Assembly: GCF_000786105.1 (NCBI RefSeq)
Contig: NZ_JTEV01000022.1
Span: 1-36,691 of the forward strand
Length of the DNA stretch: 36,691 bases
Origin: Bdellovibrio sp. ArHS
GTDB taxonomy: Bacteria; Bdellovibrionota; Bdellovibrionia; Bdellovibrionales; Bdellovibrionaceae
Direction of reading: 5' to 3'
Shown here: positions 1 through 36,691 of the stretch, piece by piece
Layout: each line of letters opens with the position of its first letter
Numbering within the stretch: position 1 is the first letter of the stretch
Program-made: the position numbers and the translations under genes
The notes under the pieces: generated by a model
What the model saw: the letters and a program-made list of their open reading frames with translations, nothing else
What the model was told of the DNA's origin: nothing
The model's database searches: none

Positions 1-338
1 CCTTCCTTGCCGAGGGCCCCGCCGCAACCGACCCTTATTTGGAAATCAATTGCTCGCCGAACGGGCACTGGAATGCCTATAGCTTTAGCAGCTACCGCAC
101 CGGCATGACCCCGGCCGATAAGATTTCCGTGGTTCTGAAAGAGCGCAGCGGCGAAACAAACCGGGTGCGCTTTCACATCGAAATCAAGGGTTATGAAGCG
201 TCAAAAGCGGCCTATTTGGGGCTGACCGCCGTGATTGAATTCACCAACGGTGAAAAAAGCTACTGGGCCTTGAGACATCCCGACACCACCCCGAATTTCC
301 ATGACAAAAAAGGCTGGGATAGCGTCACGACGCGCTGA
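1..338 (+). CDS. DOMON-like domain protein, C-terminal part (5' end outside window)
   Basis: The frame is open from base 3 with no convincing start, so this is the last ~111 residues of a gene that begins upstream. The visible stretch carries LEINCSPNGHWNAYSF, SYRTGM and, near the end, SYWALRHP followed by PNFHDKKGW. This pattern (YLE-N-SP-G-WN-Y-F ... YWAL-HP ... DFH) is what I recall from bacterial DOMON-like proteins, a beta-sandwich related to carbohydrate- and heme-binding folds. No catalytic residues are recognisable and no biochemical role is established. A TTG at 39 could be read as a start but lies inside the conserved region, so it is not used. The gene ends about 90 bp before prpD and is probably unrelated to it. 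Confidence 0.6.
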   Translation, partial: FLAEGPAATDPYLEINCSPNGHWNAYSFSSYRTGMTPADKISVVLKERSGETNRVRFHIEIKGYEASKAAYLGLTAVIEFTNGEKSYWALRHPDTTPNFHDKKGWDSVTTR

Positions 339-365
339 ATGAACCGGCGGCCCACAGTCTGATTC

Positions 366-394
366 TTGACCCTTTCTGACGGCCAAGTTAGCTT
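366..394 (+). promoter_or_regulatory. Candidate vegetative promoter of prpDB
   Basis: A -35 hexamer TTGACC (366-371) is followed after exactly 17 bp by TAGCTT (389-394). Transcription would start near 401, about 30 nt before the prpD start. The same pair of hexamers with the same spacing occurs before prpC (9246-9274). Confidence 0.5.
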
Positions 395-431
395 GAACCG
401 TTTTGATTTTTCTAATCCAGAAAGGGACTTT

Positions 432-1940
432 ATGAAAAAACATCTCGTACGTGTTTATCCGTCTAAAGAAAAGTTGGATCGCAAGGATCAACTTGCTTGG
501 AAAATTGCAGAAATTGCTTCTGACAATGCGCCCATCAAAGCTGACGTCGTCGACATGGTTATCAATCGCATCATCGACAATGCCTCTGTCGCTATTGCGG
601 CTGCCAACCGCCGCCCAGTCGCTTCGGCACGCGCCATGGCCATTGCCCATCCTCGCAATGCTGGTGCGACGGTCTTCGGTATGCCCAATGATCAAAAATT
701 TGACTGCGAATGGGCGGCCTGGGCCAACGGAACAGCCGTTCGTGAATTGGATTTCCATGACACTTATCTAGCGGCTGACTACTCTCACCCCGGCGACAAC
801 ATCCCGGCTATTTTGGCAGTGGCGCAACAGATGGGTAAAAATGGTAAAGAACTTTTGAAAGGCATCGTGACGGGTTACGAAGTGCACGTCGACCTAGTAA
901 AAGCCATCTGCCTTCACAAACACAAAAAAGACCATATTGCTCACTTGTGCCCGGCTCAAGCGGCAGGTATCGGCACTTTGTTGTCTTTGCCAACTGAAAC
1001 TATTTTCCAAGCGGTGCAACAAGCGGTTCACGTGTCTTTCACGACTCGTCAATCTCGCAAAGGGGAAATCTCTTCTTGGAAAGCTTACGCTCCAGCGCAC
1101 GCCGGAAAATTGGCGGTTGAAGCCGTGGACCGTGTGATGCGTGGTGAAGGTGCGCCCTCTCCGATTTATGAAGGTGAAGACTCAGTCATCGCTTACATGC
1201 TTGATGGTAAAGATGGAAAATACGAAGTTCCACTTCCAGAACCGGGCGAAGAAAAGCGCGCAATCCTTGAGACTTACACGAAAGAACACTCGGCAGAGTA
1301 TCAATCTCAAGCTTTGATCGACTTGGCTCGCAAAATGAAACCAATGATCAAAAACTTCGACGACATCCAATCCATCGTGATCCACACATCACATCACACT
1401 CACTATGTGATCGGTACTGGCGCGAACGACCCCCAAAAAATGGATCCCAATGCTTCCCGCGAAACTCTGGATCACTCAATCATGTACATTTTCGCAGTGG
1501 CACTTCAAGATGGCACTTGGCACCACGTTAATTCGTACGCTCCGGAGCGCGCGAAACGTGCTGACACTGTGGCTTTGTGGCACAAAATTTCCACTGTTGA
1601 AGATAAACAATGGACAGCTTGGTACCACGAAACTGATCCAGATAAAAAACGCTTCGGCGGTCGCGTAGAAATCACCATGAAAGACGGTTCTAAGATCGTT
1701 GACGAATTGGGCGTGGCTGATGCGCATCCTGCGGGGGCTCGTCCCTTCAAGCGTGCGGACTACATCCGCAAGTTTGACACTTTGACTGAAGGAATCATCA
1801 CGAAGGCCGAACGGGATCGTTTCATCGGTCTTTGTGAGCGTCTTGAGTCTTTGACGGCTGAAGAAGTTCAACAGTTGAATGTTCAGATTCCTATTGAGAA
1901 GCTTGTTAACAACAAACGCGATAATAAAGGGATCTTCTAG
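432..1940 (+). CDS. prpD: 2-methylcitrate dehydratase PrpD
   Basis: PrpD dehydrates 2-methylcitrate to 2-methyl-cis-aconitate in the methylcitrate cycle, which converts propionyl-CoA plus oxaloacetate to pyruvate and succinate in the cytoplasm. The 502-residue protein matches the MmgE/PrpD family along its length: residues about 75-130 hold [19 protein letters not shown] and [10 protein letters not shown], and the middle holds [10 protein letters not shown]. The chosen ATG at 432 has AAAGGGA at 421-427; the longer frame from TTG at 366 would begin in the promoter. prpB follows 113 bp downstream on the same strand, so they are probably co-transcribed, with a stable hairpin between them. No PrpR-like regulator is present in the window. 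The family is clear; the substrate is assigned from similarity and from the prpB neighbour. Confidence 0.93.
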
Positions 1941-1958
1941 ATCCTAGATCTCGGTGCG

Positions 1959-1995
1959 AGAGCGGAGGGAACGCCTTTAGAGGCAACTCCGCTCT
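1959..1995 (+). other. Intercistronic hairpin between prpD and prpB
   Basis: A perfect 9-bp outer stem, AGAGCGGAG (1959-1967) with CTCCGCTCT (1987-1995), encloses a second 4-bp stem GCCT/AGGC (1973-1976 with 1981-1984). No run of T follows, so it is not a standard terminator; it may set relative mRNA stability or partial attenuation. Confidence 0.55.
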
Positions 1996-2053
1996 ACCAC
2001 GACGTCTAAGCATATGCACGACGGCCCGAAGGGTTTGAGAAAGATGAGGAACG

Positions 2054-2953
2054 ATGTTATTTCCTGAAATTACTCCCGCTCAAAAACGTAAGAATTTTCG
2101 TGAGGCCTTGAAGTCAGGGAAGCTTTTGCAGTTTCCGGGGTCTTGGTCACCGCTGGTAAGTATGGCAATTGAAAAAGAAGGCTTTGATGGAGTTTACATC
2201 TCGGGGTCGGTTCTTTCAAATGATCTTGGCTATCCCGATATCGGTTTAACGTCTTTGACTGAGGTGGCTCAGCGCGGTCGTCAGATAGCTCGCACAACGA
2301 AGCTTCCGACGATTATTGATATCGACACCGGGTTTGGTGAGCCGATGAGTGCAACTCGCACCGTGCAAGAAATGATCGAGATGGGTCTTGCAGGTTGCCA
2401 TATCGAAGATCAAATCAATCCAAAGCGTTGTGGCCACTTGGATGGTAAAGGCCTGGTGACTCGCGAAGAGGCCACGCGCAAAGTGGCAGCAGCGGCTCGC
2501 GGTAAAAAGTTGGATGAAAATTTTCTTTTGATCGCTCGTACTGACGCTCGTGCGGTGGAAGGCTTGGACAAAGCGATTGATCGCGCCAAAGCTTATATCG
2601 ATGCGGGTGCGGATTGTATCTTCACCGAAGCTTTGGAAACAGAAAAAGAATTTGAAACTTTCCGCAAGGCAGTTTCAGTTCCTCTTCTTGCTAATATGAC
2701 CGAGTTCGGTAAAGGTCGCCTGTACACGTATCAAGAACTTTCTAATCTTGGTTACAACATCGTGATTTACCCTGTCACGACCTTCCGTCTGGCGATGGGT
2801 GCCACGGTGGCAGGTCTTTCTGAAATCAAGGCCAAAGGAACTCAAGAAGGTCTTTTGGACAAAATGCAAACTCGTAAAGATCTGTATGCGCTGTCTCGTT
2901 ACGACGAATACAATTCTTTCGATACCAGCATCTTCAACTTCACGTTGAAATAG
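2054..2953 (+). CDS. prpB: Methylisocitrate lyase PrpB
   Basis: PrpB cleaves 2-methylisocitrate to pyruvate and succinate, the last step of the methylcitrate cycle. The 299-residue length is normal for the family. The catalytic signature KRCGHLDGK is at about residues 121-129, with the nucleophilic-site Cys inside KRCGH, and the metal-binding region DIDTGFGEP lies near residue 90. The ATG at 2054 follows GAGGAACG, a good ribosome binding site. The gene follows prpD in the same orientation and ends at a strong terminator (2991-3028). Confidence is high because both the motif and the gene context agree. Confidence 0.95.
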   Translation: MLFPEITPAQKRKNFREALKSGKLLQFPGSWSPLVSMAIEKEGFDGVYISGSVLSNDLGYPDIGLTSLTEVAQRGRQIARTTKLPTIIDIDTGFGEPMSATRTVQEMIEMGLAGCHIEDQINPKRCGHLDGKGLVTREEATRKVAAAARGKKLDENFLLIARTDARAVEGLDKAIDRAKAYIDAGADCIFTEALETEKEFETFRKAVSVPLLANMTEFGKGRLYTYQELSNLGYNIVIYPVTTFRLAMGATVAGLSEIKAKGTQEGLLDKMQTRKDLYALSRYDEYNSFDTSIFNFTLK

Positions 2954-2990
2954 ATCCCCGCCTTCCTTTTAAAGAAAGGAATCGGGTCCA

Positions 2991-3028
2991 TGGGAAAAAG
3001 GCACAAACACCTTTTTCCCATTTTTTTT
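2991..3028 (+). terminator. Rho-independent terminator after prpB, just before the LOG gene
   Basis: TGGGAAAAAGG (2991-3001) pairs perfectly with CCTTTTTCCCA (3010-3020), followed by eight T (3021-3028). A second smaller hairpin TTCCTTT/AAAGGAA lies just upstream (2963-2981). The T-run ends only 13 bp before the ATG of the following gene. Confidence 0.9.
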
Positions 3029-3041
3029 GAAGAGGGCGCTG

Positions 3042-3626
3042 ATGAAAAGTATCTGTGTTTTTTGTGGTTCAAGCCCTGGTGCACGTCCAGAGTATATCGC
3101 CATGGCAAAATTGCTTGGCACGACCCTGGCGCAAAAAGATATCACGCTAATCTATGGCGGTGCCCAAGTGGGCTTGATGGGCGCGGTCGCTGATGCAGTT
3201 ATGGCCGCCGGCGGAAAAGCCATTGGCGTGATTCCGCAGTTGCTGATGACTAAAGAAGTCGCGCATGCGCGTTTGACTGAGCTTCGGGTTGTGGATTCCA
3301 TGCACTCTCGCAAGGCTTTGATGTCGGAACTGTCAGACGCTTTTATCGCTCTTCCTGGGGGCTTTGGAACCTTTGAAGAACTTTTTGAAATCACCACGTG
3401 GGCGCAACTGGGACTTCATCAAAAACCCATTGGGGTTCTGGATGTGGCAGGCTTCTACACACCTTTAAAAGGTCTGGTCGAAGCTGGAATGCACGAACAA
3501 TTCATTCGGGAAGAATATCGCAGCCTGATGGTCTTTGCGGATTCACCGGAAGAAATGCTCGAGAAGTTTGCGCACTACGTTCCGCAACCTCTTCCCAAAT
3601 GGATCAACTCTTCGTCACAGACTTAA
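3042..3626 (+). CDS. LOG family protein (putative nucleoside 5'-monophosphate phosphoribohydrolase)
   Basis: LOG-family enzymes hydrolyse N6-modified AMP or AMP-like nucleotides to base and ribose 5-phosphate; in bacteria the physiological substrate is often uncertain. The 194-residue protein has a Rossmann-type start ICVFCGSSPG, then GGAQVGLMG, and the family signature PGGFGTFEE at about residues 105-113. The ATG at 3042 has AGAGGG at 3031-3036; the upstream TTG at 3027 falls in the terminator T-run and is rejected. The gene lies directly behind the prpB terminator, so it either has its own promoter inside the terminator region or is made by read-through. It converges with sugE, 23 bp apart. 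Confidence 0.88.
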   Translation: MKSICVFCGSSPGARPEYIAMAKLLGTTLAQKDITLIYGGAQVGLMGAVADAVMAAGGKAIGVIPQLLMTKEVAHARLTELRVVDSMHSRKALMSELSDAFIALPGGFGTFEELFEITTWAQLGLHQKPIGVLDVAGFYTPLKGLVEAGMHEQFIREEYRSLMVFADSPEEMLEKFAHYVPQPLPKWINSSSQT

Positions 3627-3649
3627 AAGCGCGCGGGGGCTCTTACCCT

Positions 3650-3985
3650 TCACTGCGCCCCTGAGGTCACTTTAAGACCGATGATAGACACCAACAAAAG
3701 CGCCAGGAAAAAAAGTCGCCCTGGCGTCACCGCTTCTTTGAAAAGAATGATACCCAAGATGGCTGCGCCCAAAGCGCCGATGCCGACCCAGATTCCGTAA
3801 GCGGTGCCGATGGGCAGCACATTCGCGGCTTTGGCCAACAAAAACATACTGCCAGCCAACGTTAGCAAGGTGAAGATACTGGGGCCTAGTTTCGTAAATC
3901 CGGCGGTGTATTTAAGACCGATCGACCAACCCACTTCTAAAATGCCTGCGATCACTAAAAGAATCCATGCTTTTGTGTTAGACAT
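3650..3985 (-). CDS. sugE: Guanidinium exporter, SMR family (SugE/Gdx)
   Basis: This 111-residue protein has four predicted transmembrane helices, the SMR layout, with the conserved membrane Glu at about residue 17 in AGILEVGW. Features typical of the SugE/Gdx subgroup rather than EmrE are VGWSIGLKYTAGF, LPIGTAYGIWVGIGALGAA and SIIGLKV at the end. Gdx proteins export guanidinium in exchange for protons at the inner membrane. The assignment is strongly supported by the guanidine-III riboswitch immediately upstream. The ATG at 3985 follows GGAAAGGAG (3993-4001). It is transcribed alone, away from the lipoate ligase gene. Confidence 0.93.
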   Translation of the reverse strand: MSNTKAWILLVIAGILEVGWSIGLKYTAGFTKLGPSIFTLLTLAGSMFLLAKAANVLPIGTAYGIWVGIGALGAAILGIILFKEAVTPGRLFFLALLLVSIIGLKVTSGAQ

Positions 3986-4011
3986 ACCAACACTCCTTTC
4001 CTTAGAAAAAA

Positions 4012-4052
4012 GCGTCGTCTTGTCCTAACCGGGTACGTCGCACATCGTCCGG
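4012..4052 (-). promoter_or_regulatory. Guanidine-III riboswitch (ykkC-III) controlling sugE
   Basis: Read on the minus strand, the 41 nt begin CCGGACGATGTGCG, continue TACCCGGTTAGGACAAGACG and end ACGACGC. Compared with the Thermobifida fusca ykkC-III aptamer as I remember it, only four positions differ. P1 (CCGG at 4049-4052 with CCGG at 4029-4032) is intact. The pseudoknot helix GCGACGT (4035-4041) with ACGACGC (4012-4018) keeps six of seven pairs, with a central A-A mismatch. The aptamer ends about 10 nt before the sugE ribosome binding site and is followed by six U. Ligand binding would be expected to raise SugE expression. Confidence 0.93.
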
Positions 4053-4088
4053 GTATTGCGCCAATAATAGCGAGCGGAATACAACTCT

Positions 4089-4117
4089 ATTTAATTCGTT
4101 TACAGGCGGAAAGTCAA
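4089..4117 (-). promoter_or_regulatory. Candidate promoter of sugE and its riboswitch
   Basis: On the minus strand TTGACT (4117-4112) is separated by 17 bp from TTAAAT (4094-4089). Transcription would begin near 4082, placing the whole riboswitch (4052-4012) within a leader of about 95 nt. Confidence 0.5.
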
Positions 4118-4149
4118 TATTCCCGACGGGACCTGAGGCCGCTGGTCCC

Positions 4150-4178
4150 TTGACGATGTGCTCGAGTCGGACTAGGTT
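4150..4178 (+). promoter_or_regulatory. Candidate promoter of lplA, implying a leaderless transcript
   Basis: TTGACG (4150-4155), a 17-bp spacer and TAGGTT (4173-4178) place the start site at or within a base or two of the lplA ATG at 4185. No good ribosome binding site lies before this ATG, which fits a leaderless mRNA. An inverted repeat GGGACC/GGTCCC (4128-4133, 4144-4149) sits just upstream and could be an operator. Confidence 0.45.
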
Positions 4179-4184
4179 ACGAGC

Positions 4185-5204
4185 ATGCAAAAACTTAAAG
4201 TCTTTCTGTCTGATAGTTTGAATCCTCACCTGAACTTAGCCACGGAAGAGTGGATCTTTCACAATTTGGATCCTTCTCAACAAATTCTTTTTTTGTGGAG
4301 AAATGAAGAAACCGTGGTTATCGGCAGAAATCAAAATCCCTGGACCGAATGCAATCTTGCGCAGATGAAAGCAGATCACGTTCACTTGGCTCGCAGAACC
4401 ACGGGGGGCGGCGCCGTGTTTCACGATCTGGGAAATACCAATTTCACTTTTCTTTCACCGAAAGAATCCTATAAACGTGAAAACAATGTGCAGATTATTT
4501 TTGATGCTTTGAAAACTTTTGGTATTCAAGGCGAAGCTTCGGGAAGAAATGATCTGCTGATCCCTTTCCACGACGGCCCCCGCAAGTTCAGTGGCAGTGC
4601 CTATCGGGAAAAAAAGGACCGCGCCTTTCACCACGGGACTTTGCTTCTTCATACCGACCTTGCCCGTCTTGGGAACTATCTGACCCCTAATCCCAAAAAA
4701 CTTCAGTCCAAAGGCAAAGAGTCTGTGCGGGCGCGTGTCGCCAATCTCAATGAAGTGGCCTCGGAAATCCGTCACGAGCGCATTGTTGAAACCATGGTCG
4801 CTGCCTTCGAAAAATTTTATGACGCCAAAGCCGAAGTGGTTTCCTTGACGATGGAAAGTCTGAAACAAATGCCCGAGCTGAATAGCCAGTATGAATCACT
4901 AAGCTCCTGGGACTGGTTGTATGGCAACACCTTGGAATTTAGTCACAAGATGGATGAATATCTGTCTTTGGGTTTTTTCGATTTTCAATTTAAAGTCGAG
5001 GACGGCACAATCAAAGAACTTCGCATTTTCACCGACTGCCTGTATCCGCAGTTGGTCGAAGACCTGACGAATGAACTTCGTGGTTCCCCTTATCGTGGCG
5101 ATGCGATTAAAAACGCCTTTGGCAAGATCCAGGCAAAATACCCGGATCTTTCCGCAGGACTGACAGAGCTCGAACAATGGCTCTGCCGCCAAATTGAAAT
5201 TTAA
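4185..5204 (+). CDS. lplA: Lipoate-protein ligase A
   Basis: LplA activates free lipoate with ATP and attaches it to lipoyl domains of 2-oxoacid dehydrogenases and the glycine cleavage H protein in the cytoplasm. The 339 residues carry the family signature RRTTGGGAVFHDLGN at about residues 70-84, the catalytic-loop region RKFSGSAYREKKDRAFHHGT with the likely adenylate-binding Lys near residue 134, and a C-terminal accessory domain (about 245-339), so it is the complete two-domain type. It starts at 4185, divergent from sugE, apparently without a ribosome binding site. Scavenging lipoate from prey would suit a predator, but that is inference. It ends 2 bp from the convergent gene at 5207. Confidence 0.93.
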   Translation: MQKLKVFLSDSLNPHLNLATEEWIFHNLDPSQQILFLWRNEETVVIGRNQNPWTECNLAQMKADHVHLARRTTGGGAVFHDLGNTNFTFLSPKESYKRENNVQIIFDALKTFGIQGEASGRNDLLIPFHDGPRKFSGSAYREKKDRAFHHGTLLLHTDLARLGNYLTPNPKKLQSKGKESVRARVANLNEVASEIRHERIVETMVAAFEKFYDAKAEVVSLTMESLKQMPELNSQYESLSSWDWLYGNTLEFSHKMDEYLSLGFFDFQFKVEDGTIKELRIFTDCLYPQLVEDLTNELRGSPYRGDAIKNAFGKIQAKYPDLSAGLTELEQWLCRQIEI

Positions 5205-5206
5205 AA

Positions 5207-5698
5207 CTATTTAACTCGCTTCAGATTGCGGCATTCGTACTGTTTGTAAACACGACTGCCGTCAGCTTGAAATACGTGATCAAAATAAAGATTCGCGGCC
5301 AAGACTCGGCCTGTACCGTCGCTGGCAATCTTCACTTCCGCGGAAGAAGACTTATCTAACTTGAATGAATAAGCATGGAATCCGTCCTGATATAGATAAG
5401 GTCCTGAGACTGACGTTTTGTATTGAGCTTTGCGAGCATCACCTTTGGTAAGAGCCTCGGGAGTTTCAACCTCGATGCTTTTTACTTCACCCTGACTATT
5501 GACGTTCAAGGCCACCGCACACGCTCGTTCAGTGATATTCAATTTTTTGCAGCCCAGGTCCTTCGCAAAGAAACCGCCTGTATCTGCACACTGCTTGCGT
5601 GCCGCCAAAGAACCATGAAACACAAGAGTTTCGGCCTGAGCTCCGATGGAGAACATCATTACGATCGCTTGTACCAGAAACGCCCTTTTCGTCGTCAT
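5207..5698 (-). CDS. Secreted protein of unknown function
   Basis: A 163-residue protein whose first ~22 residues form a signal peptide ending AQA, giving a mature protein of ~140 residues. It has four cysteines (in KQCADTGG, GCKKLN, RACAVAL and YECRNL), which fits disulfide bonds in the periplasm or outside. No family was recognised. The ATG at 5698 is preceded by GGAGG at a good distance. It is a single gene that converges with lplA with a 2-bp gap; its upstream region shares a 315-bp intergenic space with the divergent gene at 6014. Confidence 0.75.
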   Translation of the reverse strand: MTTKRAFLVQAIVMMFSIGAQAETLVFHGSLAARKQCADTGGFFAKDLGCKKLNITERACAVALNVNSQGEVKSIEVETPEALTKGDARKAQYKTSVSGPYLYQDGFHAYSFKLDKSSSAEVKIASDGTGRVLAANLYFDHVFQADGSRVYKQYECRNLKRVK

Positions 5699-6013
5699 AA
5701 GAAACCTCCGTTTGATTTCGTTCTAAAGAAAGCAACATGTGTTCCAAAATGAGATCGAAGGCAATGAATCCTCACCTTTACAAGGGCGCCCAAGTTCTTG
5801 GCAAGTGACAAAAGAGGGCTGCTGCTTGTACAGGCAAAGACGCTCTTCTTTCCATGTGCCCAAAATGGTTACCAAACGAAAAGATCGACAGTCGTTTTTC
5901 GCTCCTGAGCGAACAAGACGAATCTCATCCGGGTATAAAAATGGCTTTGAAATTCCTTGAATGTTTTAACACCGGGAGTAGCTAGCTTCCGATGCACATA
6001 TAAGGGAGAACTT
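5699..6013. other. 315-bp divergent intergenic region
   Basis: No gene was found here. It holds the leader of the minus gene at 5698, one copy of a recurring motif containing CCAAAATGAGATC (5744-5756), and before the plus gene a weak candidate promoter TTGAAT (5957-5962), 16 bp, TAGCTA (5979-5984). The central part (5790-5940) shows no feature I can support. Confidence 0.5.
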
Positions 6014-6583
6014 ATGATCAATGCTAAAAGAGTTTTGTCAATTGCAACAACAGCACTTCTGTTCGGATTCAGCGGCCAGGCGTTGGCTCTTTCAATGGAG
6101 TGTTCGGTGAATATGACGACGGCCACATCTGGCGGATTGATGCCGATCGAGAAAGCCATCACCCTGAACGCCACCGAAATTCAGCAGGAAACTCGTTTAG
6201 AACTCGCAAAGTGCAGCGACACGACTTTAGCGGGTATGACCGTGAAGCTCTGTGCGATTGAAGATGGCGACGCAGCGGGTGTGTTCCATGCGGAGCTCAG
6301 CATTGAGCGTGAAGCCGGAGGCGACGAGCTGGATTTCACGGCGGCTCGAGATATTTTGGCTCTTTCCAAAAAACAACAACGGGCTTTGGTTTCTGTCGTT
6401 TCAGAAAGTGCTCTTTCACCTCACTTCGTTAAAAAGATGGACGACGCCAACATGACTTTCCCCGAGTATAAGGGTGGCGATTCGTTGATGATCGATGAAG
6501 CCGTGGCGGCCGCCTTTAAAAAAGGTGTCTTAAATAAAAGCGACGTCGTTACAGTAGGTATCGAGCGCTGCCGTATTAAATAA
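6014..6583 (+). CDS. Secreted protein of unknown function
   Basis: A 189-residue protein with an N-terminal signal peptide (about 1-26, ending ALA). Three cysteines are spread through the mature part (MECSVN, AKCSDT, KLCAIED) and a fourth lies in ERCRIK at the end. The sequence has no motif I recognise. The ATG at 6014 follows GGGAG at a suitable distance, so the longer frame from 5957 is rejected. The gene converges with the SDR gene with a 2-bp gap. Like its divergent neighbour at 5698 it is a small cysteine-bearing exported protein, but the two show no obvious similarity. Confidence 0.75.
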   Translation: MINAKRVLSIATTALLFGFSGQALALSMECSVNMTTATSGGLMPIEKAITLNATEIQQETRLELAKCSDTTLAGMTVKLCAIEDGDAAGVFHAELSIEREAGGDELDFTAARDILALSKKQQRALVSVVSESALSPHFVKKMDDANMTFPEYKGGDSLMIDEAVAAAFKKGVLNKSDVVTVGIERCRIK

Positions 6584-6585
6584 TC

Positions 6586-7362
6586 TTATAAAGACGGAGT
6601 TCTGCCGCCATCCACAGGAAGATTGATACCTGTAATATAGGAGGCGGCAGGGCTGGCCAAAAACGCGATGGCTTCCGCCATTTCTTTCGGCTCGCCAATA
6701 CGCCCCAGGGGCACCGTTTTTTCCCAACTTTCCTCGACTTGTTTTAAACTCGTTTGAGAATTTTTCGCCGCAGATTCCAGCAAAGACGTCAGACGATCCG
6801 TTTTAATATAACCCGGTAAAACATTATTCACAGTGATCGCAAAGGGCGCTAGTTCTGCCGCCAAGGTTTTTGACCAACTTGCCATCGCTCCCCGCACCGT
6901 GTTTGACACCCCTAAATTCGGCAGCGGATTTTTCACAGACGTCGAAATGACATTCAGGATACGCCCGTAGTGGGACGCCTTCATCGCTGGCAAAACCGTC
7001 TGCACTAAAAGATGAGCCGCATAGAGGTGCGCTTTCATGGGCGCGGTAAATTCATCAACCTGCGCTTCATGCAAGAGACCCGCTTTCGGGCCGCCAGCAT
7101 TGTTAATTAAAATCTGAATGTTTTCTTTTTTCAATTCAGGTAAAAAAGTCGTTAGTTCTTCCGTGTTCGCAAGATCCACGACGTAGTACTGATGACCCTC
7201 GCCTAAAAGTTCCGCCATCAGCGTTTGCAATTTTTCTTCAGTGCGGGCCAGGGCGATGATTCTTGCACCACGTTCCGCCAAAAGCAGAGCGGTCGCCTTG
7301 CCAATGCCGCTTGAAGCTCCGCACACTAGGGCTGTTTTTCCATGAAGACTCCACGAATCCAT
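6586..7362 (-). CDS. SDR-family oxidoreductase with atypical active site
   Basis: A 258-residue short-chain dehydrogenase/reductase: the Rossmann cofactor motif GASSGIG is at residues 15-21, NNAGG at 87-91, the catalytic-type Ser in NVISTS at about 140, and the C-terminal GINLPVDGG near 250. The normal catalytic YxxxK is replaced: aligning on TLAAE puts Ser at 153 and Arg at 157 within GVSNTVRGAM. This SNxxR arrangement is known to me from a divergent SDR subgroup, so the enzyme may still work but not by the textbook mechanism. Substrate unknown. It is the third gene of a likely operon with the dioxygenase and esterase, starting 12 bp after the esterase stop. Confidence 0.85.
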   Translation of the reverse strand: MDSWSLHGKTALVCGASSGIGKATALLLAERGARIIALARTEEKLQTLMAELLGEGHQYYVVDLANTEELTTFLPELKKENIQILINNAGGPKAGLLHEAQVDEFTAPMKAHLYAAHLLVQTVLPAMKASHYGRILNVISTSVKNPLPNLGVSNTVRGAMASWSKTLAAELAPFAITVNNVLPGYIKTDRLTSLLESAAKNSQTSLKQVEESWEKTVPLGRIGEPKEMAEAIAFLASPAASYITGINLPVDGGRTPSL

Positions 7363-7374
7363 TGCGCCGCCTTT

Positions 7375-7767
7375 TTAAAAGTTATCTTTAAGCCAGGCTT
7401 GCATGTCACTCTTCATGTCAGAAGTGATCTCATGTCCGGCTTGGTAAGTTTTAAAGCTAAAATCGAAACCGGCCTTTTGCAAAGTATCCGCGCTGGCCTG
7501 GGCATGAAATAACGGAAGTTTGTTGTCTTGCATTCCATGCAGCAAAAGAACTTTCGGTGTTGTCGTCTTTAAAGCCGTGGTGACGCTGGCCGAAGTCTCC
7601 TGCAAAGTTCTGCCACCCACAGCAATAATCCCATGGACAAGACCCGGCTCGGCGAGATCCCGTTCATTGGAACCAACACCATGTAAAGCGACGATCACCG
7701 GGAATTTTTCCGCCCCTGTCTTTTGCGCCGGAATGAAAATGGCCTGCAATTTTGATTCGTTCGTCAT
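7375..7767 (-). CDS. Alpha/beta hydrolase (phospholipase/carboxylesterase family) lacking the nucleophile segment
   Basis: The 130-residue protein starts like a normal family member with PVIVALHGVGSNERDLAE and ends like one, with LLLHGMQDNKLP (acid residue) and YQAGHEI (catalytic His). The family usually has about 200-220 residues. Here NERDLAE is followed at once by PGLVHGIIAVGGRTL, which in relatives comes after the GFSQGG nucleophile elbow. Some 60-75 residues containing the catalytic Ser are therefore missing in frame. The ATG at 7767 lies one base after the stop of the dioxygenase gene, so translation is coupled; the longer reading from 7857 overlaps that gene and is rejected. It may be an inactivated remnant or a non-catalytic partner. 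Confidence 0.82.
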   Translation of the reverse strand: MTNESKLQAIFIPAQKTGAEKFPVIVALHGVGSNERDLAEPGLVHGIIAVGGRTLQETSASVTTALKTTTPKVLLLHGMQDNKLPLFHAQASADTLQKAGFDFSFKTYQAGHEITSDMKSDMQAWLKDNF

Positions 7768-7768
7768 T

Positions 7769-8692
7769 TCAACCTTTCTTCCCAAAGCTAAAACCGCGCA
7801 TAGAAATAGAACCCATATCATAACCTTCAAACTGGAATGCCAGTTCATCCTTTTCATCCGCGGCTCCTAAGACGTAAAGCATGGGCCAATAGTGATCTGG
7901 GGTTGGAACACTTAAACGTCCCGCTATGTTTTTCGCGAAGTCGTCGGTCAAAGCTTTGAAGTCGCGAGCCAGCAGTTTTGCTTTTACCCACTCGTCAAAT
8001 TCAATCGCCCAGTCTTCCCCTTGCAAGGGTTTGTCCCAATTGGCGCGACGAAGATTGTGCACAATATTGCCACTGCCGACGATCAAGACGCCTTGTTCTC
8101 TTAATTTTTTTAGAGTCTGCCCCAACTCGAAGTGAAAAGAGCCAGGCTCTGACATATCGATACTTAATTGCAGGACGGGAATGTCGGCTTTAGGGTACAT
8201 ATTACGAAGAACTGCCCAGGTGCCGTGATCAAGTCCCCAGGCACTGTCATCGCCGTGAATTTTCGGTGTCCTTGCAAGCTCCTGAATTTGTTTTGCCAGC
8301 TCTGGATTTCCCGGCGCTGGATATTGCATGTCAAATAGTTCTTGGGGAAATCCATAGAAGTCATGAATGGTGCGAGGTTTTTCCATCCGCGTGACCCAGG
8401 TCCCCGCGCTCAACCAGTGCGCGGAAATCACTAAGATCGCTTTGGGTACGGCGATGTCTGAGCCCAGCTGAGCCAGACTTTGCGTGAATGGATTTTCCTG
8501 AATCGCATTCATGGGATTGCCGTGGCCGATAAACAGCACGGGCATTTTTTCCGCACCTTGTTTCGCGGTCAGATTCAAAAGAGTTTTTAATTGATCAGGC
8601 ATTTGCAATCTCCCAAGGCCGAGTGCTGTCAATGCGCCTCCCGCACCGATCAGCAAAGACCTTCGACTGAAAGAACGTGTTCTTTTACTCAT
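7769..8692 (-). CDS. ygiD: Extradiol ring-cleavage dioxygenase, DODA/YgiD type, with Tat signal
   Basis: LigB-superfamily dioxygenase related to 4,5-DOPA dioxygenase, which opens catechol rings using a metal ion. The core motifs are LFIGHGNPMNA, ISAHW, LDHGTWAVL and VGSGNIVHNL, with the His residues as likely metal ligands. Unlike E. coli YgiD (about 260 residues, cytoplasmic) this 307-residue protein begins with a twin-arginine signal, SFSRRSLLIGAGGALTALG (residues 7-25), implying export of the folded metalloenzyme. It is first in an operon with the truncated esterase and the SDR. A hydrolase next to a YgiD-type dioxygenase is a common arrangement. The natural substrate is unknown. Confidence 0.88.
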   Translation of the reverse strand: MSKRTRSFSRRSLLIGAGGALTALGLGRLQMPDQLKTLLNLTAKQGAEKMPVLFIGHGNPMNAIQENPFTQSLAQLGSDIAVPKAILVISAHWLSAGTWVTRMEKPRTIHDFYGFPQELFDMQYPAPGNPELAKQIQELARTPKIHGDDSAWGLDHGTWAVLRNMYPKADIPVLQLSIDMSEPGSFHFELGQTLKKLREQGVLIVGSGNIVHNLRRANWDKPLQGEDWAIEFDEWVKAKLLARDFKALTDDFAKNIAGRLSVPTPDHYWPMLYVLGAADEKDELAFQFEGYDMGSISMRGFSFGKKG

Positions 8693-8712
8693 GCCTTTAT
8701 TATTCAGGAAAA

Positions 8713-8755
8713 AACACTGTTCTAAAAGACGTCAAAACTGCATAACACTGTTCTA
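8713..8755 (-). repeat. Tandem direct repeat before the dioxygenase operon
   Basis: The 12-mer AACACTGTTCTA occurs at 8713-8724 and again at 8744-8755, offset by 31 bp, about three helical turns. It lies 20-63 bp upstream of the ygiD start and brackets a TTGACG (minus strand, 8735-8730). This is the arrangement expected of a repressor or activator binding twice on one face of the DNA. Confidence 0.5.
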
Positions 8756-8767
8756 TTTCTGTCTATT

Positions 8768-9142
8768 TTAGCTTTTCAGGTAAGGAAAGAGGGCGATGGC
8801 GGCGGGAACGAGTTGAATCAGCGCCCCTCGCCACATTTTTCGCGGATTTGAAAAAAGCAGAACTAAACCGGCGCCACAAATGGAAAGAAGTGCGTAGATA
8901 ATAAGTGTCGTACCCATTGCGTAAGTCATCTCGCCCGTTCTAAAGTGCAATCCCGTAAAAATCGCAATGGACAAGAAGAGATTGTAAAATCCCTGATTGA
9001 ACGCCAGATTTTTTGTTGCCGCCACATCCTGCGGCTTCACACCGAAAATGCGGTTGATGCGCGGCCGCCCCCACAGCAGACTTTCTAAGATAAAAAAATA
9101 AACATGCAAAAGAGCCGGAAGAAGAGCGAATGATATTTCCAT
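8768..9142 (-). CDS. DUF1304 family integral membrane protein
   Basis: A 124-residue protein with about four hydrophobic helices. The N-terminal half matches DUF1304 as I recall it: LLHVYFFILESLLWGRPR, then KNLAFNQGFYNLFLSI. No function is established for the family. The start at 9142 has only a weak upstream GAAAGA. It lies 75 bp upstream of ygiD on the same strand, but the repeats between them suggest ygiD has its own promoter. Confidence 0.82.
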   Translation of the reverse strand: MEISFALLPALLHVYFFILESLLWGRPRINRIFGVKPQDVAATKNLAFNQGFYNLFLSIAIFTGLHFRTGEMTYAMGTTLIIYALLSICGAGLVLLFSNPRKMWRGALIQLVPAAIALFPYLKS

Positions 9143-9245
9143 GTCTTTCAGTCTTCAGACGCTGGGCAGTCACGTCAAGAGGTCTTCCTCAAGGGCTCTC
9201 CCCTCGCCGCGGCTGGCAAAGGCGGGGTTCATTGTTTCGCAGTGG

Positions 9246-9274
9246 TTGACCCACGCAGAACCCCGAGCTAGCTT
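9246..9274 (+). promoter_or_regulatory. Candidate promoter of prpC
   Basis: TTGACC (9246-9251), a 17-bp spacer and TAGCTT (9269-9274) match the prpDB promoter in both hexamers and spacing; even the bases after the -10 are similar (GAGCC versus GAACC). Transcription would begin near 9281, about 65 nt before the start codon. Confidence 0.55.
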
Positions 9275-9346
9275 GAGCCATTGCTTTAACGACATATTAT
9301 GCGCCGCATTTTTAAACAAATGCCGACGCCTTCTTGCGGAGGAAAA

Positions 9347-10513
9347 ATGGCTGAATATATCAATCCAGATTACGTTCCAGAACCGGATAAAATGAATGTG
9401 AAAAAGGGCCTTGAAGGCGTGGTTATGGATACTTCCAAAGTATCTAAAGTAAACCCGCACACCAACTCTTTGATCTACCGTGGTTACCCAGTTCAAGACT
9501 TGGCGGAAAACTGCTCATTCGAAGAAGTGGCTTATCTTCTTTACAACAACGAGTTGCCGACGGCTTCTCAACTTGCTGACTTCACGAAAAAAGAGCGCGG
9601 CTACCGCGAGATCTCAACAACTTTGTTGAACGTGATCAAAGCCCTTCCACAAAAATGTCATCCGATGGATTCCATCCGCACTGCAGTTTCTTTCTTGGGA
9701 ACTGAAGATGCTCGTATCTGGGATGCGAGCCCTGCGACAAACATGGATAAAGCGATCCAGTTGTTAGCTAAAATTCCAACGATGGTGGCCGCAGACTACC
9801 GTTTCAAAAAAGGTTTGGATTTTATTCCTCCGAAAGCGGACTTGACGATTGCCGAAAACTTCTTCCACATGTGCTTTGGTAAAGTGCCACAAAAAGAAGT
9901 CGTAAAAGCTTTCGACGTTTCTTTGATTCTTTACGCTGAGCACAGCTTCAACGCTTCGACTTTCACGGCGCGTGTTGTGACTTCAACTCAATCTGACATC
10001 TACTCTGCGACAGTCGCAGGCATCGGCGCCTTGAAAGGTCCTTTGCACGGTGGTGCTAACGAAATGGTTATGCACATGATGAAAGAGATCGCGGATCCTG
10101 CTAAAGCGGAACAATGGATGTTGGATGCTTTGGCTCAAAAGAAAAAAGTCATGGGCTTCGGTCACCGTGTATACCGCTCTGGCGACTCGCGCGTACCAAC
10201 AATGAAGAAATACGCACAAGTGATGGCGGACGTGACTGGCGAACAAAAATGGATGCAGATGTACACGGCCTTGGAAAAAGTGATGGTAGAGAAAAAGAAA
10301 ATCTATCCTAACTTGGATTTCCCCGCGGGTCCTGCTTACTACATGATGGGCTTTGAGATCGACTTCTTTACGCCGATCTTCGTGATGGCTCGTACGACCG
10401 GCTGGTCTGCGCATATCATGGAGCAAGCCGCTGACAATCGTATCATCCGTCCATTGTCCGAGTACGTGGGCCACGAACAACGTAAAGTTGTTCCTTTGAG
10501 CGAACGCAAATAA
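9347..10513 (+). CDS. prpC: 2-methylcitrate synthase / citrate synthase (PrpC type)
   Basis: Condenses propionyl-CoA (or acetyl-CoA) with oxaloacetate. The 388-residue length matches the short PrpC-like citrate synthases. The three catalytic regions are present: KGPLHGGANE, GFGHRVYRSGDSR, and NLDFPAGPAYYMMGF with the catalytic Asp. The ATG at 9347 follows GGAGG at 9338-9342; the longer frame from 9299 ignores this site. Sequence alone cannot separate methylcitrate synthase from citrate synthase, but prpD and prpB lie 6 kb away behind a promoter with the same hexamers, which favours PrpC. A strong terminator follows directly. Confidence 0.85.
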   Translation: MAEYINPDYVPEPDKMNVKKGLEGVVMDTSKVSKVNPHTNSLIYRGYPVQDLAENCSFEEVAYLLYNNELPTASQLADFTKKERGYREISTTLLNVIKALPQKCHPMDSIRTAVSFLGTEDARIWDASPATNMDKAIQLLAKIPTMVAADYRFKKGLDFIPPKADLTIAENFFHMCFGKVPQKEVVKAFDVSLILYAEHSFNASTFTARVVTSTQSDIYSATVAGIGALKGPLHGGANEMVMHMMKEIADPAKAEQWMLDALAQKKKVMGFGHRVYRSGDSRVPTMKKYAQVMADVTGEQKWMQMYTALEKVMVEKKKIYPNLDFPAGPAYYMMGFEIDFFTPIFVMARTTGWSAHIMEQAADNRIIRPLSEYVGHEQRKVVPLSERK

Positions 10514-10534
10514 AGCGAGTTGAAAACTCAAGAT

Positions 10535-10567
10535 AAAAAAGGGAGCCAAAAACCGCTCCCTTTTTCT
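10535..10567 (+). terminator. Terminator after prpC
   Basis: GGGAGC (10541-10546) pairs with GCTCCC (10555-10560), flanked by six A upstream and TTTTTC downstream, so it can also serve the convergent gene ending at 10570. Confidence 0.88.
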
Positions 10568-10569
10568 TT

Positions 10570-11493
10570 TTAAAGGGCCCCTGCCGCCCTTAAGAAAGCA
10601 TCCATTCTACCGTTTTTCATAATCGCCATATGGCGAGACATCACGTCAAGATGGCGCTCTTTGTAAAGGTCAAGATAGGTGACATCTTCGGAAATCTCTT
10701 GATTCACCGTGATTGTCTTTCCACCTAAGATCCTTTTGTACTCCTTCGACCAAGTATCATTAGCAAGAGCTTTGCCGTCAGGATAAAGACCGCTGATGTA
10801 AGAATCAAAAAGAATGAACTTCTTCTTCGCGGCTCTGTTTTCACGAACCCACTTCTGAATATTTTCGTGCGGTCCGTAAAGGGCGTCAAACAACGCGATC
10901 GAATTGAGCCCCGGCCGCAAAGAGCGGCGATCCGACAATATCTGATTGATCACTTTTCCAGCCCCACTGTGTCCAGACATTGACCATTTCTGATTTTCTG
11001 TCCCTGAAACTTTGGCGATTTTTGCCAGAAACTCATTCACTTGCTTGGCCGACCCCAAGAACGAGCTGTAGTCTTTACCGTTACCGGTGCTTTCCGGGAT
11101 CACCAATAAACTGGAAGCTTGCGAACGGGCTAAAAAAGCGCCGTAATCTCCGTCGCCATTTTTCATATTGAAATGTCTTTGAATATCCTGAGGACGATCC
11201 AAATTATAGCCATGAAAATGCAAATTCACGCTGAGGGCCGCTTGCTGCAAACTTCGGGGAATATAAATATTTACTTTTTGAGGATAACCCGGGATCGCAC
11301 CTCGGCAGCGGGTTCCGCGCACTTCTTGCGTGCGAGAATCACACGTCCAGCCGGCCGCTGTGAGCTTTTCCGCAACTTGCTGTGAATACATTTGAGTTTG
11401 CACAATACTTTTAAAGTCACGAAACTGATGATTCGTGCTCTCGCAGTTTTGCGCAAACGCCCAGGAAAACCACCACAGCAACAATCCGATCAT
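10570..11493 (-). CDS. Secreted alpha/beta-hydrolase-like protein
   Basis: A 307-residue protein with a short signal peptide (about 1-14, ending AFA). The sequence LHFHGYNLDRP fits an oxyanion-hole strand-loop, MSGHSGAGKV at about residues 172-181 is a GxSxG nucleophile elbow, LFDALYG could supply the acid, and DVMSRHMAIM near the C-terminus the His. This makes a serine hydrolase plausible, but no specific family was recognised. Its ATG overlaps the stop of the upstream gene (ATGA, 11490-11493), so the two are translationally coupled and probably work together outside the inner membrane. Confidence 0.72.
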   Translation of the reverse strand: MIGLLLWWFSWAFAQNCESTNHQFRDFKSIVQTQMYSQQVAEKLTAAGWTCDSRTQEVRGTRCRGAIPGYPQKVNIYIPRSLQQAALSVNLHFHGYNLDRPQDIQRHFNMKNGDGDYGAFLARSQASSLLVIPESTGNGKDYSSFLGSAKQVNEFLAKIAKVSGTENQKWSMSGHSGAGKVINQILSDRRSLRPGLNSIALFDALYGPHENIQKWVRENRAAKKKFILFDSYISGLYPDGKALANDTWSKEYKRILGGKTITVNQEISEDVTYLDLYKERHLDVMSRHMAIMKNGRMDAFLRAAGAL

Positions 11494-12068
11494 AGATCAC
11501 TCAAAGGCACGCGCCCATATTTGGGGTTGTCAGCATCTTTAAACTGGGATCTTTCTAAATGATAAGCCTTCAGAACCTCGGGGACATCTTTACGTGTGGA
11601 CCAACCCAGGCATTCTTTCGTCATATGCAAAGACAGCAGGTAGTCACTTTTTCGAACCATGTTTTGAAAATCAAACTCGCGAAGGTTCTTAAAGCCCCCC
11701 GCCGCTTTGCGCACCTGAAAAAGATGAGTCATCGATTCGATATGCGCTAACGTGGCTTCCGAGTACATGTAGCGCATGCGCGATAGATTGATATCTTTGC
11801 GCCATCGCTCCCAGAAACTCATTGAAGACGCTTCTAACAATCGGTGCGTTTGACTATCAAGATAGTCGGCCCAACTTTTCGCCTTCTTCCAATGCAAAGC
11901 CAGATTGTGAGACGTGCCGACTCTGAGCACCGGGGCGACGTTCTGCGCCTGTCTCACTTTGGGATCATCATTGTCAGTTCCGATTAACAGGACGCTCGCG
12001 ACCACGAGTGCAAGTCCCAGGAACCAGAAAGCCGCTCTTCTTGAAAATAATGGCAGGTGTTTTCTCAT
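11490..12068 (-). CDS. Membrane-anchored protein of unknown function
   Basis: A 192-residue protein with one N-terminal transmembrane segment (about 13-29, FWFLGLALVVASVLLIG) preceded by basic residues, so most of the chain should face the periplasm. The body is charged and probably helical, rich in Arg, Lys and Trp, with no family recognised. It overlaps the following hydrolase gene by 4 bp, which makes a shared role likely. The upstream region contains a copy of the recurring intergenic motif (12097-12119). Confidence 0.7.
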   Translation of the reverse strand: MRKHLPLFSRRAAFWFLGLALVVASVLLIGTDNDDPKVRQAQNVAPVLRVGTSHNLALHWKKAKSWADYLDSQTHRLLEASSMSFWERWRKDINLSRMRYMYSEATLAHIESMTHLFQVRKAAGGFKNLREFDFQNMVRKSDYLLSLHMTKECLGWSTRKDVPEVLKAYHLERSQFKDADNPKYGRVPLSDL

Positions 12069-12120
12069 GCCTGTTTTCTAATACAAGCCTTGTGCCGTGT
12101 TCTAAACTGAGACAAAAGCT

Positions 12121-12149
12121 TTGACCCCAACGCCAACCTCGCTTGAAAT
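12121..12149 (+). promoter_or_regulatory. Candidate promoter of the PhoD-like gene
   Basis: TTGACC (12121-12126) is followed after 17 bp by TGAAAT (12144-12149). Transcription would begin near 12156, 20 nt before the ATG, leaving room for the AGAGAGG ribosome binding site. Confidence 0.35.
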
Positions 12150-12175
12150 AGGGCCTTCAGATTCAGAGAGGTCGA

Positions 12176-13243
12176 ATGAAAAAACTTTTGTTGCTTTCGC
12201 TTTTTTTCGTCGGATGTTCGCACACGCCATCTTCGTCAACTCTGGGCGCAAAGGCCCCCGTTTCAACTTATGTCTCGGCCATTTCTTATCAGGACCTCGC
12301 GCTGGAAAAACCTTTGCAGCGGATTGCCTTCGGTTCCTGCGCCAATCAAGACCAGCCCGAGCCGCTATGGCAGGACATTCGCGAAGCGCAACCGGATCTT
12401 TTTCTTTTTATGGGTGACAACGTCTATGCCAGTCATCCGACTCAGCAACCCATTGCCGAACAATACCGTAAGATGGACCAGATCCCCGAATATCTGGCGA
12501 TCCGCAAAGAAGTTCCATTCATGGCCACCTGGGATGATCATGATTTCGGACAGCGGGATGGCGGCGCCGACTTCAAGGGCAAAGATCAGGCTCGCAAAGA
12601 CTTTTTGAATTATTGGGCTTATGTGAAAAACAGTCTTCCTCCGGAGCAGCAAGGCGTCTATCACGCAAAAATCATCGGACCAAAGAACAAGTCCGTCCAA
12701 GTCATTATGCTAGACACGCGCTATTTTAGAAGTCCCCTTAAAGAAAGTCCCGGCAACGAGGGTAAAGCCCAAGACTATCTTCCGCAAGACGAGGGCACGA
12801 TTCTAGGCGAAGCGCAGTGGCAGTGGCTAGAGGCGCAACTAAAGCGTCCCGCCTCCGTTCGCTTTATCGTTTCCAGCATTCAACTGATCGCGAAAGATCC
12901 TAAATATGAAAAATGGGGGAACTTCCCCAAAGAACGACAGCGCTTTTTTGATTTATTAAAATCCACCAAAGCCAAAAACGTTATTTTACTTAGCGGTGAT
13001 CGCCATATTGCTTCGATTGCGAAAATGAATCTTAAAAACTATGGCGCCCTTTATGAAATCACTTCCAGCTCGATCAACCGAGCCAATAACTATGCTGATG
13101 CGGATACGCACTATGTGGGGCCCGTTTATAGCAAAGAAAATTTTGGGCTGGCTCGCATCGACTGGAAAAAGAGAACCGTCACCGTGGATATTCGCGGCTT
13201 CAAAAACAAAGTCGAAAACTCAGTGAAAATCCAATGGCCTTGA
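12176..13243 (+). CDS. PhoD-like phosphatase, lipoprotein
   Basis: A 355-residue metallophosphatase of the alkaline phosphatase D type. It begins with a lipoprotein signal peptide whose lipobox is FVGC, with the lipidated Cys at residue 14. Motifs in order: IAFGSCANQ, FLFMGDNVYA (metal ligand Asp/Asn), MATWDDHDFG (the family hallmark), MLDTRYFR and LLSGDRHIA. PhoD enzymes are phosphodiesterases/phosphomonoesterases that attack phospholipids or teichoic-type polymers; the substrate here is unknown. The ATG at 12176 follows AGAGAGG. It stands alone on the plus strand and its stop abuts, with no gap, the stop of the convergent hydrolase gene. Confidence 0.88.
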   Translation: MKKLLLLSLFFVGCSHTPSSSTLGAKAPVSTYVSAISYQDLALEKPLQRIAFGSCANQDQPEPLWQDIREAQPDLFLFMGDNVYASHPTQQPIAEQYRKMDQIPEYLAIRKEVPFMATWDDHDFGQRDGGADFKGKDQARKDFLNYWAYVKNSLPPEQQGVYHAKIIGPKNKSVQVIMLDTRYFRSPLKESPGNEGKAQDYLPQDEGTILGEAQWQWLEAQLKRPASVRFIVSSIQLIAKDPKYEKWGNFPKERQRFFDLLKSTKAKNVILLSGDRHIASIAKMNLKNYGALYEITSSSINRANNYADADTHYVGPVYSKENFGLARIDWKKRTVTVDIRGFKNKVENSVKIQWP

Positions 13244-13828
13244 TTATTTATCAGCCAGGCTCCAATCCACCAGCGGGGCCTGGGGACTGTCCGCGAAACT
13301 GCCGTTAAAAAGAGTGCGGGCCCACATCACAGTTTCGTCGATCGCCGAATCCAGATGAGTTTCATCAACCACGACCATCGGAATATCCAAGTCCTGGGCT
13401 TTATTTTGAGCGTCGTCAAAGGGCCCTTGAATCAAAATCAGCCCTTTGCAGACGTTCGATTCGCGACAGACTTGTGCCAGATATTCCGCGCCCACACTGA
13501 CCCCTACGCCAATGATCTTTTCCGGATTGACGGTGCTATGTCTTTGTAAAAAACTTAAGGCCGCATGAATGTCTTCGGTTCTTTTTGAAGGGGACTCCCA
13601 AGATTGCGCCGCCCCTTCGTCTTCAGAGTAATAGCTGTGATCCATCACCAGACAGGCAAAACCTTCTTCACTAACTTCCCGGGCGATGTGCTGCGTAAGT
13701 TGCCGGGTTGCGCCCGTCATTGAGCCTTCAAAGAGCAATCCCACCAAATGCTCGCTGGGATTTTGGGGCAAATACAAAGAACCTTCCAAAAGACGTCCTT
13801 GAGAATGAAAAGTGACCGTGAGTTTCAT
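13244..13828 (-). CDS. Alpha/beta hydrolase, dienelactone-hydrolase-like
   Basis: A 194-residue cytoplasmic hydrolase. GVGVSVGAEYLAQ at about residue 110 is the nucleophile elbow (GxSxG), LLFEGSMTG takes the oxyanion-strand position, and VVVDETHLDSAIDE near the C-terminus may supply the acid and His. Substrate unknown. Two ATG codons stand in tandem (13831 and 13828) behind GGAGG; the second has the better spacing and is used here, though the first is possible. Confidence 0.72.
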   Translation of the reverse strand: MKLTVTFHSQGRLLEGSLYLPQNPSEHLVGLLFEGSMTGATRQLTQHIAREVSEEGFACLVMDHSYYSEDEGAAQSWESPSKRTEDIHAALSFLQRHSTVNPEKIIGVGVSVGAEYLAQVCRESNVCKGLILIQGPFDDAQNKAQDLDIPMVVVDETHLDSAIDETVMWARTLFNGSFADSPQAPLVDWSLADK

Positions 13829-14003
13829 CATGCGCCTCCGATCCTTAAAGAATAGGAAAAATGTTTTTATTCGGAAATCCCAAGATGGGCGCGATGATTA
13901 AAAACATAAGATCGCAGCTGTAACTTTGCAAAGAAAGATCAAAGGCGGCCCGCGTTCAACGGGGACAGTGCGCCGCCACCGTGGCGGTGGCTTGACATAT
14001 CAC

Positions 14004-14375
14004 CTAATCCAACAAACTCAGATTCATCATAAAATTGCGCGCTATGCGCAGGGCGCGAGACTTCGCCTCTGCCGCTTTCAGACCGACAAAGTTTTCGTCC
14101 ACCGTTTGCGTAAACAGACGCAGCCATTGCTCAAAGTGTCCTTGCTGTAAGTTCAATTTGATATGTGGCGGAAAAGGACGACCGCGATAAGTGTCGTCGC
14201 CTAAGAGCAAGTCCGCCCAAAAATCATAAAGCTTCGGCAAATGCTCATCCCAATCCACCTGCGCAATCTCGGTAAAAACGGGACCAATATAGGGATCCTG
14301 CCGAACCTTTGCATAGAATTCGTCGACTAAAAGTTGGATATCGTCCCTGTTTTCAATGGGCCTTTTTTCTTTCAT
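14004..14375 (-). CDS. Group III truncated hemoglobin
   Basis: A 123-residue globin of the 2-on-2 type, group III. Typical features are FYAKVRQDPYIGPVF, W-E-HLPKLYDFWADLLLG, PFPPHIKLNLQQGHFEQWLRLF (the proximal His is expected in this stretch) and the final FMMNLSL. These proteins bind oxygen, nitric oxide or peroxide at heme; the exact role varies. The ATG at 14375 is preceded by GGAGG; the longer TTG start at 14393 overlaps that site and is rejected. It lies 28 bp downstream of oxyR on the same strand, so it may be co-transcribed with it, which would fit an oxidative or nitrosative stress role (inference). Confidence 0.9.
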   Translation of the reverse strand: MKEKRPIENRDDIQLLVDEFYAKVRQDPYIGPVFTEIAQVDWDEHLPKLYDFWADLLLGDDTYRGRPFPPHIKLNLQQGHFEQWLRLFTQTVDENFVGLKAAEAKSRALRIARNFMMNLSLLD

Positions 14376-14403
14376 AGGCTTTCTTTCCTCCAAGAAACTG
14401 GCT

Positions 14404-15363
14404 TTAGGTGATCGGCAGAACGTCGAGGTCCTTTGGGCGAATCTTACGAAGTTCTTCCGGAATACATTTCAAGATGGCCTCACCCAAGACTTCGATCAAT
14501 TCATTCTTATAGTGTTCGCGCCGATACACAAGACCGATTTCGCGAGCTGGAATAGGACGTTCAAATTGCACCAGATGACTGCGCTGTCCGATATGCTCAG
14601 CCGCCAGATAAGGCAACAGGGTATATCCACCGTACAGATCGACGAGGTTTTTCAAGGTCTCTAAACTTCCGCTTTCAAATTTGTAGCGGCGACCCACGCC
14701 CTTGCTTTTTCGAACCGAGCAAATATCCAGAACCTGATTGCGCAGACAGTGCCCTTCTTCCAAAAGCCAAATATCTTCCATGCTTAGGCTTTGATATTTG
14801 ATCTTTTTCATTTGCGCGTACTCGTGATTTTTGTCGCACAAAACAGAAAACGGCTCGTAGTACAGAGGGTACTCAAACATCTTCGCCATTTGCGTCGGCG
14901 TCGCTAAAATGCCGACATCGATTTCATCAGCGTTCAACGCATCGAGAATCTGATCCGTTTGCAGTTCTTTGATATTCAGCTCGACATCGGGAAACAGCTC
15001 TTCACACACCGGTAACAAGCGCGGCAGCAGATAAGGCGCCACGGTAGGAATGACACCAACCACCAAACTTCCCTGCTTGGCGCCCTTTTGTTCTTGCTGG
15101 ATCAGACTTTCAATTTTTCTGGCCTCAAACAGGACCGTTTGCATTTGCGAGATCAGCTTTTTACCCATCTGTGTCAGAAGCACCGGTTTCTTAGAGCGAT
15201 CAAAGATCACCACTCCTAAGTCATCCTCTAGTTTCTGAATCTGCATGCTCAGAGTGGGTTGCGTGACGAAACAAGCCTCTGCGGCCTTCGCAAAATGCCC
15301 GTATTTATGCACGGCCATAACGTATTCCAGCTGCGTCAAAGAAAAGTTCACTTTTGGCGTCAT
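14404..15363 (-). CDS. oxyR: Hydrogen-peroxide-sensing LysR-type regulator OxyR
   Basis: A 319-residue LysR-type regulator. The N-terminal helix-turn-helix covers about residues 8-65 (FAKAAEACFVTQPTLSMQIQ). The redox pair sits in EEGHCLRNQVLDICSV, with cysteines at about 206 and 215, nine residues apart as in E. coli OxyR (Cys199/Cys208), which makes the assignment specific. Oxidation to a disulfide switches it to an activator. It is divergent from ahpC with 198 bp between them, containing ATAG/CTAT half-sites and a T-N11-A palindrome. The ATG has AAAGGGG upstream. The globin gene follows in the same direction. Confidence 0.94.
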   Translation of the reverse strand: MTPKVNFSLTQLEYVMAVHKYGHFAKAAEACFVTQPTLSMQIQKLEDDLGVVIFDRSKKPVLLTQMGKKLISQMQTVLFEARKIESLIQQEQKGAKQGSLVVGVIPTVAPYLLPRLLPVCEELFPDVELNIKELQTDQILDALNADEIDVGILATPTQMAKMFEYPLYYEPFSVLCDKNHEYAQMKKIKYQSLSMEDIWLLEEGHCLRNQVLDICSVRKSKGVGRRYKFESGSLETLKNLVDLYGGYTLLPYLAAEHIGQRSHLVQFERPIPAREIGLVYRREHYKNELIEVLGEAILKCIPEELRKIRPKDLDVLPIT

Positions 15364-15387
15364 AAAAATGCCCCTTTATGAGGCATT

Positions 15388-15430
15388 CTATCAAGATAGA
15401 GAAAATCTATCAATAGATATTTATAATCGA
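15388..15430. promoter_or_regulatory. Candidate OxyR binding region
   Basis: This AT-rich stretch contains repeated ATAG and CTAT half-sites, including ATAG-N7-CTAT at 15396-15410 and ATAG at 15413. The classical OxyR operator uses ATAG-N7-CTAT units, here with irregular spacing between units. The position just upstream of oxyR suits autoregulation. Confidence 0.6.
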
Positions 15431-15444
15431 TTTTCCTAAAATGA

Positions 15445-15467
15445 GTTGATCCTCTATTCTTATCAAC
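15445..15467. promoter_or_regulatory. LysR-type palindrome in the oxyR-ahpC interval
   Basis: GTTGAT (15445-15450) and ATCAAC (15462-15467) form a perfect inverted repeat with an 11-bp spacer, a T-N11-A LysR-type site about 95 bp before the ahpC ATG. It could be a second OxyR site nearer to ahpC. Confidence 0.45.
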
Positions 15468-15561
15468 GAAAGATGTTTGCTAACAGAAGTTGCTAGTGAA
15501 CCTCAGAGTTTTTAGGCTCACGGGCCGCAATTAACCAAACCTTTTATTCGAAGGAGAATAA

Positions 15562-16128
15562 ATGCTTACTCTTATCAACACGCAAGTGCCTGAATTCAAA
15601 GTTCAAGCTTATCACAACAATGATTTCAAAACTGTGACTCACAACGATCTTAAAGGGAAATGGTCGATCTTCTTCTTCTACCCTGCGGATTTCACATTCG
15701 TCTGCCCGACTGAATTGGGTGACATGGCTGATAAATACGCTGATTTCCAAAAATTGGGCGTGGAAGTGTACGGCATTTCTACCGACACACACTTCACTCA
15801 CAAAGCATGGCATGATGCTTCTGAGACGATTAAAAAAATCAAATACCCGATGTTGGCAGACCCGACATTCCAATTGACTCGCGCTTTTGGCGTGCACATT
15901 GAAGAAGAAGGTCTTGCTTACCGCGGAACATTCCTTGTGAACCCTGCCGGCAAAATCGTTCTTGCGGAAGTTCAAGACAACGGTATCGGCCGTAATGCTG
16001 ATGAGTTGTACCGCAAAGTTCAAGCGGCGCAATACATCGCTGCGAACCCAGGCGAAGTTTGCCCAGCTAAATGGACTCCAGGTAAATCAACTTTGAAACC
16101 TGGTTTGGATCTTGTTGGTAAAATCTAG
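15562..16128 (+). CDS. ahpC: Alkyl hydroperoxide reductase subunit C (2-Cys peroxiredoxin)
   Basis: AhpC reduces hydrogen peroxide, organic hydroperoxides and peroxynitrite. The 188-residue length is exactly that expected of AhpC/Prx1. The peroxidatic Cys is at residue 48 in DFTFVCPTE and the resolving Cys at 167 in GEVCPAKW. GGAG-type sequence before the ATG at 15562 gives strong initiation. It lies opposite oxyR and upstream of ahpF, the classic peroxide-inducible arrangement, though an unusual structured leader separates ahpC from ahpF and may unequalise their expression. Confidence 0.96.
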   Translation: MLTLINTQVPEFKVQAYHNNDFKTVTHNDLKGKWSIFFFYPADFTFVCPTELGDMADKYADFQKLGVEVYGISTDTHFTHKAWHDASETIKKIKYPMLADPTFQLTRAFGVHIEEEGLAYRGTFLVNPAGKIVLAEVQDNGIGRNADELYRKVQAAQYIAANPGEVCPAKWTPGKSTLKPGLDLVGKI

Positions 16129-16146
16129 TTTGTTTTTTTTCACATT

Positions 16147-16166
16147 CCCCGCTGGCAACAGCGGGG
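16147..16166. other. GC-rich hairpin after ahpC
   Basis: CCCCGCTG (16147-16154) and CAGCGGGG (16159-16166) form a perfect 8-bp stem with a GCAA loop. There is no adjacent T-run on the plus strand, so it is probably an mRNA 3' stabiliser or a partial terminator. Confidence 0.6.
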
Positions 16167-16167
16167 G

Positions 16168-16209
16168 CACTTTTCCACCCGGTACACTCTTGAACGGAAA
16201 AGTGTTTTT
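16168..16209 (+). terminator. Terminator-like hairpin between ahpC and ahpF
   Basis: CACTTTTCC (16168-16176) pairs perfectly with GGAAAAGTG (16196-16204) and is followed by five T (16205-16209). The 3' arm is also part of the long stem at 16198-16273, so the two structures exclude each other. Confidence 0.55.
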
Positions 16210-16273
16210 ATAAGTGCCAAATTCAAGGCGTCGACAGCGCCACAATAAAGTTGGCATTTATAAAAGCACTTTT
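16198..16273 (+). promoter_or_regulatory. 23-bp stem in the ahpF leader, abutting its ribosome binding site
   Basis: Bases 16198-16220 pair with 16251-16273 over 23 consecutive positions, with only two G-U wobbles. The 30-nt loop contains a small GC hairpin (GGCG ... CGCC, 16227-16241). The 3' arm ends exactly where the ahpF ribosome binding site GGAGG begins (16274-16278). The stem overlaps the terminator-like hairpin 16168-16204. This looks like a regulated leader or an RNase III target; no known riboswitch class was recognised. Confidence 0.7.
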
Positions 16274-16283
16274 GGAGGTTGTC

Positions 16284-17849
16284 ATGTTAGATTCTTCCCT
16301 CTTAGAACAACTTAAATCTGTCTTCGCAGCTCTGGAAAACACGGTCGAGCTTGTCGTCGAAAACAGCTCTCACGATGACAACAAAGATCTGCTGGAAATG
16401 TTGAATGAGGTGGCCAGCACCTCTGACAAAATTGTTGTTCGCAACAGTGGCAGCAGTTCACCAATGCCGCAATTTCATATTGCCTATAAAGGCAAACATA
16501 CAGGAATTGTCTTCAAAGGAATTCCAGGCGGTCATGAATTCACCTCGTTGATCCTCGCGATCCTTAATACGGATGGCAAAGGCAAGGCCTTAGACAGCCT
16601 GATTGCCAGCCGTGTGAAGCGTTTAAAAAAGAATATCACGGTTCAGTCTTATATCTCCTTAACCTGCGAGAACTGCCCGGATGTCGTTCAGGCTTTGAAT
16701 CAGTTTGCGCTGGTTCACGGCAGCCTACGCCACGAAATTATCGATGGCGGTTATGTTCAAGACGATGTGCAGGCGCTGGGTATCCAAGGGGTGCCCAGTC
16801 TGGTGGCCAATGCAAAAATGTTCCATTCCGGCCGCATCCAGCTTTTGGATTTATTAACGAAGCTTGAGAACACTTTCGGTGTGGATGAATCTGCTCCCAG
16901 CGAAGATCCCATAAATAAGAATCTGGGACATTTCGATACGCTGGTGATCGGCGGTGGACCGGCGGGAGTTTCCGCTGCGATTTACACCGTTCGTAAAGGT
17001 TTGAGTGTCGCGATGATCACCGAAAAAATCGGCGGTCAGGTGCAGGAAACGAAGGGTATTGAGAATCTGATTTCGGTGGTTTACACGGAAGGCCCGCAAT
17101 TGGCGGCGCAACTCAATCAGCATCTGGCAAGCTATCCGGTTAAACTTTTTGAAAACCGCCGGGTTAAGAAAATTCACAGCAAGGATGGCGTGAAAGCCAT
17201 CGAACTGGAAAGTGGCGAACATCTGACGGCGGATGCCGTGATCGTAACCACAGGCGCAAAGTGGCGTGAGCTGAATGTGGAAGGCGAAAAAGATTATCTG
17301 GGTCGCGGCGTGGCTTACTGCCCGCACTGTGATGGCCCCTTCTACAAGGGTAAAAAAGTGGCCGTCATTGGTGGCGGTAATTCTGGTGTCGAGGCCGCGA
17401 TTGACCTTGCGGGCATCGTGCGCGAAGTGGTGGTCTTTGAATACAATGACCAGCTTAAAGCGGATAAAATTTTGGTGGATAAATTAAAGTCTTTGCCGAA
17501 TGCCTCTATCATCACCAGCGCGAAGACGCAAAAAGTGCTTGGCGATGGTCAGAAAGTCACGCAACTTGAATATGTCGATCGCACTCTGGATAAAACCGAG
17601 AAGATTGATATTGATGGCATCTTCGTGCAGATTGGCTTAGTGCCCAACAGTCAATTCTTGAAAGACACGGTGAACTTAAGCAAATTTGGCGAAATTGTTA
17701 TCGACGAAAAAGGTCGAACTTCTGAACCGGGCATTTATGCCGCCGGTGACGTGACTACGACGCCTTACAAACAAATTGTGATCGCAATGGGCGAAGGGGC
17801 CAAGGCCGCCTTGGCTGCTTTCGAAGATCGCATGTACAAACACAGCTAA
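16284..17849 (+). CDS. ahpF: Alkyl hydroperoxide reductase subunit F
   Basis: AhpF passes electrons from NADH through FAD and two disulfides to AhpC. The 521-residue protein is full length: an N-terminal tandem thioredoxin-like domain with the redox pair CENC (Cys128/Cys131), an FAD-binding motif GGGPAGVSAAIY near residue 219, the thioredoxin-reductase-type disulfide CPHC at about 346-349 in YCPHCDGP, a nucleotide-binding motif GGGNSGVEAA after it, and GIYAAGDVT near the end. The ATG at 16284 follows TTGGAGG. It is downstream of ahpC but separated by 155 bp of unusual structured sequence. A terminator follows. Confidence 0.96.
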   Translation: MLDSSLLEQLKSVFAALENTVELVVENSSHDDNKDLLEMLNEVASTSDKIVVRNSGSSSPMPQFHIAYKGKHTGIVFKGIPGGHEFTSLILAILNTDGKGKALDSLIASRVKRLKKNITVQSYISLTCENCPDVVQALNQFALVHGSLRHEIIDGGYVQDDVQALGIQGVPSLVANAKMFHSGRIQLLDLLTKLENTFGVDESAPSEDPINKNLGHFDTLVIGGGPAGVSAAIYTVRKGLSVAMITEKIGGQVQETKGIENLISVVYTEGPQLAAQLNQHLASYPVKLFENRRVKKIHSKDGVKAIELESGEHLTADAVIVTTGAKWRELNVEGEKDYLGRGVAYCPHCDGPFYKGKKVAVIGGGNSGVEAAIDLAGIVREVVVFEYNDQLKADKILVDKLKSLPNASIITSAKTQKVLGDGQKVTQLEYVDRTLDKTEKIDIDGIFVQIGLVPNSQFLKDTVNLSKFGEIVIDEKGRTSEPGIYAAGDVTTTPYKQIVIAMGEGAKAALAAFEDRMYKHS

Positions 17850-17857
17850 TAAAAAAA

Positions 17858-17882
17858 GGGACCCTTGTTGGTCCCTTTTTTA
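17858..17882. terminator. Bidirectional terminator after ahpF
   Basis: GGGACC (17858-17863) pairs with GGTCCC (17870-17875), flanked by seven A on the left and seven T on the right, so it also serves the convergent VOC gene. Confidence 0.88.
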
Positions 17883-17901
17883 TTTAGTAAATCACCGTGA
17901 A

Positions 17902-18258
17902 TCAGTGTTCGCACAACTCGATGGAATGCCCATCGGGATCTAGCACGATGGCCTTTTTCCCGTCTGGCATGTCGGTCGGGTCCAAAATGCACATGCTTCC
18001 TGGAATCGTCATCAGTTCACCGACGATACGTTCTAAATCTGTAATTTTAAAACCCAGTTGCAAACTGGGAATCTGAGACTTCTCAGCGTTTTTGATGGAA
18101 TACAAAGAAAACTCGACACCGTTGTGAACGGCTCGATGCACTTCACTTCCCTTATCAACTTTTGACGCTGTAAATTGAAAGCCTATTATTCCATAGAAAC
18201 CCAGCATGTCTTGTAGATGCGGGGTGTTTATTGTGATAGAAGTGATTAACAAACTCAT
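17902..18258 (-). CDS. VOC superfamily (glyoxalase/dioxygenase-like) protein
   Basis: A 118-residue single VOC module, half the size of a two-module dioxygenase. It shows SLLITSITINTPHLQDMLGFY at the start, the paired-beta layout, and DPTDMPDGKKAIVLDPDGHSIELCEH at the end, where DPDGHxIEL is the VOC signature. The metal-ligand His of the first half is not obvious, so activity is uncertain. The ATG at 18258 is preferred: the longer start at 18294 would overlap the divergent pepN start. The two genes begin 27 bp apart, so their promoters must lie within each other's coding starts or be very compact. Confidence 0.8.
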   Translation of the reverse strand: MSLLITSITINTPHLQDMLGFYGIIGFQFTASKVDKGSEVHRAVHNGVEFSLYSIKNAEKSQIPSLQLGFKITDLERIVGELMTIPGSMCILDPTDMPDGKKAIVLDPDGHSIELCEH

Positions 18259-18285
18259 CGTCTCTATTATCTGAATCGAGGGCTT

Positions 18286-20904
18286 ATGAAACAAGAAAAA
18301 ATTTATCTCAAAGACTACAAAGGACCCGCTTTTTCTGTGGATTCAATAAACCTCGACTTCGTCATCAATGAAGACTTTTGTCGAGTTATCGCGAAAAGTA
18401 AGATGAAAAGAACGGCGGACAGCGCCGAACTTCGTTTAAATGGCGTTGAGCTGAAGCTGGTGTCCGTAAAAATTGACGGAACACTTTTACAAGCTGATCA
18501 ATATCAGGTGACCGATGAGGAAATGATCATCCCATCCACGCCCGCTCAATTCGAACTGGAAATTGAGACTGAGTTGCAACCCCAAAATAACACCTCCCTG
18601 GAAGGCCTTTACAAGTCGAATGGGATTTTCTGCACCCAGTGTGAAGCCCAAGGCTTCAGAAAAATCACCTATTTCCTGGACCGTCCCGATGTCATGACCT
18701 CTTATTCCGTGACGATTGAGGCCGATAAAAAGAAGTACCCAGTCCTGCTTTCCAATGGCGATCGCATCAAAATTGAGGATTTGGGGAATGGGCGCCATAA
18801 AGCCTACTGGCGCGATCCACATAAAAAGCCTTGCTACTTATTCGCTTTGGTTGCTGGTGACTTGGGCGTGATTCGTGACACTTTCACCACGGCTTCAGGT
18901 CGCAAGGTGAATTTGGAAGTGTATGCAGCCCATGGCAAACAAGAGCGTTGCTGGCATGCGATGGAATCTTTGAAAAAATCCATGAAGTGGGATGAAGAAA
19001 CTTTTGGTCTGGAATACGATCTGAATGACTACATGATCGTGGCCATCGATGATTTCAATGCCGGCGCCATGGAAAACAAAGGCTTGAATATTTTCAATTC
19101 CAGATTGGTACTGGCTGATGCCAACTCTGCCACCGACGTCGACTTCCATAGCATCGAGTCCGTCGTCGCCCACGAATACTTCCACAATTGGACCGGCAAT
19201 CGCGTGACTTTGCGCGATTGGTTCCAACTTTCGTTGAAAGAAGGTTTGACGGTTTTCCGTGATCAGGAATTTTCGGCGGATATGACTGATCGAGGTGTGC
19301 AGAGAATTGAAGATGTCGATGCTCTGCGCGCGGGTCAGTTTGCCGAAGACGCCGGACCGAATGCTCACCCGGTTCGTCCCGAGTCCTGCATGGCCGTGGA
19401 TAACTTCTTTACGATGACGATCTATGAAAAAGGGTCGGAAGTAATTCGCATGATGCAAACCATTGTGGGACGCAAAGGTTTCCGCAAAGGCATGGATGAG
19501 TACTTTAAACGCCATGATGGACAAGCTGTGACCACTGAAGATTTCGCTGCGGCGATCTCGGAACCCAACGGTAAAGACTTTGCGTTGTTTAAACGCTGGT
19601 ACAACCAGGCCGGCACCCCCGTCGTGCAAGTGCACGAGGCTTTCGATGCGGCCCAAGGCGAATACACTTTGACGCTTGAGCAGTCCTGTCCCGCGACACC
19701 CCACCAACCGCACAAAGAGCCTTTTCATATTCCCTTGTTGATGGGGCTTTTGGATAAAAACGGGAAAGAGCTTTCCTTAAACTGTGAAAAAGTCCAAGTG
19801 AATACAGACGGGAAAACTTTGCTTGAATTGAAAGAGCACAAAGAGACTTTCGTCTTTAAGGGGCTTAAAGAACGTCCGGTTCTTTCAATCCTTCGCGAAT
19901 TTTCAGCGCCCGTGCATCTGCGCTGGGCCGCTTCCGAAGACGACCTCTACTTCTTAATGGAAAAGGATACGGACTCTTTCAATCGCCGAGAAATGGCGCA
20001 AAAGTTGGGCTTGAGTCTTCTGCACACTTTGATTGCCCGTCATCGCGAAGGAGCTCCGCTGAATATCGATGTTCGCTATTTGAATGCAATCAGCGCGACT
20101 TTGCAGGACGCGGATATGGATCCTAGTTTTAAGGCAAAAATGCTTCAACTGCCCAGCCATGCGATTTTGGCACAGGAAGAAGAGGTTTTGGATGCGGAAG
20201 CTTTCCACAGTGCGCGCACGGCTTTGCGAACGGCTATTGCACGTGAAAATCGCACACAGCTTCTCGACATCTATCACAAATACCACGGTCTAGATCCGAA
20301 GAGCCACGATCCGAAGGTTTTCGGGCATCGCGCCTTGAAGAACCAGGCCCTGACCTATTTGGCCGAATTGCACGACCCCGAGATTCTGGCTTTGGTGAAC
20401 AAACAATACTGGGAAGCGCAAAATATGACCGATCGGATGACGGCGTTGACGATCTTGGCAGACACCGAATCCGACTTGCGTGAAAAAGCCCTGAATGACT
20501 TCTACAACAACTGGAAGGATGATTCAGTGGTCATTAATAAATGGTTCACGGCACAGGCGACAACAACACGCCCGCAGACGCTCGAGGATGTAAAGGCCTT
20601 AACCAAGCATCCGGCCTTTAACATTACCAACCCCAACAATGTGTATTCGTTGTTGCGGGCCTTTGGCGCCAATATCGTGCGTTTCAATGATCCGAAGACA
20701 GAGGCTTACGAATTCTATGCTGACAAAATTCTTGAGATCGATGCAAAAAATCCGCAAGTCGCAGCACGCCTTTGTGCGGCCTTCAACTTTGTGAAAAAAC
20801 TGGACCCTGTTATGAAGGAAAAAGCGATGAAGCAGATTAAACGCATGGTCGCTGTTGAAACCTTGTCTAAGAATTCACGCGAGCTTTTACAGTCCGCGAT
20901 TTAA
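18286..20904 (+). CDS. pepN: Aminopeptidase N (M1 family)
   Basis: An 872-residue zinc aminopeptidase, the usual length for proteobacterial PepN. Motifs: GAMENKGLNIF at about residues 259-269 (substrate N-terminus binding) and the zinc site VVAHEYFHNW at about 293-302, with the third ligand in SLKEGLTVFRDQEFS about 20 residues later. It lacks a signal peptide, so it acts in the cytoplasm, finishing degradation of peptides to amino acids. That would feed the propionyl-CoA route handled by the Prp enzymes (inference). The ATG at 18286 has GAGGG upstream. It ends at a strong bidirectional terminator. Confidence 0.96.
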   Translation: MKQEKIYLKDYKGPAFSVDSINLDFVINEDFCRVIAKSKMKRTADSAELRLNGVELKLVSVKIDGTLLQADQYQVTDEEMIIPSTPAQFELEIETELQPQNNTSLEGLYKSNGIFCTQCEAQGFRKITYFLDRPDVMTSYSVTIEADKKKYPVLLSNGDRIKIEDLGNGRHKAYWRDPHKKPCYLFALVAGDLGVIRDTFTTASGRKVNLEVYAAHGKQERCWHAMESLKKSMKWDEETFGLEYDLNDYMIVAIDDFNAGAMENKGLNIFNSRLVLADANSATDVDFHSIESVVAHEYFHNWTGNRVTLRDWFQLSLKEGLTVFRDQEFSADMTDRGVQRIEDVDALRAGQFAEDAGPNAHPVRPESCMAVDNFFTMTIYEKGSEVIRMMQTIVGRKGFRKGMDEYFKRHDGQAVTTEDFAAAISEPNGKDFALFKRWYNQAGTPVVQVHEAFDAAQGEYTLTLEQSCPATPHQPHKEPFHIPLLMGLLDKNGKELSLNCEKVQVNTDGKTLLELKEHKETFVFKGLKERPVLSILREFSAPVHLRWAASEDDLYFLMEKDTDSFNRREMAQKLGLSLLHTLIARHREGAPLNIDVRYLNAISATLQDADMDPSFKAKMLQLPSHAILAQEEEVLDAEAFHSARTALRTAIARENRTQLLDIYHKYHGLDPKSHDPKVFGHRALKNQALTYLAELHDPEILALVNKQYWEAQNMTDRMTALTILADTESDLREKALNDFYNNWKDDSVVINKWFTAQATTTRPQTLEDVKALTKHPAFNITNPNNVYSLLRAFGANIVRFNDPKTEAYEFYADKILEIDAKNPQVAARLCAAFNFVKKLDPVMKEKAMKQIKRMVAVETLSKNSRELLQSAI

Positions 20905-20930
20905 TTCCCAAGCCGCCCACACGGTAAAAT

Positions 20931-20965
20931 AAAAAAGGCAGAAAGTATTCTTTCTGCCTTTTTTA
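20931..20965. terminator. Bidirectional terminator between pepN and folE
   Basis: GGCAGAAAG (20937-20945) and CTTTCTGCC (20950-20958) form a perfect 9-bp stem with a TATT loop, flanked by six A and six T. Together with the A/T flanks the symmetry serves both convergent genes. Confidence 0.92.
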
Positions 20966-20983
20966 TTTCTAATTTCTTAAGCT

Positions 20984-21700
20984 TTATTTAGTTCGGCAGT
21001 GCTGCAGGAATTCTTCCCGCGTTTCCATGCGGGTTTTAAAATGCCCGCGAAGGTCCGCCGTGGAGGTCGTACTTCCCGTGTCTTCAATTCCCCTCATCAC
21101 GACACAATAGTGCTTGGCACTGATGTGTACCGCTACGTGCTCTGTTCCCAGAATGTACTGAAGACAATCAGCGATCTGTTTCGTCAGTCGTTCTTGCACT
21201 TGCGGGCGTCGTCCAAAATATTGGACAATGCGGTTAATCTTAGACAAACCAATCACCTTCTTATTGGGGATGTAAGCCACCGTCGCAAAACCATCGATCG
21301 GCAGAAAGTGATGTTCACAGAACGAAAGACAGCTAATATTCTGCACTACGATCATCTGATCATAGTTCATTTTATTTTCAATCACCGTCATCTTCGGAAA
21401 CTTTTTAGGATCCAAACCGCTAAAGACTTCGTTGACGTACATCTTGGCAACACGGCGAGGCGTTTCCCGAAGACTGTCATCGGATAGATCCAAACCTAAT
21501 GTTTCCATGATGTCGACAAACTTAGCCGTGATTTTTTCAATTTTTTCTTCGTTGCTCAGGCCGTTTTCAATCATCGGCGTGGGACGCACGTTATCCAAAA
21601 TCTGTTTTACAGCCACGGGAACTTCGTGCGGTGATGCCGGGTCCACCGGCGGCAACTTACTGGAAACTTTATGGGACTTTTTCTTCGTTGTTTTAGCCAT
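20984..21700 (-). CDS. folE: GTP cyclohydrolase I
   Basis: Converts GTP to 7,8-dihydroneopterin triphosphate, the entry to tetrahydrofolate (and in some bacteria queuosine or biopterin) synthesis. The 238-residue protein has a basic extension of about 45 residues before the conserved core. Zinc ligands are visible in SCLSFCEHHFLP (Cys and His) and in HYCVVMRGI (second Cys). GRRPQVQERLTKQIAD and STADLRGHFKT are typical of FolE. The ATG has AAGG upstream. It is transcribed alone, converging with pepN. Confidence 0.95.
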   Translation of the reverse strand: MAKTTKKKSHKVSSKLPPVDPASPHEVPVAVKQILDNVRPTPMIENGLSNEEKIEKITAKFVDIMETLGLDLSDDSLRETPRRVAKMYVNEVFSGLDPKKFPKMTVIENKMNYDQMIVVQNISCLSFCEHHFLPIDGFATVAYIPNKKVIGLSKINRIVQYFGRRPQVQERLTKQIADCLQYILGTEHVAVHISAKHYCVVMRGIEDTGSTTSTADLRGHFKTRMETREEFLQHCRTK

Positions 21701-21761
21701 GATTCTACCTTGGATGAAAACGCTCTTATGCCCTAAAAATCTGTCTCAAGAAAGCTTAAAG

Positions 21762-22433
21762 CTAAACTTTCTGTAAATTTTGGCTATTCAGCCACTGCCG
21801 AATCATTTCTTTGTCCGATGGCGAAGCCCCGACGAAATGAACCCGAACATGGTCCGCTTTCACATCGATCACTTTTGCAGAGCATTGAATATCATTAATA
21901 TCCGTGAGCTGTAAGGAAAGCTGATCTCCTGCCTTGTAAGAAGTCGTCGGCGGCACGACGATGCGGGCACCTGTATAGGAAAGATCTAGTGTCTGTGTTT
22001 CAAGACCATCTAGCACCACGGGGGTCGCTATCGCAAAACGGTCCCCTGTCGGAGCAAACCAATTCTGTCGCCGATCCAAATAGGGATAACGAAAGAAATA
22101 TGATACGGTTCCCACAATAAACAAAACTAAAAGGCAGTCCAAAAGTTTGGCCGTGCTAATCACCGGATCCACGTTTTCCATATCACGAATCAGACCGTAT
22201 CCCGTGTTTAAAACAAACAAACCACAAAGAATAATTCCCAACATCCATGCCGACTTGTGACGAATCATCAAACTGACGCCGGCACCAAAAATAAGTAGCC
22301 ACCCCACCCAACTAAAAATCTGATTTCCTGTTCTTTGATACATGAGAATATCCAAAACAGGAGTCAAAATAAGTACGGCGGCGGCCATCTGCACGGTCTT
22401 GGGTCGTTCTAAGGCGGTTGATTTCGTTTCCAT
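21762..22433 (-). CDS. Membrane protein with C-terminal PilZ domain
   Basis: A 223-residue protein with about four transmembrane segments in residues 15-120 and a cytoplasmic PilZ domain in residues about 120-220. PilZ domains bind cyclic di-GMP through RxxxR and D/NxSxxG motifs. The second is present (DLSYTGAR) but the first is reduced to a single Arg in GDRFAIA, so ligand binding may be weak. A sigma-28-like promoter lies directly upstream (22445-22471), suggesting membership of the motility regulon (inference). No good ribosome binding site is seen before the ATG at 22433. Confidence 0.8.
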   Translation of the reverse strand: METKSTALERPKTVQMAAAVLILTPVLDILMYQRTGNQIFSWVGWLLIFGAGVSLMIRHKSAWMLGIILCGLFVLNTGYGLIRDMENVDPVISTAKLLDCLLVLFIVGTVSYFFRYPYLDRRQNWFAPTGDRFAIATPVVLDGLETQTLDLSYTGARIVVPPTTSYKAGDQLSLQLTDINDIQCSAKVIDVKADHVRVHFVGASPSDKEMIRQWLNSQNLQKV

Positions 22434-22444
22434 ATAAGGACTCT

Positions 22445-22471
22445 TATCGGAAAAACCAAATTGAGGTTAAA
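22445..22471 (-). promoter_or_regulatory. Sigma-28 (FliA)-like promoter of the PilZ gene
   Basis: On the minus strand TTAACCTC (22471-22464), 11 bp, then TCCGATAA (22452-22445). The -10 half is identical to that of the chemoreceptor promoter at 32650-32676 and fits the consensus GCCGATAA; the -35 half is weaker. The start site would be only about 5 nt before the ATG. Confidence 0.4.
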
Positions 22472-22563
22472 TCAATGCGTACCAAAATGAGATCAAACGC
22501 ACAGTGCCTTCACCGCGAGATTTTTATTGATTCCTAATTCGCGTCCAATAGAATTTTCCCATT

Positions 22564-23727
22564 GTGAAACATTATAATTTTATCTCGACATTCATCGTTC
22601 TCGCTTTTCTTTTCACCTGCAAGCAGGCACAGGCCTATCCTGATTTTATCGGCTACGCTTATTCTTCCTGCATTACCTGCCACTATAATGGTCTGGGCGG
22701 AGGCGCCTTGAACGACTATGGGCGCGCCTTGTATGCGACGGAAATCACCGCCCGCGATGTCTTTCCAAAAAATATGGAAGAAGAAGACATTGCCGCGATG
22801 TCAGGATTTCTAGGTTCAAAACCCTTACCTTGGTGGATTCGCCCCGGCCTTAAATACCGCGGTTTATGGCTGAAGATGGATCCGGGTTCACAAGCGACTT
22901 CCGAACGCTTCATCAATATGCAAAATGATGTGAACCTGACTTTCTTTTTTGATAAAAAACAGAAATACACTGTGGTCACCACACCCGCCTACACCGGTGT
23001 CGAAGCCTACTATGGAAAAACCAATACGTGGTTCATGAAGGAGTACTACCTTCGTTACAAACAGAGCAACAATCTGTGGTGGTACGTCGGCCAAATGGAC
23101 AAAGCCTATGGGCTTCGCAATGTCGATCACACGGCCGTCAATCGTCGTGCGATCACTTTAGGTCAGTTCGATCAATCCCAAGGTGTGATTGCGCACTTCA
23201 CTTATCCCAAATGGGACGTGGCTGCGAATGTTTTTTTCGGCAACGGAGCGCAAGACGAAGCTGAAAAACAAAAGGGCTTTTCTGTCACCGGCGAGTATCA
23301 GGTTTATGAAAAGTTCAAAGTGGGAGGTTCGTTTTTAAGTTCTGAAAGCGAACAAAACAAATGGAATCTTTTGGCGTTCACGACACGTCAGGGACTTTCA
23401 AAAGCTTCCGCGATTATGGCCGAAGCCGGCTTTAAGGAGCGCACCAATAAATCTGCAGGCAGCGACGCAACCTTGGGAACCTATGCCCTGGTGGAGACGC
23501 TGGTGAATGTTCGCCGTGGATATAATATTTTGTCGGTCATTGAACACAGCAAGGACGACATTAAAAATTCTTCGCCCGAAGTGATGAAATGGAGTGTGGG
23601 TGCTTTGTTATTCCCTCTGCCGCGACTCGAACTGCGAGCGATGGCCACAAATGCAAAAGTCTATGCAGACCAAACGGGTTCAGAAGATGCCTGGGCACTT
23701 CAGGGCCAGGTTCACGTTTCTTATTAG
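22564..23727 (+). CDS. Monoheme cytochrome c domain fused to an outer-membrane-barrel-like protein
   Basis: A 387-residue exported protein. A signal peptide (about 1-24, ending AQA) is followed at once by one heme c site, SSCITCHYNG (Cys36, Cys39, His40), and LNDYGRALYATE. From about residue 90 on, the sequence alternates short hydrophobic and polar strands with many aromatic residues and ends VHVSY, an aromatic C-terminus as in outer-membrane barrels. A heme group next to a porin-like barrel suggests electron transfer at the outer membrane, but this is inference. The start is GTG at 22564 with no clear ribosome binding site. The next gene follows after 8 bp and is probably in the same operon. 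Confidence 0.75.
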   Translation: MKHYNFISTFIVLAFLFTCKQAQAYPDFIGYAYSSCITCHYNGLGGGALNDYGRALYATEITARDVFPKNMEEEDIAAMSGFLGSKPLPWWIRPGLKYRGLWLKMDPGSQATSERFINMQNDVNLTFFFDKKQKYTVVTTPAYTGVEAYYGKTNTWFMKEYYLRYKQSNNLWWYVGQMDKAYGLRNVDHTAVNRRAITLGQFDQSQGVIAHFTYPKWDVAANVFFGNGAQDEAEKQKGFSVTGEYQVYEKFKVGGSFLSSESEQNKWNLLAFTTRQGLSKASAIMAEAGFKERTNKSAGSDATLGTYALVETLVNVRRGYNILSVIEHSKDDIKNSSPEVMKWSVGALLFPLPRLELRAMATNAKVYADQTGSEDAWALQGQVHVSY

Positions 23728-23735
23728 GAGAAGTT

Positions 23736-24353
23736 ATGAAAAAGTCGATCTTGTTTTTATTCGTCAGCTTCTTACTTTCGACCTCTTACGCGCAAGATGT
23801 GGCCCTTGGAAATGAAGCGCCTTTGCTGTCAGACGACGTCATGGAAAACGCCCCTTCCCAAGAAGGCTGGGGATTAAATATTTCTGCCCTTCAATGGAAT
23901 GAGAAATTAAAAGTCCAGCAAGGTGCCAGTGGTATTTCAGATACCGCTAATTACAACGGCGTGGTTCTGACCCTTCAAAAAGAAGTGACTTATGGTCATT
24001 GGGGATGGAGTTTTGGCGCCTTCTTCGGAACGGGTCGCGCTAACGGTGGCGGTGATAACTCTTTGAGCTATTCGGAAGGCAAAGTGACTTTCACGGTACT
24101 GGGTGTTTCACCGCGCGCCTTTTACCAATTTTCCGGAAGAATCAACGCCGGTGTTTCTGCTTTGGCTTTCGTGAAGAATGCCGACTGGCCCACGGCATCG
24201 GGACAAACTGTCGACTCGGGTCAAAATAACAACCTCATGCCGATGGTGGATCTGAATATTCGCCTGTTCCAACATTGGGATTTGTACCAGGGATTAGGGC
24301 CTCTTTCTGAAGAAGGCACTCTTTGGAAAATCGGAGCCACTTACCGCTTTTAA
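23736..24353 (+). CDS. Predicted outer-membrane beta-barrel protein
   Basis: A 205-residue exported protein with a signal peptide (about 1-19, ending SYA). The rest is made of Gly- and aromatic-rich amphipathic strands (for example GHWGWSFGAFFGTGRANGG) and ends WKIGATYRF, the terminal Phe expected for Bam-dependent barrel assembly. No specific family recognised. The ATG at 23736 follows TAGGAGAAG; the longer frame from 23589 lies inside the preceding gene and is rejected. It starts 8 bp after the cytochrome-barrel gene, so the two may form one outer-membrane complex. Confidence 0.75.
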   Translation: MKKSILFLFVSFLLSTSYAQDVALGNEAPLLSDDVMENAPSQEGWGLNISALQWNEKLKVQQGASGISDTANYNGVVLTLQKEVTYGHWGWSFGAFFGTGRANGGGDNSLSYSEGKVTFTVLGVSPRAFYQFSGRINAGVSALAFVKNADWPTASGQTVDSGQNNNLMPMVDLNIRLFQHWDLYQGLGPLSEEGTLWKIGATYRF

Positions 24354-24360
24354 AAATGAA

Positions 24361-24386
24361 TAAAGGCGCTGCCCACTGCGCCTTTA
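24361..24386. terminator. Hairpin between convergent genes
   Basis: TAAAGGCGC (24361-24369) and GCGCCTTTA (24378-24386) form a perfect 9-bp stem with an 8-nt loop. It lacks a good T-run on either side, so termination may be weak. Confidence 0.5.
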
Positions 24387-24406
24387 CTCTCTCGATCCTC
24401 TGCAAG

Positions 24407-24886
24407 CTATTTTACTGGAATAGCCACGTTAAGAGTGACCTCGTCTTCGACTCCCACGCCCATGTAACTGATGTCCGTGATCCCGAAATCAGACAAGGTC
24501 AGCTTGAAGTTGGCCTGCAAAGTTTTGCCTTCCACCTTGTAAGTGCCTTCAATATCTTTCTCGACACCCTTGATTTTAATTTTCCCTTTTCCCTTGCCGG
24601 CCTTGCCGGTTGCGGAAACTAAAACCGCCTCAGGAAAAGCACTGGTATCGAGATGCTTCTGGGTATGTTTATCACGAAGTTCGACGCCGGTTTTTAATGT
24701 GCGAAGATCGACAACAATGTTTTCCGCCGACACTTCGTCCCCTTTGATCAGGGCTTGGCCTGTGACCGCGCCGGTCTTCGCCTTAAAATCTCCCATTGGA
24801 TTTAAAATAACATCGACTGTGACACTTTGAGCGAAAGCTCCCGCCGACAAAGCTGTAGTAATGAATAAAGCAGCGAAAAACTTCAT
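24407..24886 (-). CDS. YceI family periplasmic protein
   Basis: A 159-residue protein with a signal peptide (about 1-19, ending AFA) and the YceI pattern: the strand VTVDVILNPMGDFKAKTGAVTG, then DLRTLKTGVELRDKHTQKHLD, FPEAVLVSATG and the C-terminal KLTLSDFGI. YceI proteins form a lipocalin-like barrel that binds polyisoprenoids or other amphiphiles. GGGGGAT lies before the ATG. It converges with the barrel gene at 23736 and is not in an obvious operon. Confidence 0.88.
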   Translation of the reverse strand: MKFFAALFITTALSAGAFAQSVTVDVILNPMGDFKAKTGAVTGQALIKGDEVSAENIVVDLRTLKTGVELRDKHTQKHLDTSAFPEAVLVSATGKAGKGKGKIKIKGVEKDIEGTYKVEGKTLQANFKLTLSDFGITDISYMGVGVEDEVTLNVAIPVK

Positions 24887-25038
24887 AAGATCAATCCCCC
24901 GTTAATTCCGTCATTGGTCTAGAGAGCTTAAATTATTTAAAGCCCAGAATCCAGCGGCCTGAACTTTGGTCACCGAAGCACCCCTTTGATCAGGTCGAGT
25001 GGCTTTAGTTTCATTTTGATTCTGACGATAGGAAAATT

Positions 25039-25872
25039 ATGAAAATCATCCTCGCCGCTTTGCTATTATCAACTTTTGTTTCACCAGCTTATGCCATTCG
25101 TGCCGTGGTTATAAAAAAGGATCGCGTCCTTTTAGATCTGGAAGGTGAGTCCGTGCAAATCGGCGAAAAGCTTGGCGCTCGTGATGCAGATGGCAAAGCG
25201 CGGGCTCTTTTGGAAATCAAACAGGTCAAGAACAACAAAGCCGTCGCTGCTGTCGTCAAGGGCGCGATGACTCAAGATTATTCTTTAGAAAAGCTTTCGC
25301 GCGCTGCAAAGGCTTCACAAACGGCCAGCCGTGCTCCCCGGTCACAATCTGCTTGGGGACTGACCGGCGGTTACGCGATGAATACCATGAGTGTAAAACC
25401 GGCCAATGCTTCCAGCGTTTCCTTGTCGGGCTCTAGTTTTAATTTTTCTGGCTTTTATCAAATGCAATTGGATGGAAATATCAGTGCCCGCATTTTGGGT
25501 GGCTACGAATCTTTGCAAGCGTCGGGAACATCTTCATCCGCGTCCTGTACGGGCAGTACTAACTGTTCGGTAGAAATCGGTTATCTGGGCGTTGAAGCCT
25601 TGGTCCGCTACAGCTTTATTAAAACGAAAACACTTGAGTTCAATGCCGCTGCGGGATTGGGATTTCTTTTTGCGATGAATAAAAGCAGCAATGTTTTGGA
25701 CACTAGCAAAATTTCCACGAATCAAACCATCGTGGTTTCCGTTGGGTTGGATTATCATTTAAGTCGCAATAACTTTGTCCCGATTCAGTTGGACTATGCG
25801 ATGTTTCCAGATAATAACACCTCGTCTGCAAAGCAGATGATTCTTCGCGCGGGTTACGGCTTTAACTTCTAA
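25039..25872 (+). CDS. Outer-membrane barrel protein with N-terminal FlgT/SH3-like module
   Basis: A 277-residue exported protein with a signal peptide (about 1-19, ending AYA). Residues 20-80 (VVIKKDRVLLDLEGESVQIG ... VVKGAM) resemble the small beta domain found at the C-terminus of FlgT-like and other exported proteins, containing V-V-D-G type strands. After a Ser/Ala-rich linker (about 85-105) comes a barrel of about eight strands (GLTGGYAMN ... LRAGYGFNF) ending in Phe. Two cysteines in ASCTGSTNCSVE probably form a disulfide in an external loop. Function unknown. TAGGAAAA precedes the ATG. Confidence 0.65.
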   Translation: MKIILAALLLSTFVSPAYAIRAVVIKKDRVLLDLEGESVQIGEKLGARDADGKARALLEIKQVKNNKAVAAVVKGAMTQDYSLEKLSRAAKASQTASRAPRSQSAWGLTGGYAMNTMSVKPANASSVSLSGSSFNFSGFYQMQLDGNISARILGGYESLQASGTSSSASCTGSTNCSVEIGYLGVEALVRYSFIKTKTLEFNAAAGLGFLFAMNKSSNVLDTSKISTNQTIVVSVGLDYHLSRNNFVPIQLDYAMFPDNNTSSAKQMILRAGYGFNF

Positions 25873-26035
25873 AAAAGGCCCTTCGCGTCCGTAGCCCCCG
25901 TCATTTCGTTTTCGCAAGCCCAAAAGTGTCAATTTTTTGTTCGGCGAGAGAATGTTTTCATCCCACCAATAAAAGACTTATTATCACCTCAAAATTTGAT
26001 AAATGAGAGCGGTTCTTTTGACGAAGGAGTCTCTC

Positions 26036-26839
26036 ATGTTCAAAAAAATCTCTCTGACCGTCGCGATCGCTCTGACGCTTTCTGCTTGCGCCGAAACAGC
26101 GCAACAGGCGCAAGTGGAGCTGAGTGGTCAGCAAAAAGGTGTCATTGGCGGAGATAAAGTGGCCGCCAACAATCGTATCAGCCGTTCCACAGTTGGTCTG
26201 TACGATGAACAAGCTCAGGCTCTGTGCACCGGAACCTTGATTGCGCCAAACCTTGTCCTGACCGCCGCTCACTGTATTGAGCCCACCTCTGACAAAATGG
26301 TCGTACTTTTCGGACAGGAATTCAAAAATGCCCAGGCTTCGCAACTTCGCCCTGTGAGCAAAAAAATTCGCCACAGTCTTTACGGCGCCATGAAATCCGA
26401 AGATATGTATGACATCGCGATGATCCGTTTTGAAGGGACCCTTCCGGCGGGTTATGCACCAGCACCACTATTGACTGACTTTTCCCGAGTGCAAAAAAAT
26501 ACGGAAGTGGTCGTCGCCGGCTTCGGTTTAAACTGGGCTTGGGGAATTAAAAGAGGGGCCGGCACGTTGCGCACGACAACACTCAAAGTAAAAGCGCCGT
26601 GGAATGGCTCTACGGAAATTATGCTAGATCAATCTTTACGTCGTGGTATTTGCAGTGGTGATTCAGGCGGTCCGGCTTATCTTGATGTCAATGGACAGCT
26701 GCATCTTTTAGGTGTCGCCAGCCGTGGCGACTCGCTACCGATCCCCCTCACGCCAGACTGCTTTATTCTGTCTGTCTTTACACGCGTTGATGCTCACACT
26801 GACTGGATCAATCAAACAGCAATAGAGCTTTTAAAGTAA
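26036..26839 (+). CDS. Trypsin-like serine protease, lipoprotein
   Basis: A 267-residue S1-family protease with a lipoprotein signal peptide (lipobox LSAC, Cys18), so it is anchored to a membrane. The activation-type sequence VIGGD starts at about residue 36, as in trypsin zymogens. The triad is complete: His79 in LTAAHC, Asp126 in YDIAMI, and Ser about 209 in GDSGGP. Secreted S1 proteases are numerous in Bdellovibrio and are thought to help digest prey protein. The ATG at 26036 follows GAAGGAG; the earlier frame from 26003 is rejected. A strong terminator follows. Confidence 0.92.
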   Translation: MFKKISLTVAIALTLSACAETAQQAQVELSGQQKGVIGGDKVAANNRISRSTVGLYDEQAQALCTGTLIAPNLVLTAAHCIEPTSDKMVVLFGQEFKNAQASQLRPVSKKIRHSLYGAMKSEDMYDIAMIRFEGTLPAGYAPAPLLTDFSRVQKNTEVVVAGFGLNWAWGIKRGAGTLRTTTLKVKAPWNGSTEIMLDQSLRRGICSGDSGGPAYLDVNGQLHLLGVASRGDSLPIPLTPDCFILSVFTRVDAHTDWINQTAIELLK

Positions 26840-26880
26840 GACTTCCTAACGAAGTCCCTCGACCCCGAGCCTATTTTACC

Positions 26881-26909
26881 AAGCCCGAAATTCACTTTCG
26901 GGCTTTTTT
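26881..26909 (+). terminator. Terminator after the protease gene
   Basis: AAGCCCGAAA (26881-26890) pairs perfectly with TTTCGGGCTT (26896-26905) and continues into a T-run to 26909. Confidence 0.92.
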
Positions 26910-27067
26910 ATCACGTGGACGTCATTCCCTCTCGCCCACAACACACTTCCGTAGAATCGTTTGCTGACTTAAGAAAACTTGCCCACACAAAGAAGTCCAA
27001 CCTCTCTGTCTCCCAAGGACTTTCCACGCTAGAGTCTAAGAAATAGTTGAAGAGGAGTTTTCTTCAT

Positions 27068-27358
27068 ATGTTTATGAAAACGGATATCGAACAAGACGTA
27101 GAAAAAATTGCGACGACGTTGAAAGCCATGATCACCCACCTTATCGGTTCACATATTGAATTTCACGTCTCTTATAAGGTTCACGAAAAGACCACCGTAT
27201 TTCATATCGTGGTCGATCGCTGCGCGATGGGAAAAATTTTAGGCACGAAGGGTAAGAACCTGAACGCCATTCGCACGTGGATTCAATCCTCCAGTGCACG
27301 TCTGGGCGTGCGCGCGGTCATTGATTCGCCGACCTGTCTTGACGGCCTGGAACCTTAA
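27068..27358 (+). CDS. khpA: KH-domain RNA-binding protein, KhpA-like
   Basis: A 96-residue protein with one KH domain. The GxxG loop is in MGKILGTKGKNLNAIRTWI at about residues 60-75, the typical RNA-contacting segment of KhpA. It is slightly longer than usual KhpA (about 76-83). KhpA normally partners KhpB and globally binds small RNAs and mRNAs; the partner is not in this window. The ATG at 27068 follows GAGGAG at a somewhat long distance; a second in-frame ATG is at 27074. Single gene, converging with the gene at 27375. Confidence 0.78.
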   Translation: MFMKTDIEQDVEKIATTLKAMITHLIGSHIEFHVSYKVHEKTTVFHIVVDRCAMGKILGTKGKNLNAIRTWIQSSSARLGVRAVIDSPTCLDGLEP

Positions 27359-27374
27359 GGACGCACGCTCTTTA

Positions 27375-28382
27375 TCAGCGTAAGAACTTTTGCATTAAAG
27401 CGGCCAATTCGTGGTTCTTATTCATGCGGGCCTTCTGTAAATCTGCGCGCGTCACTTGCGGCGGTTCAGAAGAGTCGATCAAAATCTGAAAAACCTGAAC
27501 GGTCCGCTTGAAAAGAGCAGGATTCTGAATTTGCGCGAGTTGGTGAATTAAACTTACCGGCTCACTGGCGATCTCGGGCATGTCGCTTGTGACATGCATA
27601 GGAAATCCCGAATCCCTCACCGCCTGGAAAAAGGCCATGTTCTTCTCGAATGCTGCGGGTGTCGCGCGAAGAACTTCCTGAATCACCAACCACACGTAAT
27701 AGACCCCTTCGTACTTCAAATCCTGCAATGGAAAAGCGACATCCATCAGATACCGCACGGCAAGCCCGCATTGGGTGTCTAAGGCTAACTTGTATAAGGC
27801 CTTCATTTCTTCCGCATTGTCCCGTTTTAGGCGGAAGTTCATCAGCAGAAAAGTGGAACGACCGACATCCCCTTTTTCACATTTTTGAAAACTGCCCTGA
27901 GCGATTTCCATCACAGAAAATTCCTTCAGACCGTTCTTAGACAGGGCGCCCATGATCGGAATGGAATATTGATAATGGTCATCTATGAAGCCTAGAATCG
28001 GCAGCATTTCGTGCAAGACCAGATGATATTTGGCAAAAGTTGTTAAAGCTGACCAGCGGGAAACAGAAACCTCAATCAAAGGCACCTGTTTGTAAGGAAA
28101 GTTTTTTGCATCCACTTCAACGCCATCTAAATAAACCTTGTCCTGTCCCTGAATCTCGACAAAAGGGCCCTTGGCAATAAAGTCAGCGGCGAAAGTTGCA
28201 GAAGGAAGAGTGCTTGCGGGAAGATATCCCACCAGTCTTTGTAAATCCAAAGAGATCAGGCGAAACTCCCCGACGGTTCCATTGCCCCCGTAACTTTCCT
28301 GGCCTTGCGGAGTCGCGTCCTGGGCCAAGGCTATCCCGCTCCAAGCACACAGAAAAACAAACGTGCTGAATATCTTCTTCAT
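27375..28382 (-). CDS. Secreted protein of unknown function, paired with a TIGR02147 regulator
   Basis: A 335-residue protein with a signal peptide (about 1-20, ending ALA). The body is rich in helices and has LVLHEMLPILGFIDDH, where HEMLP is reminiscent of a metal or HExxx-type site but lacks the second His of HExxH. No family recognised. The ATG at 28382 follows GGAGG and overlaps the stop of the upstream regulator (ATGA), so the pair is translationally coupled. In my recollection TIGR02147 regulators are often followed by a secreted protein in Bdellovibrio and Fibrobacter relatives. Confidence 0.75.
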   Translation of the reverse strand: MKKIFSTFVFLCAWSGIALAQDATPQGQESYGGNGTVGEFRLISLDLQRLVGYLPASTLPSATFAADFIAKGPFVEIQGQDKVYLDGVEVDAKNFPYKQVPLIEVSVSRWSALTTFAKYHLVLHEMLPILGFIDDHYQYSIPIMGALSKNGLKEFSVMEIAQGSFQKCEKGDVGRSTFLLMNFRLKRDNAEEMKALYKLALDTQCGLAVRYLMDVAFPLQDLKYEGVYYVWLVIQEVLRATPAAFEKNMAFFQAVRDSGFPMHVTSDMPEIASEPVSLIHQLAQIQNPALFKRTVQVFQILIDSSEPPQVTRADLQKARMNKNHELAALMQKFLR

Positions 28383-29161
28383 AAGGCCTCCGTGGCAGTC
28401 AGGGGGAACAGGGATAGCGACAGACAATAGATATCGTCAGGCTTTTTGCTCTTTTTCATCATCAAGCCATTCATATCCCGACGGAACTTGTGGATTCTTT
28501 CAATAAACTCAGGCAGTTTTCTTTTTTCAATGGCAATGGTCAGAGAGGATTGACTGCGCAGTTCAAAGGGCACGGCCTCTAAAGCGAAGATGGCTTTTTC
28601 CAAAAGTTCCCGCTGCTGATTGCGCATGGCCTGCGTCGTGTAGGCCGGTCCCAAGGACGACGTATTAATGGGTTGAGATTGAACCATTCCCTCAGCGGTG
28701 ACATCCAGAACACCGACATTTTTTAGGCGTGCCAAAGCCAGAGATATCATCGATTCAGAGACACCCAGTCTTTGCGCTAAGTATTTCGGTGTGTGATCAA
28801 AGTCTGCTAAGTTCAAACACTCTAGAATCGCCAGATGAATCCAATGGGCAATAACCTCGTATTGATCCAAAGGAATATTGACAAACTTCTTCGATTTTTC
28901 CGCAGCCAGGTCACGCATCCGCTTTTGGTGAAGCTTGTTCTTCTCTTGGAAAGACTGCACCTGATCTGCCGGCAGGCCCAATAAACGACCCATTTTACGA
29001 ATCATGGACCCACTGACGCTTCGTTTGCCCCGGATGACTTTACTAAGAACAGACGGGTCCACTTGCAAATCTCGCGAGAACGCACGCATTGAATAACGTG
29101 GATTTCGCAAGGCGCGATCCTCAAATACTTTTTTCAACTCTAAAACAATTGGATTTTCCAT
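28379..29161 (-). CDS. TIGR02147 family (DUF4423) transcriptional regulator-like protein
   Basis: A 260-residue cytoplasmic protein. The N-terminus RNPRYSMRAFSRDLQVDPSV followed by LSKVIRGKRSVS is a helix-turn-helix of the XRE-like type seen in TIGR02147 proteins (about residues 20-50). The middle has YEVIAHWIHLAILECLNLAD and a second winged-helix-like unit around KYLAQRLGVSESMISLALARL. These fit the family, whose members are mostly uncharacterised. It overlaps the downstream secreted-protein gene by 4 bp. A motif with ACCAAAATGAAATTCAA stands upstream (29184-29200). Confidence 0.85.
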   Translation of the reverse strand: MENPIVLELKKVFEDRALRNPRYSMRAFSRDLQVDPSVLSKVIRGKRSVSGSMIRKMGRLLGLPADQVQSFQEKNKLHQKRMRDLAAEKSKKFVNIPLDQYEVIAHWIHLAILECLNLADFDHTPKYLAQRLGVSESMISLALARLKNVGVLDVTAEGMVQSQPINTSSLGPAYTTQAMRNQQRELLEKAIFALEAVPFELRSQSSLTIAIEKRKLPEFIERIHKFRRDMNGLMMKKSKKPDDIYCLSLSLFPLTATEAL

Positions 29162-29586
29162 TTCCGTCTGATCCTAGTAGATGACCAAAATGAAATTCAA
29201 TAATATTCGACAGACTATCGTCCTAAAAACCGCTCCAGGCGGGCTTTCCGCCCTTGGCAGCCCCTTGATCACTTTTTAAACCGTGGACAATGAAACTTTT
29301 GCCCACACTCTGCAGAGCCTCTTTCACCGCCTTTCTTTAGATTCGACTTAAAACCAATCCACTCTGAGTCCGATTTTAACGAGTATCCCCTTTGGCTGGG
29401 ACCAGCGCGGATGCAGATGCCGGCAGCGCTGAACGGGAGGTGCATTGAACTCGTCGGGCACCGCCGGGAAAATCATCGTCTCTTTGGCGTAGCCCTGAGC
29501 AGACGGTTATTTATTGATCCCCATGCATTATTATGATCTAGAGAACACTATTTCAACTTGGTGTCGGCAAAAAGTGATTCGAACTC
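29162..29586. other. Intergenic region with a GC-rich structured element of unknown nature
   Basis: No standard gene fits here. 29162-29290 holds a copy of the recurring intergenic motif and a small GC hairpin (GGCGG/CCGCC, 29238-29252). 29390-29510 is GC-rich with several inverted repeats: AGCGC/GCGCT (29411-29415, 29431-29435 region), GGTGC/GCACC, CCGGC/GCCGG and CGTCT/AGACG. Both strands keep long open frames: a minus frame of 42 codons from ATG 29476 to 29348 (start MIFPAVPDEFNAPPVQR) and an uninterrupted plus frame from about 29292 to 29538. It lies upstream of, not within, the predicted chemoreceptor transcript. It may be a small RNA, a small protein gene or an unknown element. Confidence 0.45.
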
Positions 29587-29613
29587 TTAATTTTTTAGCG
29601 AACACGCCGAACA
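29587..29613 (+). promoter_or_regulatory. Sigma-28 (FliA)-like promoter of the NIT chemoreceptor
   Basis: TTAATTTT (29587-29594), 11 bp, GCCGAACA (29606-29613). Each half matches the TAAAGTTT-N11-GCCGATAA consensus in six of eight positions and the spacing is exact. The start site would be near 29620, 20 nt before GTG. Confidence 0.5.
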
Positions 29614-29639
29614 ACTCCATTCACTATGGAGGAAGAAAA

Positions 29640-31397
29640 GTGCGTTTAAGTTTGCGTGTTAAGATTACCGGTCTGGTATTTATGTCTCTTGTTTTAGCTC
29701 TAATGTATGGTGGAATTCATCTTCACGGAAATATCAAACGTTCCCAAGAAGCCAAAGATATTGTGGCTCGCGCGGCCTTCTTCAATATCACCTCTCGGCT
29801 CATTCACGAAATGCAGGTGGAACGAGGCAAAACCGCCATGTTCATGGGCCACAATCTGTCCGACAAAGAACTGCAAGACCAACGAAGTCTGGTAGACAAG
29901 AACTATGTTTCTTTTGTGGAAGCACAAGAAAAACAGAATTTAAATATTGCGGATCTTAAGGCCCTTAAAGAGCTTTACTCTTCTGCTCGCCAAATGACGG
30001 ATGAAAAAGGACCCGTCGCCAAAGTCATTGCGAAATACACGGAAGCCGTGAGCTTACTTATTGATTCCGAGGTGAAAATTTCCAAACTGTCGGTTTTAGA
30101 GGGTCTGGAAATGCACATGCTTGGCGTTAATATGTTGGAGCTCTCTAAAGAATATTCCGGTCGTTTGCGCGCGAATGTCGCGAATATTCTAGGTGCCAAG
30201 GCGCCTCTTTCGATGACACAAATCGCTTTACTACAAGACCTGCAAAGTCGTATCTATGCGAATCTGCGTTCCCCTCTTATCGAACTTTCCTCGGAGGGAA
30301 AACTTCAGGTTGAGGACTTGCTTAACGGCGACCAGTGGAAAAAAGTGCTAGCCACTTACGAGAATGTTTTTGCGGAAGCGCAGACGGGACACTTTGCCAC
30401 GGACTCAAAACATTTTTATCAGGACATTTCCAGTTCCATCAACGACTTGCACGAAATCGTACTGCACGAATTAAAATCCGTTGAAAACGAAGCAGAGACT
30501 ATCTATACCGACGCCCGCAAAGCCATGTGGTTCACGGTCACAGTGTTGTGTTTTGCTGTCGTGTTTTTGGTGATCACCTCGATTATTCTTATCAATAGTC
30601 TGACCAAGCCCCTGCATAAAGCCATCATCAGCTTGAACGAAGCCTCTGACTCTGTTTCCTTAAGCGGCGGCCAAGTGACTCAAGCCAGCCATCAGGTGTC
30701 GTCGAATGCGGTGGAATCAGCAAGCGCCCTGGAAGAAATTGTCGCTTCCGTGGAAGAATTAAACAGCATCGTCAATCAAAATGCCACACGGGCCGGCGAA
30801 GCCGCCAAGCTTTCCGCAAATGGCACCGCGGTTGCGGAAAATGGACAAAAAGAAATCACGACCCTCATCACCGCCATGAACGAAATTGCCAGCAGTTCTC
30901 GTCGCATCGAGGAAATCATCACGGTTATCGATGACATTGCCTTTCAAACAAATTTGTTGGCTTTGAATGCCGCCGTTGAAGCTGCCCGAGCAGGCGAACA
31001 AGGAAAAGGTTTCGCAGTGGTTGCAGAGGCCGTGCGCTCGCTGGCCCAACGCAGTGCCGTTGCCGCTAAAGACATCAGTTCTTTAATCAAAGAAAGTGTC
31101 AATCAGGTGGAAAACGGTTCCAGAGTGGCGGGCTCTAGCGAAGTGGTTCTGTCATCCATCGTTCAAGAGATTAAGAAGATTGCGGTGCTTAACAATGAAA
31201 TCGCCGAGGCTAGCAATGAGCAGGCTCTCGGCATTCAACAGATTAACAAAGCCATGGCCGAGCTGGACACCTCTACGCAAGCCAATGCCTCGGTCGCGGA
31301 AGAAGTTTCCGCCTCGGCAGATCAGATGAACGGACAAGTCGGCAACATCGGTCAGCTGGTACATATTCTTCAGGAAATCGTGGACGGTGCGGCTTAA
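29640..31397 (+). CDS. Methyl-accepting chemotaxis protein with NIT-like sensor domain
   Basis: A 585-residue transmembrane chemoreceptor. TM1 is at about 8-28, the periplasmic part at about 30-292, TM2 at about 295-320, then the cytoplasmic signalling hairpin whose highly conserved tip [20 protein letters not shown] is at about 430-450. The periplasmic start LIHEMQVERGKTAMFMG with DQRSLVDK resembles the NIT (nitrate/nitrite-sensing) domain. No full HAMP domain is seen between TM2 and the signalling part. Start: GTG at 29640 with GGAGGAAG before it; a longer TTG frame from 29514 would place about 42 unlikely residues before TM1. The upstream promoter resembles sigma-28 sites. Confidence 0.92.
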   Translation: MRLSLRVKITGLVFMSLVLALMYGGIHLHGNIKRSQEAKDIVARAAFFNITSRLIHEMQVERGKTAMFMGHNLSDKELQDQRSLVDKNYVSFVEAQEKQNLNIADLKALKELYSSARQMTDEKGPVAKVIAKYTEAVSLLIDSEVKISKLSVLEGLEMHMLGVNMLELSKEYSGRLRANVANILGAKAPLSMTQIALLQDLQSRIYANLRSPLIELSSEGKLQVEDLLNGDQWKKVLATYENVFAEAQTGHFATDSKHFYQDISSSINDLHEIVLHELKSVENEAETIYTDARKAMWFTVTVLCFAVVFLVITSIILINSLTKPLHKAIISLNEASDSVSLSGGQVTQASHQVSSNAVESASALEEIVASVEELNSIVNQNATRAGEAAKLSANGTAVAENGQKEITTLITAMNEIASSSRRIEEIITVIDDIAFQTNLLALNAAVEAARAGEQGKGFAVVAEAVRSLAQRSAVAAKDISSLIKESVNQVENGSRVAGSSEVVLSSIVQEIKKIAVLNNEIAEASNEQALGIQQINKAMAELDTSTQANASVAEEVSASADQMNGQVGNIGQLVHILQEIVDGAA

Positions 31398-31447
31398 ATT
31401 ACCGCCACCATCAAATTTGCCCTTGGCCAAAAGCCGCCTTGGTTCTA

Positions 31448-31488
31448 CATTAAACATCAATCGCATCCTATTCGATTGATGTTTAATG
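31448..31488. repeat. 16-bp perfect inverted repeat before the DUF1003 gene
   Basis: CATTAAACATCAATCG (31448-31463) is exactly complementary to CGATTGATGTTTAATG (31473-31488) around a 9-bp spacer. It ends 10 bp before the DUF1003 start and directly before its G-rich ribosome binding site. No T-run follows, so it is not a standard terminator; it may be an operator or a translation-blocking hairpin. Confidence 0.7.
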
Positions 31489-31498
31489 GGGGCAGACC

Positions 31499-32002
31499 AT
31501 GGATATTCGCGATATCTTAGAGAACGAAGAGCTTCAACTAAAGAAGATGGATGATCTGGTTCGCAAGGCCATCGAAGACGAACATTTTCTTACCAAAAAA
31601 ATTCTTGAAGTCGAAGACGATACCGATGCCACCACTGGGCAAAAGGTCGCGGATGCCGTGGCCGAATTCGGCGGTAGTTGGCGCTTTATCTTAGGCTTTA
31701 GTGCTTTTATCGTCATCTGGACAGCTATCAATGCTTATCTTGGCGTCAAAGCGGCAGATCCCTACCCTTTTATTCTGTTGAACCTGGTTCTATCCTGCTT
31801 GGCCGCACTGCAAGCTCCGATCATTATGATGAGTCAAAATCGCCAAGAGGAAAAGGATCGACGACGAGCGCGCTCGGATTACATGATCAATTTAAAAGCT
31901 GAAATGGAAATCCGCATTCTTCATGAAAAGCTCGATGCCTTCGAACTTTCTCATAAGGAATTAATGAAAATGATTCTGCAAAACACGCCTCCGGCCAAAT
32001 AG
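31499..32002 (+). CDS. DUF1003 family membrane protein
   Basis: A 167-residue protein with two transmembrane helices in about residues 60-110. The segment DPYPFILLNLVLSCLAALQA followed by PIIMMSQNRQEEKDR is the DUF1003 hallmark. The N-terminal 50 residues and C-terminal 50 are charged and cytoplasmic. No function is established, although relatives are often called cyclic-nucleotide-binding or Mg-related without evidence. The G-run before ATG 31499 acts as ribosome binding site and overlaps the end of the long inverted repeat. It sits between two chemoreceptor genes. Confidence 0.88.
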   Translation: MDIRDILENEELQLKKMDDLVRKAIEDEHFLTKKILEVEDDTDATTGQKVADAVAEFGGSWRFILGFSAFIVIWTAINAYLGVKAADPYPFILLNLVLSCLAALQAPIIMMSQNRQEEKDRRRARSDYMINLKAEMEIRILHEKLDAFELSHKELMKMILQNTPPAK

Positions 32003-32077
32003 CTTCTGAAGTTGTTTTGGTATCTTAATTGCTAACCCCGTATCCAGGTTCGTTAAACACTGATACGGGAGACATTT

Positions 32078-32542
32078 ATGCGCTTTTTTATAGGGCTGGC
32101 CATTTTGTTTACAGGATTGCAAAGCATCGCTTACCCGGGCATCGATCAATGCTGGGATATCAATAACAAACCTGTTTCAATCCAGCAGACAGTGGCGCTT
32201 GGACAGGCGGCCGAGAGTAATATTATCAATGGACTGCCAACAATTCTTTTACATCCGCAAATGATGGGGCAATATCCTCACGATGTTCAGCAATTCATTG
32301 TCGCCCATGAATGCGCCCACCATCGCCAGGGTCACGTCGTCAGAGTGCACTTCGGCGGCTCCCTCCCCATCACTTCTGAATTTGACGCTGACTGCATGGC
32401 CATTAAAACTCTCAAAGATCTGGGACTTTTAAACGCCTTCGTTTTAAGAAACATCCAGACCTTTTTAAGTTCGCTGCACGCGGATGCCACTCATCCTGGC
32501 GGAACTCATCGGGCCCAATACGCCCAACAGTGCGCTCAATAA
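32078..32542 (+). CDS. Small secreted M48-like zinc metalloprotease
   Basis: A 154-residue protein with a signal peptide (about 1-18, ending IAYP region). The zinc motif HECAHH is at residues 77-82 (HExxH) and the third ligand motif EFDADC (E-x-x-A-D type) at about 101-106, both as in M48 peptidases. M48 enzymes are usually at least twice this size and membrane-bound, so this is a minimal soluble form. It contains cysteines at about 25, 79, 106 and near the C-terminus. GGGAGAC precedes the ATG. Substrates unknown. Confidence 0.78.
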
Positions 32543-32649
32543 ATCCTCTGATCTTCTTAAGATTCCCCGTCCTTCGAACTCATTGGTGTGCATACAAAAT
32601 CCACCTCGTTCGAAGGACCAGATATACTCTACTAAACAAGACTTCCTCA

Positions 32650-32676
32650 TAAATAAGCGAGAAAATCCTCCGATAA
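32650..32676 (+). promoter_or_regulatory. Sigma-28 (FliA) promoter of the second chemoreceptor
   Basis: TAAATAAG (32650-32657), 11 bp, TCCGATAA (32669-32676): the -10 half matches seven of eight consensus positions, the -35 half begins with the key TAAA, and the spacing is exact. The start site near 32683 gives a leader of about 55 nt. Confidence 0.7.
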
Positions 32677-32738
32677 GAACTGAGCAATACAACATCAACG
32701 GCATTAGCAAAACGACCACTGCCAGAAAAGTGATTACG

Positions 32739-34172
32739 ATGACATTTTTTTCATCTCTGAAGCTAAGTTATAAATTGGGATTATCACTGGGTTTGATTAT
32801 TTTAATTTTCATCGTAGCCGGTTTTTTCACCAACATCACAATGGGAAAATTGGGACAAATTCAAGATGCGGGGTCCGCCCGATTTCATGACAGCCAGGAT
32901 GTGGGCTCGATCCTCGCAAGAATGGAAGGCTTTTACGCCATCGTCGGGGATGCCGTCATCAATATGAACCTGGATGAAACCCAAAAAAATCTGGTTGAAT
33001 TCAAACAACAAGCTGATGCCGATATCGCGCACGTTAAAAAGATCGTCGACAGTCCCGAAGAAAGAGCCGCCGCCGAGGAGTTCGAAAAAGCCTATCGTGG
33101 GTATATTGATCTATTTGAAAGCAAGATGCTTCCCGCCTTAAAGCAGACAAGCACCATTGACGCCAATATTCGCAACATCGACGGCATGATCGATGAGCAG
33201 CGAGATTTAACTCGGAAACCCCTTGAAACCATTGCCGCCTCTTTACGGGAAGAATCCGAAAAAGGTGACAAAGAGTTTCACGATATTTTTAAAACCGGAC
33301 GCCTTTGGTCTTTGCTGATCTCGGTCGGCGGAGCTGTCTTGGCGGCATTGATCGCTCTCCTACTGTCTCGGTCTTTGACGATTTCGTTAAGAGCAGTGAC
33401 TCAAGTTCTTTCCACCGGTTCTTCAGAAGTCACGGCGGCATCAGGACAAATGTCCCAGGCCGCGCAAACTCTGTCGGCCTCCTCGACCGAAGCCGCGGCA
33501 TCCCTGGAAGAAACAGTGGCCAGCCTTGAGCAGCTTTCAAACATGGTCAATTTAAACTCCAACAACGCCAAAGAAGCCGCTTCATTATCGCGGGAAAGCA
33601 CGGCCATTGCGGAAGTGGGCGATAAAGAAATGTCAAATCTGGTTTCCGCCATGAATGAAATCTCTGACAGCTCTCGCAAAATGAGCGACATCATCACTGT
33701 CATCGACGACATCGCTTTTCAAACCAACCTTCTTGCACTGAATGCTTCTGTTGAAGCCGCTCGCGCGGGCGAACAAGGAAAAGGTTTCGCCGTCGTCGCC
33801 GAAGCCGTTCGCGCATTGGCGCAAAGAAGTGCCAGTTCAGCAAAAGAAATCGACGCTCTGATTCGGGACAGTGCTAACAAAATCAATTCGGGCGTTGATA
33901 TCGCGGGAAAAAGCCGAGACACGCTAAAAAGCATCGTTACGTCAGTGCAAAAAGCCAATACTCTGACCGGTCAGATTGCCGAGGCCAGCGTGGAACAAGC
34001 GCACAGTCTTGAACAAATCAACAAAGCCATGAGTCAGTTGGACCAAGCCACCCAGAACAATGCCGCCTCTGCGGAAGAGACCGCCGCCACCTCAGAAGAG
34101 CTTTCAGCCCAAAGCGAAGTCTTGCGACGGACTGTGATCACTTTGACTGAAATCGTCGAAGGCAAAAGCTAA
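32739..34172 (+). CDS. Methyl-accepting chemotaxis protein, four-helix-bundle sensor type
   Basis: A 477-residue chemoreceptor. TM1 is at about 12-32 ([18 protein letters not shown]), the periplasmic helical sensor (4HB_MCP type) at about 33-185, TM2 at about 188-210, and the signalling tip [20 protein letters not shown] at about 325-345. As in the other receptor, a standard HAMP domain is short or absent. The ATG at 32739 has weak Shine-Dalgarno sequence; a GTG at 32730 is an alternative. The long frame from 32484 begins inside the preceding protease gene and upstream of the promoter, so it is rejected. Confidence 0.92.
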
Positions 34173-34202
34173 GGCCAAACAGTCTCCTTTTAAATTCCCG
34201 CT

Positions 34203-34249
34203 GGGGCCCTTTTCGGGCCCTTGTCTCAGTTTTAGACAGTTGTCTAAAA
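34203..34249. other. Hairpin after the chemoreceptor and adjacent perfect palindrome
   Basis: GGGCCC (34204-34209) and GGGCCC (34215-34220) can pair around TTTTC, a possible weak terminator. Directly after it TTTTAGACA (34230-34238) and TGTCTAAAA (34241-34249) form a perfect 9-bp palindrome with a 2-bp centre, more like an operator than a hairpin. It lies about 100 bp before the BPI-like gene. Confidence 0.5.
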
Positions 34250-34300
34250 GCTCAACTCGCACCTATTAGAGCTTAGGCCCGGAACTCTTTGGAACTTTGT

Positions 34301-34330
34301 TTGCAACACGGGTCCGAGGGAACGTAGCTT
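34301..34330 (+). promoter_or_regulatory. Candidate promoter of the BPI-like operon
   Basis: TTGCAA (34301-34306), 18 bp, TAGCTT (34325-34330). The -10 hexamer is the same as in the two prp promoters. The start site near 34337 leaves a short leader containing GGCGAGG before the ATG at 34353. Confidence 0.4.
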
Positions 34331-34352
34331 CTAATCGGCGAGGTTTAACTAT

Positions 34353-36068
34353 ATGATAAATCGGCTTCAGACATCACGTATGTGGATTCCCCTGCTTTTG
34401 ACTCTGCAGGGTTTTAACGCCATCGCCGCGGATTTAAATCCCACGATCGCGAACAAACATCTTTTGCCGAAGGCCGTGCAAGTTCAAGTCACCCAACGGG
34501 GGATGAAGTACTTTGACAATCGTCTCAGCGATCTTTTAGGAAACCTGGGTGTGAAGCTGGATGAAGGTTATTTCCCAGCTATGAGCTACACTTTTGAAAA
34601 ATCGATCAACCCGGATGATTTCAAGGATTCCAATCCCGAAGCAGTTAAGATGTATGCGCAAGTTCGCCAGTTGCTGACGCAATGGCTGGTGGGCTTTTCG
34701 ATGAACGATCACCGCCCCGCTATCGAGATCGGGGAATCAGGTTATATTGCCGACTTCTCGCGTTTTGGTTTGGTCACCGACGAAGCCCTGATGCAGTCCC
34801 TGGGTAAACGTGATGGAGCCGTTTTGGCCATTGAACTTGAAGTCAAAAAACTTTCTATCGCCACTCATTCCGTCAAAGCTTGGGACATGAACAATGAGTT
34901 CCTGGGACAGATCGGCCTGGAGGATGTTTCGATCACAGCGGGTGACGAAAGCACACCTTTAAAAATTCGCCTCCCCTTTTATATTCGCTCCAATGCCAAT
35001 GGCGGTTTGGATTTCGAGGCTTTAGAGATCGATAACAATCTTTCACAGACGCCCATTGCCTATCAATACAAGAAGTTGATCGTTCCTCAGATTGCGGTTG
35101 AAATTAACGGCAAAAAATTCCAGTTAAATACGACGCAACTTGATGCCATGTTGATGGAACAAGCTCCTGTGATCCTGCAGAAGGTGCGCGAAAGCTTGGG
35201 CGATTTTGCCCGCAAACAGCTTCCTGAACTTTTGAATCAAAAGGCGAAAGAGTTTTTAAGCGGCTCTTTAGAGCAAGTGCAAGACATGGTGCCGCCGGGC
35301 ACGGACAGAATGGACCTACGCCCTAACTTCAAATGGGGCTTGAAACTTCAGAATATCAATCTGAAAAAATCTCTAAATATCGAATTAACGGCGTATGTAG
35401 AGGACCCGATCAACGCACAAAGTCGCCCCTTGGCCAGCAACGGTCCGCGCGGTCTACCGCAGATCAATCATTTATCACAGGATAAATACGATTTGGCGCT
35501 GACATTGGACCGTGCGCTTATCAACCGTGTCTTGCAACTTAGTTTTGAACGCCGAAATTTCGAAACAATCCGTCAGTCCAATGGCACTGTTTTGCGATTG
35601 ATGGCGGCTCCGACCATCGACTATGTAAAAACTCCTGCTGGCGAAGTTTTAAAACCACAAGAAGCCTTCGTGAAATTACATGTTTCCGTAGAGAACGAAC
35701 CAAACCATTTTGCCCTGAAAGATAAAATCGTAATCGATTTCGACATCGTTGCAAAATTACGCCAGTTGAGCGATAAGAGCGGCATGCAGTTGCAACTGCA
35801 CTCCATCGATGTGGATAGCTTGGTGATGGATAGTAAATACTTATCTTTGGTGGGTAAGTTGATGCCAGGCAAAGTCCGCGAAGGCGTGAAAGATAAACTG
35901 CGTGAACAAAGTGCCGGTTGGAAAACGACAGACGAAGTGATCCCGGGAAGCTTGCCACTTCCACCTGTCGTTATGGGAATTAAGTTGGATATCAATCGCG
36001 TTACAGTGGACCCGAACGGTCACATTGTTATGTACTTAGATTACGCGAAAACAGGAGCGAAACAATGA
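34353..36068 (+). CDS. BPI/LBP-like (TULIP) lipid-binding protein, secreted
   Basis: A 571-residue exported protein with a signal peptide (about 1-25, ending AIA). The N-terminal part begins VQVTQRGMKYFDNRLSDLL, which resembles the start of animal bactericidal/permeability-increasing protein (V-R-I-T-Q-K-G-L-D-Y). The C-terminal end, PGSLPLPPVVMGIKLDINRV followed by hydrophobic alternation VTVDPNGHIVMYLDYA, resembles the BPI C-terminal strand (GFPLPTP ... LLFGADVVY). The middle YDLALTLDRALINRVLQLSF also fits the second barrel. BPI and LBP bind lipopolysaccharide and lipids. The role is inference; no search was run. It overlaps the next gene by 4 bp (ATGA). Confidence 0.55.
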   Translation: MINRLQTSRMWIPLLLTLQGFNAIAADLNPTIANKHLLPKAVQVQVTQRGMKYFDNRLSDLLGNLGVKLDEGYFPAMSYTFEKSINPDDFKDSNPEAVKMYAQVRQLLTQWLVGFSMNDHRPAIEIGESGYIADFSRFGLVTDEALMQSLGKRDGAVLAIELEVKKLSIATHSVKAWDMNNEFLGQIGLEDVSITAGDESTPLKIRLPFYIRSNANGGLDFEALEIDNNLSQTPIAYQYKKLIVPQIAVEINGKKFQLNTTQLDAMLMEQAPVILQKVRESLGDFARKQLPELLNQKAKEFLSGSLEQVQDMVPPGTDRMDLRPNFKWGLKLQNINLKKSLNIELTAYVEDPINAQSRPLASNGPRGLPQINHLSQDKYDLALTLDRALINRVLQLSFERRNFETIRQSNGTVLRLMAAPTIDYVKTPAGEVLKPQEAFVKLHVSVENEPNHFALKDKIVIDFDIVAKLRQLSDKSGMQLQLHSIDVDSLVMDSKYLSLVGKLMPGKVREGVKDKLREQSAGWKTTDEVIPGSLPLPPVVMGIKLDINRVTVDPNGHIVMYLDYAKTGAKQ

Positions 36069-36580
36069 AGTCTCTAAAACTCATCATCATCAATGCGCTA
36101 ACACTTATCATCGGTTTGGGTTTGATGAGCGGTTCCGTTTCTCAAAGAAATGCCGAAGCCGCTCGCTTTGAAACCATTCCGTCACTTCAAGTGAATCGCC
36201 TGGGCAATTTGCGAGGCCAATATCTGACGGTGCTTTATGCCGTCGGTTCCCGCCCGTTCATTTCAACGGATTCATCACAAATCACGATTTCGCAAGTAAA
36301 AGAATCCCGCACGGTTTATATCTCGGCGGACTCAATGACTTTGCCGTCTGTGCAAGTTGAAAAGGAAGGATTCCGTCCTTCTTATAACATCATTGTTTTC
36401 GTCGTCTCTCCGCAGCCGAACTATAGCTGGGTGAACGCCGATGGCTCTGCTCCTCAAGGTATGAGCATCACAAGCAATCGCATGAGCTCCTTGATCAATG
36501 CGATCAACAAGACAGATGTAGATAGCTTTATCAGCTCGCAAGGAGATTCGGCCACTTTGCAGGTTAACTTGGTCAAATAA
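36065..36580 (+). CDS. Secreted protein of unknown function, coupled to the BPI-like gene
   Basis: A 171-residue protein with an N-terminal hydrophobic segment (about 5-25) that acts as signal peptide or anchor. The rest is beta-rich (for example QYLTVLYAVGSRPFISTDSSQ, split in strands), with no cysteines and no motif recognised. Its ATG overlaps the preceding stop (ATGA, 36065-36068), so the two products are made together and may interact. A strong terminator follows, closing a two-gene operon. Confidence 0.72.
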   Translation: MKSLKLIIINALTLIIGLGLMSGSVSQRNAEAARFETIPSLQVNRLGNLRGQYLTVLYAVGSRPFISTDSSQITISQVKESRTVYISADSMTLPSVQVEKEGFRPSYNIIVFVVSPQPNYSWVNADGSAPQGMSITSNRMSSLINAINKTDVDSFISSQGDSATLQVNLVK

Positions 36581-36603
36581 GAATAAGAATTAAAAGTTTG
36601 TTC

Positions 36604-36636
36604 AAAGGTGATGGTCGCAGGCCATCACCTTTTTTT
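36604..36636 (+). terminator. Terminator after the BPI-like operon
   Basis: AAAGGTGATGG (36604-36614) pairs perfectly with CCATCACCTTT (36622-36632), continuing into a T-run to 36636. The remaining 55 bases to the window end show no feature. Confidence 0.92.
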
Positions 36637-36691
36637 GGCAAAAGTTATCAACTGCACCACTTGCCTGGTGCTGCCGCTCAATACCAAGTCT

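What the first reader, a model, noticed from the sequence alone, without database searches (positions are those of the whole stretch)
34353..36580. Bacterial BPI/LBP-like (TULIP) protein in a coupled secreted-protein operon
The N-terminal VQVTQRGMKYF and the C-terminal SLPLPPVVMGIKLDINRV region followed by VTVDPNGHIVMYLDYA resemble both ends of the animal BPI/LBP/CETP family, and the 571-residue size fits a two-barrel TULIP protein. A predator of Gram-negative bacteria that secretes an LPS- or lipid-binding protein of this type, together with a coupled 171-residue secreted partner, would be new to me. Similarity is by eye only.
Basis: partly seen in the sequence, partly recalled or inferred. 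Interest (0 to 1): 0.75.

Follow-up and report, generated by a model that had tools for sequence, protein, structure and literature searches.

The report
Bacterial two-barrel lipid-carrier-like protein pair
Predatory Bdellovibrio bacteria and many of their relatives carry a two-gene unit whose larger protein is predicted to fold like the human lipid-binding protein BPI, although its sequence is unrelated to BPI by any search tried; it is probably an envelope lipid carrier with a dedicated partner, not an LPS-killing protein.

Summary
Window 34353-36068(+) encodes a 571-aa protein with a Sec-type signal, and 36065-36580(+) encodes a 171-aa partner that overlaps it by ATGA; a strong terminator hairpin follows. 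The BPI guess made by eye was right at the level of fold. An AlphaFold2 model (pLDDT 74) matches human BPI best in the PDB (Foldseek E 8e-13; VIA Z 14.6 over 394 residues), then CETP, LBP and P47, and single-barrel TULIPs match each half. No sequence profile links it to BPI, LBP, CETP or DUF4403. It has no cysteine (BPI's disulfide is impossible) and its N-barrel is not cationic, so the LPS-binding reading is not supported. The gene is in all 24 Bdellovibrio genomes held and 110 of 369 Bdellovibrionota genomes. The partner sits directly behind it in most loci, at down to 20-30% TULIP identity. The epibiotic predators P. exovorus and Ca. B. qaytius lack the TULIP gene, but occurrence elsewhere is patchy. 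Best explanation: a periplasmic two-barrel TULIP lipid carrier with a dedicated beta-sandwich partner. Bacterial two-barrel TULIPs were already known (DUF4403, P47), so this is a new variant of a known kind. Lipid binding, cargo and the partner's role remain untested.

The parts
34353..36068 (+). gene for the 571-aa two-barrel TULIP (BPI-fold) protein
   Evidence: ORF; conserved in 24/24 genomes of the genus and 110/369 of the phylum; AF2 model plus Foldseek/VIA best match BPI
34353..34427 (+). Sec-type signal peptide, residues 1-25 (likely cleavage AIA|AD); no lipobox cysteine
   Evidence: read from the sequence; disordered in the model, pLDDT under 30; zero Cys
34464..35261 (+). first (N-terminal) barrel, residues about 38-303, with the BPI-like start AVQVQVTQRGMKYF and the long helix 260-302
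   Evidence: model secondary structure; single-barrel TULIPs (Takeout, BBP, Der p 7, SPLUNC1) align to model 44-308
35328..36053 (+). second (C-terminal) barrel, residues about 326-567, with conserved DRxLINRVLQLSFER helix and C-terminal PLPPxxxGIKL...GHIVMYLDY strands
   Evidence: pLDDT mostly 80-95; OrfX2 TULIP domain aligns to model 340-567; conservation
36065..36580 (+). gene for the 171-aa secreted-type beta-sandwich partner
   Evidence: ORF with 4-base overlap; partner within -4 to +54 bases of the TULIP stop in 51 of 52 loci found; model pLDDT 81
36065..36160 (+). partner signal peptide or membrane anchor, residues 1-32 (likely cleavage AEA|AR)
   Evidence: read from the sequence; a single hydrophobic helix 2-34 in the model
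36604..36636 (+). intrinsic-terminator-like hairpin with T-run closing the two-gene unit
   Evidence: fold -19.1 kcal/mol, z -5.3; the simple terminator scan did not list it

Best explanation
The large gene encodes a two-barrel TULIP protein (BPI-type fold, two lipid-sized tubular barrels end to end) sent across the inner membrane by Sec. It most likely works as a soluble lipid carrier in the predator's periplasm, holding acyl chains in the barrels and moving lipid between envelope membranes. The small beta-sandwich protein made from the same message is its dedicated partner, probably docking it on a membrane or controlling loading. Shown by computation: operon, conservation and coupling, Sec-type N-termini, predicted fold. 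Inferred: lipid binding, periplasmic site, transfer activity and the partner's contact.
For: The top Foldseek hits are all TULIPs: BPI 8e-13, CETP, LBP, P47, with no unrelated chain below E 0.01. VIA Z is 14.6 over 394 residues of BPI, and each half also matches single TULIP domains. A tubular lipid-binding pocket is the common property of that fold (PMC5507252 abstract; PMC6791001). The partner directly follows the TULIP gene in 51 of 52 loci where it was found, spanning families f1, f10, f15, f16, f17, f28. Both proteins have Sec-type signals and no lipobox. Conservation in all 24 Bdellovibrio genomes and in families of unestablished lifestyle fits an envelope role rather than an optional weapon. 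Known bacterial TULIPs of diderms are placed in the intermembrane space.
Against: The N-barrel of the model is only moderately confident (10-residue blocks of pLDDT 45-86). No envelope-lipid gene is in the same operon. The gene was not found in 259 of 369 genomes of the phylum (some incomplete), including whole genera, so it is not essential for diderm life.
Confidence: 0.55

Rival explanations
1. Predation factor: the pair is exported from the predator into the prey periplasm or outer membrane, where the TULIP extracts or delivers lipid (prey phospholipid or LPS) to seal, permeabilise or harvest the prey envelope.
Against: The absence is a single-clade pattern (genus g3), so it may be one loss. 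Many other genera of the same families lack or keep the genes without known lifestyle. The proteins show only Sec-type signals. The N-barrel is neutral to acidic, the opposite of what anionic lipid A binding by BPI requires.
Confidence: 0.22
2. Scaffold use of the TULIP fold: the two barrels no longer carry lipid and act as a structural or protein-binding element with the small partner, as may be the case for P47/OrfX-type proteins.
For: P47 and OrfX proteins are among the structural matches, and an OrfX1-OrfX3 complex is a precedent for a TULIP with a small partner (row 8bgm).
Against: The closest structural matches are BPI, LBP and CETP, all lipid binders, not P47/OrfX.
Confidence: 0.15
3. 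True bacterial member of the animal BPI/LBP family, binding LPS through a cationic N-terminal tip.
For: Best structural match is BPI over the full length.
Against: No PF01273 or PF02886 match at any TULIP gene of this family in 15 genomes at E up to 10; zero cysteine; N-barrel net -4, and N halves of -17 to -25 in Halobacteriovorax and close relatives.
Confidence: 0.04
4. An unrelated DUF2785 protein, as Pfam would label the B. bacteriovorus HD100 orthologue.
For: The HD100 orthologue scores 53 bits against PF10978 (cut-off 25) over residues 65-220.
Against: The window protein itself scores only 19 bits, and distant members do not score. The pattern suggests that the model was seeded with this one Bdellovibrio sequence; the stretch lies inside the TULIP N-barrel of the model.
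Confidence: 0.03

Closest known systems
Animal BPI/LBP/CETP family (Pfam PF01273 + PF02886)
   Same: Two TULIP barrels in one chain, about 450-550 residues, N-terminal strand-helix start and a C-terminal strand pair; best predicted-structure match
   Different: No detectable sequence homology, no disulfide cysteines, no cationic tip, bacterial, encoded with a small partner
DUF4403 (PF14356), bacterial pseudodimeric BPI-like TULIP (Levine 2019, PMC6791001)
   Same: Bacterial, predicted secreted into the diderm envelope, two TULIPs in one chain with BPI-like layout
   Different: No PF14356 match for this protein or its genome; only 4 of 369 genomes of the phylum have a weak sub-threshold match, none in these genes. 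About 66% of DUF4403 proteins are predicted lipoproteins, this one is not
P47 / OrfX2-OrfX3 TULIP proteins of clostridial gene clusters
   Same: Bacterial two-TULIP proteins, with a small partner in the OrfX1-OrfX3 complex
   Different: Weaker structural match (Foldseek E 3e-8 and worse; VIA Z 7.4 against 14.6 for BPI); according to PMC6791001 the barrels are side by side rather than head to head; different genetic setting
YceB / DUF1439
   Same: Envelope TULIP of Gram-negative bacteria
   Different: Single short barrel, usually a lipoprotein; not among the matches returned

Membership tests
TULIP superfamily (fold) | Barrel(s) of the TULIP fold | tested here: met
   AF2 model; Foldseek prob 1.00 to BPI, CETP, LBP and P47; both halves match TULIP domains separately; predicted model only
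TULIP superfamily (fold) | Hydrophobic lipid-holding pocket | not testable with these tools
BPI/LBP/CETP family | Match to PF01273 / PF02886 profiles | tested here: not met
   hmmscan of 32 members and genome scans with both models at E up to 10 in 15 genomes: no match at these genes
BPI/LBP/CETP family | Two barrels end to end in one chain over the full length | tested here: met
   VIA aligns model 39-567 to BPI 2-456, 394 residues, Z 14.6, rmsd 5.9; predicted model only
BPI/LBP/CETP family | Conserved N-barrel disulfide (own knowledge of BPI) | tested here: not met
   no cysteine in the window protein; mostly 0, at most 2, in the other members listed
BPI and LBP subgroup | Cationic N-barrel for LPS (own knowledge) | tested here: not met
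   N-barrel net charge -4, pI 5.5; Halobacteriovorax N halves -17 to -25
BPI and LBP subgroup | LPS binding | not testable with these tools
   needs purified protein
DUF4403 (PF14356) | Profile match | tested here: not met
   no match in G000 or 59 relatives, nor at these genes in 369 genomes; note that no control genome rang either
P47 (clostridial) / OrfX | Side-by-side TULIP arrangement | tested here: inconclusive
   P47 and OrfX match more weakly than BPI; arrangement not resolved beyond that
DUF2785 (PF10978) | Profile match over the cut-off | tested here: not met
   19.4 bits against a cut-off of 25 for the window protein; only some close orthologues score, HD100 at 53 bits
Partner: TssJ/SciN or pilotin-like beta-sandwich | Fold similarity clearly above background | tested here: inconclusive
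   best VIA Z 6.3 (SciN, 98 residues, rmsd 4.0), within the range common by chance; no Foldseek E below 1e-3

The most novel reading that the evidence does not exclude
An ancient Bdellovibrionota-specific lipid-transfer machine, a BPI-fold carrier with a dedicated beta-sandwich partner, which intraperiplasmic predators use to move lipid between prey and predator envelopes and which epibiotic predators have lost.
Probability: 0.15. Interest if true: 0.85.

Novelty: new variant of a known kind. Interest (0 to 1): 0.58.

Why it matters
It adds an apparently undescribed, widespread bacterial family to the two-barrel TULIP lipid carriers, in a phylum of bacterial predators, with a partner gene that bacterial BPI-like TULIPs were not known (to me) to have. 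How Bdellovibrio handles lipid at the predator-prey interface is poorly known, and this pair gives two genes that can be deleted and purified. It also bears on whether BPI-type two-barrel proteins arose in bacteria.

Tried and rejected
Sequence routes to BPI: phmmer and hmmsearch of the PDB with one protein, 17-row and 32-row profiles (only mRNA-decapping enzyme at E 0.17, chance), Pfam and NCBIfam, Pfam BPI models run on 15 genomes: nothing. Internal duplication by profile comparison of N and C halves: not above shuffled columns. Relatives on plasmids or in viral contigs: none. The genome-contig scan returned only records consistent with Bdellovibrionota, plus one 'Streptomyces griseus' MAG contig whose gene order (TULIP-partner-amine oxidase-ABC pair) is the Bdellovibrionota one, so probably mislabelled. 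Partner fold: no convincing match. Papers: none found that describe the family; a search of guessed HD100 locus tags led nowhere. A functional link to the conserved neighbours (Tat-type amine oxidase on the opposite strand, 2OG oxygenase, two ABC exporters) was considered, but they are not in the operon and the order is not kept in distant families. Predation specificity as the main explanation was not adopted because occurrence within family f17 (the one with Halobacteriovorax) is patchy and Bacteriovorax stolpii could not be identified among the handles.

Full report
Observation. The window is contig C22 (36,691 bases) of a 3.54-Mb genome of the genus Bdellovibrio. ORF 34353-36068(+) gives 571 aa and ORF 36065-36580(+) gives 171 aa; they overlap by ATGA. 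Both have a Sec-type N-terminus with an AXA site (AIA|AD; AEA|AR) and no cysteine at all, so neither is a lipoprotein. A hairpin of -19.1 kcal/mol (z -5.3) followed by a T-run closes the unit at about 36604-36636.

Is it real and conserved? The large protein occurs once in each of 24 of 24 genomes of the genus (58-92% identity to the window protein), and with a 32-row profile in 110 of 369 Bdellovibrionota genomes. The partner gene follows at -4 to +54 bases in 51 of 52 loci in which it was found, over families f1, f10, f15, f16, f17 and f28 (a few loci were fetched twice from two collections). Fifteen of the 67 loci scanned have no partner; at least four of these end at or near the TULIP gene, others may truly lack it.

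Fold. AlphaFold2 on an 11-sequence alignment gave pLDDT 73.9 and pTM 0.62, the C-terminal half best. Foldseek against the PDB: BPI 1bp1 8.3e-13 and 1ewf 8.1e-12, CETP 1.6e-11, LBP 6.7e-11, P47 2.8e-8; the first unrelated chain has E 0.016 and probability 0.11. VIA-align: BPI Z 14.6, 394 aligned, rmsd 5.9, model 39-567 on BPI 2-456; LBP 13.7; CETP 11.7; then single-barrel TULIPs (BBP, Takeout, Der p 7, JHBP, SPLUNC1) on the N half and OrfX2 on the C half. It rests on a predicted model; no solved structure was found for this family.

Not a BPI family member by sequence. Profiles of the family find no BPI, LBP or CETP in the PDB; members find no BPI or DUF4403 model in Pfam; Pfam BPI models run over 15 genomes do not ring at these genes. 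There is no cysteine for the BPI disulfide. The N-barrel has net charge -4, and in Halobacteriovorax and close relatives the N half is -17 to -25, whereas BPI and LBP use a cationic tip for lipid A (own knowledge). The LPS-binding reading is therefore not supported. B. bacteriovorus itself is reported to have a neutral lipid A (title of a reference seen), which would not need a cationic tip, but this is only an aside.

Partner. The model (pLDDT 81) is a beta-sandwich after a hydrophobic N-terminal helix. No known fold matches above background: best Z 6.3 to the T6SS lipoprotein SciN. Its strict coupling is the main argument for a physical or functional complex.

Distribution and lifestyle. G025 (P. 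exovorus JSS, 2,657,893) and G189 (Ca. B. qaytius, 3,348,710), both epibiotic, do not, and G025 also lacks the partner; the partner was not searched in G189. This suggests a link with intraperiplasmic growth, but it is one clade. Occurrence within f17 is patchy, and several families of unknown lifestyle have it, so it is only a lead.

Mechanism. Best supported: a periplasmic two-barrel lipid carrier with a dedicated partner. Shown by computation: the operon, the Sec-type signals, the conservation and coupling, and the predicted fold. Inferred: lipid as cargo, the compartment, transfer and contact with the partner. Rivals are export into prey, a non-lipid scaffold, true BPI/LBP membership, and the Pfam label DUF2785, which the HD100 orthologue passes strongly (53 bits) while the window protein does not (19 bits), and which looks like a model seeded with that sequence.

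Novelty. Levine 2019 (PMC6791001) already predicted a bacterial pseudodimeric BPI-like family, DUF4403, and P47/OrfX are solved. The present family is matched by none of these models; only weak sub-threshold DUF4403 matches occur elsewhere in the phylum. No paper describing it was found in the held library, which lacks most subscription journals. I file it as a new variant of a known kind.

Noticed in passing
L007 (HD100 orthologue), 1501-3210: Pfam DUF2785 (PF10978) hits close orthologues, HD100 at 53 bits over the cut-off, and fades quickly in relatives; the Pfam model probably contains this Bdellovibrio sequence wrongly, so public annotation may be misleading.
   Followed up: partly
L106 3838-5529 and 1367-3199; L114 1640-5343; L108: Family f16 (several genera) carries two or three tandem copies of the TULIP gene, in L106 with the partner gene between two copies.
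   Followed up: partly
G209:C6, G135, G250, G296 and other genomes of genus g101: A diverged subfamily with tandem TULIP-like genes of about 560 and 600-650 aa matches the profile only over the middle (about 140-300); some of these genomes also have a separate weak DUF4403 match (L120-L123).
   Followed up: no
L116 about 3324-3824 (G029:C4:187512-187895): An apparently orphan partner gene with an in-frame stop in the match and no TULIP gene next to it: maybe a relic after loss of the TULIP gene.
   Followed up: partly
L060 8300-13713, L063-L068: Conserved neighbours downstream: Tat-type flavin amine oxidase on the opposite strand, then (in most) a 2OG-Fe(II) oxygenase and two ABC exporter genes; GTP cyclohydrolase I often lies upstream.
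   Followed up: partly
L111, G116, G177, G245 (genus g90): Longer versions of about 690-710 aa in which the N and C barrels match separately, with an extra insert of roughly 100 or more residues.
   Followed up: no
window 32078-32542 (+): 154-aa secreted-type protein with an HECAHH motif like a small metallopeptidase and no Pfam match, between a DUF1003 gene and a chemotaxis receptor gene.
   Followed up: no
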